Source of the DNA: Ectocarpus siliculosus
Lineage: Eukaryota > Sar > Phaeophyceae > Ectocarpales > Ectocarpaceae
Direction of reading: 5' to 3'
Length of the DNA stretch: 64,000 bases
Assembly: GCA_000310025.1 (NCBI GenBank)
Contig: FN649741.1
Location: forward strand, 631,615-695,614
Part shown: positions 1-64,000 of the stretch, piece by piece
Numbering within the stretch: the first letter of the stretch is position 1
How the letters are laid out: each line of letters starts with the position of its first letter
Position numbers and translations under genes: made by a program
Notes under the pieces: model-generated
Told to the model about the DNA's origin: nothing
The model's input: only the letters and a program-made list of their open reading frames with translations
The model's database searches: none

Positions 1-602
1 TTAGCGCGAAACGTCCCCAACACTTCAGGTTTTAACCTACTGCCGCACATCGGTGGGGGAGCTTCTATTCTTACCTCACGGATGACGTTGACCCCTCTGA
101 ATCCGAACGACAGGTTGGACACCCCGCCGGAAATCTTGCAGTACGGGCAAATCTGGACGATAAGACAAGCACGATCCGCGGAACGGTGCGCAAACCGGCG
201 TGAGATCGATCTACAACGAAGGGTGTGTTGAATTGACCATCAAACGTGGGCAGTGAACGTACTATCCACGATACATGCAGTGCCACCACTAGACGGTCTT
301 CTGACTTGATAGTATCCACGATGAATGCCGCGCGATCGCATGACAGGTCTGACTTGATCAACAAACACGGGCAGGTAAGTACTATCCACGACACATGCAA
401 TGCGACCACAAGACAGGTCCAAACATTGCCACGACCATTACACTCGCATAGGCGAGCGAGACCCACTGCCCACGACAAGCGGAGGGCCAACAGCTCGGGC
501 TTTTTTGCCGCGGAATAGTACAAAAGACCTTTTTTTCTTCACGAGATTATCATAACATCAGAAAAACAACGGCGGCCAAGGGGCGACAGCAAACATACAC
601 AC
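1..602. other. Intronic stretch of metH with a short degenerate tandem repeat
   Basis: This is the start of the metH intron that follows the exon ending at 603; no further metH exon is recognisable before the edge. Between about 235 and 420 the phrase actatccacga plus about 30 flanking bases recurs three times (near 262, 313 and 388), with gacttgatcaacaaacacgggcag-like sequence also repeated, so it is a degenerate tandem duplication. No other gene signal is seen. Confidence 0.5.
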
Positions 603-674
603 CTCTTTGATCCTCTCCGTTGCTTGGATGAAGTCGACAGCGTAGTTGTTGTGCTCGTCGATGCCCGTGGCGAT

Positions 675-710
<36 letters not shown>

Positions 711-918
711 GGGGAAGCCGACCTGGGATGCGGCGTCAGTCGGCAACAACTCGAGATTTGGCTTAATTCGATCGCAGTTCCCGTGTGTGATACAAGCAAC
801 AGCGATCCTTGTGAAGTGAAGTTCCTAAGTACACGGGCGGCGCTGGCGTTTCGTCGGCTGCTATCTAATCTGTCATATCAAATGGTGCTTGATTTGGGAC
901 AACGACAACTGCGTGTAC

Positions 919-967
<49 letters not shown>

Positions 968-3900
968 CATACCGCATGTGTTTCTCCCCCCCCCTCAAAA
1001 TCTCGCCACCTCCCCTCTTCCGTCTCTCGGCATCACACACCCGACCGAACCCACCTCGTCGACAAGCATGTCGTAGGAGCGCTTGCAGATGCGGACTTTG
1101 TTGTCGCAGTCGGCGGCCTGGCCTTCCTCATCGAAGGCCATCACCACAACCGCCGCTCCGTGCGCCTTGACGATCCTCGCGTGTCGTTTGAACTCCTCCT
1201 CGCCGACCTTTCCGTTGACGTCATCGTCAGCAGCACATGTGAACATTATAAGAAAAAAAAAAACAGGAAGTACGCGCTTGAACTCTGCCTCACCGACCTG
1301 TTCGGTGACGCCATCGTCAGCACACCAGAATACCACAAAAAAAAAAAACAGAGGTAAGAGCTTGAACTCCGCCCCATCGACCTGCTCAGTGACGTCATCG
1401 TCAGCAAAAGATGAACATCATAAAAAAAACAAGAAAAAGCGCTCGAAATCCGCCCCGCCGACCTGTTCAGTGACGTCATCGTCAGCAAAACATGAACATC
1501 ATAAACAAAACAAGAAAGAGCGAACGAAATCCGCCCCACCGACCTGTTCAGTAGCTTAGAACAAGGAAGGACAGTCTTGAGGGGGCGGGAAGATAAAAGT
1601 CCTTGTTGAATGTGGGAGGTCGACAAGAAACACCCCGACTCCGTTGCAGTCGCTCGGACGGGGCGGCAAGTAAAACCTTGTTCCTAGAAAGTACTTCGTA
1701 TATTGTAAATAGTATCATACAATCAAAGAAAGACTACCCATTCGAGAAACCGTATAACGACAGCATTCCCAGGGGGAGGGGGGTTGAAGTCTTTACAGTG
1801 TTGTTTTATGTGGGAGGTCGGCAAGAAACACCGCAACTGGGTTGTAGCTGCTCGTCATCGTTTCATCATACAAAACAGCTGTCCCCATCTGTTTTTTTCA
1901 ATCTCTAAGTTCAACCTCCCAACCCCCCCTCTCTCTCACTCCTCCCCTACCTCCGACAACCCTACCCTACTTCCCTCTCTCACCGACTCCCTCTCAACCA
2001 TGGCCCGTACCCTCACCCACGAGCAGAAAGAACTTTTCGAGTCTCTTTCGGATTGCGACCGAACCGCTCTCAACGCCATGAAGCCTTTCTCACCGACTCC
2101 CCCTCAACCATGGCCCCTACACTCACCCAGAAGCAGCTGGCGTTAAGAGCGGTTCGGTCGTAATTCGAGAGAGATTCGAAGAATTATGTGTGCTGCTGGG
2201 TGAGGGTCATGGTTGAGAGGCAGTCGGTGAGACAGGGAAGTAGATTTCGGGTTGTCGGAGGTAGGGGAGAAGTGTGAGGGGCGGGGGGTTGGGGGGTTCG
2301 AACATGGACACTGAAAATCCAGACGGGGACAGCTGTTTTGTATGATGCGCTACATGTAGTGCGACGAACGAAAATGCTGAATCTAGAATTCACACATGGT
2401 TTAGTCACCCAAATGAACAAAATGTGTTCCGTTTTTCATAAAACGGCAGTCGGAGTTAGTCCGAGGAGCTGCAACAGACGCAGCAACCACCACGCACCTT
2501 GAGAGAGATGGAGTTGACGATGCTCTTGCCCTGCACCCACTTCAGACCGGCCTCCACAATGGGGAACTTGGACGAATCGATCATGAACGGGACCTACGCA
2601 TTGGTCGAACAAAAACCGAGAAAAAGTCAGTTGTTTCGAGAAGAAGGCCGTCCATATCCTGTGTTTGCGGAGGTCATATAATAGTGTCACGGGCTGGGTC
2701 TTGAGCCGCGGGTTACATATGGACTTGACTTCGAGGCTGTGTCGACCACTACGGCGATGCTTTAGAAAAGGAGGTAGGGGCACGGCAACAGACGCATCGT
2801 CCAAGGGTACATAAGCAAGCGGTGGAATTGCGACCGAGACGGTTGCTGAGGAAAACCGCCGAGGCACCATGGGAAATCGGGGCGTCCCTTGCGAGGAAGT
2901 CCTTCCGATGCCGTTACAGCTCATCACAAGCTGATGGGCAAATACTGTATTATAGTAGCCAACGATGACAGAAGACAGCTTGCGAGAAAAAATAGACGCG
3001 AACAGGTGCTTGCGACACGAAGAATGGTCGAGAGGGCAACGCATCGTTTGTGGTTGGTACCAGGGACCCCCCCCTTTTGGACCCCCCCCTTTTCCTTTTC
3101 CCTGTGTCGTCCTCTGATTCACCTTGCTAACGTCTGGCTCGGTGACCGCGATCTTGCAGAACTTTTGCATGGCGGCCATGCCATCAAGTAGGCCGTCGTC
3201 CAGGTTGATGTCGATCACCATCGCACCGTCTTCCACCTAGCAGCAATAGCAGCAACAACACCAAAAGGTGAAGCAACGCGTCGCAAAAACAAGAGAGGAT
3301 AACGTCAGAACTCGCACCGAAGCTAGAGCATGACGTGCTGGTGCGCGATTTTGCAGCGGTAGCACCAGCGGCAGCAGCAAGTAGCTCACAGCAGTAGAAA
3401 CCGAGCCAACTACTCAGTACATGACACAAGACGCTCGGACATAAGACACGTCTTCGACTTCAAAGTCAACGGCATCACGGTGAAAGACGTGATCTGCCAT
3501 TCCCTGTGTACCTGGGTAGAGCCCACCACGGGTTTCCACATATGCAAACAACAGCAACGACTACATTTACAACGATAACCACGACATCAACACCAACGAT
3601 GGCGACAACAACCACAACGACAACATCAACATCAGGCTTACCTTAGAGACAAACACACAGCACACTCGAACCAAGAAGCACAACAGGGCGCAGGGGGAGG
3701 GGGGCTCACCTGTTGCTTGGCAACGTCCATAGCTGTCTGGTAGTCACCTTTGAGGATGAGCTTCTTAAAGCGGATAGAACCGCTAACGTTGCACCTGTAG
3801 TGTTGCGCGCCAGAGACAGACAGATCAAGATTACGGAAAAAATGACACACCTACCGTAGGTTGCATAAGATATCGCACCCCGGGCAGATTTTCAAAGCTC

Positions 3901-6900
3901 GATTACTCCATGACGAAGAGGATGCCGAAATTGAAGTAGACGTTTTCGGAAAGCTCTCGACGATAAGGGTCCAATGCCGTCATTTTCGGCACCATCACTG
4001 TTTTTCCTGCCGAGATATCGAGCTTCGAAAATCGGTACAGGTGGTGTGATATCTTACGCGGCCTACGGTATGCACACGTATCGTACAACACACGACCCGC
4101 CCAGGCCCCGCAAAAATGAAAGTACCCTGCTCGGACACGTAGCTGTCGGGAAGCCCACGTGTTGGGGCGGAAAGCAACCAACGCCAGAGAGCCTTCGTCG
4201 TCATCGTTGTTGGCCACCAACACCATACACTATACACTATACAATAGATACGTCTTCAAAGGACCTTCCCTCAACGCCCCCCCCCCCCCCTGGATGTACT
4301 GGCATCACTCATACCCCGGCAAGGGGGCGTGACAAAAAGGTCAACGGAATCACTTGTTGTCTGTGACACAACGAGGCAAATAAAGGACCCTGTGTAACAA
4401 TACAAAATGAAACAATAAAAAAACGCTGCCAGGTTTTGCGGAAGGCACCAAAATGGCCGGTCTGTCGGCGCACCTTAGGAACAACGTCAGCTATTATACC
4501 ACTCGTCCGTCCTTGCTCACTCACCGTTCCCCGACGTTCAGGAACTGGAACCGCTCCTTGGTGACGATCAGATCCTCGAGGCCGGAGAGCCACATGAAGG
4601 GCTCGCGAGGGGGCGGCAGCGCGCGAGTGCTGCAAGGCTCAACCGCGTCCTTCATAGCCTGCCGTCGAACGAAATGACGTCAAGATGCAAGGGGAAGAGG
4701 ACAGGAGGGATGGAACCTTGAGCTTTATCAACATGACCGGGTCGCGGAGCTCAACAAGGGAGCACCGGCTCAGAGTTCAGAGAACAACACCATGCGTGCA
4801 TGAACCCTAGCGTTAACTCTTACCGGTACCGGAAGACAACGCGGTATATTTGGACAAGATACGCCTCATGGGAAGTAGAGTGTGGCTCTTTTGCAGCATA
4901 CGCCACGGAGTGAATATATCCATGGTATTTTTTTCTGGTCGTCTTTCCCGTTGTTCGTCGCTGCGGGCATACAAGACTGCGTGATATTCATCATTCATCT
5001 TCGATGCACATACACACACACGCTTTTTTCTCCGCCCTCCCCTTCCTTCTTGCCTTGATGTGCGCCGGGGTCGATCCGCAGCAGCCGCCGAGCATGTTGA
5101 TGAGCCCTTCCTCGGCGAAGAGGAGGTTGTCGCGAGCCATGTCCTCGGGGGTTTCGTCGTACCCGCCCATGGCGTTCGGCAGCCCCGCGTTGGAGTAAAC
5201 GTGGACGAAGCACTCCGCCACCTTGGCGAGGCGCTGCAGGAACGGCCGCATCTGGGAGGCCCCGAGGGCGCAGTTGAGCCCGATGCAGAAAGGCTTGCAA
5301 TGCCTCATGGACACATAGAAGCCCTTGCAGACGGCAGCAGTCGACGGTGTGGCGTGGAGTGGACAGGCGCGTTGTGGGGATTGGACGGGGGGTTATTGCC
5401 TGTCAGAAGGCGTGTCTCAGGGACAGCGGTGCTACATCATTAGTATACCGACGGTAGTACTCCTATACGGCATACCATATATGCACTTCAACACCGAAGG
5501 CGTCGCGGTTCACCTGTCTGTTGCACCCCGGAGCAATCGCGCAGCCGCAACAGGTGACTTGTACCGCAGCCCAAAAGCATTGACAACCACTTCAAGTACA
5601 ACCTCCCACGAGGTTGAGCAAGTAAGCGATCAAACCGTGCATCTAAATACTCATAACGATAAGCGAGCAGCCCCACGGGACCACTCCAAACCATACCATG
5701 CTACACACCATACCACATGACACCATACCATACCATACCTCTGTGGTCTGACCGGAGAGCGTCCTGCCCGACTGGTCCACCAGCGTACCCGACACGAACA
5801 GAGGGACGTCCGTAATCCCTTGCTCGTCAAAGTACCTGCCGTAGCGTGTACGCGTGGATAACGTCGGCAACAACCGGCACACCGAGGGGAGAAGCTTGGC
5901 AACCAACGAGCTAAGTGGCACAACTGAAACCGAGGCAAAGGCCGCATAGGTGTTGGTTATGTTTTCGTCCTTTTCAGTATGGCGCCAGCCCCCCCATTTT
6001 TCGTGGTGGGCGTGTACTACACGTGTTTAAGTGTACGAAGAGTACTACACTTTCAGTGCATTTTTTCGTACAACTACAACCGTCCAGGGTCACACAGGAG
6101 GGGGTAAACACCTGGGCTTTTTTCTTCTTTTTGTTTTTGTTTTCGTGCCCAACTTCCTCCTGCGGTGCGTGCTGATTTTTTTTTTATCGCGAGAAGGGTC
6201 CAGCCGTCCCTTTCCTCGTCAACGGTGCTAACGTCGGCGCTTGGAACTCCGGGGCTTTTCAGCTTTTTCGCTTTCATCCGCAAATTCGTAAATTCTTCAC
6301 CCCATGGGGATTCGAACTCACGACTACTATACTACAAGAGGTTTCGAGGTTACCACTAGACCACCGGGGCGACCGATAGCGGGCATGAGTCAATTGTAGA
6401 GTCATCTATCGTCACGTGACGCAGAAAAAAAACGCCATTGGAGACACCAGCAGGGACGCTTGCAGCCACGGTACTGGCCCCCGTGCGCACGTGGGGGGGG
6501 GGGGGGGGGGATGGGTCCTGTCCCCGGGTGTGCCGGCAACGCCTTGGTGCAGGCATACCGAGCGACTTCTGAGTCATCGAACTCCTCTCCCTGGTCCGAA
6601 CCCGATCCATTTGCACCCGTCTATGTATATATATAAGCAGCACAAACCGTGCAACACAGGGCAGTTCAGGTGCTGGGCCCTGTCACTTTTGATATGTCGC
6701 GATTCTACTTGACGTCACACACGAACAGAAAACCGCCATCTTTTTAATTAATACGAATGTATGTGGACTCACTCTCGAACCGCAAACACTCCGGCCTTGG
6801 CGTTAAGCGTGTCGAAGATAGTCTCTACGATGATGATGTCCGCCCCGCCGTCGATCAAGCCCTTGGTCTGGTCCTTGTAGGCCACCACCAGCTCGTCGAA

Positions 6901-9900
6901 CGTTACGTTTCGGAACGAAGGGTCTTCCACATCCTGCGCGGGTTGTGGGGTAGGTTTGCGTTGTCGAGCAAATGGATTGGTCGAGAGTTTACCCTGTCAA
7001 CCGATTGGAACCATCCGATTGGTCGATTGACTGGTCGACAGATATACACCAACGGACTGGACACCGGTCGCGCTTTGGGTATAAAAAACCTCTCCCATGA
7101 GCAGATCTCCCAAGAGAGGCAGGACTGCAAACGCGTGAACAGCAATCCTCGAAGGGACGACCTCACCAACCCGAACCTTTTCTGTCCAACCCCCGTTCCG
7201 GCAAAAGGTTTTGGTAACTCCACGCCATCAACGAACAAATCCCTCTCAGCAAGCAGCACCCGGCGGCGCACCCACCAAAGCACTCCCCTCTAAACTACTC
7301 CGTTGGTTTCACCGCCTGGGTGGGTGATGGGCTCAAATTCCTGTGCGCGCGCTCAAAAGCTTCCCAAAAAAACAACAAAAGTCTCACCGGAGAGATGGAT
7401 CCCGTCCGGTTCGTGGGACCGAGGGCTCCCATCACGAAGCGCGGCTTGGTGGGGTCCTTGGCCGTGGCCTCTTCGCAGGCCTCCCTCGCCAGGCGGGCGC
7501 TCTCGAAGTTGAGCTCGTAGACGTCCTTCTCCATCTCGTAGTCGGCCATAGCGATCGTGGTCCTGTGCCCATGTATACATACAAGAGGGGGATAGTATTG
7601 TTTCAGAAATTGGTGTGGCGGTATAGTGGGATGTATACATGGCACAGGAATGTAGGGGCATATGAAAGCTCTCGTTCACAGCTTTCATATGTACTTAAAA
7701 GATTTGGTCACTTTTCATGCTTCGGCGTTGCTTTCTCTCGCGGCAGCTAGTCTTTCTCGCGGTTGCTTCTCAGGGGCACGCAGGAGGCTCGTCGGTGCAC
7801 TAACGCCCGTGTCCGGAGCTCGGTAGGCCTCTGTGGCGCGTTTGGTTTACGGCCAAAGTTGCGAAAACTGGCTCAAAACCCCGGGGACGCTTTCCGCGTT
7901 GACAAAGCCTGGCGAGCCAATTCTGAAACCTATCAAACCCATCAAATACGACGGTTTGAAATATTTGCCTCTTGCTTCTCCACTTTCATTCGTTCTTTCA
8001 TTCATTCATTCGATGATTCATGGTGGTGACTCTTCGTGTCATCGCGTTGTCCAACAGCAGTACCTACGTTTACTACACTTCGCAGCGGGCCAAGTGTAGA
8101 CAAGTCTGAGAGCATGCATCCAGCCGCAGTGTTGAACATGTCCCATTATTTGTGGTGTTGTTTCGGCTTCAAATACGTTTGGTTCTCATCGGAAATCTGC
8201 CATCATCAATCAAAGACATCATGGAAGTCTGAGTTTTCGCTGCCAAAATTTTGTCCGCTCGAGCTGGCTCCAATGTAGAATAACAATGTGCGCGATGTTT
8301 GTGCGGAAATACAAGCGTTGTAAGGCACACAGTCCCTCTTTGGGCAATGCGCATGTGGTCTTACGTCACCTGAGGGAAGGTAGACACCCACGTCCCGAAG
8401 GGAGATCTTGTATGATATATTGTTCGTTTGGGTTTGTAGTAGGGCCTTAAAGAGAAATTCAGTTTCCATGTACAGGGATCCTTGAGCAATACCACTGCTG
8501 TAGCGCACAAGAGCTAAGGTAGTCGTGGGAAGAAGCATTATTATCAATATTATTATGAATGTCACCTCAGACTGTCGTAGATTGTGACGTCAGATGACCT
8601 GTCGGAGATCTACCGTCGGGGTGTTGCCACAGATAGAGTCAGTGTACGGTGGACGCTGAACCTTGCTGCAGCAGGCTCGCTCCCCCCCGATTCAAAATTC
8701 TACCCGTTCCGTACCCATTCGGCCTCTCCACAAGAGGTTGAACCGTTTGTCTCCACAACTGAAGGAACTTGAGCCACACGCAAACCTGGAGACCTACGTC
8801 TCACATTATTATTCTTACAATATGACCCAACGATCCCATCTCTATCTAAGAAGAGAGTCTACACACCATAGATCAGCACCTTTTATTCCTTCCTCCTCGA
8901 GAACTGGCTCTTTCAAGACAAAATCTCCCAAAAATAATACGCGAGGCATCCCACTGAACACCATCGGTTTCGTTCGCATCGCAGGCACACACACACTCAC
9001 GCTGAGAAGGTGTTGGTGGCGATGATGTCCGAGCCCGAGTCTACGTATTTGGTGTGGATCTCCTTGATGATGTGCGGCTGGGTGATGGACAGCATGTCGT
9101 TGTTCCCCTTGACGAGGATGTGGTAGTCCTGCAGCATTGGCACGTTCAAGATCAACAGAGCGCGTAAGCCCAACCCCACACAACGGGGTTCCCGCAAGAA
9201 TCGACGCTAAAAAAAGCGTATCTTATGACGTCCGCTCAGGGCTTCCATACGTTTCAGATGAAAAACAAAAAAAAGGAAGGGAGGTGTAAACTCTGCTGTG
9301 TCATTATTATGACCCAAAGAATCCATCTCTATCTATAGAAAAAGAGTCTAGATAGATTAGCAATGGATCCATAGCGTCAGCGAAAGTTCTCTGTTTTCCC
9401 ACGATTTTCCCGAACAGCACACGGCGATTTCTCCCCTGTGGGTAGGTCTAGAAGATAGTTTGGTAGCCATCGTGCATCTCTCTGTATGTTACACTGGTTA
9501 GGTGTAGTAGGAAGGTGTTGGGTAGTTGGTTCGTCGGGTGATTTTACTCCCTGTTTTCCTCGCGTTGATCCCTAGCTGGCGGCGCGTGGTCGTGGCGTCA
9601 CGGTTTCAGCATATATGCGTAGGCGAGCTTCAGCTGGCGAACGTTGGCAGGTGTACACGAACAGTTTGGCGTGTACGCACGTTGGTGAGAGCTTGTTCAA
9701 CTTGTACCACCGCAGCCCACGTACGTACAAAAAAATGGAACGCAGCACACATGTGAAATATTGGAATGGAAGCCGCCCCTGAATCAGTCACGTGAACCAG
9801 CAGTAAGGAGCAGAGCAGTACGGTCTCTAAAGCTTTATAGCCCGTCCTCCTCAAGTCCTGTCGGAGATGTCTACGTGCACAACGGCTGGATCCGAAACGC

Positions 9901-12900
9901 CGGCTAGGTACTCCGCAAACCAAGAGATGGGGCAGCTAAAACACCATGACCGCTGTCTGCTTTTCGTGTCGCATTTTTTTAACCCATACGTGACTGGGTT
10001 AATTTGGATTTTTTCCGTTTTTTCCCCACAGCTGGCTCTCTGCGGTCAAAGATCTTCCAAGCATGCGTGTACACCCATAAATCACGGCGGCAAGCATGGT
10101 GCAGCAGTGGGTCCATGTGTGGGGCTCACAGGGATGGGGACGCGGTATATGTAAGAGTGACGAACAGGAGTACAGTAGTACTACTGCTGTACAGCAGTAG
10201 CAGTTATGCTGAGAGAAATAGACTACAGCAGCAGCAGTAGTTTCTGAGCAGGTAGGTGATGTGCATGCCTGTCTCCGACAGCAACCGTCCGCACAGAGGA
10301 TGTACCTGTGCAAGCAATACCTGTTGGCACATCTTCTCCACCTCATCCTTGGACAGAGCATAGGGCAAGCGCATGTATATGCTAGCGGCACTAGATGCGA
10401 AGACGCTGACGGGAAACCGCCTCACAGAAGCGCCAGATCGACGAAAAAAACGGCCCGCTCATCAGAGAATCGAGACCATCATGCACTATCGCACAAAATG
10501 CATAAAAATCGTGATGAGTCTTACTGTTCTGTACTACAAATAGAGAGCTGTGATCGGAGCTGTAGTCCCGAAAACCCTTGCCTTTGAGCGAAATTTTGCA
10601 CACAGCAGACGAACCACCCTTCACTCCCAATACTGGGAACCACACGCACCGCAACCACAACAACATCAAGCACCGAGGCAGTACGTTAGCATCGGCTCCG
10701 GTGTGCGCTTTCTCTGCTCTCCCCCGCGGATGCGGCACCGGGTTGATCACATGTTCAGGGTGCGGTATTGTGCGTTTGAATCTTAGACTACATACAGCAG
10801 TAGATTGGATCTGGAAAGGCTATCTGCCCCCACGTCAGAAAGATGAGGCATGGGTGAATAGTGTTGTACTATGTGAGTCCTGTGCGCATTGCTGATAAGC
10901 GTGCTATTGGGGTGGGCTGCCTGTGTCTCCCTGCTGGTCTCTATGTAGTTTTTTTACTCTTAGCCGAGGCACAACGGCGATCTTTCGGCACCCAAAGTGA
11001 TCGGAGCTGAGAACGGAGCTGAATCGGCCTGTAGTCACGCAAGGGTTAATATGACACAACGAATCCATCTCTATCATAGAAAAGAGTCTGAGACAGATTA
11101 GCAATGAATTCATTGCGTCAGAAAGCACCTGTATGTCTACGGTTTCCCAGACAGCATATAGGGACATCTCCCCTGCGGGTAACAGGCTCAACAAGACAGT
11201 TTGGTAGCTGTCTTGTGTGTCTCATACATGTTATGTTGGGAAGGTGCAGCAGAAATGTGTTAGGTACTGGTCGGGCGTTTTGTGTGTATACACGGCTTGC
11301 TGGCTCTTTCGGGGGTAAATAGCCGGTATTTTCCGGCGGCGGCGTGTTTGCGTTTCGTTGTGTCATATTAAGAAAAATAAAAAAAAGAACTTTCCCACAG
11401 ATGAAATGTGGTTAGGATCGACCGGGCGAACCGGCTGACTTATGAAAGTACGTCAGTCTCGGTGTGGCTGAAAACAGGAGATGCTTTACAAAGGCCATGA
11501 TCTGAGACTGTATGAGGGGGTGTCATGGGAGAGGATAAGCTGCTCTCCGGACGAAAAGACAGAGGCGGTATACCGCAGAACTCGACATGTTCTGCAACCA
11601 CCAGGGGAGACGACGAGACAACCGTTACGCACCTGTGATGCCGGCATGTATGTGCGCTCTCCACACATACATCTCGTGAAATATTCTTGTTGAGGGAGAA
11701 CGGGCAATACCGCCAGAGGCGCGGAGAGATGGCACTCCCCCCGTTTGTAGACCTATTTTCAAAGCTCGATTGCTCCGACAACAAGCTTGTGCCGACACCT
11801 AAAATGGTGGTTTTGGAACCATCTCGTCGAGGGCTTGCCGTCGACGTACCGGGCTCTTTGCGCACCCCCTTGATTGTGGAGAAATCGAGCTTTGAAAATC
11901 GGTCTGGCGGGGGTGCTATCTCTCCGCCTCTTGCGGTAGGACTACAGCAGTACATGCCCTTGACAACGACAGACCGGGCCGAAAAGCTGAATCTCGTCGC
12001 ACGCATGCTTGCTTTCTGACACATCTTGGTCAGAACCGCGACCTTACCCCATGGCGGCGTAGCCTACACGCGACACAACAGCAGCACTGCTGCTGCTACT
12101 GCTGCTGTAGTGCAAGAAATGAGCTTTTCCGTGTACAAGCTCAGTCTCCACAAGGTGCCGCGACGGGTGGCCGTCATGTTGTGCACCGTACTTCGTAGTC
12201 TAAACTGCATGGCCTTGTGTGCCGAGAAATGACCGTATTGCCGGATTGTGTTGCCGATCGATGCGTGTGAGCGGCGTGTTTTTTTGGCGCAACCTAACGA
12301 CGTGTGTAGATCTGCTTCATTTCGTTCTTCGTTTTCGACGAAAAGTAGCATTAGTCGAATTATCAGCATTATGTTCGGATGGGCATGAAACGAGAATAAG
12401 TATTTTTCATGTCGGCACGACATCATCAGCGACCTTGTATAGTACTTCATACACCGTACTGCTGCTGTCGGTACATGGCCGAAAATGTCGTTCTGTTTCG
12501 AGTTTCCTTCTCCCCCCCCCCAATGCCGAAGCACGGGGGCCACGAGGAACGTTCTCCTCCATGACGCACCGCAGCGGTGCTGACTTAGAGTGACATTCAA
12601 GGGCAAAACCAAACGCGATTGGGACCTCAGGGCTAATGCTCGTGCTGCTGTACGTGCGTGGTCGAGGCTCATGACTAAAAAAAAAATGCTGCCTCTGCTG
12701 CTGCTGCTGCTGCTGTGCATCTGTGCATGTGTGCTGCTTGGCAACTATCCATACATGTACATACGCATAAACCTACACCGCTTACACCTTTGCTTCTACC
12801 TACCAAGCAAGTGCTGCAAACGTGAACAACGGCAGGCAGCACTCGCCTTGAACCGCTCTCCGCGGTAATCCTCCTCCCCTAGCTTATACTTCTGAATCAT

Positions 12901-13044
12901 GGTGCCCATGGCCCCGTCAAACATGACGATCCGCTCCTGAAAGAGGCGATACAGGTACGCCATGGTGCTGTCCTTGCCGCGCTCGAAGTACGGGTAGTTG
13001 GCTACCTCGCCCTTCGGCTCGTCCACAAAAGGTCGAAGCACCAT
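1..13044 (-). CDS. metH: Cobalamin-dependent methionine synthase, 5' part (12 exons; 3' end off the left edge)
   Basis: Transfers a methyl group from methyltetrahydrofolate via cobalamin to homocysteine, making methionine in the cytosol. Exons in transcript order: 12847-13044 (start ATG 13044, or in-frame 13062), 9001-9128, 7388-7562, 6773-6933, 5739-5835, 5054-5323, 4525-4658, 3710-3794, 3123-3236, 2498-2593, 1055-1207, 603-722; all phases agree. The homocysteine domain shows [70 protein letters not shown] and the zinc-binding cysteines in GLNCALG and GGCCGSTP. The pterin domain shows [51 protein letters not shown] and [20 protein letters not shown]. The B12-binding and reactivation domains must lie left of the window. 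Introns after exons 1 and 6 appear to use GC donors. Intron 1 is 3.7 kb and carries several mobile elements. Identification is firm; the exact start codon is not. Confidence 0.93.
923..963. repeat. (CT)n microsatellite
   Basis: A pure run of about 20 CT dinucleotides inside the metH intron between the exons 603-722 and 1055-1207. On the metH sense strand it reads as (GA)n. Confidence 0.95.
1170..1556 (-). repeat. Five-copy tandem repeat duplicating a metH splice acceptor
   Basis: Five tandem copies with periods of 90, 84, 81 and 81 bp, anchored on ccgacc/tcgacc at 1203, 1293, 1377, 1458 and 1539. The copy at 1203 is the genuine 5' end of the metH exon 1055-1207. The other four lie upstream of it in the intron and each keeps the acceptor AG followed by GTCGG or GTCGA plus exon-like sequence coding VGEAEF, VDGAEF or VGGADF on the minus strand. 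Each unit also carries a poly-A tract on the plus strand (poly-T, i.e. polypyrimidine, in the transcript). Confidence 0.85.
1864..2347. repeat. Large imperfect inverted repeat (foldback) in a metH intron
   Basis: The outer ends match as catcatacaaaacagctgtc (from 1862) against its reverse complement near 2328-2350. Inner segments also pair: the ccgacaaccctaccctacttccc-type stretch, ctctcaaccatg, accctcaccca, and cgaccgaaccgctct against agagcggttcggtcg (2141-2160). Arms are about 215 bp with a ~55-bp loop and roughly three quarters identity by eye. The left arm carries a short open frame beginning [16 protein letters not shown], the right arm an antisense diverged copy, so this may be an inverted capture of a gene fragment. 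Confidence 0.75.
3852..4070. mobile_element. Foldback MITE, copy 1 (TACC termini)
   Basis: A 219-bp element with about 52-bp terminal inverted repeats: taccgtagg...gcataagatatc...attttcaaagctcgat on the left and its diverged reverse complement ending cctacggta on the right. It lies in the metH intron upstream of the exon 3710-3794. It shares its subterminal motif ATTTTCAAAGCTCGAT and TACC ends with the elements at 11708-11938 and 23589-23827. A target duplication is not clear. There is no coding capacity. Confidence 0.75.
5700..5739. repeat. (ACCAT)n short tandem repeat at a splice donor
   Basis: Imperfect then perfect ACCAT pentamers run directly into the donor site of the metH exon 5739-5835, so on the transcript strand the intron begins with GTATG repeated. 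Confidence 0.7.
6301..6374 (-). repeat. tRNA-like sequence (SINE head or tRNA pseudogene)
   Basis: On the minus strand there is an A-box-like TGGTCTAGTGG followed about 45 nt later by a B-box-like GAGTTCGAATCC, the spacing of an RNA polymerase III internal promoter. The acceptor and T stems do not pair well, so a working tRNA is unlikely; a tRNA-derived SINE head or decayed tRNA is the better reading. It sits in a metH intron. Confidence 0.5.
8815..8872. repeat. Partial copy of the TATGACACAACGAA MITE
   Basis: The stretch containing atatgacccaacgat, ccatctctatc and gaagagagtct resembles the left end of the full element at 11046-11371. Only about 55 bp remains recognisable. It lies in the metH intron next to the exon 9001-9128. 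Confidence 0.55.
9305..9550. mobile_element. Degenerate copy of the TTAA-flanked MITE
   Basis: Colinear with 11046-11290: ttattatgacccaaagaa, atccatctctatct, agattagcaatg, gatttctcccctgtgggta, agtttggtagc and aaggtgttgggta all recur in the same order. The right terminal repeat is no longer recognisable, so this is a decayed copy in metH intron 1. Confidence 0.65.
9983..11045. mobile_element. Non-autonomous piggyBac-type element (1.06 kb, TTAA-flanked)
   Basis: TTAA at 9979-9982 is followed by CCCATACGTGACT. AGTCACGCAAGGG is followed by TTAA at 11046-11049, so the ends are inverted repeats differing at a few positions. The termini closely match those of the 14.5-kb element at 28479-42997 (CCCTTATGTGACT), and the left subterminal sequence (taatttggattttttcc) resembles that element's taaattgtggatcttcc. 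No transposase frame is seen inside. It lies in metH intron 1. Confidence 0.75.
11046..11371. mobile_element. TTAA-flanked MITE with 18-bp perfect terminal repeats
   Basis: It begins TTAATATGACACAACGAA and ends with the exact reverse complement, 326 bp in all including TTAA at both ends. This fits a piggyBac-type TTAA target with TATGACACAACGAA as terminal repeat. It shares its left TTAA with the right end of the element 9983-11045, so the two abut. Related fragments lie at 8815-8872, 9305-9550 and, inverted, 37488-37557. Confidence 0.8.
11708..11938. mobile_element. Foldback MITE, copy 2 (TACC termini)
   Basis: 231 bp with long imperfect terminal inverted repeats: taccgccagaggcg...ggagagatggcac...attttcaaagctcgat on the left against atcgagctttgaaaatcgg...gctatctctccgcctcttgcggta on the right. 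Same family as 3852-4070. It lies in metH intron 1. Confidence 0.78.
12690..12715. repeat. (CTG)n microsatellite
   Basis: A short run of CTG/GCT triplets in metH intron 1; similar but shorter runs occur near 12090. Confidence 0.8.
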
Positions 13045-13062
13045 GGTTCCCTTTGTGTGCAA

Positions 13063-13816
13063 GCCGCGCTGTTCGTTGTTGAACCTTTAACCCGTCGGGT
13101 GTCGGGTGATTGGGGGGCGGGGCAGCACAAAAAAAACACACACACAACAAACACACAAGGTGGCGCGTGGTCAGCATCAACAACATAAACTTGTCCAATG
13201 ATCGAAAAAGCAACCAGTCCTAACCTCTGGTAGGCATTGGCCCAATAACTTCCGCGGGAATCCTTCGCACCTCTCGTCGCTTCTACACTCCCACAGTCGT
13301 GGTACCTGTTTCTCTCTCTATCTTCCGCCTTGCTTTCCTCGAGTGCCGCACAGTCGTTCGCCAGAGCAGCCGCCGTCGGCAATGACGAGCTCAGGGGCGG
13401 TGGAGGTGACGCAGGAAATACATACCTCCCCCTGTATCATTCCACGATACCCCCCCACAACTCTCTCAAGAGCTGGTGAAGTGCTCTTCTTCCTCCTGCT
13501 GCACCTTCAAACAACACGTTCTACGAGAGCCGGAGCGACAACAGTACAGCTGTAAGCCCCCCAAGAATAGGCACGTCACACCTCGTATTCTTCAAGGCTT
13601 GAGCTTCACAGCCACTGAGAAGGAACGAAATAAATCTGTGCTGTATTGGCGAGGCGGCGAGGCGGACGAAAACAACAACGCGGTGTAACACAGCACTTCC
13701 CAGCAGAGACAACCTCGCACGGAACACTTCCACTCCTCTGTCGAAGACAACGCCATCCGCTACACAGAGTACCCTCTTCTGAGAGAAAAAGACGGTGTGC
13801 ACCCGAAGCAGCAGCC
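13063..13816. other. Divergent intergenic region between metH and CHMP1
   Basis: No convincing gene. It must hold the 5' ends and promoters of metH (leftward) and CHMP1 (rightward). A CA-rich stretch lies at about 13128-13160 and a few short pyrimidine runs occur. No TATA box or other element can be called with confidence. Confidence 0.6.
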
Positions 13817-15200
13817 ATGGGAAACAAGGTATCTCTGGAGAATGAACTCATCAACCTGAGGCTGACCTCCAAGCAGCAGCAGAGGGGCGCGATCAAGTGC
13901 ACCAAGAACGAGAACGCGGCGAAGGCCAAGTTGCGAGAGGCAATCAAGGCTGGCAACATCGAGGGAGCCCGTATCTACGGCCAGAACGCGATTCGAGAAA
14001 AGAATCAAAGTTTAAATTGTCTACGTCTAAGTAGTCGAATAGATGCTGTGGCGTCGCGGCTCGAGACAGCGATTCGGATGAAGCAGGTGACATTTCTCAA
14101 TTTTTTCGATTTTCTTTTCACGTGCATACAGAATTGGTTGGGTGGGCTCTTTGATGATACAACCACCATCGGGTCTTTCGACATCTTTCTGTGGAGCTTC
14201 GGTGTAACACGTGTAGTTACATTGTGCTCAAAAACCCAAACGCTACACCGCCGTGTTCATGGCTTTGTTCCCGCACGAAGACTTGTGCGTCAGCATTCCT
14301 TCGCCCCGGAACAGAGATTGAATGCGTTAATTCTTTGATCCCTGCTTTTTTTATGCTAAACCTGGGAGCGGGCCCGGGCGGATTGTCTGTAGAAGTGTTT
14401 TTGTAGGCGTTGTGGGGTGTCTCTTTTTGTCTGTCGCGAGGAAACGGCCCGTGTAGATTGGCTGAGAGTTCAGGAACTAGAAATTTGATATTACAGTGAC
14501 GACGAGCGCCCGATACGTTCCTCCTAGTCACGAAACCGAATTCGCTGTCAAAATGAACCATGGAGAGACTGATGATTCCACAAAACTGCGTAGAATTGTA
14601 GGGTGTGGCCAAATTAGGAAAAGCGCCCAACATGGGCTCCTGGAAAAAACAGCAAAACAGGCCGAATCGCACGCTAACTTTGATGTTGCTTCTAGCGTGA
14701 AAAGCTGCCAGACGTATGCGCACCGACAACTTTCGAATGGCAACGATTCAGTGTTATTTGTACAAGCGGGTAGGGCATCCACTCCACACTCAATAACTCG
14801 CGACCCGAAACCAAATTCCACACCCCTGTTCGATGCGCGGCAGGTAAACAAGTCGATGGAGGGGGTGGTTAAGGGCATGGAGTCGGCTCTCAAGGCAATG
14901 GACGTCGAGCGCATCTCGAAAACCATGGACAGCTTCGAGCAGCAGTTCGAAGACATGGATGTACGGGCGGGGTACATGGAAAACGCCATGGGCGACTCAA
15001 CGGCCATGTCGACGCCCCAGGAGCAAGTGGATGGCCTCATTCAGATGGTAGCCGATGAGGCTGGCTTAGAGCTGGGTGAACAGCTCGACGACGCTGGCCC
15101 TGTGTCTAACAAGGTGCCCGCCAAGCCGGCGGCCGCACCGGCGGCCGCGGCTGGCGAGGAGGACGAGCTGGCCAATAGGTTGGCCGCCCTGCGCAAATGA
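13817..15200 (+). CDS. CHMP1: CHMP1/Did2 (Vps46), ESCRT-III subunit
   Basis: ESCRT-III component that recruits Vps4 and its cofactors during endosomal sorting and membrane scission. Two exons, 13817-14086 and 14844-15200, joined at CAG|GTGACA and CAG|GTAAAC, give 208 residues; animal CHMP1 is about 196. The N-terminal basic helix contains IEGARIYGQNAIREKNQ and LRLSSRIDAVASRLETAI; the second exon has EGVVKGMESALKAMD, MDSFEQQFEDMDVR and the family signature TPQEQVDGLI. The C-terminal MIT-interacting motif reads DELANRLAALRK, close to the canonical CHMP1 tail, after an Ala/Pro linker. The N-terminus MGNKVS fits an N-myristoylation site, which is unusual for CHMP1. The start at 13817 is the only ATG in place. 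Confidence 0.93.
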
Positions 15201-17155
15201 GAACGTAACTCGTTTGCATGGATTGATAGGGCAGCCGTCCGTTGCGCATGGAAGGTGTGTCGTTACGTTTTGGCTGTTTGCAGTATTTGCAAGAGCTAGC
15301 CCATTGCTACGTCGCTGTACTCAGATGTTAAGCTGACGTAAAATTGTTGGTTGTGGTGCGCGGTTGGTGAGGCTACCCTGCCGGCTGCATACGTTTGTAG
15401 AGTGGACCGGTATCTCTTTTGCGAGAAGACATGAGATGGACGATAGATAAGCTCCTACAGCAGACTCGCATGCACCACAAACTTGCGAGTTTCGTATACC
15501 TTCTGTTGTTTTCCAGCACGTTGAAAGAGAGTCGAACACTGCTGATATTTAGCAGTGTAGTAAGCCACAGGGCGTGTCTGTTGTCTTAGTATTGTCTCTG
15601 AGTAACCCGCTGAGGCATCGTTGTTCATGTAATAGGGACTGCAAGTTGCTGATATTTGAACTCGAGAGTTCGTCGAAGGATGCCTGCTGCAGCTCACGAG
15701 TTTGAACGGTTGCTCAAGTAGAGTAGTTTAGTCTGTGGAACAGGTGGACCCGACAAACGAGCAATGGAACTCACAGGTCCCGCCCCCGTGTAAATGATCG
15801 TTTTGTCTTAAAAAAATATGGGACCCCACCACGCGCATTTTGTGTCTACGACGACATTTATTTTGCGCTCAATGATGGCACAGAGTATCCCGTATTGCTT
15901 CCGACCCTTTTTTTTTTGTGTGTGCTTGTCTGCTGACAGCCCTTTGTCACGGCCGTCGAGTCAGATTGAGCCTACCCGAGTTTCGGGGCCCTGCTTGGTC
16001 ATGTACATTTTTGCGGCGTTGAGACCACCAGTCGCTTATAATCGCGACGAGATGCCCATGTTTCATGTTTCTCGATGGTTGACATTCTGCCCACCTTCAG
16101 TCTTGAATCTGGGTCCAAGATCGGTTGGGCTTTTTGAGCAAATCACACCGCCTAACGAACAGCGTGTGGTGTGCACCCGTAGATGTTATGTTCAAGAACC
16201 TCCAGAGCCCTTCTACTTGTGGTCCGACACGAAGACGCTGCTCCTCTTACCTGCCCACCTCTAAAACCTACACTCCCAGGCAGTTTTCGTACACCGCCGG
16301 CTAGAGCATGAAGCAGACCACACCCGCTCGACAACGACACGCATAGGTACCAGTAGCGTATGTGTTCCGTTAGCCAATTTGCTGTTTTGTTGGTGCTCTC
16401 GCTGCTCACTCTGTTTCTTTTTTCACGCACACCCGGGCGAGAGCAGCGAAGTAGGCACGGCAGAACCATGAAGCGGCTTGGTAGGCATGAAGGACAAGAG
16501 AGGGGCTCATGGCGGTAGTCTGAAAGGCCAAACTTGATTGGTGTGGACCTGGAGATAGGCGACAGAAGAAAAGCTGTGTGCTACAGCTGGAGGAGCGCTT
16601 CTCTTACTCAACAAAACTCGTGGTTCAAAAGAGACAAAAACCCGTGATTCGTGCGAGCTTTGTGTGCTGCGAACGTTGTCAATACGATGCGTCGGGAATT
16701 AACGAGAATTAACAAGGCATCACGCGGGGTGCATGAACCTCTCAGCTGGCATGGTCCTCGTTGCCCAAGAAGTATATCAATCATCTCCCCATGCACACAA
16801 GTTGACAACAAAGCTCATGCGCTCTCTCGTGTATTACGCGTGTGTGTTATGCCGACCCATGTATCTTGTCCAACCTTTTGTTGTGGACGACAGATATATT
16901 GGACACAGAGTAGGGTCCATGCCGCAAATCCAAAGCGTATGGAGAATCAATCCTTAGAAGCTTTTCCGGGCACCATGGGAACTCGGGAGACCTCTGATGG
17001 ATACACACGGATCTTTAGCGGTGGCCCACTTGTGGCACGGCCCTACCCGTCATATTTCTTCTGGACCCTCTCTCCTTGCCCAAAACACCAACGGAGAACA
17101 CCGCATCACATTGACACCGCCGTGTACCCTTATATTGCCGGACTCTCGACTTGCC
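15201..17155. other. Convergent intergenic region
   Basis: About 1.95 kb between the 3' ends of CHMP1 (plus) and the PEX26-like gene (minus). It presumably holds both 3' UTRs. Open frames here are short and show no recognisable domain or splice-linked conservation. Confidence 0.6.
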
Positions 17156-18784
17156 CTACGACGAGCCAACGATAAACGCTCCTACATCACCCGCTGTTCG
17201 GGCCGCCACGCCTGCGGCGTTACGCGCGGCCCGCCAAAGAGAATCTCGATTCCGTAGCGCCGCGTACGCCGCCAGACCGGCTGCGCCTGCCCCCACCACC
17301 AGTTGCACACGAGCTTCCGGCGTCCAGTCCGAGACATCCGAGAAGAACTTCTGCAGGGGGCTCTGCTGCTGTTGCCGTTGTTGATGACAAAACGCTGCAC
17401 CTAGTTCGTCTGGAGACGAAGAGTGTTCTAATCGTGTGCGTCCGTCGCGTTGTGGCCCTCCTTTAGTTTCTTCTCTGTAATCCTCCCGATACGATGAATG
17501 CGAAGGACCACCGCGACCGCAAGGGCTGCGACTGCCAGAAGCCGTGTTGCTCGCATTCCCCGTTGACCCTTCCCCGGTTGCCGCACCTGACTCCCTTTCT
17601 CTCTCTGACGCGGATTGTTCGCAGGCTTTGAGAAGTTGGCTCTTGTCCTTCGGGCTGAGGTAAGCGTCGCTCGAAACAAGCGCTTCGGCTTCGGTGAACT
17701 CTCCGCAAGGGACCATTATCTGGACGACCAGCATCTCCGTCGCTTCCGAGTAGTTCGCCACCGCTGGTGTTACAGCTCCACTGTGTGCCCTCTCGAAGTC
17801 GCTGTTGTTGGCGGTTACCGCGGGCGTGCAGCGCCGCACTTCTTCGCCAAGTTCCGCCCTTAATTGCCAGAGGATTCTTCGAACAAGCTCCAACTCTCCT
17901 CCTGCTAGCCGCAAACGCAGCCTGAGGTGGGGTACAACAGGTTTCGGGCCAAAGCGACGATCCGCAGGGGAAGGCGAAGGCTGAGGATCTAGATTACTGC
18001 TGTAAGCAAGAGTGTACACGTGGGATAAATCTCAGCAGCAGCGGCAGCACGAGCGGCAGCAGACCAGCAGCAGCACCACCACCACCACCAGCGCGACAAT
18101 CACTATTGAATTGAAATAGTGACTTTTCATTGATCAGCAAGAGATCATCCTAGCATTACACTTTGTTCCAACGGCCCACTCTCCTGACTTGATATCATAC
18201 CCTACGTCTCTCCGTTAGACTGCCTGTTTCCCGTACCCATCACGTAGTCTTGAGGGACGGAATCCAGACTGCACGATCGCATGGCTGAGAATCATGTAGT
18301 TTTGGATAAAGAGAAGACAATAAAGCGCATATAATAGTCAAGCTACTCACCAGAGAATAGCAACGGCAAAGGGTATTGCGCGGGTTGTGCCGTAGAAAGC
18401 TCGGCATCGTCCCCACTCCTCTGTTCGCTGGAGCTCAAAGCCGCACTGAAGCAACACCGCCACAATGAGGTCGGAGGTGCCACATTCTCCTACAGGCGCA
18501 ATAACCTGATCGTCAAAAGCCACCACCAGAGCCGAACCAGCTGGGTCGTGGCTGCCACTGGAGGTGGTGGCAGTCGTGCTGGTGCTGGTGCTACTGAAGT
18601 TTCGTCTGGGCGACGATGTGCAGCTTGAACCTTCACCCAACACGGCACTACAGACCCTTGCCGCTTCCGTAAAACGGCAGGACACAAACAATTCCTCAGC
18701 TAGGTCGAGCTTCGCTTCTTGGTCGAAAGCATCAGCATCCAGGGTCTCCCCACACTTCTCTGCCGGTTTCGTCATCTGGACCAT
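17156..18784 (-). CDS. Probable PEX26/APEM9-like peroxisome biogenesis protein
   Basis: Two exons, 18351-18784 and 17156-17999, joined CTG|GTGAGT to ACAG|CAGTAA with a continuous frame, give 425 residues. By eye the order of blocks resembles PEX26: an N-terminal helical repeat (DLAEELFVSCRFTEAARVC), a middle block (FELQRTEEWGRCRAFYG), then EMLVVQIMVPCGEFTEAEALV, close to the PEX26 segment that reads LLPLGCLSEAEELV. A Ser/Arg-rich linker and a short weakly hydrophobic Ala-rich C-terminal segment (QLVVGAGAAGLAAYAAL) follow, possibly the tail anchor. PEX26 tethers the PEX1-PEX6 ATPase to peroxisomes to recycle PEX5. The match is remote, so another TPR-like tail-anchored protein remains possible. 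Promoter region is shared with the divergent aminotransferase gene. Confidence 0.55.
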
Positions 18785-19193
18785 CCTTTCCTCTCATGTT
18801 TGGTCCTGGCCGAGCTCGAGCTCGCTGGATGGCGAGTTCTGTGGTGAGATCAGGCATACTTGCAGCAGCAGGGGACACGGTGCATTTCCCCCTGTCCCTG
18901 GGGCTCTTCTCGTCTGTTTTCTTTGTTGTGGCGTCCCCGTCTCTGCCTGCTAGCTGACTCCCTCTCTCTCGCAGGTGCACTGCACGTCGCCTTTGGCGCA
19001 GTTGTGGTATTACTCTCCCCCGGCGTCGGAGGTCAGAGGGTCAGAGGTCACTTCGTCGAGATCCGTTTGGGTCGGCAAAGTTGACAGTCCTGCCGACAAC
19101 ACCCGAGCAGCACTTCCCGCAGTTTGGCGAGCGAATCTTTGCGGCGTGGGCTCGTATTCCCCAAAGCTGGAGAGGTTTGACGTCGAGGCATCA
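18785..19193. other. Divergent intergenic region
   Basis: About 410 bp between the start codons of the PEX26-like gene (minus) and the aminotransferase gene (plus). The frame of the aminotransferase stays open upstream to an ATG at 18975, so part of this may be transcribed leader or extra N-terminus. No distinct promoter motif is called. Confidence 0.5.
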
Positions 19194-22100
19194 ATGAGAT
19201 GGGCGGCGATCGCGTTCTCCCCTCTGGTGCGTCTGGGAGACAATCAACTGCCACGTTTGCTCTCTCGCACGGTTCCAAGCAAGCGTGTACGAGACTCGAT
19301 GCATATGTCGTCCTTGACAACGGCAGGGGCGAGAACGGCTGTGGATGTTGTCGGCGTGCGGATCGAGATGGCATGGGAGGGTACAGAACCGTGTGTCGCT
19401 CATTTCAACGCCGCGGGAGACTCACCCATGCCGCGAAAAGTGCTGGAGAGGGTTCAGACACACATGCAGATGGAGGCTACGCTGGGAGGTTACGAGGCCG
19501 CCGCCAATGTCCAGGACGAGCTCGAGGCTGTGTATGATAGTGCTGCCAAGTTGATCAACGCGCAACCCGACGAGATTGCATTACAGGTGTGATATGCTTG
19601 CGTGTTGGTTGTTTGACTCTGTAACGGTGTTATCTGCAAGCAGATGCAGAGGTCGAGGCTCCTCGAGGCGCCCGGCTGTGCCCGGCACGCTGACGACCAG
19701 CTGTAAGCAACGCGTGCCACGGCTACCTGTCGTGACTCTATGGGTGACCCCGCACTCTTACGTTTGAATCTTGTACGTGGTGCCACGGTCAAGTACACAT
19801 AGTATTGACGGGTCTTTCGCAGCAAACCGAAACTCGCCATGTTCATACATGTAGGCAAGATGGGTTGCCCACTGCTGTGTCCATAGCAACCTATGTTGAC
19901 GGAACCCCAAGAGGTGAACGGGTGACGTATTGCCAAATGCATCCCTATTCGATTCTTTCTGTGAATATTTTTCTGTTTCTTTTGTTCCCGGCGCCTTAAA
20001 ATTCGCACTCTTTCGATTTGATGTCTTCGTTGTCCCTGGTCTTGAATCTACTACAGTAGTACAGCGCTTGCACATGTGGCCAATCGGCGCCAACCAGTCA
20101 TCATTGCGATCACATTGTACGTCAATGCCGTTTGATGTGTGGCAGGAGAGTGCAAGTATGGCCTGGGCCAGAGCTTTCTATGCTCTGGTGCAAGGTCTAT
20201 CCCCTGGTGACCGTATCGTCACCGGCATGGTGGAATACGGCGCAAATTACGTTGCAATGCTTCAGGTGATTGTTGGCGTTCTTTCACAACAGCAGAGATA
20301 GCTATTGCGCGGAAACCAGAAGCATCATTGAGAACTAGCTATTTTATCCCCCCTGGACCTTGCAAGCTTTGGTGTCGTGAGACCCGCACTAAAGTCAAGT
20401 CGATGGCCGAGCGGATTTTCGCAGTGTCTTTCGATATGAATCCGGTCGATGGGCTGCATCTTGGCCGGCCAGCCTCCTTTCAGAACGTCATGATTCCGCC
20501 GTTTACAGAAAGTGCCCAATAGCTTTGCCTCAGTTTTGACAAAGCTCAACTTTTCCAAAACCATGTAGGCATGCAAGCGAACCGGCGCCGTAGTTGAGGT
20601 TATACCTTCTAACGAGTCTGGAGAATTAGACGTTGTGGCTTTGGAGGAGATGCTGGCTAGAGGAGGGGTCAAGGCTGTTGCCATCACGCACGTGCCAACA
20701 AATGGAGGAGTGGTAAATCCGGCGAAAGCAGGTGCGGACGCAATGATTTCGCATTGGCAGGAACGGGGGCTCCTCGCGCCTTCGAACCAAAAGCCGCTGA
20801 TACCCTTTTCGAATTCGCCCAGACGTTTGAAGTGCATACCGTAGGTTTCCTCTCATTCTCCGGTGCAATCGGGGCATCTCTGTGTACCGGTGCACTTGCA
20901 CAATGAGATTTTTTTTCGGACGTGAGATGTGCTGGCTGTGACTACGAACAACATGCGACGGCCGACACGGAAGTGACTTGTTCAAATTCTCACAGAGATG
21001 CCGCCCGTAACCAAACCTTTTGCTCCTATACCGAAGTGGGTGATGTCTGCCGGCGGTTCGGGGTGCTCTACATTTTGGACGCATGCCAGTCCGTGGGACA
21101 GCTGCAAGTGGACGTTGAAGACATAGGGTGTCAAGTGCTCTGCGCAACCGGTCGAAAGTTCCTAAGAGGTCCTCGCGGCACGGGGTTTCTGTACATTGCA
21201 CGAGGTGACAAGGCTGGAGAGGAAGGAACGAAAGCACGTGTTCGGGCGGGCACCCCGAGGAACGGACACTTGATACGCGGAGCTGACGTTATTGGTTGCG
21301 TTGGCGCAGAGGTGGAACGTTGAATGTTTCTCCCCCTTTCCTTGCGTCTCAAACAGTTGCCTCGTGACCCTGAAGCAGGATGCACGCATTCCTTGAAGCT
21401 GTTGCCCTCGAAGAGGTACCGCATGTTTGCCATATATCGATACCCATCTGTTTCGCTCGAGGATTCCACCACCTGCTCCACCTTACAGTCCCTGCCGTAC
21501 CCTACTGGTTTACTTTCCCTCCACCACAGAGGCGATGGCCACAATCGGTGAGCCGCCCATGATCGACCACTATGCGGCACCTTGGGTGGAAACCGAGCGA
21601 TACGAGCTGCGTAACGACGCGAGAAGGTGATGCGTCGGGTGGATCATGTGTCACGCGGTCAAGATTCGCTGAGCTAGAAGAACATAAGTACCCGCACGAC
21701 AGGCGTGCCAGTGGCACGTGAAATGTGTCCTGTCGTTCCTAGGTGTCAGACAATGCTCTCGCCATTGCTGGAGACGCAGCGAGGATGTAGAACGCCACCA
21801 CGGGTATGTGTACACCATTCCTTTCGTTTCCTTCCACGATCTTTCCGATTGACGGCGATAGGTTCGAGTTCTGGGAGTCTAACGTCGCGGGGCGACTCGG
21901 ACTAGGGGTAGCAATCCGCTACGCCATGGACATAGGTATGGAGTTGATCGAGGATCGCATCCGCCAGCTGGCCGTCTCGCTCCGCGAAAGGCTCGAAAAC
22001 GAGCCGGGCGTTTCCCTCATGGACCTGGGAAGAGTCGAGAACCAATGCGGCATCGTGTCGTTTACGGTGCCCGGGGTGGACCCGAGCGACATCAAGCAAG

Positions 22101-22569
22101 GGTTACGGCTGGAAAGGGTGTTCGTTTCGACATCCAGTGCCGGAAGCACGCCTCTCGACGCTGAAAACAGGGCTCTGCCAACCGTGGTGAGCTGAGCGGG
22201 AAAATTTGTTGATACGATTAGAAGGTAAATCCATGTACGTCTGGGGGACGGAAAGACGGGACGAGGAGAACATAAAGGTTCTGCAAAAATCGTGTGATTT
22301 TGGAGCTCATATGATCCATGGCAACATGCGCCCGTCAGTGAGTTGTGTTGGCTTGCTTTCTGTGGCAACATCATGTTCTAGTTTCCGGAGGGCGGTGGGG
22401 GTAGTGCGACTGCTGTGAATGCCAGCTCCTGCAGCCAAAGCCGCTGCTTTTTTATTTTCCTGTTGCTGATCTGCAGGTGAGAGCGAGCGTCCACTACTTC
22501 AACAACGATGGAGATTTAGACAGACTCATGTCGGTGTTGCACGATGTCATCCAAGACGCGCCAAGATAA
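19194..22569 (+). CDS. Class V aminotransferase-fold PLP enzyme (cysteine desulfurase-like)
   Basis: Seven exons, 19194-19586, 20146-20265, 20569-20731, 21037-21204, 21530-21626, 21862-22186 and 22477-22569, with matching phases give 452 residues. Fold signatures: [11 protein letters not shown] near the mature N-terminus, the cofactor-binding [12 protein letters not shown], and the Schiff-base lysine in [17 protein letters not shown]. The C-terminal domain contains [18 protein letters not shown] and ends [17 protein letters not shown]. This resembles the selenocysteine lyase/isopenicillin N epimerase/cysteine desulfurase superfamily, but the substrate cannot be deduced; no mobile active-site Cys loop of a classical desulfurase is evident. 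The first ~35 residues from ATG 19194 are rich in Arg, Ala, Leu and Ser without acids, suggesting an organelle targeting peptide. An upstream in-frame ATG exists at 18975. Confidence 0.85.
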
Positions 22570-25451
22570 AGCGGTAGCACGTTTTGTGTGCCCGGGTGGT
22601 AGTAGGAGTAGACAGCAGCGCAGCGCAGCAGCAGCACCAAGTGGGCGCAAGCTTCACAAGCACGCCCCACATGCGCTAAAGTTGAAGTTGTTGCTCCTTT
22701 CTGCATGGTATTTTGGCCCCGCGTGCCGGTGGCGTTACTTCCCAGTCCCTTCCAAGTTTCGTGGGGATGTGTTGGTGTGCTGGGGTCCGATTGGACGTTC
22801 TCGTTTTCTGGCTAACGGTGCGCTACTTCTCTGCAGTTCCTGTAGGAGACCTTGGAACAACCTGCAAAGGAAGTAGATCAAATCATCTAAGCAACATCCC
22901 GGTGGACAACGGGGCGATTGCTTCGTTTGCTGAAACCACCAAGACGCTTGAATAGATTGGAAGCGCCTGGCCGCCAGTTCCCTCTGCGACTTCAACTTCG
23001 AGGCAACACATTACTTATAGATGCTGATGTGTTCATGCCTATTTCGAGGTACCTGGAACATTTCCGCCTGCGGGTTGCATGGAAGCCCAACTGTTGATAA
23101 ATTGTTCGTACTACATGATGCAGTTGCACGACTCGCTCGTGATCGTGACCCAACCTTCAGCAGCATAAAAACAAAACAGCGCGCATCGCCACCACGTACA
23201 ATATCTCGAACCCATGGAAGAACGCAAGAGAGAGCGTGTTCGTGACGATGTTACCGCATAGAGTTGCAAAACAAAGACAGGCAACAAGACGTCGGAAATT
23301 GGAAAGGTACACAAATCCCGAATGCCTCAAAGACCAAGTGTGGCCAATGAATGAAACGGCGAGCCTGTCCGCAGTCGGGACAAAACATGCACAATGAGCA
23401 GGCTCTGCTGAAAACTCGAACATCTTGATCCCGCTAAAGGCTGCGCCCCGAGGGTCTAGTGCCGCCCCATGTGGCCCACAACGAGCGCTTGGACCTGTGT
23501 GCACACATGCCACATCCGTTGCACATTCAACACCCATCATTCGCTGAACCCTCATGAAAGACAAGTCGAACAACAAGACCTCTACCTCTACCCTAGGAAT
23601 GCGAAGAGACACCGCTGCCTCCTGGACCGATTTTCAAAGCTCGATTCTGTGGCGGTGCCGAAAATGAAGGTATCGCCTCGCGACGTGTCATTTTGTTCAA
23701 GTTGGGTAGACTATGTACATTTACAACATACTCGTTGTTTCGTCGAAAAAGCGCGATACGTCAACACGCTTCCGTACCCCATCTCCCGCGGCGTGTCATA
23801 TCTATCTCGCGAGGGGACGCTAGGGTATCATGCCGAAAGGCTCCACCGTCTGCTGTGCCTTGCGCTCGTTCGCTCGCTGCTACTTGCGTCCCACGATGTC
23901 ACCCGCGAGAGAGTCCACGCTGTGCCGCGCGTCCGGCCTACGGTGCACTCTAATTATATCCTTTGAACGTTGTCAGGGTTGCCCACCATTCCCTCGTAGT
24001 GTCTAGCCGCACCCTTTTTGCCCGCTTCGTAGTGGTAGCCGCCCGGCCCTTGCACGCGAAAAACGCAGGAATGAGAGGAGGGGGGGGAGGGCTTTGCTCT
24101 GCAGTCTTCGGACCGTTGGCCTCGGATCTACACTTGAGATAGGTCACTGTTTAAATGCTGCTGCAAGAATCATATCCCTGTAGATATCAGGGGAGGACAT
24201 AGAATGCATAACTGGGTCACGACGGCACGGCCTCAAAACTTGGCCGGGGGGGGCATCAGCTACTTGTGTACAACCCTGTTCGGGGTGGAATATGCTCCAT
24301 GCCGCCTGGGGCATTCGCGGGGCAGTACCTCTTGTTTTCCGCACAGCCGTGCGACTACGGGAGCAAAGCTAGGCGCCGACAGGTGCCGCTTTCGGGAAAG
24401 CTTTCCACGAGCACCCCCCCCCCCGAATACGTGCACATTGTTAGGACATCACCCGCTCTGTTTTGACAAACCCCGAGAACAAGAACAGCTCTACACCTAC
24501 CGCCCTTGTGGCTGACCTACAGAACCAAGTTTTTGAGATTTTCAGGGTATCCAAAGGTCGCCGAGATTTCGGGCCGCTGACAAGGTCCCGGGAGGTCATG
24601 GTGTATAGCTTCCGTGGCTGGTTTTGACGTCGCTTGAACCTGCTGGAAATTAGGACTTGTGACCAACGGGATGCCTACTTGATGGTTGACGACGACCAGG
24701 AGAAACAAAAGCATCAACAACAGCTGATAACATCGCCATGACAACACCGTCCGAGCACGCCGCCGCACCTGCTTCTGGATAGCGAGGAGGTGTTCCGGAG
24801 CGCCGACGAGAGTCTGGGACTTGAACATTCGGAGGTTCCAACGTGCGTGCGGCGTGACCTGAGTATATTCATCAACCAAGGTGCGGCAGGCAGGATTGCA
24901 GCAGACAGCACAACGTCACATCCCTGCATCAAAAAACGAGATACACATGCATGGTGCAGCACAGGGGGGCGTCGAACACAAGAAAATATCATGTCCCGGG
25001 AGACACAACGTGCAACTCCTGGGCATAACGCGGGCGAAAGCGACGCCAAGGCAACAACATCAGAAACAGAGGCACACGCATCACGTTTTCCAATAATTAT
25101 CTGCCCCAACATTCCTCCGCAACAGCAGCGAATAGAAGGAAAGTAGAAAGTAGGGACTGCTCCAACCTCGTGCTCGGCTCCTCACCTCTCCGTTGGAGAA
25201 CTCGCGCGCCACCAAACGCCCCGTACTCGAGGAAACGCGCCGACCGGTCCTGCATGGCGTTCTCTGGTGGAAATCTTATCTACGAAGTAATACTCTTCCT
25301 CGGTCCAGTTTTGCTCCTTGAGGAAGGTGTTTTAAGCAACTGGAAACACGTAGATCTTACGCGTGGCTGTATTTTCACCACATTGCCTCACGACTATTAC
25401 GACACACATTCCCCATGGAAGGATGGTCCAAACAAACCACGGAAAATCTAC
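22570..25451. other. Gene-poor region with one foldback MITE
   Basis: No gene is supported over 2.9 kb. It contains the foldback element at 23589-23827. The minus-strand stretch 25160-25350 has exon-like composition in two frames (for example LKEQNWTEEEYYFVDK and FLEYGAFGGAREFSNGEV), which may be a relic exon downstream of the NLR-like fragment, but no family could be assigned. Confidence 0.5.
23589..23827. mobile_element. Foldback MITE, copy 3 (TACC termini)
   Basis: 239 bp beginning TACCCTAGG, with accgattttcaaagctcgat about 40 bp inside the left end, and ending CTAGGGTA. The left half matches copies 1 and 2; the right half is diverged except for the terminus, so this is the most decayed of the three. 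Confidence 0.6.
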
Positions 25452-26433
25452 TTGAAACTGCGGACGCCAGGACGGACTTTCCTCCTCCGGCCATGCCGGT
25501 CAGCACACAGGGCGCGTCGCCCAGGGTCGTGTTCGTGAGGTAACTAATGGCGCTCCCGAGCAACGAAGGCCGCGAAATGTAAGCACCGGTCAGGGAGATC
25601 GCGCCTCGAGGTACTGAGGCCATGCCCGGCAACGTTTGAGGGCGCAAATCGCGATGCATGGCCAACAAAAGCTGGTGATGTTCCAGCCCGCCCACCAAGG
25701 TGATGTCATCCCTGATGCTGCGCAGATCCTCCTCGGGAGGATGGGTGAGGATCTTTAGGTCAATGCGGTGGCAAAAAAAATACCCTACGCTTGCCGCCCT
25801 TGGTCCACTTCGCCGTAAATTCCGCCAGTTTGTTGGTTGTGGCGACGAAGTCTTTCATGGGCTTCTGCACCTGAGCGAGGCGACCAACCGCTCGGTCGTG
25901 TTGAATCAAGACGGTGGTGAGGAACGCGCACCGAGATATCAGTCCCTTTAGCTTGTCCTGGCCATCGGCTGCACGTTCGGCAGCCTCGATTAGCGCCTTG
26001 AATGCCTGGCACACAGGCACCAAGGGTCCAACGCTCGCAGTATCGAGCACCCCGACTGTAGTTGTCGCCATCCATGCAAGAGCCTCCTGGACGGGGGTGG
26101 GGCAAGCCTCCCACTCTTCGTTGGCTCGAGCTCCGATTTGCAGAAAGGCGGGCCAGGGCCTCTTTTCGGCGAGCAGCTTACCAACATGATCAAGCCGCTG
26201 CGAAGGGGAGAGGAGAGGGAGGGAGTGAGGGAAAGGGGGGGGGGGAAGCTTGGCATGAACCGGGTTCTGGGTTCGTTCGAGGTTGGGGAATGGACATGCA
26301 CAGCAAAAAAATCACAGAATCTCGAAACACGTGCCTTTCGTGCGAAAATCATATGCATACGCACCTCTGCCGCGGTGGGCTCCACCGCCGCCTGAACATC
26401 TTCTTGGCCCCCATTCGCGGGAGCACGTTGCAT
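25452..26433 (-). pseudogene. Truncated NLR-like gene (helical N-terminus plus P-loop), frameshifted
   Basis: Exon 1 is 26365-26433 (ATG 26433; MQRAPANGGQEDVQAAVEP). Exon 2 begins 26197 and contains LLAEKRPWPAFLQIGARANEEWEACPTPVQEALAW, then an amphipathic helical region (PVCQAFKALIEAAERAADGQ, ISRCAFLTTVLIQHDRAVG), resembling the four-helix bundles that precede nucleotide-binding domains in plant, fungal and algal NLR-type proteins. After KGGKRRVFF the frame breaks at a T8 run on the minus strand (about 25776-25783); one base fewer restores CHRIDLKILTHPPEEDL and leads to the Walker A motif GMAGGGKS. A donor candidate follows at 25452, but no exon for the rest of an NB-ARC domain or for repeats is found downstream. 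This is either a decayed gene or a fragment with a sequencing error. Such proteins sense ligands or damage; nothing here indicates which. Confidence 0.6.
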
Positions 26434-28474
26434 TTCCGCTGCCGTTGATGGTCGCGGACACCGGCCTATTATTGCTGAGGATTAACGAAAACACATGGCA
26501 GAGAGGCACCACACGCAAATCAATCCATTGAAAAGGCGACGGGTGCATACATCGGTAAATATGCAAGACCCGACATCCTATTGCCTATGACACCACGAGA
26601 AAAATTACTGCTTTCGCCCACGACAATCGCGTGCTGCTGCCCTGTGCTCTACACATGCATACTACAGCAGTATAGTAGATGCATACACAACCTATGTTGG
26701 TGCCAGCGGCTGCTCTTTGTTGTGCGCATTAAAAAATATGTCGCAGAATACAGTTTCAACGATGCTACGAAGTGCTTCCAAATTCGTCGCCAGCTCAACA
26801 CCCAGGGCAGCACGCTGCAAACAGCGGTATACTGCAGCAAGCAGTATTCCGTAGGCAAAGATCGCCGGCGCACATGAGCCATGACTGACTGCGGTTGAAC
26901 TGGACAGGTTTTCTGCCGGCAAGTGCAAACGTGGGCGGAAAATGAAAGGGAAACGGAAAGATGGCATCCAAAACCAGCAGGCAAGGCCACGCGGCGAATT
27001 CTCTGGGGTGGCACTACGCGTACTGCTGCCACGCGAATTCGTCCAGTGCGCGCCACGTGCTAATGGCAGCTACGCGACCACAACGAACGCTACACCTGGG
27101 CTAGATTTCACCCAGACTACATTCAGAGGGACTGCTGCCGCTCTGCGCTGTCGGTGAGGAACTCCAAGCACTCTTTCATCCCTCGCACCTGATTGCAAGC
27201 TAGACTTTCAGGCGCGGTGGACGAGCGGTGTACCTGAAACCTGTTGCCCTTGAGCACGCCCTGGCTACCGCTGTTGTGCAACACTCATTGGCACTCGTTC
27301 TTCTTGCGGGAACAAATTGCAAGGGCTGGAACAAATGAACAAATTGCAAGAACATGGGGGGCTCCGTGCAGGCAAGACCGCTGAAGAGGGGCCGCGTTGT
27401 GTGTGAGTCCTGTGGGTCGAAAGTACAGCAGTGGTAGAGGCACGGGGAGGGAGACCCAGCAGCGCGTGTACGACGAGGGAGAGCTCCAGCTGCATGACCT
27501 AGCTGCGGAGTGTCGATACGTCGATACACCGCTGTGTGCACAACAATGGCAGGATTCCAACGATATCATGACCGGCATTCGCGCAATAGCAACACGGCGA
27601 TCGCTTCTACGACGCGATCTCCAGCAGCAGGGAAAGAGACGGCAGGGAGGAAGAAGGGCTTGGAAAGGAAGGAGTTCACGTGAGAATTTTGATTGGTAAT
27701 GTGGCCTTGGCTCTGTCAATCAACTGGAAGTTTAGAGCGTTTGCAGGGCTATCATGAGTGTGTACCGCAGCGAAACAATGGCATGATCCATGTCAAAAAA
27801 TCCCGCCGCATCTGAACGCATATCAAGTGGCAGAAGAAGAGGCACGGCTGTGCTTGTTACCCGTGTTGTCCAAGGTATGAGTGGCTTCGTGGAGAGGGTT
27901 GAAATGTTTGTGTTTTGGTTGGACCCAAATACAGCAACATGGACACGATGGATGGATGAGCTGCAGTGTACTCACCAGAAAAACAATACACGTCTCCGCC
28001 TTCCAATGTACTTCTACAATCACGTTAGCCTGTCTCCAGGTGTCTTCAACGTAGTCTGGTGGCTGACCTCGTACGCTACAAGGATACCTCGATACAAATT
28101 GCGGGTTCTCTCTTGGGAGCGCAAGCGTAGATGGGTGATCTCTGACCACTGGAGGGTATTGTTATAGGGACCATGTGTATACCGCTGTACACGGACAACT
28201 TCCTGTGCCTTACTAGGAAAATACGCGACAGAACCTCGACTACAGCAGTACTGTATACTCAGCAACTGCTGCTGGATTTTCGAGTGCTGTACTCTAGTAC
28301 ATGGGCGTACGTAAGCGGATGATACCTTATCTGTATGAGCCGCGTTCCGCAGAGCCGTGCGGGTTACGGTTTAACATGTGAACAATTTTGCAACTCTACG
28401 GTGGAAAACGATGAAGTTCCGGAATATTCACAGTAACAGCGAGGGGGGGGGGGGGTTGCTGAACCCTGGTCGTG
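26434..28474. other. Gene-poor region upstream of the NLR-like fragment
   Basis: About 2 kb with no supported gene. Short plus-strand frames at 27397-27699 and 27790-28167 have no recognisable domain or splice support. Copies of the dispersed motif ACTACAGCAGTA occur here (26660, 28239). A G13 run precedes the left end of the large transposon (28443-28455). Confidence 0.55.
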
Positions 28475-28491
28475 TTAACCCTTATGTGACT
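28475..28491 (+). repeat. Left TTAA plus terminal inverted repeat of the 14.5-kb element
   Basis: Reads TTAACCCTTATGTGACT. The identical sequence in inverse orientation is at 42985-43001. TTAA is the target site duplicated by piggyBac-superfamily transposons, and the 13-bp CCCTTATGTGACT is the proposed terminal repeat. Confidence 0.85.
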
Positions 28492-29466
28492 GACTAAATT
28501 GTGGATCTTCCACGGGCTGTTGGAGGCCTAACTTCCGAACAGACCTTCGACAAATCGGAAAGAACAGCACAAGCGCACATGCGCACATACAAGCAGAGAT
28601 ACAGATAGTACATAGCAAGGGGAAAACAGCAACAGCAGCGCCAACAGAGCAACCTCGGGCACACAGCCTCGTTCGTATACAGCCGCAGCAGGGGTGACTC
28701 AAATCGAATGCAGCCCCGCTAAATTCAACGCTCGCTTGCCGTATACCTACTCGAGGTGACATGCATGCACAGCAGACAGATGAGCCGCTACATAGATAGG
28801 TTGCAAGACAGAGACAGAGCAGCACAGAGTGTACAGCACCAACAGCAGTAGTACAACAGCACAAACACCAACAACGATCAAGATGCAGCGGAGGTTCCCA
28901 CCTTACGGCGAAGTTCCATACTCATCACACGACAAAATGACCCAAACACACACGTTTTCAGTTTCCTTCAGGTCCTACGTGTGTGTGTGTGTGTAGACAG
29001 ACATATGCATATCTCATCTCCCTGAATCCGTCCACGCCGTTGTACATTTTTATAGTCTAGAGGGAAAAAACAAGACGAGCAGCAGCAGCTATAGCAACTC
29101 TTTTGTAGAGTTAGACGCTATTCCTATGGGTGCCCCCTGTGTTCGTCAAAGAAAGGTATCGACCATGCTGAATATCGTTGTCCGCGCTCGGATGTCACGA
29201 TATTAGATGGCTGCTGCTGCTGTGCTAAACACATACAAGGAGTGCAGCAGTCTTTGGCACAACATCTCAAGCGGGAAATCGTCCGTGGGGTGCAAACAAC
29301 TAGAAATAGTATAGAGGGGAGAGATAGTTGGAGAGAGAAACGTACCATTTCACAGACTGGGGGACTGGTAGTGAGGTTAGCAGTGAGGATAATAGTATCT
29401 TGAATTTAGACTGAGGCGTGACTGCTGGGTCCGCTTGTTCCACACACTGAGACACGAGACACCAGC

Positions 29467-30870
29467 ATGGCACACACAATGGATGAGGGGCAGGTTATAG
29501 CGTATTGGGAGGCAATGGCTAGCGAATACCATGCGACGGACAACCCTGATGCAATTTCCGAGGCGCTGCTGTCTATCCCAGCCGCGACCCCGGAAATGTA
29601 TCGTGGCGCCACGGAGGTTGCCGCAAAAGCAGTTGGGCGCCGTTTTTGCCCACATGGGAACGAGATCCCCGGACCCTTGCCCGAGATAAAGGATGTCAAG
29701 GACAGGCAAGCCGCGGCACGGGCGCATCCTGGGTTGTGCGGCCGTCACCATGTCCACCACATCGCCCACATTGACCTCGACGCCGCCGATGCGCGTGCGG
29801 GGGGCGAAACAATAACCTCCAAGAATCTTCGGAACCAGGTTAGTTTTGCTGCTGCTGCTGCTCCTGCAAACCCTTTTCCCAGGTTGAACTTGCGGGCCTT
29901 CTGTGTCTGAACAAGCTAGAGGTCCCCAGCGATCGCCTGCTGTCGTGCTGCTCTACATAACATCGGGTTTTGTTTGGGTTCATGTAGGTTGCCTACAGTT
30001 GTATGTGCAAGGTGAACCCCGGCAACAATTGGGCTATTTTGACAAATGCACCTACTACCACTGCTGTAGGCTACAGCAGTAGTCTACAAGACTATGCAGC
30101 AGTCCTCTACAGTAGTACATTGTAGTTATGCATATGGTGTACAACAACGTTGTTAGAACGGACGTACATAGTACACAAGTTTCGGTTTGCGGTCTAGATA
30201 GCACAGCAACAGAGCCGACGACCCCCATCTCGTGTGTAGTCTCGTACCGTGAGACCAGGTTGTTTTCTCTACAAAAGGAGTATATTATTTGTATCGATAT
30301 TACTGCTGTACATAGAAGTAGTAGTCGGATGGAGGCCGCTCTTATGTGTGAGCACATGTTGCTACATGTCTTCATCGAGCCGCACACGAAGTCCGCTGCG
30401 ACTCTGTTCCGGTTTAGACACCTCTTTTGTGCCGTCTTTAACTCTTCCTCAAGCCTCCCCCTCCCCCTCCCTCCCCCCCTTTTTACCGTGTGTACTGCTG
30501 TAGAACGCCACAAAATATCGCCCCGTCGAAGATGAATTGATTCTCGGCCGAACGACATGCGGTCAGGTTGTCAGAGAGCCCTCTCCCCAAGTCGCCCGAG
30601 TCACAACCGCCGGCGCATATACAATTCGAAATTGTCGATTTGTACCCCCGAGGGTAGCCTGTTGAAATATGTTTTCGGTGCTGTGCCGGTGTGTCGCTGT
30701 TTTCGTGTTGGCAGGCGTGCTACGAAACCGGCGTTGCCCTGAACGCCAGAGGGCTCGGGGTCCAGCTAGCACGGAAGGAGTGCTTCACGCAGGCGTGTCG
30801 TGCAATTTGGCCCGGCGATGCCCCCCTGCCGGAGCCCGTCGTCAACGCGCTGCATGCATCGCCGCCGTAG
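29467..30870 (+). CDS. Small Cys-containing orphan protein with a 24-nt microexon
   Basis: Three exons, 29467-29838, 29988-30011 and 30715-30870, all phase 0, give 183 residues. The junctions are CCAG|GTTAGT, TGTAG|GTTGCC, GCAAG|GTGAAC and GGCAG|GCGTGC. The product begins MAHTMDEGQVIAYWEAMASE and contains a His-rich stretch (GRHHVHHIAHIDL). Across the microexon it reads VAYSCMCKACYETGVALNAR, followed by two more cysteines (KECFTQACRA) and the end LHASPP; the Cys/His content suggests metal binding but no known domain was recognised. It lies inside the large transposon between its left end and the convergent transposase, so it is candidate cargo. The first exon alone is a convincing long open frame; the microexon is an inference from phase and Cys spacing. 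Confidence 0.6.
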
Positions 30871-32244
30871 AATCTTGAATGGTTTCGGTTATTGTAGCGA
30901 ACGGGGGTGGAAGAGGAAGGGACGCGTTGCGATACTGCCGTGGCATGACAATCAAATAATGAAGGGCTGCGATGCGTGCGTACGTGGGGCGAAAACGGAC
31001 GTCGACAAGGGGAGTTGTTTTCTTGCTTTTTGTGACAGAGTGGAGAGAGATGAAAAAAACCGATGAATTTTATCAGTTTGTGCAACACGCGACACCTCGG
31101 GGAAAACGCCACATGCAGGGGGTGCCCGCGATGTGTCTTTTGGGCTTTCGAGAGGCATCCCTGATTGCCATGCTGACAGCCTGACAGAAGCCAGGAAAGC
31201 GTGGGGAACCGTATTCCGGGTGTATTTTTCGTATTCATTCTCGGAACGGAATGCGCAACCGCTGACCTCGCAGTGTCTTGTACCGCTACCAAACTTCGTG
31301 TTATATAGCGACGACAGGACAGGGTAACAATTATACGTAACTTGGAAGTATATATTTTTGCTCTTCTACTGGAGTGGTCCGACACCAACAAAGTCACGAA
31401 TGCCAACATGAATCAGTAAAATAGGGGGCGCACGAAGAAAGTGCGCAGACGCAAGGAATCTTACCTAATCCACAAAAAAGTCTTTCTAGTACGCGTACCG
31501 TCTGCGCCTTCCCAGTGGGCACGGGCCGCCTCGCTGTGAGCATGGTCGTCCAAGTAGCACTCCTTGCACATCAACACCCCTGACTCACTCCCATTCGTAC
31601 AGTGCTTTGTGCAAATGCCCCCTTGTCGACCTCTTATCGCATGTAGGGTTCATGCAGCCCCTGGCATTCTTTAGCTTGACGCTACCCCACACAGGCCCGC
31701 GCGACGTACGCCGTCTCCGTTTCTTCCCGCCCTTGCCAACGTTACCCTCGGTACACCTGGCCATCAGAAATGTCGCCATCGCCTCGTCCCAAACAGCCCG
31801 CTCTACTTTCGCCAGCCTGTTCAACTCCGACACAGCACCCTCCAACTCTTGTACCCTGTCAATCGAGGCATTCTTCCGCGCTATCACCAGGCTGCCCCCC
31901 GCCTCCTTGTGCAACATGCGAACCCACTTCTTGAAAATCTGATAAGCATTGGTCAAGGCCTGCTCTATCTTAGCCTCCATGACGCGTCGCCAGTGATTGT
32001 TGTACGACTTGTGGTCGTGTGTGTGCGATCCGTTCTGTTGGTCGGCCGTATCGACTCCCCCCATTTCCCGAACATTGTCCTTGCGCATGCTCGGCTGCTC
32101 GGTTTGCCGTCCTTTTCCTTCGCTCCCGGCTTTCCGCATCCTTCCATGGTATTGGGGAAAACAAACATACATCGGGATGGACAGGAAAGGGGGTATGATC
32201 ACATTTAGCACGAAGCAGAGACATAATAACGTACGGAGTAATCG

Positions 32245-33115
32245 GCCCCCTCAATAAAACGGCGCAGCATCACAGGGGCTATTTTTGACCGGGCAGATGG
32301 GAGGTTCAATTACGTGTTGTGGCAAGGGCACGTGAAGGCAGGGCGGAACAAGTCATGACGTAAAAAAACATGCACACAAACACACACACAGCCTCCCCCA
32401 TGCCGCCCGCTCACGGGGTCCCTCTTCATGGCATTTAGAGGCATATTAGTTTTTCAACCGCACTGAAACTGGTGTCTTTTCATTGGCTAGCCGGTTATCG
32501 CGGTCGATGCTAATATGAAAGACACACCAAGGGTCTACCTGAAAAAAGAAATCGGGACACAAGCCCCCCCCCCCGGGGGAGGGAAATTTGGATTCTGTTT
32601 TTTAGAAAATAGTATAGTGGGTTTTGTTCAGGAAAATAATCCCCCCCCCCCCCCCTACTGCAGAGGGTTTCATGTCCACGGTGCCCCTTACGCAAATATA
32701 CAGAAANNNNNNNNNNNNNNNNNNNNNNNNNNNNNNNNNNNNNNNNNNNNNNNNNNNNNNNNNNNNNNNNNNNNNNNNNNNNNNNNNNNNNNNNNNNNNN
32801 NNNNNNNNNNNNNNNNNNNNNNNNNNNNNNNNNNNNNNNNNNNNNNNNNNNNNNNNNNNNNNCACCATCACCACCACCACGATTTTCGATTTGTGGGCCT
32901 TGTCTCATGTCTCTTGAATTTTGTTTCACGTTGACCCTTGGCCACACACACACACGTTCGACAAAAATAGACACAGAGTCTATATTGTACAGGGCAGGTG
33001 GGAGGTTCAATTTCGTTTTGTGGCAAGGACACGAGAACGCATGGCGAAACGGCCAAACAATAACGCCCCCTTCCCATACAAAAGACACAACATCACAGAG
33101 TTATTTACTGGTATT
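32245..33115. repeat. Repeated intronic segments around the first gap
   Basis: A stretch at 32260-32345 (including gggcagatgggaggttcaat and gttgtggcaagg) recurs at 32985-33040, and aaaacggcgcagcatcacag (32257-32277) resembles aaaagacacaacatcacag at 33078-33098, so the two blocks are permuted. This lies in the transposase intron 32090-33216. Duplication or redundant contig ends could explain it. Confidence 0.5.
32707..32862. other. Assembly gap (156 N)
   Basis: Undetermined bases inside the transposase intron. The preceding 150 bases have long homopolymers (C13, C15) and look like poor base calls. Confidence 0.95.
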
Positions 33116-33979
33116 GCTAGAAGGTAGGCGGGGAGTTGATCTATTTTTCATCACATGGACAATAGAAGGCGGCAGGGCGAAAGAACTGAAAGGAACCCAA
33201 ACCCGCATATACTCACTGGAGCGGAAGAGGTTTGAAGTGGTTGATCCCACCATCCACCAGCTCCTCCCCCTCGCCCGGCTGCGCGATGTGGATGGTGCTA
33301 CACAGGAGGACATCTTTCGAGTCCTTCCACTGCACAAACGCGACCTCTCCCGAACGGCAGAACTGCATGTCACCACGTTCGACAAGCTTGTGGCCAAGGC
33401 TCTTGAGGTATGGCACCGCTCCGGCCGTTCGATCGGAACGGCACGTGCCAACCGCAAAGATGTCGTGGGACGCCAAGCACTCGAACAGCGTCGGGTTGGT
33501 GAAATAGTTATCCATGGCGACGTAAACGCCGGATCCAACGAGCTTCTCCTTCAACACCGGACTCGCGCCAAGCAGCACCCAAAGCACCTGACGCGTCGTG
33601 CGCCCGAGTGGGCAGTCCATCCATTGACGTAGGTTCGGGTCTCCGGTCATCCCCCCGTCGACGCTCGATATCAAGCAGTACCCCTCTACATCGCACAGAG
33701 CCCACACTTTGATACCTGTTGTTACAGCGAGGAGGGAAATCCGGCGGGAAAATAAGGTCACCCACGACTAGGGTTTTTCCCCGGCTCGATAAACTGGCAC
33801 CGGGTATCTGCGGGTTGGAACCCCGGTACCCGGGTAAAGGGGGGGGTTCGCCTGGTATGTTCCCAAGCTCTAGCTTGGGTCTCAGTCGATCAAAAGTCTT
33901 TTTTTTCCGTCTGTGGAGTTTTCAGTAGCATAGCGGACCCCTTGCCCGACCGGGTCGAAAAGGCCGATCTCAGCCCACA

Positions 33980-34628
33980 CTGCGAACCTCCGAGAACTAC
34001 CAGCAGTTCTGGGTAGCTGAGACGATTTCAAGACCTCTCACAGTCGTTTGAGCATCTATCGCTTGCTGTGGGGCGATAACCAGTTTCTCCGTCGACAAGA
34101 AGATCTGCGTTACATCGTCACATCGGAACGACCAGATTGGTTGACTTGTCGTTGAGGGTCCTCTTTTTATAGATCTTTTTGTATAAGAGTCGTCTTCATT
34201 TTTTTCGCCGCCCGCGCCAACCCTTCTTTTTACAGATCTTTTTATATAGAGTCGTCTTCTTTTTTTCGCCGCCCGCCCCAAGCCTTGCTTGCTTCTCTCG
34301 TGTCCCGCGCCAAGCCTTGCTTGCTGGCTACGCTTCTCTCGAGATGCTGACCGACCTCAGCACACAGCTGGACATTCTGTGTACATACAGCAGGAGCTGC
34401 TTTTGTTCTGTTGTTGCAACTTTCTGCATGGATGGCTCTTTTGTGGTGCGAAAATTAGCATTTATTGTTGTTGTTGATGTGCGGACGAGAGGACGAGAGT
34501 GGTAGGCAAAAGCAGTACGTACCTGCAAATCTCCGGCAACTACCAGCAGTTCTGGGTAGCTGAGACGATTTCAAGACCTCTCACAGTCGTTTGAGCAGCT
34601 ATCGCTCGCTGTGGGGCGATAACCAGTG
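33980..34628. repeat. Direct repeat of ~105 bp in the transposase intron
   Basis: 33980-34084 and 34522-34628 share accagcagttctgggtagct, gagacgatttcaagacctct, cacagtcgtttgagca and gctgtggggcgataaccag with few differences. Between them an internal ~75-bp duplication (ctttttatagatctttttgtata and variants, 34160-34290) is also visible. Confidence 0.8.
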
Positions 34629-35756
34629 ATTTTGTGATTTTCTTCCTTAGTCTATAGTGACCGTTGTACACATGCGGTGGCTGCTGTTATGCTCGGAAGA
34701 TGCTGCAAAGGTCATAAGGTTATCGTCTCTGTCGCTTGGGCTGCACGCCGTGCTCGCGTAGGAGATGCGCATTCCTCATTTTTTCTCTGTGCCGATATCC
34801 ATGAAGAAAAGCAACGGCAGCACGGTTGAAGATACAGACAACAGACGGTCCGCCATACCCTTTTTTTTTTCTTCTCTTACATGCATGGATGGGTGGTAAA
34901 GCATCGCAAGCGTGTTGCTGCCTTACTTACCTTTAGTGTGCTGCGTAGTCGTAATTTGAGCGATAAGGGGTAGATGGCAGGACAACAATCTTATTTGCGT
35001 AGTGAGGTTTGACAACTGGTCGTTCGTGGAACGGTGCGCGTCTATCGCGACGGCAAGCGTATTGAGAAAATAGTTCGTCCGTGGTGCTTCTCGTCATCAT
35101 TTTCTATTTCGTTGTCACTTCATACTTCATACCACAAGTGATGAAAGAGAGTCTCCACAGTTAGTTCGGAAACGGCGACTATATTTGGTTTGTTGCGTTT
35201 GTTGTTGCTGAGCACACATCGGATGTCGTCGTTCGTTACAGCCTGCGGTGGGCCACAGGGACGAGAGTGAGTGTCTTCGGTTAGGGTCTCGAGAGTTAAT
35301 TAATGCCTTCTCTACGCTTTCTTCTGTTGATCTACGTAGTAGTAGCACCTGTCTCTCCTTCTCGCCTATTATCGCCGTTGGGGTCCCAACAACATCGAAC
35401 GTCAACCGCAATCGTTTTTCTTCTTGCTGAGTAAGAGGCTATTTGTGTAGTACGTACCCGGCTGCTGTATGTGAGGCGATGGGCGCTGCCTCTTTACTTG
35501 AAGCAACGGGGGCATGGCCCCTATAATGTTTGCTGCATGCTGTGCTATGTGACAGCTTCCAGCGGTTCAGAGCGGCGACGGTGGTTTTCGTATGCTCTCT
35601 TTTGCCACCTCCCTGAAGCCTGTCGCGTCTGGCTCACTTGTCTTTGTCGTCCCTTCTTCTTTTTCTTTTTTTTCTTAACATAGTCTATATTTTATTTTTC
35701 CGCTTGCTTTTTGGGGTCCGCCGGTCATCCGCCCACCACCCATTAGTTCAGTTTTA

Positions 35757-35786
35757 AATGTTGTTGTTGTTGTTGTTGTTGTTGTC
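35757..35786. repeat. (TTG)n microsatellite
   Basis: About nine TTG triplets in the transposase intron, just right of the first long repeat copy. Confidence 0.85.
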
Positions 35787-36929
35787 TTCGCATTAAAAAC
35801 CGTTCAGATCTCTCTCTACCCAGTACCTTCATATGTGCGTACTGATCCAACACTTGACGCGGTCGATTCCCGTGGTCACAGGCTAACTTACCCTAAAAGA
35901 GGTACGCTAAAACAAACTGGCCCCGAAAGGGTCCGCAAGTCAATAAAAATCAACGACAGATATTCTTTGGAACGGGGTGTTTACTTGCCATCTCTATGCA
36001 AGTTTCACAATTAATTTTGAAGCTTTTCTGAAGCTAGTTGAAACAGTAGTGTCATCGTTCGATATCCGTTCGGTGAGGAATCAATCGCAAATCATGACCC
36101 GTCCCCGAGTTGTAGCAGCTTCCGCCTCCTGGGGCCGGCAAGAGTCGGCCTTCACTGCTGTACCTTGTCTGTTTCGCCATGGGAATGGCCGGTTCAAAGC
36201 GAAAGAGGGTCCTGCGTGCTGCGCGCCACCACCTTTTTTTTTTTGCGTTTGTTTGTTGTTGTGATTTTCTTCCTGAGTGACCGTTGTTGTACACAACATG
36301 CGGCTGCTGCTGTACACATACTTGCGGTTGCTGCAGTATATGCTCGGAATGAATGTGCTGAAAAGAAAGGTCGTAAGGTTATCGTCTCTGTTTTTTTGGG
36401 CTGCACGCGTTGCTCGCGTAGGCGATGCGCGTCTCCTACTTTTTTCCAGTGTCGTTGTCGGCAGCACAGTCAGTTGAAGAGACAAACAACAACAGACGGT
36501 CCGCCTTGTTTTGTTTTGCTGCATGCATGGTTGGTATGCATCGGCACGCGTGTTGCTTCCTTGCCTTGAGTCTGCTGCGTAGTCGTAATTTGAGCGATAG
36601 GTAAGCTAGATGGCAGCACAATCTTAGATACTACGTAGTGAGGTATGATAACCAACAGCTCGTTCGTGCAGCGGTGCGCATCTATGGCGGACGGCAAGCG
36701 TATTGCGATAATAGTTCGTCCGTGGTGCTATGTAGTCGTGCTCTTTTTAGTTCTCACTTCCTACAACAAGATAGTAGTCCACAGCTCGCACACGGCGACT
36801 GACTATATTTGTTTGTTGTTGTGCTTGTTTGCTGTTGCTGAGCCGACATCGGATATCGCCGTTCGATACACAACGTGACATCATGTCTGACAGCCTGCGG
36901 CGGGCCAGAGGGACGAGAGTGAGTGTCTT

Positions 36930-37010
36930 CTCGACAGAGTCAATGCCTTCTCTTCTCGAGAGAGTCAATGCCTTCTCTTCTCGAGAGAGTCAATGCCTTG
37001 TCTTCTCTCC
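36930..37010. repeat. 27-bp tandem repeat, three copies
   Basis: Three near-identical units built on gagagagtcaatgccttctcttctc, within the second copy of the long non-coding repeat; the first copy (near 35290) has only one equivalent. Confidence 0.85.
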
Positions 37011-37487
37011 GCTCTCGTATTTTTGTCTACCTCTCTTTCTCTCTCTCTCGCCTTTCGCCGGTAGGGTCCCAACAACATCGAACGTCAACCAACCGCAGTC
37101 GTTTCGCTTTTTGCTGAGTAAGAGGCTACCCGTGCATCCGGCTGCTGCATGTGAAGCGATGGGCGTTATGCCAAGCAATGGACTTGGGCCCTACCTAATA
37201 TTTGCTCCATATGTAGTGCTATGTGAGAGTTTCCAGCGGTCCGGAGCGAGCGGCGACGGTGCTTTTCTTCTATGCGCTCTTTTGCCTCCTCCCTGAAGCC
37301 TGTCGCGTCTGACTCGTTTGTTCTCGCTTCTTTCTTTCTTTTGTTTTTCATGCTTTTGTTTTTTGGGGTCCCCCGGTTCCTGTGTGCTCATCGGGCATCT
37401 TCTTGGTGTCTACCTTGATTGTTACCCGCTGCAAAAATCGAAAGCTTCAGACAGGCAACGCGACGATACTCGTCGAGATGCCATACA

Positions 37488-37557
37488 CAATGAATTCATT
37501 GCTAATCTGTCTCAGACTCTTTTCTATGATGGAGATGGATTCGTTGTGTCATATTAA
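37488..37557 (-). repeat. End fragment of the TTAA MITE, inverted
   Basis: Contains aatgaattcattgctaatct, ctcagactcttttctat and ends ttcgttgtgtcatattaa, the reverse complement of the left end of the element at 11046-11371. The rest of the element is missing, so this is a truncated copy. Confidence 0.7.
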
Positions 37558-40500
37558 GAAGAATAAACATAAAAAAACATCCTGTCGTTACTCTATCGAT
37601 ACCTCACACCCACCCCTACTCACGCCGACGCAGACACAGACAGGCAGACTCAGCTCTTTCGCCTGTGCTGTATCTGTTGTTCGTGCGTGCTGAAAAATGG
37701 TACATACAGCAGCAGCTTACCGCAGCAGGAGCTGCTTTTTGCTTGTTTGTACAGCTTTTCCTGCAGGGATGGCTCTTGTTGTGCGGCAAGTTGCATTGTT
37801 TGTTGTTGATGCGGACGAGAGGACGAGAGTGAGTGGTAGGCAAAAGCAGTACGTACCGTGTTAAAGGGACAGACAGAGTGCCTACCGTGTGTATGTAGAC
37901 GTTGCATTTCGTGATTCCCGAGGATCGGATGTATGTGTTGTTTTTTTATTGCGTACCCGCGTCCATCACGACCATTATTGCGTAGTGTGTCGGCTAATTA
38001 AGGTCCTTCCCGTTCGTGGTGTCAGCACACGCGCAACACGCGACTAAAATAAAAATATAAAGCTTGGGACTAGCAACGCCGACGATATTCGTCGGCTTGC
38101 TTTCAACAATATAATATAATATGACGTACCCCGTGATTCTGTGGGCGCCGTGCCACCGGCTTTGCTGCGTACGAAATATATCACGATTTACCCTCCAGGT
38201 CTTGGGTGCCGTGTGTCAAACCCAAATGCACATCTGATACAAGACTGATGGAAGTGGAACCGGCCGTGTATCCCAGTCCCGGGAGGCGTGTACCGGGTTC
38301 TGCCCCAGTCGGGACACAACACTATCCAAGCCGACCGCGAAAGAAAAAAAAACGTACTGCCTCGCCCTGCCGCTGCGTATGTAAGGCAATCCAAGAGCAA
38401 AAAAGCTGAAAGCGATGTCAATTCCCCGAATTTGTGTTCAAAACGACCAATATCATAAAATAAGATCAAACAGCTCTGAAACTACCCAGTAAAAAAAGAG
38501 AGGTTCAGCCAAGCAACGCGGACGATGTACTCGTCGCGTTGATTGTCACAAGAAACGAACACCGAAAATATTGTGGGACTCACCGTGAGTGATCGGCTTC
38601 AAGGGGTTGAACCTCTGGAGGAACTTGGAGAACGTCGAAACACTCTTGACCATCTGCTCGTCATAGGCCAGCCACTGGTTGATGTCCACGTTTTCCGCCC
38701 AGGCTTTGTTCAGAATTTCCTCCAGCAACCTGCCGAGATGTGACGAAGGCACGGGTGGTGACGACAGAACACGGGATATAATAAGTGACAGTGTGGGCGG
38801 ACGTCATCTCCCCGAACGTACCAGATACACTGACGGCACGCGTGTACTGGGCCCCGAATGCAAGCTGGGACATCACGGTCGGCGAGGAAAAGCTTTATTA
38901 ACCTTAGTGCCGTCCTCATGTACACGCCAAATTCAACGCAAGGGACTAAAAACAAAAGTAGTAAAATAAAAATACAGAAATACACCGATTTTCGCTAGCA
39001 CGCGACGGTGACGGATTGCCGAGAGTGAAGGGTACTGAGGATCTTGTCACGTCTTTGTAACGGAGAAACGGGTACCAGACGAAGACCAACCAAAACCAAC
39101 TAGAAAGGAATACAAACCGCCCGTCTCACCTGATGTGCCACTTGGAGTCGTAGTCCGGGTTTTCTGTGCCGTCGTTGAGGAGCCGCGAGGGTGCGTTGGC
39201 GTCGGAGCAGTGGATGAACCGACTGTACAGCAGCTCGAACTTGTCTCGCGGCATGCACTTGCGCACAAGAGGGTAGTTGTCGTGTTCTGATGTACTCCAG
39301 TGCTTTCTCATACGGGTTTTCTTCGTGAGTCCCATCGTAATCGTGAGGCCAACCATGCCGTAGATGTTGTCCTCGTTGAACGGGTTACCCTGGTCTGGCT
39401 CGGCGGGATCATCCAAGGTAACGTGACCGTGCGTCCTTTTCTTCGATCGCTGGTGCTTACGCCGAGGGTCCACCTCACCCTCTAGCGGTTCCGTCGTGCA
39501 ATGCTCAACGTAAGCATTCGTCTGGGCGGAGAACAAACGACGAGGGGAATGGGCGAATGGGTGACGTGGTGGATAATTTATTAGGTTCGTTGCGCATTTT
39601 GCTACTACAGCAGTACGAGTGGTTCAAGTATGCGCAAACATGCAAGGGATGCGGTCGTGATGCGCTTCCTGTGCGGTCCAGCCTTTCACCTAATTTGTTT
39701 CGCCCGAGAGAAAATGATGTCCTGCAGATTGGTGCAACATGACGATTTCGGCGTATCGGCATCGGTAGATATTTCGGCTGGGGTGAGTTGGGAGGTGGGA
39801 TAGGGGGTCAACAAGTGTGGTATATCCGTACGCCCTGGACCCGAGCGTCTCGTGTGTCATATCGTTGGGAGGAGGGACGTTCAGACAGAGTTGCACCGGG
39901 AGAGGAAAAAACGATCTCGAGGTCCAAACACACCGACCAATCGGGTATAATCAGAATGTACGAGCACCTATTTCAAAAAAGTTAACGGGAGGACAATGAA
40001 AACCTTCTTCCCAACCTGCAATTTTCAAGTGAAACAAATGCCGTGTGTGTCTTCAACAACAGTCATGCCTACAACACAAACAACGCCAGCGGGGAACAAA
40101 TCCATGAAGGAGGGAGAGGGAAACATTTTATTTTATTGTTTTGCGTTGTACGAAGTCGACTTTTGTACGACACAGTGGCTGATCCACTTTCGGGTGAGCG
40201 GGCCCGGCTCTCGTGCCCGGCGCATTCGGGGTGCAAAATACGGGACACAAAAAACTGCAAAAAAAACAAGACGCACCTTATCAACGAAGAGTTGTACTGC
40301 CTCTTTGGGGGAGTTCATATCGAAGCACGTCCCCACCACTTGCTCGATCGCGAAGGCCCCGGAGTTGATGCCGATCGCCTCCATGAACTGGTCCATCGAC
40401 GGCATCTTCTCCTGCGCGCTCTGGGATAGCGACACCGGGCTAGCAGAGGACCCTGCCGAGGGTTTCTTGTTGCGCCTTTTGTACGCGTCCGTGTTCTCGA

Positions 40501-41281
40501 AGTCTGGGATCACCGCTCCGACCAATCCCAGGACTCATCGACTTCCTCCTCCTCCTCCTCCACCACCGGTTTCGGCTGCCGCCGTTTCTTCGGCTTTTGG
40601 GGGGCTGCACGCGCGCCACCCTTTGCTGCCTTCGCTGCCTCTGCTGCCTCCTTCGCTTTCTCGTCCTCCTCTTCCTTGATCCTGAGGAGCTGCATTGGTC
40701 ATGTTGCGGGAAACCATCGGCCGGGGGGGTGGGAGCAAAGAAGTAGGCAGGGACGTCATTTGTCATAGGGGTCGTGATTACGCAGACGGAACACGAACGC
40801 AAGGCGGGTGCAAAAATAAAAAATAGTAATACTACCCATTTACACCAGTGCAGCGCAGCAGGGAACGGCGCTTCAAGCACTTGCAACATGTGTGAGCGCC
40901 CAGAAAACATGAAAGGCTAATACACAGGTGGCCAGGAGAGTCCAGGGCACGGGTGCTGATGAACGCACGACAAAAAAATAATGCAACAATAAAATTACGG
41001 AAGAAACCAAACCATTGACGGTCAACCTACAGCGCAGCACACAAGCAACTTGGACACGTAACGTTGACTCGCTAAATAGCGAACAACAGATGTGAGCAAG
41101 TCAAACGAGCTTGAGGGACGGTGTGTGCTGCATTCACGAACGAGAAGGGAAGAAGAAAAAGTTGCAAGTGCCAGCACCACCAACGGGTAGCCTCGATTGT
41201 ATGCAAATGTAGATTTCTAAGGAAGAGACACAGATCGCAGTAGGCGGCATGGAAATTCTGAAGCGAATGCCAAAAGCCCAC

Positions 41282-42724
41282 CTTATCACCCAAAGCCTTC
41301 CTCTTGTTGCTAAGAAAAAACGCCCGCTGGTAGTCCACTTCCTTGATCTTCCTCATGTCCGCCGCAAGCTTCTTCTTACTCTTCGTCAAGACCGTCGACG
41401 CTCCAGGGATCTTGTGGTGCGTCCAATCCTTTCCTCCTTCACCGATGCTGCCGTCGGAGTCGTATGACGCATGCGGCTCGAGGTTGCCGGTTTTCTGTTT
41501 CCCCCGCCTGCACGCGCCTGACTCTTTCTTGATCACTCTGTCCTTCGAGTTGGGAGGCGCGCGCGTCCCGGACCCAGCGGGCTGCTGCTTATCCTTTCCA
41601 AAAGCACGCTTTTTTTTCACGGGGCTCCCATCGGTCCCCAACCTCGTTCGCGAAGGTCGGGTCGTTCGTCTGCCATCCTTGTCCAGACACGACTTGTACG
41701 TGAGTCTCTCCTTAGCCTTAGGGACACCCCTCTTCTGGCGTTCAGTCGGCCCGAAATCCGGCGAAGGTGCGGTCTCCCTCGGGTCCTCCGGCTGCTGTTG
41801 CCCTCCGCGGATTTTATCCTCGAATGCGGATGCCGCGTCCGCTCCTAGTTCCAACCAGTCGAAGTGGTTGTTCCTGTCGTGAGCGTTTTCGTCTACAACG
41901 CCGTTGACGCCAGAACGTGCCGCCCATGGATCTCCTACATTGCGGAACAAAAGGTGGATCCAGTAATCTCCGGCCTCGTCCATTTTTAGTGCTTTGTCGA
42001 ACAAGAAGAGACCCCTGGCGCTGACTGCTGAATAAAGCGTTGCGTTTTGTCCCGACCCCGTAGGCTCCCACACTGCGATGTTTACCTCGTACAGGTCTGC
42101 GATGAAAGCCAGCCAGCTAACGTCGAGCCACTCCTTCTCAATTTTTTCCTTGACTCTTGCCTCGAACCAATCGCACCTTAGCTCGCCTTTGGGCTGCCCC
42201 TTGATCACTTCGCCAGTAGCACAATTCTTGATTTCAGTCAACCCCACATCGCTGCCCTTCGTCACCCCATCGCCTGAAAGTGTTGCCTCGGGGTCGAATT
42301 CTGTCCCGAGCACGTGCCGGAGTAGGCAGGACACCAGGGCTGTCTTGATGGCATCCACATCATGCGGGGTGTTCACTTGCCCTTTACAACCCAGCAGGCC
42401 ACCACGTATGGAGTGGTACCCGCACGACCCGTCGCCGGCTGCATGCTTGACCCTTGCTATATCCACAGGCAGGAACACTGTGCGGGTTTCGCGGCCGCCG
42501 TCGCTGGTTTCCTTCTTCTTTCGCTCGACGCACTCCATGGAGATTGGCTTTGCTGCAAGACGCGCACGCTCGAACGCGGCACGGCCTCGCACGGCAGGCT
42601 GTGGTTGAAGCTCGTTGCATGTCAAGGCGCCATCGCACAAAATCCATTCGCTATCTGCCACAGCAGCAGCCATGGTGGACAGACGGAACACTGCAAGCAG
42701 TAGCGTGAAAAATTGGGTCCTCAT
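41282..42724 (-). CDS. OTU-type cysteine protease, transposon-borne (possible N-terminal part of a transposase fusion)
   Basis: An intact open frame from ATG 42724 (or ATG 42673, MAAAVADSEW) to a splice donor AAG|GTGGGC at 41282; from 42673 this is 464 codons ending in phase 0. The N-terminal region contains the catalytic Cys box HAAGDGSCGYHSIRGGLL; further on, WLAFIADLYEVNIAVWEP and the catalytic His box NNHFDWLELG complete an OTU fold, a family that mostly cleaves ubiquitin. A long basic Lys/Arg/Ser-rich tail follows, likely nuclear or DNA-associated. Downstream the next acceptor (before 40689) is also phase 0 and opens the transposase N-terminal exon, so a single OTU-transposase transcript is possible. 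If not spliced, the frame runs on to a stop at 41072. The initial hydrophobic stretch after ATG 42724 could mimic a signal peptide. Confidence 0.72.
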
Positions 42725-42984
42725 CGGGCCTGTTGCCCGCCTTTTGGTGTTTGCGCGCGAGAGGCAGGTCTGTCCTCGTGTCGTGGGGCTGCTGAACATG
42801 TGGAACTCCCGCGTGTGTTTATTTTTTTCGGAGGGACTCTGCTGCATGTGTCCACGCACGGCGCGAGCACGCGCGCACGCGATCTATTCGCGCTGTATAG
42901 CCCTTGGTCGGCAGTGCTCAGAACACCAAAACTGTATAGCTAGGAAGAGTAACCTCACTGCTATCCTCACCCCAGCGTGGGGTT

Positions 42985-43001
42985 AGTCACATAAGGGTTA
43001 A
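42985..43001 (-). repeat. Right terminal inverted repeat plus TTAA of the 14.5-kb element
   Basis: AGTCACATAAGGGTTAA, the exact inverse of the left end at 28475-28491. A small palindrome (CCCCAGCGTGGGG) sits directly inside it. The OTU start codon lies about 260 bp inside this end and the first IML1 exon about 300 bp outside. Confidence 0.85.
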
Positions 43002-43294
43002 GTGTCGAAGGCAAGCACTGCAGGAGGAGGGGTGTGGCATGAAAAAGTTCCCCTGCTCTCTTCCTCCTGCGTAGCCCCGGCCAACACGTCAAGTATATAC
43101 CGGCGAAGTAGATTGGCGCCAGAATAGATTGGACGATAACAACACGCACGCAGGAGTATTTTGCTCTCGTTTGTGCTTTGAGAAACATCTCTCTTTGACC
43201 TGCCCTGGCTCGCTCCTTCACTCTTCCCTTTTCCGCTCTCGTGTTCGCTTTCTCGCTGGCTTACAACCGGCTGTCGTTATCGGTCGGGCTACAG
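43002..43294. other. Short spacer between the transposon and IML1
   Basis: About 290 bp that should contain the IML1 5' flank or an intron. The sequence ctacag at 43289-43294 resembles a splice acceptor, so an upstream IML1 exon could exist; none is recognisable here. Confidence 0.45.
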
Positions 43295-43301
43295 GTCCTT
43301 C

Positions 43302-46300
43302 ATGTTCCATGAAAACATCCAAGACGATGCGGAGCTGTTGGTAAACGAGACTCTACTCCCAGAATTGCCCGATGGCGGCTACGTGGAGGTTTGGACGTAC
43401 AACAAGCCGGCCGGGGACCCACCCCGCGAACGCCGCGTGGTGCTGCAGGTGATGCGTCATGCTATATACACGAAGAGCGGTTGTCGAAAGAAAACGATCC
43501 GCGTCTTGAAGATTGAGGCTGGATTCATGTGTTGCTCTACAAGGTGTTCGGTGTTTGTGTAGACAACAGAAGGTACGGAGGAGGTGTGGGGCTTAACTAG
43601 CACACAGGCGTGAACGCTGCACCTATTGTACACCCACGAGGGCTCGGGGAGGGCGCTGATGAGGAACATGAGCGAGCTTGAAGTTTGACCAACTTGGCGC
43701 TATTGTAAGTGTCTCTCTGTTTGCACGCTGGGGGCACGGGCACGACGATCAACTGCAGCCTTCCTCTCTTCCCGGCAGAAGTGTGACGGCGTGATGCCCG
43801 TCTTGCGTGACGAGCCGTAACGAACAGGCATAGGCGTAACGAACAGGCATCCGGGATTCTCATGTGTCCGTCATCGAGGCGACTGTCTTCCCGTTGCTGA
43901 GCCACACACTGCCACACCAGGCTCTTCATCGCTTTCGTGCGATTGGAGAATCTCACGCTCTCGACCCCCTCTTTTCCGACTGAAATGTCTCGGACAAACT
44001 CGTGTGCACTCGCTTGAAACAGGTGAAGCTGAGCAAAGGGTTCACGGGCTCTTCTTACTTCAGCATCAGAAACTCGACAAGGGAAGCGTTCGACCTAGGG
44101 GATGTGAGACCTAGTACGCATGTTGCCGGAACATTCGCTGCCGAGTGATTTTTCGGTATTTATTTTATGTAGTGTGGCAAACGCCATCGCGTTGCTGTCC
44201 CTTATCCCTGCGCAGAACTGCACCCTTAAGTTTGTTGCGTTTGTTCCCTCCTGTCCCGCTATTTCGATTTTTTTCTTTTCCTGCTGTCTCTTCTTGTTTG
44301 CTACAAAATTCGTCCATTTTCGCGTCTCTGTCTGGATGAAGCTCCAGCCAATTGCTTCGCGCAAGGCTTGGTCTCGCCTCTCGTCATGCTCCGCGCTCCA
44401 TAAACTTTTCCGCAGGTGTTATGCATGTACACGCAAGGGTTTTATTACTAAGGCCGCATCCCCCGCCGTTGGTACAAGCATTGATCGGCCTTTCTTCAAA
44501 GAACGCATGCTCTTCCTCCCCATGGTTATCCGTTGCGCACCCATGCCGTAGGCTCACACCGGAAGAAACCTGTCATGTTCTCCTACATCAAATTTATTAA
44601 ACAGGCGTTCGACAGCGGCCCTTTTCCCTCGCTTACACTGCTGCCCCCCCCCCCCCCATTTGAATCATGGAATCCAACAAATATTTGTGTGAAGGAGAGA
44701 GCTAGTTTTGATTAATTGTGGCGGAGTCAAACACTAAACAATCCCAGCTCCAGAAAAATATGGTACATTGGGATCAGAAAGCCATGAANNNNNNNNNNNN
44801 NNNNNNNNNNNNNNNNNNNNNNNNNNNNNNNNNNNNNNNNNNNNNNNNNNNNNNNNNNNNNNNNNNNNNNNNNNNNNNNNNNNNNNNNAGCATTGTTGGG
44901 CCTTTTTTTAAAAAAACCCTTTTTTTTCTCCCCCTGGTTTTTCGTTGGGCCCCCCTCCCGGGGGGCCCCCCCGGGAAAAACCCTTCATTTTTTTCTCCAT
45001 AAAAATTTTTAAAAAGGGGTTTGAAAGGGGCCCTTTTTCCTTGTTTAAATTGGGGCCCCCCCCCCCCCCCCCCCCCCAAGGGCCTCCGCCTCTTCGCGAA
45101 TCCCTTTCTCTGATAATCTTGCGTGCTGTGGAGCTAACGCGCCGCACCAAAACCTCGCGTGCCCAACAACATCCGTCCTATGTTCCTTTGTATTGCGTGA
45201 GCAGAAGCAGAACGAGTTGAAGAAGCTGGTGATGGTGTCCGTGAAGCCCGAGGATGTCCTTGCCGACCACGTGGAGCTCAACGTCAAGGGCATCTTCATG
45301 CCTCGCGGCGACCTCTACCGCATGATGAGCAGCATCGTGGGCAAGACCGTGTACGGCTCCAAGACCTTCCAAGTGCCGGTAATATTTGTATGCTTCCTTC
45401 TTGTTTTCGACAAGTTATCAAACAAAATGTGACGCGATTATTTGCCAGATACACCTTGGCTTTTTATGTAGGAGGGGGGGGATGATGGAGTGACGTTCCA
45501 CTTACACGCGGCGAACCCTTGTCATGTGGAAATATTGTGTACTTTTGGTGGCAGTAACAATGATTTGCAAAGATAAGAGGCAGAGTCGAAGGGTGTATTG
45601 GTGCGCTCAAGAGGTTCTCTAGACCGCAGGGCGTTACGTGTGCGAATGGTGTGCACGAACATGTCGTATGCTGTTAAATACTGTAGTTTCATATGCTGTT
45701 ATTAGTTACAGCAAGAAGAACTATTGTGTCTAAGTTATATATATATATATTTTTTTTTGTGATTTGGCAGGGTGACGACCGGGGCAACATGCGCGTGAGG
45801 GTACACCACGTGAACCGGAAATCGCAGGCGATCTACGCAGGCGTCGTATCCAAGAAGACGCACGTCATCTGCAGGTCCAGGTCGTCGCGCATATTCTGGC
45901 TCGTGCAGGTATATCCCTACTGATGCTGTTTTTTTCCGGCGCCGCTGATGCCGGGCTCTCTCAGACTGCCGCGTTTGTGATGTCGTACAATGCTGTTTGA
46001 CGCAGCATTTCTCAGGGCTGTTGTGTGTGTGTGCTGGATATGAATAATTAGGGTCGCGAAGCGAGAAGTGGTGTGTGTGCGCTGCCTTACGGCTTGTCCA
46101 TGTGTATGTTGCTGGAGCAAAGTCGTACCGGATATAGATTTGTGTTGATGGGAAATTGCTCAAGCGGTGTAGATACATTGAAGAGCGCCACGTAGGTGCG
46201 AAATTGTAAAACTCCGCGGTGGCGACTTGAGTCAAATGGCCTACAACGAGGGGGCTTAGAAAGCTGCGGTTGAACAACAAAATCTCGACCCCAAGTCCGA

Positions 46301-49300
46301 TCCATTTACCAGCCCACGTATCACGCTAACAACTTGTTCGGAAAACAATCCAAGTAAATTCAGAGCAGAGCTAGGACCCGTGCTTCGTCTCGTGAAGGAG
46401 AGGAGTAATCGTAACCCCTTCCTCCCCTTCTCGCTGTTGTTGGCGATCCCTGTGCGTTTGTTTATATCAAACACAAAGCTGACGCCCGAGATGTACGACA
46501 CCAACCAGCACGGAGACGTGTACTACGAGGTGTTTCTCCGCTTCGTCGAAGACCTGGTAGAGAGGTGGAGAGAGATGGACGTCACGCACCACCTGACCGT
46601 CGTCTTCTTTTGCCGGGTCTACTTCGCCGGGAACAAGGTGCGCCTCCTGGGTCGGCGGCGATGTGAAAATATCGCATGGTATGGTGTGATACGTCAGCGT
46701 GATGTGGCGCGAGCAACGACAGCACCGGTCGAGTACGCTGATGGTCGCGGGTATTAAAGGTTCCTGTTTCTTGTATGGTCTTGTGGCGGTCATCTTGATG
46801 GGGATCGTGTGATGGTGTTTCGCACTGGTGCGCTGCCAGTAACGGTTAACTTACTGCTCCCTGTCTCTTTTCGGTGTTTCCGCTGCTGTTGCTGCTGCCA
46901 CGTGTAGTGTGTGCGGTAACGCTAGTGTTGAGGGAACCATTTGCTGCACCAAGACTTGCTGGCTGTCTCCGCCTGTGGCCGTGATGACTGCACCCGCCAA
47001 GACAGCGTTTTTCGTTCTCGTGGCACTGCTACAGCAGTAGCCATTGGGCAGCTGCGGTGACTGTCCCATGTAGCACCAAACACGGCATTCTTGATGTTTT
47101 CCCCTCGTCAGTCCCGTCTCACCCCCGGCCTTCTGCGTGCACGGGTGTCTTGATTTGGCGTCATCGTTGGTGACAAGGGGGCTGACCCGGTGACCCCGCC
47201 GGAAGGGCTTTATAGGAGGCCGATCCGGACGGCACCGGATGGAAGGCTGTATGAAGACACCTACAAGGTGCGGTTCCAGCCGAACAGGCGCAAGAAAGGC
47301 TCCGTGCATCACCTTGTCGGTCCGTTTTCAATCCACCAGCGAGCCGTTTATCAAGCAGCCGAAGCAACCCCTCCAACCAGATTGTAAAGACGATATGTTT
47401 CCTTAGGGCATGCAGCGAACTGGTCGAAACGGCCAACTGTTGTATCCTTTTTGGGGGGCTCTCAATCTACCGTAGCGGACCGCTTCACGCGGGCCAATTA
47501 AATCGACCGAAAGACCAGCCAACCAGGAACACACCCACCGACCAAACAGGTGGTAATCGCCAACGAGACCAAGACCGAATACGACGGCGACTTCAAGCTC
47601 CGTTGGCGCCTGCACGATGAGTTTCACGCCTTCCCCCGCCAGATGGGTTGGTGGAAATTGGTCAACCTCAACGCGCCTACCCCGGCCGCCCGCGCTCAAG
47701 CTCGAGCGCAGGCCGGGGGCGGGACCGGCGGGGCTGCAGGCGACCGTTCCGCACCCGATTCGGAAAAGTTGAACCTGAGGACACCGGGCGTTCGGTTGGC
47801 CGTGCCGGCTTTGGCGAAACAGGGGAATGTGGTGGAGGTGGGCGTTTTGTTTCCGCCTAGCTAATGATGATGGTGGTGGTGGTGGTGATGGTGATGTTCC
47901 GGTGGCACTCGCAAATGTGGCGCATCTGGCGCGCAAATGGAACGGTATCTTTCATGTAGTTCTCTCCTGCATTATAGTGCAATTCTCCTGGTGACCGCTA
48001 CTGCTTTCTACCCCCCTCCCCCTTTGCCCGTTTCCGCCTTGAGTAGTGTTTCGCCCGTAATACTTGCTGTATTTAGTGCTTTTCTCGGAATCTTATTCGT
48101 CGACAGCCCTGGCCCCCGCGACGTTCCACCACGCCTTGCTCCTCCTGTAGGCGCTCAATGTGATCGTCAACGTGCTCGACAAGCACTACCTGGATCGCGA
48201 CCTCAGTCGGTCCGGCAACTCCGTGGTGATGATCACGGCAGGCCCGGGCGTGTTCAACGTGGACGGCAAGCTTTCTGGTGAGTCGCACTCTTTCTTCGCC
48301 GGAGATGATGCGTCCCTCCTGCCGACAGGCTGTTGTTTTGTCTCTCGATCCCGTTGCGCCAAGGCTTCGGTGACAACTCTTGTAGCGTTACTTGTGCGAG
48401 CCACGCGCGCCGGTGCACGTTGTCGGTGAAACTCGCGATCCAGCGCCGCTGTCCTCTGCAAGAACCCGTCACCGATACCTTTGTGCACGCTTTTTTTAGA
48501 TTCGGGCGCACTTTTCGCTGCCTCACTCCGCCCCTGCGTCCATGTGCTCCCTCCAACAGCCATCACAACTCAGAGGATGATGGACAATGGCATCGGGATG
48601 GACATGGTGTCCCTCAGCAGCCCGCCTCTTCATACCGGACCTCTGTTCATCTCGAAGCGTCTCAAGAAGGAGACCGTCCCTGTAGCATCCACTAGCACCA
48701 TTCCTCCCTACCAGCACGAGCACCACCAGGATGGCCGCCTCGAGGCAGCGAACGCGGCGGCTGTGCAAGCGAGCAAGCAGGAACAGCAGCACCATCACCG
48801 CCACCACCATGTCCATCACGGCGCCGAAGTCGCAGGCTCGGGGCGTCGGTCAAGCACGACCAGCGAGGAGGTTCTGATCCAGGAGCCGCCCAAGTATGAG
48901 GTGAGTGCCTCCTTCTTTGACCGCAAGATCGCCGACATTGTATTCGTGAGTGGTGGGACCCAATCGTCTACCCCGCTCCCTTCGGTTTCTTGTCTTTGTC
49001 TGTGCACGCACACACATGTTGCCGGTTCAGAAGTGGTTAGGAGGCTCCAGGGTAGATGATGTGGACGGGCACGATCGGTTTGGTCTTGGACAAAGTTCAC
49101 GAACCCGCATGTACGTAACGCCCTCTCTCTCCCCCCCCGTGCCTCCGGCGCGTTTGCACCTCGATCCCCAGCTTCCGCACTGGATGAACTTGACCTTCGC
49201 TGCTGCGGCCGAACCCCGAAACCGTCACCGGTACGGCGATCCCCCGAAGGCGCCATCCGAGGGGCTCGCCAGCACCGCTGTGCCCGTCGCCAAGCCCCCC

Positions 49301-52300
49301 GGCACGAAGAGACCGGTGACCATGCCGAAGATCATCTGGCCGGAGCAGCTGCGCTGGAAGTCGAACGGCAAGATCGACATGAGGTCGCTGGACATGCCAT
49401 TCCTGCTGAAGAAGCTGCTCGATTGGCGGCAGGACCACCCTGACGTGATCGATATCGCGGGGCCCCCTGACCCGGACGACATGGACTTGGCCGACGACGG
49501 CCAGCTGGAGCGGAGGAAGGCGGAGGCCAAGCGGTGGGACGACGAGAACAACGTCCGGCCGTACCGGCTCCGAAAGTGGCACGCCGTCGAGACCAAGTTT
49601 CCGCAGCCGCCGCACGGCATCGAGGGCGCCGCCGAGCACGCACGGATCCTGAGGAAGGACCGTAAGAAGCTCCGCAGGCAGCTCTCCGCCGCCGTCGAGT
49701 CGGCCGCTCTCCTCCCCGAGGGCCGTGGCGGCGGGGGCGGCGGCGGTGGTGGCGGTGGCGGCGGGGGTGACCACCGGCAACGGTCCCCGGCGGGGTCGTC
49801 CTGTTCGGCCGGTCGCCTCCTCCCGCCGGAGATGCTGCTGTCGTCTTCTCCGGGCGCGGCCGCGTACGTCGGGAGCCCGCGTAGCCTCGGCAGGCTGTAT
49901 CAGCTCGCCAGACCGTTCCCGGACAAGAACAACGTCGTCGCGGTAGTGGCGCAGCCGTCCCTGATAGGCTCACCTCGGGGGCCCAAGCCGTGGGGGATCG
50001 GCGGTAGCGCCGGCGGGGTCGGTGACGGCCGCGGCGGCAGCGGTGGGAACTCCGGAGGGGCGGCGGCTAAGCTGTGGGGGACCGGCAGCAGCAGCGCCTC
50101 TGGTGGTCTTGGAGACAGCGGTAGCGGTAGCGGTAGCGGTGGCAGTCCGGGTGGCTTGGTGCCAGCAACCCACCCTGGTGCTGCGACCATCAGCGGGGGC
50201 GCCGGCGGAGCGGAACCGGGGGTACCAACCAAGAGTAGGCCCCCCCCTGCCCCGCGAGAGCGTGGGGGGGAAAAGGACTGGACGGCGTGCGAAAGAAAAG
50301 TGATGGGGGAGAAGGCCTTCGCACTGTTTTTGCCGAAGTGGAGGGAGCACGACAACAGTGTTGACCGGGTGAGATATAATAGCGGTGAATTTTTGTGTTG
50401 GTGGTCGCAAACAGAAACTGGAGGTGCATGCCGGAACCAAGCAATTTATCGACGTCCATTTTGAGCGTTTCGGTTGCTAAAATCGCGCATGGACCTGTAT
50501 GCGCTCTCCTCTTTGCGGAGCATAACTCGCTTGCCGTTTTTGCTCTGCACGAGAGAGGCCGCCGCGGCTGATGCTTGCCCCACCCTTCGTTCGATGGAAG
50601 CCACAAGTTGTCTCGGAAAACCTGCGGGAGAAGTTGCATCGAAGCAAATCACGTGTTCCCCGTATGCGATCTCTTGACACTAACTACAATAGCGGCCCCG
50701 TCAAAGGCTGACGGGAGAGTGATGACCACGCGTGCATCACGGCTCCTTGTGACACATGCAGCCTTGCCACACGGCATCATATACGTCTGCGTGGGAGCCG
50801 TCCTGCGCTTTCTAGAACAGAGAACAACTTACTCTTGAGTGCCGCTGTAGGCATATAGCCGTGTACACCACGCGGCTGCTCGTGGTGTGTGCGCGTGAGG
50901 CGTTTTTGATGTGCATGGTGTGGAGGAGCCGTTTCTTTCTAGCGCTCTACGCTTCCTTGCGTGCGCTGTTAAAAGGACAGGCAGCAGCCGAAGCAGCCGG
51001 TTGTGTGTTTAGCTGAACACGGCGAAACAGATACGCTCTTGGAGTGTGTCTGACGTGAGAGGGGTCCTATCTTGTCAGGAACCTAAAAACCGGAAGACGC
51101 AACTGCCGTGGGTACTATTATAGCCCTCGCTCCTGGCTACAACACACGATGAAACCCATCGGGTATATGTGCACCCCCCCCCGCAACAAAAGCCGTCAAG
51201 CGAAGAGGACGAGAAGCCCCGAGGAGCGTCGGCCAAGGTGGCCAAGAAGAAGGCCAAGGCGTCCAAGATGGGAGACTGGGGCAGCCTTCTCACAGAGGGG
51301 GACGAGGAAAATTACCCCTCGGGGGGGTTGTCGGGCCCGCTTTCTTCGCCGAGGCCTGCGCTTCGGAACGCCGTGGGACTGTCGGGGAGCGGGTGGGTGG
51401 GACTGGGCGGGGATGCCCGCTAGGCGCTATGAGGCGATCACGTTGTTTGGTGTGTCGGTTGGGCGTGGGTATGGCGTTTTCGGTGTAGCATAGGGTAGAT
51501 CGATGCTGGGTCGAAAGAGTTTGCTTGGTGCGGTGGACGTTGTGGTCGGCGTGTTCAGCGTTGGGTTGGCAGGTTGTTTGGGGCCGTGAGCGGCTGGCCG
51601 GTCGGTTGAGCCGTGTGCTTCTTCTTGCCCATGGCGTTGGGACAGCTGGCACAAGGGAAATCATGTTTCATGAAGCACCGACGAGCTGGTCGATGTTGCG
51701 TTTCATCTAATTGTTGTCACGAGTTGCGGCTCACGCGCCGGTAGTGTTGGACGGCGTACTCTCTGTGGTTTTTTGTCACCACCAAGACAGGATGTTATAG
51801 AACCATGCGGCCCGTTGTTTGTGGTTCCCATGACATGATCGTAACCCTCACCCCCCACCCCCACCCCCACCCCCACCCCCACCCCCACCCAACTTTTCCA
51901 TTCGCCGGTGACCCCCCCGTTCGCTGGCCGTACGGAAATCAGTCCGACTTTGACCATGCATCTCTCTTCACCCAAGCAAGGAGCGGGCAGCTTCATGGGA
52001 GCGAGCGACGGAACAGGCGGCAGAGTTAACACTGGTGGTTTCTCTGCAGACAACGCAAGCTCCGCCGCCTCGTCCCCTCGCCCTGCCAGCGCCGCCATCG
52101 GGGACGACCGTTCGGCGGCAGCCCGCCTCCTCGAAAGCAACAACCGCAGAAGCAACATCGGGGAGCGGAGCAGCCGCGCTCGGCGTGAAGGGTCGTCGAA
52201 ACCGATATATATATCAGGGAAAGGGTCGTCGACACCCGCGAGATCTCCGTCCGCCGCTTCATTCACTGGGCGGGATTCGTGGAGCGGCCGACCGCAGCAA

Positions 52301-52304
52301 CGGA

Positions 52305-52335
<31 letters not shown>

Positions 52336-55300
52336 AGACGCGATGACGACAGCAGGACAGCCTTTAACACCCCCGTTGCCCCCGGCGGTCCCGTACTGGC
52401 GTACGGTAAGCGAGAAGCCGCACACCCTGGAACAGATGGTGGAGCGCGCGGAGCGCAAGAAGGAGGACGCCTTGCGCGATCGAAACCGCTCCAGCGGCAG
52501 CGGCGGCAACGGCGGTGGAGGCGCCGGAAACGGCCGGTCGTCTACTCTCAAGCCTCCCGTTTCCAGCGGAAGGTCGCTGAGCGACTCAAGTCCCAACGCC
52601 GGCGGGGAAAACCCAGGACCGTCTCCGGCGGGCCCAACCGTAGTGGAAGGGGGTCTGTCGCCGCCGCTCTATTCCCTCGAGAAGGCGGCGCTCGGAAGGT
52701 CGCCCATAGGGCAGACACCGGTGATACGGTCACCGCTAGGGAGATCGTCGCTGGGACAGTCGCCGCTGGAGCAGTCGCCGCTGACACGGTCGCCGCCGTC
52801 AGCGGCAACCACCGCCATCACCGCCGCCGCCGCGAACGAGAGGGCGCACGGTGGAGTTGGTATTGACGATATCACCCGAGGCGGTACCTCCAGCGCCGGC
52901 TCCTCTCGCGGCGGCGGCGGCGGCGGCCCTCGACAACAGTACGCGCAAGGAGAAAAAGGCTCCCCCACAGGCGGCGAGAGCGGCGGTGGTGGCAGCGGCG
53001 GCCAGAAGGGGGCGGCGGCCGCCACCGCCGCAACGGCGCCGCCACTAAAAATCTCGAGGTCATCTAGCGACAGCGTAAGGTACTTCGAAAATTGGGGCAA
53101 GTGGGTGCCGAAGAAGCCGAGAGAAAAGAACTCGCCAAAGGGCGTGCACTCGCCCGAGCAGGCCGGAGAGTCGTCGTCGGGCCGCGCAAGGGGCGGAAGC
53201 GGGAAGGGGCTGGGGCGATCTCCCCTCAGGGACGCGGGTTTGCTGTGCACGCCGAGCTCGAGCCTGGAGCAGCATCAGCCCGGCGGGTTCACGGCTAGGC
53301 TGGTCGGGGACAAGCTCAAGGTGCCTCTCGGCAGGCCCCCGATGCGTCGGCCGGTGGACCCGTCGCCGGCCAACGCCAATCCTCGCAGCTACGACTGCAT
53401 TAGCTCCCTGTCGGAAGACCACAGTCACAGCCAGGGAACGACCGGGTGAGCGGATGGAGTAGTTGGTCGAGGCTGACGTGGTGCGTTGGTGGTGTGCGGC
53501 TTTGTCTTGGTGGAAATTCAACTTTGTATTGGTAAGGGGTGAGGCAGGGAGGGGGGAAGAGGGGGATGTTGCTTGCAAGTCATTTGGCCATTGACCGCGC
53601 GTGTCGCTCGACGCTGGGCGCTGTTCCTACTCCTTTTTGAGACCACCAACGGACCAACAGTCGCGTGTGCTCCTCCATGAACTTTTGTGACGCCCAACCG
53701 GCGCACCCCCCCCCCCGCGCGCCTGGTATGAGTCGACGGTACGCGCGCGCTCAAACGATCTCCTTCCTTCCACTACTGTTCGGTGGTCGCCTGAAGATGG
53801 CTGTTGTCCTTGCATGCCGCTGGGTGTCTCGGTAGCGGTTTGTGCCACAGCGATTCTTTTCTGGATCGGGTCCCGAAGGCGCTCTTACCCAACTCGCATG
53901 TGTTGCGGCAGTCGGGCGTGGGCCACCACGTATCTCCAAGGCGAGTTCGACTTCAACGCTCACTCATGAATGCTGTTGCTCCCAACCGACCTATTTACCG
54001 CCGTTTTCTCTCCCGCCCGGTGCCCTCCCAAACCCCCGTCTTTGCCAACCGAAACACCTTCTTCATCCACCACCACCACCACCACCATCACCACCACCAT
54101 CAGCCTTGGCTCCGACAACACCACCGACGAGGCGTTCGACCGCGACGGCCACTACCAGGCCAGCTACGGTAGCGCCGTCTCGACGGGGCCCCCGGCGCTC
54201 GGTGGACGCGGCGGCCCGACAGCCGCCGCCGTCGCCGCCGCCGCCGATGCCGGTTTCTCCAGGCGCGAGCCTTCTTCCGCCGTGCGGTCGAGGGTGAACA
54301 CCTCCGACTCCTCCTTCGCGAAGTCGAGGTTCGGCACCGTCTACGGAAGCGAGGCGAGCCTCGGCGGCGGTGGTGCAGGGAAGAGTCGGCCAATCGCGGA
54401 GCAGGAGTTCAACCCGTTCCAGACCGCGGACGAGCGGCAGGTTGTGCCCGTGTGCTTGATGGCGTACTGTAGGGTGTCCGCGTGTGCGTGTCACTTTTTG
54501 TTGTTGTAGACGTTGGGGGACGTTGTCCCTGGGTCTGTACCTCGGAGGAGAAACTGCTGTGGGCAGCATCGTTTGTTGCAATATGTGGGAAAGGTTCTAT
54601 TTTATTCCTCTGAGGGCGTGCCAGTCTTTGTAGATACCTACAAGTTTGACTTAGCCGTATCTCACATGTAGCCGACGTTTATTACAACTGCCGCTTGTTG
54701 TGGGGTCTCATCTCAACGCGTTGGCGTTTCGCGCTTGTGTGTTTGTCAACTACAAGGAGAGTACGCCTGCGAAGCCGTAAGACCTCTCGTCTCCACCGGT
54801 AGTAACAGGGTACGGTGTCGCTTATCGCTAGCCTTGGCAACTAGTCTCATCGCGATATGTACTCTGCAAGCGGCGTAGGGTGAGAATTCGGGTTCAACAG
54901 CGCATGGAAACCGGACACGATGCCTGCGGCTCCGCGCATCGGCGGGCTAGTAGTGTAGTCGGCGCCCCCGAAGACCGAACAGGATAAACCCGGTTCCCGT
55001 AGATGCCTCGTTCAACGGCACGCTCCCAACTCTCAACTTCCACGCAGCAAGTTTGGGTTGAGCAGCTGCCAAACTTTACACACCACGACTCAAAACACGC
55101 ATTACGCTAAGGCCATCGGACACAGGTTTTTGTTTTCAGGTACGTACGCTGTTGTTTGACGATGAAAACTGCTGACAATCCGCACTCAGGTCACGTGACA
55201 CAGCCCTTTCTTCGTTCATGTGTGCTTATGATGCTTTGGCGGAAAATAGCTTCTGAGAATCCGCACGCACAACCGGCGGCGCTGGAGCCACGTGTTCTCC

Positions 55301-55754
55301 CGAGGGGAGACGGAGTTCCAGACGACGGACACCATGCCTGGCCCGATTTATCGCTCCCTGTGCCAACCGGTTCTGCTGCCGACATCGATCGACTATGTTC
55401 CGACGCAGAAGGTGTTGTACTACTGTTGTTGTGGATTGGTGTATGGGGGTGTTGGTGGTGTCGTGGTGTCATGGTGCCTGTGTTGGGGATGTTGGGGTGT
55501 TGAGGTGGGGGGATATGCTACATATTTATTTCATTCTTATTTTTAATTTTTTGGTTCTCTGCGCCGATGTCGGTCTCTGAGTCAGCGCGAATCGTGTTTC
55601 AGATGGCGCGATTGGGCGGTGAGAGGGATCGTGTAGGCGGCGGCGGTGCGTATCGCGTTCTTTCGTATTGTTCTTGCGGTTTGGCGGCATTGGTACATAT
55701 GCCCCGTTTGGTCGCACACACTTGGTGAGCAGATATAGGAACATGTTAAGAAAG

Positions 55755-55785
<31 letters not shown>

Positions 55786-58700
55786 TCAGTTGTGTCGATT
55801 ACTCGGCTGGTGCAATTGTCCGGTCCAGCCCGTGTTTTTTTTTTTTTTGTTCTTTGCACAATGTTTGGCCAAGGTTGGCGGTGGAAGGCATGCTCGAAAT
55901 GGGACGTTTTTTCTGGCGAAGCTGCTATTATATAGTCGTGTTAATAGGAGTAGAATACCGCAAGGGGCATGTTGTGGGTGTGGTGTTGCGTACGTGCGAG
56001 CTGTGAGTGAGCCTACGGTGGTGCTTGTGGAGGGCGAGGGCACCCGACATGCGCGTTTTCATGAGAAATGTATACGAAGTACAACTCTGCTTGCTCTGTT
56101 GCACCACCGTTGCTCCGCCGTACACGGTCGCGTGTATGTAAGCCGTACCGCTGCAAGTTTGTGGCGGATGTTGATTAGATCACCTCAGATCTACCTCTAT
56201 TGCTCGAATTTCTTCCCGCCATTAAGCAGCGTAACGGACGACTCGAAGAGTCAGCACTTGGTACTGCCGCGAAGAAACCGACTCATTCCATGTGTAAAGG
56301 TGCCCGACCCCGACCCCCGTCCCTGCCTGCATCCCATTTGGCGGTATCAGATCCTGGAAGACGACTACGTGGAGTCAGGATACGACATCGCGATAGCCAA
56401 CGAGTTCAAGAACAACCCCGAGAGGTGAAATTAGTGCGGATTAGTCATTCGTTCGAGTGAGTACACAAGAGGTGGAGACAACAGCTCTTGCGGAAGCCGC
56501 CGGCAACAGAAAGAGAGCTTCAGTTGAGGCCGTTATGGATGAATACAAGGGCTCTTGTGTCGTGACAGATGCCGGTACAACAGCGGTCACGGTAGTATTG
56601 GGGGCGTCTATTATTAATAAATAGAGTCGCGTTCCCGACAACAATGGCACGACCAAGGCCGCCTAGTGCCAAGGGCTTTGGCCGGCCTTAATCCCGAGAC
56701 ACAGCTGGTGTAATATCCAGAGACAACTTCAATATCCCCGTCTGTGTTCACGCGATTTCACCGGTCTTCATACACGGCGACCGGCCTTGTTTATTCACGC
56801 CGCTATATGTACAATTGTGCTGTATTTTGGCCCTTGTCTGCATGCCTTTTTTTTGTCCCGCACGCGAACGAAACCGCGCAGGGCGAAGCTCGTGGTGGAG
56901 GAGATGGTCGCGCAACGGATAGCCCAAGATTTCCAGTTGGTCGAACAGGTGCAAGAAAGACCCATGTATTACATCATTCCCTAACGAACAGCAACACATC
57001 ATATGATTGGTTATTTTCTACGTCTCTATTTTAATATTGAGATCTTGGTTCGAGTTGGGCCACAAACAGGATGCGTCCCGAGAGCGCTTGACGATGGAAT
57101 TGAAACGACGGCGCTTGAGTACCGCACAGCTTTCTCGGTCTTAGGCCCACGGTCTACAACAACGATCTTCCACCAACAGCCTAGATCAACGCTCGCCGCC
57201 GCAGGCATCACACGACCGAGGTGCGGCACAGGCAACCATGAACTAATGATTATTCCGGCGACGATATGTCCCCGCTCGGCGTCACAGCGATGCGGAAATT
57301 ATAGAGCCTTCGGCATTGCACAAGGCATACTGCTGTGGAGGGTCCTCAAGAACGCCGGTATGTACCCGGCGCATCGACCGGCGCTATTCAGAAGGACCGG
57401 CGCTATTCAAAGTACAGAATAAATTGGTGATTCAGTCTGTGCCCAGCAATTTCACCGGCACTATACAGGGCCACCGGCGCTGGTCAACCGGCGTTGTTGA
57501 CGCCCGCCCACTGTACCGCATGCCGCGTGCACAAAATTTATACCTGACCCCCGTTTCCCCTCCCCGCAACGCGCAATCTCCTCCCTCCCAGCCTGCCGAG
57601 ACCAATGTGCGCTCTAGGCTGTGGACGTCCTACCAGCAGCTGGCGAAAAGAGGCCGCGACTTCTCAACGAACAACAACTTCTTCACCGTGGGGGAGGGGC
57701 TCGTGCACATCGTTTCCATGGGGCACCGGCTGCAAACTATCTCGTACACCCAGGAGAACTCAACGGTATAATAGAGCTACTACGAATGATCACTCATTGA
57801 ATATGATTTGGGACGTTTATTGTTGCAAGATAATATTATTATTAAATCCAAAGCTATGTTTGGTTGTGCGTACACTCAGAGGTAAGTTTCCTTCAAAATG
57901 GAAAAATTCGAAACCGAAACCGAAAGCGCTCTGCTTCGTTGCCGGTGGTGCTTCTTGTTTGGGTGTGGGAGTTTTGCCGTCGTCGACCGCAGGCTCTCTC
58001 TTCCCTCCGAGTAGGTGCAGCAGAATCCGCAATCTCCGCTGGGGCAGGGAATGAAGCACCATCAATAAAGTAGCCCTGTTATGCTTGCTAGTACTCTTGT
58101 TTTTGTCTCGTCTATCGCTGTTTTTCGTTGGTGTCGTTGCTGCTGTCGTTGGCGATTTTTTCCTCCTGTACCGTTGTGGTCGTTGGCCATCGCCTGGTGA
58201 TGAAGGCATGATGTTGGATAAGTCTAGTTGCCAAACGCGCTGGGTGGGAGTCTTATTAACAGTCTTGCCGGTGCATCGCGCGCGTCCAACCCAGGTCAAG
58301 GTTCGGAAGTTTACCCTCAAGGCGGGCATGGACTCCGAATACAGCGCGTACGAGTACAGCTTCTCGCTCTGGGGCTCCCTGACGGGCTACTCACAGCCGG
58401 TAAGACCCGAAAAATGTATTCAGGCGTTACCCACCTCACTGCTCCGTACTGTTGGCGTCGCTGTCCTTCACGATTGGTCTTGATTTCATCAGAGTCGTAA
58501 CTTCATTGCATCGTTCTCCTGCCTCTCACATCGAAGACACCTGTTCGGTATCACAACCCGTTGAGATATTGCACCAAGCTTGATTTGCACTTGTTGCATC
58601 TTTCGTCCACGGCTTGTGCGTACGATTTCATCGCACGGGCGCGTTTATCGGTTCCCCCCCATACACCAGTAGCTGATGTTCGCGTCCCTGATGTCCTTTG

Positions 58701-61700
58701 GCCATGTAACCCGCAAGAGCATACCTGTACATTACACCACGAGAGCACTTCTTAGGTGTCGGGTGAGATAGGCAGGGGCAGGGGCGCCATGTTGTTGAGC
58801 GGAGGTCACTTAGTGCGAAACGCAAAGGAGTTGCACGAAGGTCGTCAAACAGAAAATTTGTGCGACTCCCTCTCCCATGCAGCAGGTGTTCCAATCAGTG
58901 GCGCTCTAAGCATGGCGTACACATGGCGGCTGATATTGCCGTCTTCCAGCGGTTGCGAAGTGTGTTTTTGGTTCAAAACCTTGCCGGCCCAATGCTGGCA
59001 AATCAAGCGGGGTCATTTAACGTTCACTAGGTTACTCAACACTAGAATGGCGATGGAGATCCCCAACCCAGCAGTAATATTTGTTCAAGCGTTGAATCTG
59101 AGTACTGGTTTACAAGGGTGATGGGGGGTAAACGCCACAGAGTACGTTAGAATTTTTTCAACGATGCAAGAACCGATCTCAATCTGTTTGGAGTGGGTGT
59201 TCTTGATTCTTCTCGTTATAATTTTTGTTCAAATATATCTCGACCACATACGACAACACAAGCATGCAGATCTCCATTCGACAGGCCCAACATGTTTTTA
59301 TTGTACTGAGGGGGTGAGTTCTTCTCTACCACGACGAACTTCATGTAGCGTGTTCCCGCCCTGCACGCAGGTGAAGCAGGAGTTCTACAAGTACCCGAAA
59401 CCTGCGTACAACTTCAACTACGTCGATCAGCTCATCTCCGGAGATGAGGAGCAACTGTGGGAAGTCACCAAGTACCGGCGGCTCCTCTTCAACATCGTTC
59501 CTCCCAAGGCAAGGCAGCTTCCTTTTTGTTGTTTGCTCTTGAGGGCATTTCTTCGAGCCTGTAAAGCGGTCCCACGTGCGACTGCCAGAACGAGTGAAGG
59601 GGGGGAGGGAGACTGCCATTCGCAATTGTCGTTTTTTGGCTGGGTTCCCTACTAAATAGCAAAACACCTTAGGCAACGACCAAAATGCGCTTGAAAAATC
59701 AGTTGATATCGACGAGAACTTTCGATGTTACAGTGGTTGTTCAGCTCATTCATTTCCCCCGTCTATCTTTGGGCCTATTTTTCACGCGTTTGCTTGCCGC
59801 GTTTGCTCCGCAGTATGCAAACGCGTCCTTGATTGTTACGAATTTCCAATATGTGAACATATAGTAAAATATTACCGATGGGACCTTTCGCCTTCGTTTT
59901 TTTTTGGTATTGTTGCTTCGAGCGGAACGACGGCTGGATCTGGATCCGGGGCCATGTCGTGTTTGCCCCTCGCACCTCTGCTCGTTTGCTTCGCTCCTCC
60001 TCTTGCCGCGTCTCCGTGAAACAAATGATTTAGATTATGCGAAGCGATGCGTATTGTCGTCGTTATTGTTGTCATCTCGAGGTGACGAGCGCAGAGGAGA
60101 AACGCGGCGTATCCCTTATCCCCCTTGCCATGAACAGAAGTTATGCGCCTCGTGCACGCGTTGCTGTTCTTGTTCGCGCTATCAGCTCGTCTCCTTTTTT
60201 TGGTCACCTAAAGGCGGCGGGCGTAGAGGAGGAAGAAGCCGTCGCGGACCATGTGTTGACCGGTTGGACTTCCTTTCTGCTAGTCTCGTCTCTAGTTACT
60301 GTTTGTGATATAAGTCTTACACCCAAAACAAGAAATAATCTACAATGATAAGACAAACACTCACGCACACACAAGGCTCGGGCATCCCCCCGCACGGAGT
60401 ATCTCGAGGCTCCCGGAGACTTGTTCCTTCATGGCTTTTGTTCTCCTTGGCGTGTCTCGTCTCTTTGCGTTGTGGGGGGTCTCCATTGCTTGCAGGTGAC
60501 CAACGCAGAGGAGGAAGAAGCCTTCGCCGACGCCCTGGACAGGTTCGCCGAGCACCTCAACGGCAAGAGGACGCTCGTCTCCCAAGACCCCCGGCATGGC
60601 ACGGCGCCGACCGTGTCCTTCGCCCTGCGCAGAAAATTCCCCAAAGTTTCTGCCGGTGGTGTGGATGAGGACAACGGCGCCGAGTGCCAGGCGGCGAGGA
60701 ATGGGCGGGCGGAGTCGGCGACGGCGACGGCGAGCTCTCGAAGAATGTCCTCAGAGTACTCCTCCCGCGGTGAGGAAAGGAAGGGGGCCCCGCCGATGGG
60801 ACCGGGAAGAAGACCGCACGGGGGTTCCGCAGGTGGGGAGGTTGGGGCCGTTAGGGGTAGGGCTTCGTGGGGATCGAGCGGCGGGGAGACCTCGGTGGCG
60901 GCGGCAGCGGCAGCAGCAGCGGCAACAGCGGCGGTGGTGGATGCGGCGGGAAGGGATGACGGGCCTGCAACTGCGAGGTGAGTGTTTCGCGTTAGAAGTG
61001 GGTTGACCGTAGCTCACCGCTTTGATTCCAGCGCTTAGTGCTGTGCTTCTGCTGCTGTACTCGTGCTCCCAGGCTATGGCCATTTGTTTGTCTGCGGTAT
61101 CGATGTTACGATGACGCTGCGCGCGTTTGTTTTTTTGCGTCTGTCTGCGATTGTGTTTTTCGTTTGTGTTGCTGCTGTCGGTCTTTTCCCTCGATGTGTT
61201 GCTTCTTTTCGCGTCGTCTGGACGCGCCCCACGCCGTTGCTTGGCGTCAACTATAGCGCGCTGTAGGGCGTTATCTGATCCCGAAACAGGGTGGCTCGTT
61301 GCCGTGTCCCACGGATCGCTCTTTCCTCAGTCGATTGCCACTCATACATGCTATGGTACACCCGTCTGCCGGGGTCCCTTCCTCCATCTGCCCCTCTCCT
61401 TGTCTCTGACAAAAAATGACGTATTCTATAGTTCCGTGACGGTGAGGATGGACATGACCACAAAGGCGCCGGTTGCCCCGGCAGCGGACACTCTAGGGGT
61501 CGGCGGCGGCCGTGGCCCCAGCGCGGCCGGGGCAGACACTGTCGCCAGAGGAGGCGGCAGAGGTAGAGACTTGAAAGACAACAGGGACCGCAAGGATAGG
61601 GATAGAGATGGAAGAGACCCCAAGGGCAAGGATAAAAGGCACGGCGGCGGCGGTGGCAAGGGGTGGAACGGCAAGGTCGGCGGGGTCGAGAAGGGCGGAA

Positions 61701-64000
61701 AGGCGGCGGCGGCGGCGGCGGGCGAGGCTACTGAGGAGAAGCCGGAAGACGCGCCTCCGCCGCCGCACAAGGAGTGGCTCGACGTTGTCCATGACAAGGT
61801 GCGATGCGATGTGTGTGATGAAAACCTGACCAGAAGAGACAGAGAAAAGACGAAAAGATGTACATGCAGACGTCCGTCAACGACAGGGTGAGGATGGTGC
61901 TAGAAAAGTAAAGACGACTTAGAATAGAGGGGTCATATCCACCAGCCCTCGGCAGGTAACGTGTGGTGGCGATGAAACTATTTAGTTGACCAAGAAGCAT
62001 GCGCAACTACCCTCACGCCCTAGACATGTTCAACAGAGAACCACACAAGAACATCATTAGATGGCACACCGGACATGAACGTGTTCGTGCTTAGACGTTT
62101 GTGTTGCAAGTAGCGTTGCCCTTGACCCAAACACACAACTTTTACCCTCTCTCTACGATCTCAAAATGTGTTTTACCTCTGGCAGAGCTTGGTTTGTTAT
62201 TCCTCCTGGCACCGCGCGTGCTTGTTGCGACGCACAAGTCTCACAACCGACTTCTTCGCCCGGCCCGCCCCGGAACCCAAGCTTATCCTGGCTGTCCGTG
62301 TTTGGTTTGGCGCCGCCGCTTTCTTTGCTGTGCAGGATGTAGACATCTCGCGCGTCATCCACGTCGACGTGCACTGGCTCCTGTGCAGCGCGGCCAAGGT
62401 CACCGAGTACGTGACGGGTCTGCGCCGCTGCGCCCACGACCTCCAGCTTCAGCTTCTCCAGGTCAGGATTTGCCCGCGCACTTTGGCAGAGGGTAAAAAG
62501 AAAGTAGATTGTTGCCAGTTTGGACGTTCCCAACTCCAATGAAAAGGTGGGGCTTATTCGCGTGGCCAGTTGTACGTGGGTCCGTTTTAGGGCGCCACCA
62601 CGCTTCCGACGAAAGGTACTGCGTGCACAGCAGTGATGGGTGAGCATAATTAGCCCGTTGCTGGCGGCAGATACCCCGAATCTTCCGCCATTCAACAGTG
62701 TTTATTAGATGGATGGTTCCTTTCGGCCCCCCAACTTCAACCCTTCAGTAAGATGGTCCGGTTCAAGGCACGCCCCACCTTCACGATTCCCTGATATCGC
62801 CACACGCTGCTTGACCCCTATGCTGTGTCTTGGCCACGTCTACACGGTATCGACTTCTTGTTTTTCTGTTTGCCCAGGCGCCCACCTACACCAGAGTGCC
62901 GGAAATCAACACGCACCCGCTCGTGACGCACCCGTACATCGAGATCCCCCCATGCTCCGCTCGCGAGGAGAAAGACATCCTGTTGCGGGTGCAGAACCAC
63001 ATGGTCGACTCGAACGACTACGTGAGGTGCTGCGACGTCACCACCGACTGGAAGGTAAACATTGTAGAACATTTTTTGTTTTATGTTGGTTCGTGTTGCC
63101 GGCACGCTGTCGGTGTACTGCTTGCGTAGTTTTAGATGCATCATAGCCACGGCTGCGCTGCTGATTCATCCATCGCCTTCACGCTACTCCAGCCTAGTGG
63201 TCGGAGTGCAGCAGCGGTCCCTGCATAAGGACGCAAAACACCGAGTTTGGCCGGTGGCCGTCTTGTACTATGGCCGGCGAAATCGCGTGACACAGATGGA
63301 ATATCCACGTTGGCTCATACTCGGAACAGTAGTATCGGGTGCCCGGTATACGGCCGGCCAAATCTGGCACTATGTGACCTTGGTTGTGCTGTTTCCCTTG
63401 CTCAGCGCGCTTGTTAAACGGTTGAAACAGTTTTCTTTTCAATGTTGGGAGAATGGGGGTAAACGTCATAACGCCCTGGGGCGCGTTTTTGCCCATCAGA
63501 AACGTAGCTTCCCCCGCCCCCTGCTGGCGTGTACTCAGGTTCTCCAAGTTAATCCTTCACATGCACGGCATTGTTGTTTTGTTGTTGTTGATGTTACGAA
63601 GTTGGTTTTCACTTGCTAAACCGCTCTGACCGCTACCACTACCTCCGTTTTGCGTAACAGTTCAACGGGTACGAGGCGAATTTCCGTGGTCGTAGGCCTG
63701 TCCAACTAAGGTTGGAAGTAAGGAAATTCTCCATATCCAGACGACATGCATGACGATTACTCCATCGTTCTGTTTAGTTTGACGAACCTTCACACAGCCA
63801 CTCCAACAAGCGTAGCGGGTCGATGACGGAACCCACGCCGAGACCATCAGACCGTGACCCGGATACCCGTGGATTTCCCCTAATGTGGCACCGAGAGTGT
63901 TGCGCGCAACCCCGCTCCCCCCCCCCTCTCCTCCTCCGTCAATCAGTCTCCTCCTCCCCCCCCATCCCGGCTTTGTAGGGATGCGAGGTCAATGGTCACA
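43302..64000 (+). CDS. IML1: IML1/DEPDC5, GATOR1 complex subunit (3' end off the right edge)
   Basis: GATOR1 is the GTPase-activating complex for Rag GTPases that restrains TORC1 at the lysosome/vacuole. Exons: 43302-43448, 44023-44103, 45205-45378, 45771-45908, 46479-46637, 47178-47267, 47550-47837, 48151-48277, 48560-48900, 49172-50368, 51193-51392, 51943-53445, 54104-54440, 55250-55411, 56351-56424, 56882-56948, 57592-57765, 58295-58399, 59371-59508, 60496-60977, 61432-61798, 62336-62461, 62878-63054, and one from 63661 with unclear end. Landmarks matching DEPDC5: HVELNVKGIF, GDVYYEVFLRFVEDLVERW, TVVFFCRVYF, VNVLDKHYLDRDLSRSGNS, QRMMDNGIGMDMVSL, LPHWMNLTF, FNPFQTADERQ, THNRRRWSHVF, LPTSIDYVPT and HVDVHWLLCSAAKVTEYV. 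Exons 10 to 13 carry large Gly, Ser, Pro and Gln-rich insertions. No DEP domain was found. The intron after 59508 uses a GC donor. The true start codon may lie upstream. Confidence 0.9.
44477..45077. other. Gap with a garbled duplicate of its left flank
   Basis: 44889-45077, right of the gap, follows 44477-44657 base for base in order (agcattg..gg.ccttt...., ..tccataaa.tttttaaa..., a long final poly-C) but with bases collapsed into homopolymer blocks. It is a low-quality trace of the same DNA and not a real repeat. It lies in the IML1 intron 44104-45204. Confidence 0.8.
44789..44888. other. Assembly gap (100 N)
   Basis: Exactly 100 undetermined bases in an IML1 intron, likely a placeholder of arbitrary length. 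Confidence 0.95.
51848..51893. repeat. (CCCCCA)n hexamer repeat
   Basis: Seven or so CCCCCA units in the IML1 intron, ending about 50 bp before the acceptor of the exon 51943-53445. The other strand, (TGGGGG)n, could form a G-quadruplex. Confidence 0.9.
52694..52798 (+). repeat. Seven tandem (S/T)P pentapeptide repeats in IML1
   Basis: 35 codons of exon 51943-53445 read as seven successive five-residue units such as GRSPI, GQTPV, IRSPL, GQSPL, EQSPL and TRSPP. Six of seven contain Ser-Pro or Thr-Pro, the minimal site for proline-directed kinases. Confidence 0.85.
54066..54103. repeat. (CAC/CAT)n tract at an IML1 splice acceptor
   Basis: A run of CAC/CAT triplets directly precedes the acceptor of the exon 54104-54440 and replaces the usual pyrimidine tract. 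Confidence 0.7.

Follow-up and report, generated by a model that had tools for sequence, protein, structure and literature searches.

A TTAA-bounded piggyBac family in Ectocarpus siliculosus with a predicted fusion of an OTU-like domain to the N-terminus of the transposase and a convergent second gene

Unrelated transposition enzymes, those of Ginger1, Mutator and Helitrons, have been described with a ubiquitin or SUMO protease domain joined to them (PMC2836005, PMC9741609). In Ginger1 a DDE transposase of the Gypsy-integrase type is joined to a C-terminal OTU (or Ulp1) protease domain (PMC2836005). Some Helitrons, which use a rolling-circle RepHel enzyme and no DDE transposase, have OTU or viral-tegument-like deubiquitinase domains in their protein, and a protective role has been proposed for these domains (PMC9741609). 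Among elements with a piggyBac-type transposase, Teratorn is described as carrying extra genes and, with its herpesvirus genome, reaching about 180 kb (PMC5601938, PMC10175614, PMC6431247), and the terminal repeats of piggyBac elements follow a rule of 12-19 bp with a CCYT start (PMC10175614, PMC5601938). For Ectocarpus, four PiggyBac families have been listed along with giant KDZ, EnSpm and Sola-1 elements with accessory genes (PMC12477816); the term OTU is absent from the main text of that source, and the family described below may figure in its supplementary family notes.

The element analyzed here lies in a 64-kb window, by which we mean the whole stretch of DNA under analysis. It shares with the piggyBac superfamily the TTAA target, a short terminal repeat starting CCCT, a PF13843 transposase and a Cys-rich tail, but differs in having an N-terminal OTU-like exon, a second, convergent gene and a size of about 10 kb. 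The likeness to Ginger1 would lie in the joining of a DDE transposase to an OTU-type domain, whereas the transposase is of the piggyBac type, with only PF13843 and no Gypsy-integrase-type DDE found, and the OTU-like domain is upstream, at the N-terminal side. With the Helitrons it would have in common that a transposon protein includes a domain of the deubiquitinase type, and extra genes beside a piggyBac-type transposase are shared with the far larger Teratorn. The giant Ectocarpus elements (PMC12477816) resemble it in host group, in nested insertions and in the common presence of accessory genes. No OTU-piggyBac fusion was found in the literature searched. The sequence is best read as a piggyBac lineage of brown algae that has two genes and an integral domain of probable deubiquitinating function, a function that we infer, and we hold it to be fairly likely as a whole that a TTAA piggyBac family of about 10 kb combines an OTU-like-transposase fusion, a convergent partner gene and a deubiquitinating role. 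If this is true, it provides a piggyBac instance with the domain at the N-terminus, where a conserved junction and many near-identical copies make the purpose of such domains in transposases testable within one family, and the widely used piggyBac transposase family gains, for study, an N-terminal fusion of natural origin along with a potential partner protein.

The interval 28475-43001 is bordered by TTAA and a perfect 13-bp inverted repeat. The combined sequence TTAACCCTTATGTGACT is present in the window at 28475-28491 (+) and 42985-43001 (-) with 0 mismatches, and allowing up to 3 mismatches the window holds 4 matches where 0.08 are expected. Between the borders we find the piggyBac transposase exons, an open OTU-like frame and a two-exon gene on the plus strand, and the 17-bp perfect inverted sequence that the preliminary description had placed around these three parts is thereby confirmed. 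The 13-bp repeat itself fits the piggyBac rule for length and start. The features are as follows, with C187 and C122 denoting two further copies described below.

28475..28491, plus strand: left end, TTAA target site and 13-bp terminal inverted repeat CCCTTATGTGACT; end common to C187 and C122
29467..29838, plus strand: small gene, exon 1 (124 codons)
30715..30870, plus strand: small gene, exon 2 (51 codons plus the stop); junction shared by an Undaria gene model
31460..32140, minus strand: exon 6, MGGVDTADQQ and Cys-rich tail, end approximate; PF13843 E 0.0049, short of the curated cut-off
32707..32862, no strand: assembly gap (N)
33217..33715, minus strand: exon 5, piggyBac transposase core with AMDNYF; PF13843 E 1.1e-12
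33860..38109, no strand: nested insertion foreign to the family (4,250 bp); absent from C187 and C122
38584..38729, minus strand: exon 4, piggyBac transposase with YDEQM
39130..39521, minus strand: exon 3, piggyBac transposase, part of PF13843; E 1.6e-8
40277..40689, minus strand: exon 2, Lys/Glu-rich linker and transposase start, frame break in the window copy
41282..42673, minus strand: exon 1, open for 464 codons: putative OTU-like domain (Cys box GDGSCGY, His motif NHFDWL) followed by a basic linker
42985..43001, minus strand: right end, the left-end sequence in inverted orientation, including TTAA; end common to C187 and C122

A search of the genome for further copies with matching ends, as had been proposed, gave two near-full-length copies of the same family (family A) besides that of the window, C187 and C122, of 10.2 and 9.4 kb, and the OTU-like and small genes recur in both, so that transposase, OTU-like exon and small gene are all present in 3/3 near-full-length copies. 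Since the 4,250 bp at 33860-38109 are absent from both of the other copies, the natural unit is about 10.2 kb; 14.5 kb is ruled out as the natural size, and the idea of a giant element has to be given up. Parts of the nested insertion are repeated elsewhere in the genome. The window thus contains one copy, now decayed and with a different repeat nested inside it, of a piggyBac family of ordinary size (about 10 kb). A fully open family-A copy was not seen among the three: the transposase is interrupted in the window copy, exon 1 in C187 and both parts in C122.

In the window copy the transposase frame is broken twice, in exon 2 and, close to the tail, in exon 6. Splicing of exons 2-6 of C187 gave one open frame of 712 codons that matches PF13843 (DDE_Tnp_1_7) with E 6.3e-38, the sole Pfam family at E ≤0.1. 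The YDEQM, AMDNYF and MGGVD motifs are present in both the window and C187 and presumably carry the first, second and third catalytic Asp, respectively. The exact ends, the other copies and the PF13843 transposase together uphold the assignment to a TTAA-bounded piggyBac element.

Exon 1 was initially described as an intact OTU cysteine protease ORF. Its open frame and its Cys and His motifs stand, while the Pfam OTU model does not recognize it: PF02338 gave no match to exon 1, and none of its 25 matches at E ≤1 over the whole genome is at these loci. No library or profile searched names the domain OTU, and for family B, a second, diverged family of the same genome, weak Pfam matches to SidE_DUB (E 0.034) and ALN (E 0.14) were both short of the cut-offs and were left unused. 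The OTU label is therefore a putative one, given on the conserved Cys and His motifs only. The Cys box was found in 27/27 and the His motif in 26/27 of the stretches examined, and a Cys box followed by a His motif is what we take to be the hallmark of OTU cysteine proteases. Exon 1 is about 37% identical between families A and B (pS 0.75 versus pN 0.44), and the Pylaiella gene model P0003, which also departs from the second and third catalytic-Asp motifs of the transposase, is without the His motif. The negative profile searches would suit a front domain that is conserved but unrelated and no protease; we regard this as unlikely, because A, B and C472, three diverged lineages, all retain the two motifs in the order seen in OTU proteases. 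An in-frame Met at 42724, upstream of the exon 1 frame, would add a hydrophobic N-terminus, which is conserved and is odd for a nuclear enzyme.

The OTU-like ORF had been regarded as cargo, a view that is not supported because it has the appearance of the opening exon of the transposase gene, which it probably is. The exon 1/exon 2 junction is in phase 0 in both families, A and B, the residues flanking it are similar, and exon 2 has no Met ahead of the conserved region. Two database gene models run through the junction; against the fused query, P0003 matches at 41% over 98% of the length and P0002 at 50% over 85%. Relatives of P0002 in viral contigs and of P0001 in phages were looked for and none were found. 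A phase-0 splice of the OTU-like exon to the transposase, giving one predicted protein of about 1,175 residues (464 codons from the window and 712 from C187), is strongly supported at the sequence level, and the predicted order is OTU-like domain, Lys/Glu-rich linker, DDE core and Cys-rich tail. Alternatively, the OTU-like ORF could be a separate gene beside the transposase within the element. The window copy and C187 each retain a different part open, the splice is a prediction from sequence, and some family-B copies without transposase exons 4-5 still keep the OTU-like exon and the small gene, which would fit an OTU-like product working apart from the transposase. We nevertheless give a separate gene a rather low probability, since the phase-0 junction is kept across two families, both gene models join the two parts and exon 2 offers no start before its conserved region. 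One frame at C12:1703960, 1,235 codons long and including an OTU match, was rejected as proof of a one-exon fusion, as it is mostly N gap.

Taking the OTU-like domain as fused to the transposase, we suggest that the enzyme would cut and paste at TTAA like other piggyBac enzymes while the tethered domain would strip a modifier, ubiquitin or one related to it, either off the transposase or off proteins of repair and chromatin that are present at the break. Removal of the modifier could then allow the transposition complex to escape degradation. The fuller proposal, an old brown-algal piggyBac lineage whose N-terminal deubiquitinase, together with a dedicated small partner protein, counters the ubiquitin-dependent destruction or silencing of its transposition complex, is put forward as tentative. 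Being protease-like, with Cys and His motifs, and tethered by a long linker, the domain might also cleave the fusion itself and free the transposase, rather than act on ubiquitin, but this is improbable as no cleavage site was identifiable and, to our knowledge, the known OTU enzymes act on ubiquitin.

It is clear that the OTU-like exon and the convergent small gene recur with most transposase-core loci of the genome, across diverged families. Among the 25 core loci, the OTU-like exon is upstream on the same strand at 19/25 and the small gene is on the opposite strand at 22/25; the small gene is present without an OTU match at 4/25, and neither is present at 2/25. A family-B OTU query likewise gave no match at the four loci with a small gene and no OTU match, C91, C50, C16:1849347 and C137, which may hold a highly diverged OTU. 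Transposase-only copies, which would speak against the element as described, are lacking among the near-full-length family-A copies; on the other side stand the two core loci with neither gene and a diverged remnant on C15, with transposase pieces and a right end and no OTU match. Young family-B copies are found at many different TTAA sites, and because the identical layout recurs at many insertions the OTU-like exon and the small gene do not look like chance baggage. Chance capture of host genes, as in Pack-type cargo, would be in line with the frequency of accessory genes in giant Ectocarpus elements (PMC12477816), but is strongly disfavoured and very improbable in view of the fixed order and strand at these loci and the presence of both genes across families so diverged in exon 1.

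The small spliced gene inside the element, as had been proposed, is present, with two exons on the plus strand, but it is no orphan: it has relatives, including an Undaria gene model with 42% identity over 81% that reads through the same exon junction. Because almost every transposase core has retained the gene alongside it, its small Cys/His-containing product might, more tentatively than the fusion, be a dedicated transposition partner.

That the two ends in the window stem from different insertions, or match by chance, as the large unrelated insertion and the N gap between them might suggest, is refuted by C187 and C122, in which matching ends enclose these genes, and by the empty site of C187, a paralogous match on C63 with a single TTAA (104/104 bases at 97%). 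For the insertion in the window, a search of the assembly turned up no empty site. In family B, 15/21 termini adjoin TTAA; the C12 sites are CTAA-like, and the left ends of C187 and C12 have two additional A.

The window copy of the element (28475-43001) is bounded by a perfect 17-bp inverted match, TTAA plus a 13-bp terminal repeat, without a mismatch at either end. Allowing up to 3 mismatches, the window contains 4 matches against 0.08 expected, well in excess of chance. When the host genome (189 Mb, 492 contigs) was searched for copies, the left end was matched at no fewer than 5 places and the right end at no fewer than 8, and the two were paired at four: the window, contig C187 (10,202 bp between the repeats), C122 (9,373 bp) and C28, a 248-bp remnant with both ends. 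In alignment, pieces of the window copy are mostly 96-98% identical to C187 and 89-94% identical to C122. The biggest difference is a 4,250-bp stretch at 33860-38109, absent from C187 and C122, which run straight across, and therefore the natural unit of this family (family A) is about 10 kb and not 14.5 kb as the preliminary description had it. Parts of this nested insertion are found again elsewhere in the genome; direct repeats occur inside it, and a pair of inverted repeats was not found. The copy on contig C234 is truncated and has sequence of the OTU-like exon, the transposase and the small gene. C16:8036733 and C17 match near the right end only.

On the minus strand of the window, six exons are consistent with splice signals and phase:

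42673-41282, minus strand, exon 1, OTU-like
40689-40277, minus strand, exon 2
39521-39130, minus strand, exon 3
38729-38584, minus strand, exon 4
33715-33217, minus strand, exon 5
32140 to about 31460, minus strand, exon 6

Spliced exons 2-6 of C187 form a single open frame of 712 codons matching PF13843 at 6.3e-38, which bears out the assignment to the piggyBac superfamily. The OTU-like ORF had been taken for a separate gene. Since the boundary between exons 1 and 2 is phase 0 on either side, and no methionine precedes the conserved region in exon 2, this ORF very probably represents the first exon of the transposase gene, joined to the rest by a predicted splice. A second, diverged family (family B) has the identical phase-0 junction, flanked to left and right by similar residues, and the junction is traversed by two database gene models, P0003 (1,157 aa, Pylaiella) and P0002 (979 aa, with the front of the OTU-like domain missing). 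Named protein matches to the element genes come from Ectocarpus, Pylaiella and, judging from the model name Undpi1, Undaria. The predicted protein P0004 from Ectocarpus sp. CCAP 1310/34 carries PF13976 and PF25597, which we take to be Copia-type, and has part of the OTU-like domain at its end (78% over 187 residues); the combination may reflect either a nested insertion or an artefact of the gene model. Ahead of the OTU-like domain lies an in-frame hydrophobic N-terminus (window 42724-42674) in family A (MRTQFFTLLLAVFRLST), family B (MMLFFLLLVAIFRTSA) and the C472 locus (MIPFFLLLLAIFRTSS), which looks like a signal peptide and would be odd in a transposase.

A genome search with PF13843 gave 29 rows, or 25 core loci after removal of 4 second exons of loci already listed. 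The OTU-like exon lies within 12 kb of the core at 19 of the 25, upstream and on the same strand in 19/19, and the small gene lies near the core at 22, on the opposite strand in 22/22. Co-occurrence was counted with one row per locus (34 of 56 rows for the OTU-like search, 49 of 89 for the small gene); counted from the OTU-like loci, the small gene is within 16 kb in 23 of 34, convergent in all 23, and absent from 11. The proposed recurrence of both genes with the transposase is borne out, and what is shown is a piggyBac family bounded by TTAA in which two additions recur. Some core loci depart from a strict rule: the small gene occurs without an OTU match at C137, C91, C50 and C16:1849347, C7 and C183 have neither, and the family-B OTU query also found no match at the OTU-less core loci. 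The C15 locus, a remnant with diverged transposase pieces (81-83%), the right end and no OTU match, likewise runs counter to strict OTU co-occurrence.

The OTU-like protein query found more than 20 further host loci at 33-38% identity, most of them 97-100% identical to the family-B query from C57. Two family-B copies read whole, C456 (8,283 bp including the TTAA ends) and C12, are 99.9% alike except for one variable stretch; transposase exons 4-5 are missing from both, with breakpoints that differ, and the OTU-like exon and the small gene are kept. Exons 4-5 are retained in C57. A terminus of the sought form was present in 21 of 24 OTU-bearing loci scanned, with TTAA adjoining in 15 of the 21.

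Exon 1 is open in the window copy and has the Cys and His motifs expected from the proposed OTU cysteine protease; the protease name itself did not find a library match. No library searched (Pfam, NCBIfam, PHROGs, PDB sequences) names the domain, and PF02338 found 25 other places in the genome and none of these loci. The motifs run from a Cys box (GDGSCGY, PDGHCGF or GDGKCGW) through WxDVxW and a VNI stretch to NHFDxL, presumably the order of OTU, and for these reasons we call the domain OTU-like. The Cys box is present in 27/27 and the His motif in 26/27 stretches from 26 places (the exception being L031), which represent just three independent lineages (A, B and C472) because most are near-identical family-B copies. 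P0003 lacks the His motif.

The transposase would act like other piggyBac enzymes, and the tethered domain would strip the transposase, or proteins at the break, of ubiquitin or a relative of it; the small protein might, at a guess, be a partner. Comparable proposals have been published for Ginger1 (PMC2836005) and for Helitron deubiquitinases (PMC9741609). No OTU-piggyBac fusion was recognised among the literature matches listed, in a search covering a minority of subscription papers. An Ectocarpus transposable element paper reports 4 PiggyBac families, and its main text does not contain the word "OTU" (PMC12477816).

The small gene encodes 175 residues with several Cys and His, its exon 1 has no Pfam match, and its frame is open in C187 but disrupted in C122. 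It was called an orphan and is not strictly one: P0005 is a homolog (87% over 73%), and so is P0006, an Undaria model (42% over 81%) that runs through the predicted splice. More diverged relatives without a nearby OTU match occur at C399, C50, C91, C33, C107, C137, C10 and others, and diverged relatives lie near transposase cores at C50, C91, C137 and C16:1852512.

None of the window, C187 and C122 copies is fully open (0/3): in the window copy exon 1 is open and the frame is broken in exons 2 and 6, C187 has open exons 2-6 and a shifted frame in exon 1, and C122 is broken in exon 1 and in transposase exons. Exon 1 shows about as much synonymous as replacement change between the window and C187, as expected of decaying copies. 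Between the exon 1 sequences of families A and B, pS is 0.75 against a pN of 0.44, consistent with constraint on the protein.

The C187 insertion lies within a repeat, and its flanks joined via one TTAA match C63 over all 104 bases at 97%; C63 is a paralogous empty site. For the window insertion only its own two flanks were matched, and no empty counterpart was found in the assembly. The TTAA of C122 is past recognition. Two extra A stand between the target site and the left terminal repeat in C187 and C12, the latter with a CTAA-type target. The family-B copies C456a, C53 and C24 are flanked by TTAA at each end and look as if they sit in the 3' end of a repeat with a poly-A tail. Such a 3' end with TTAA is present at about 37538-37575 in the window; this type of site is occupied by those three copies and also flanks a small element at 11049. 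That element (9979-11049; 1,071 bp) is TTAA-bounded, has no DNA match to the interiors of the family-B copies compared and, with its imperfect, family-B-like terminal repeats, is probably a non-autonomous relative.
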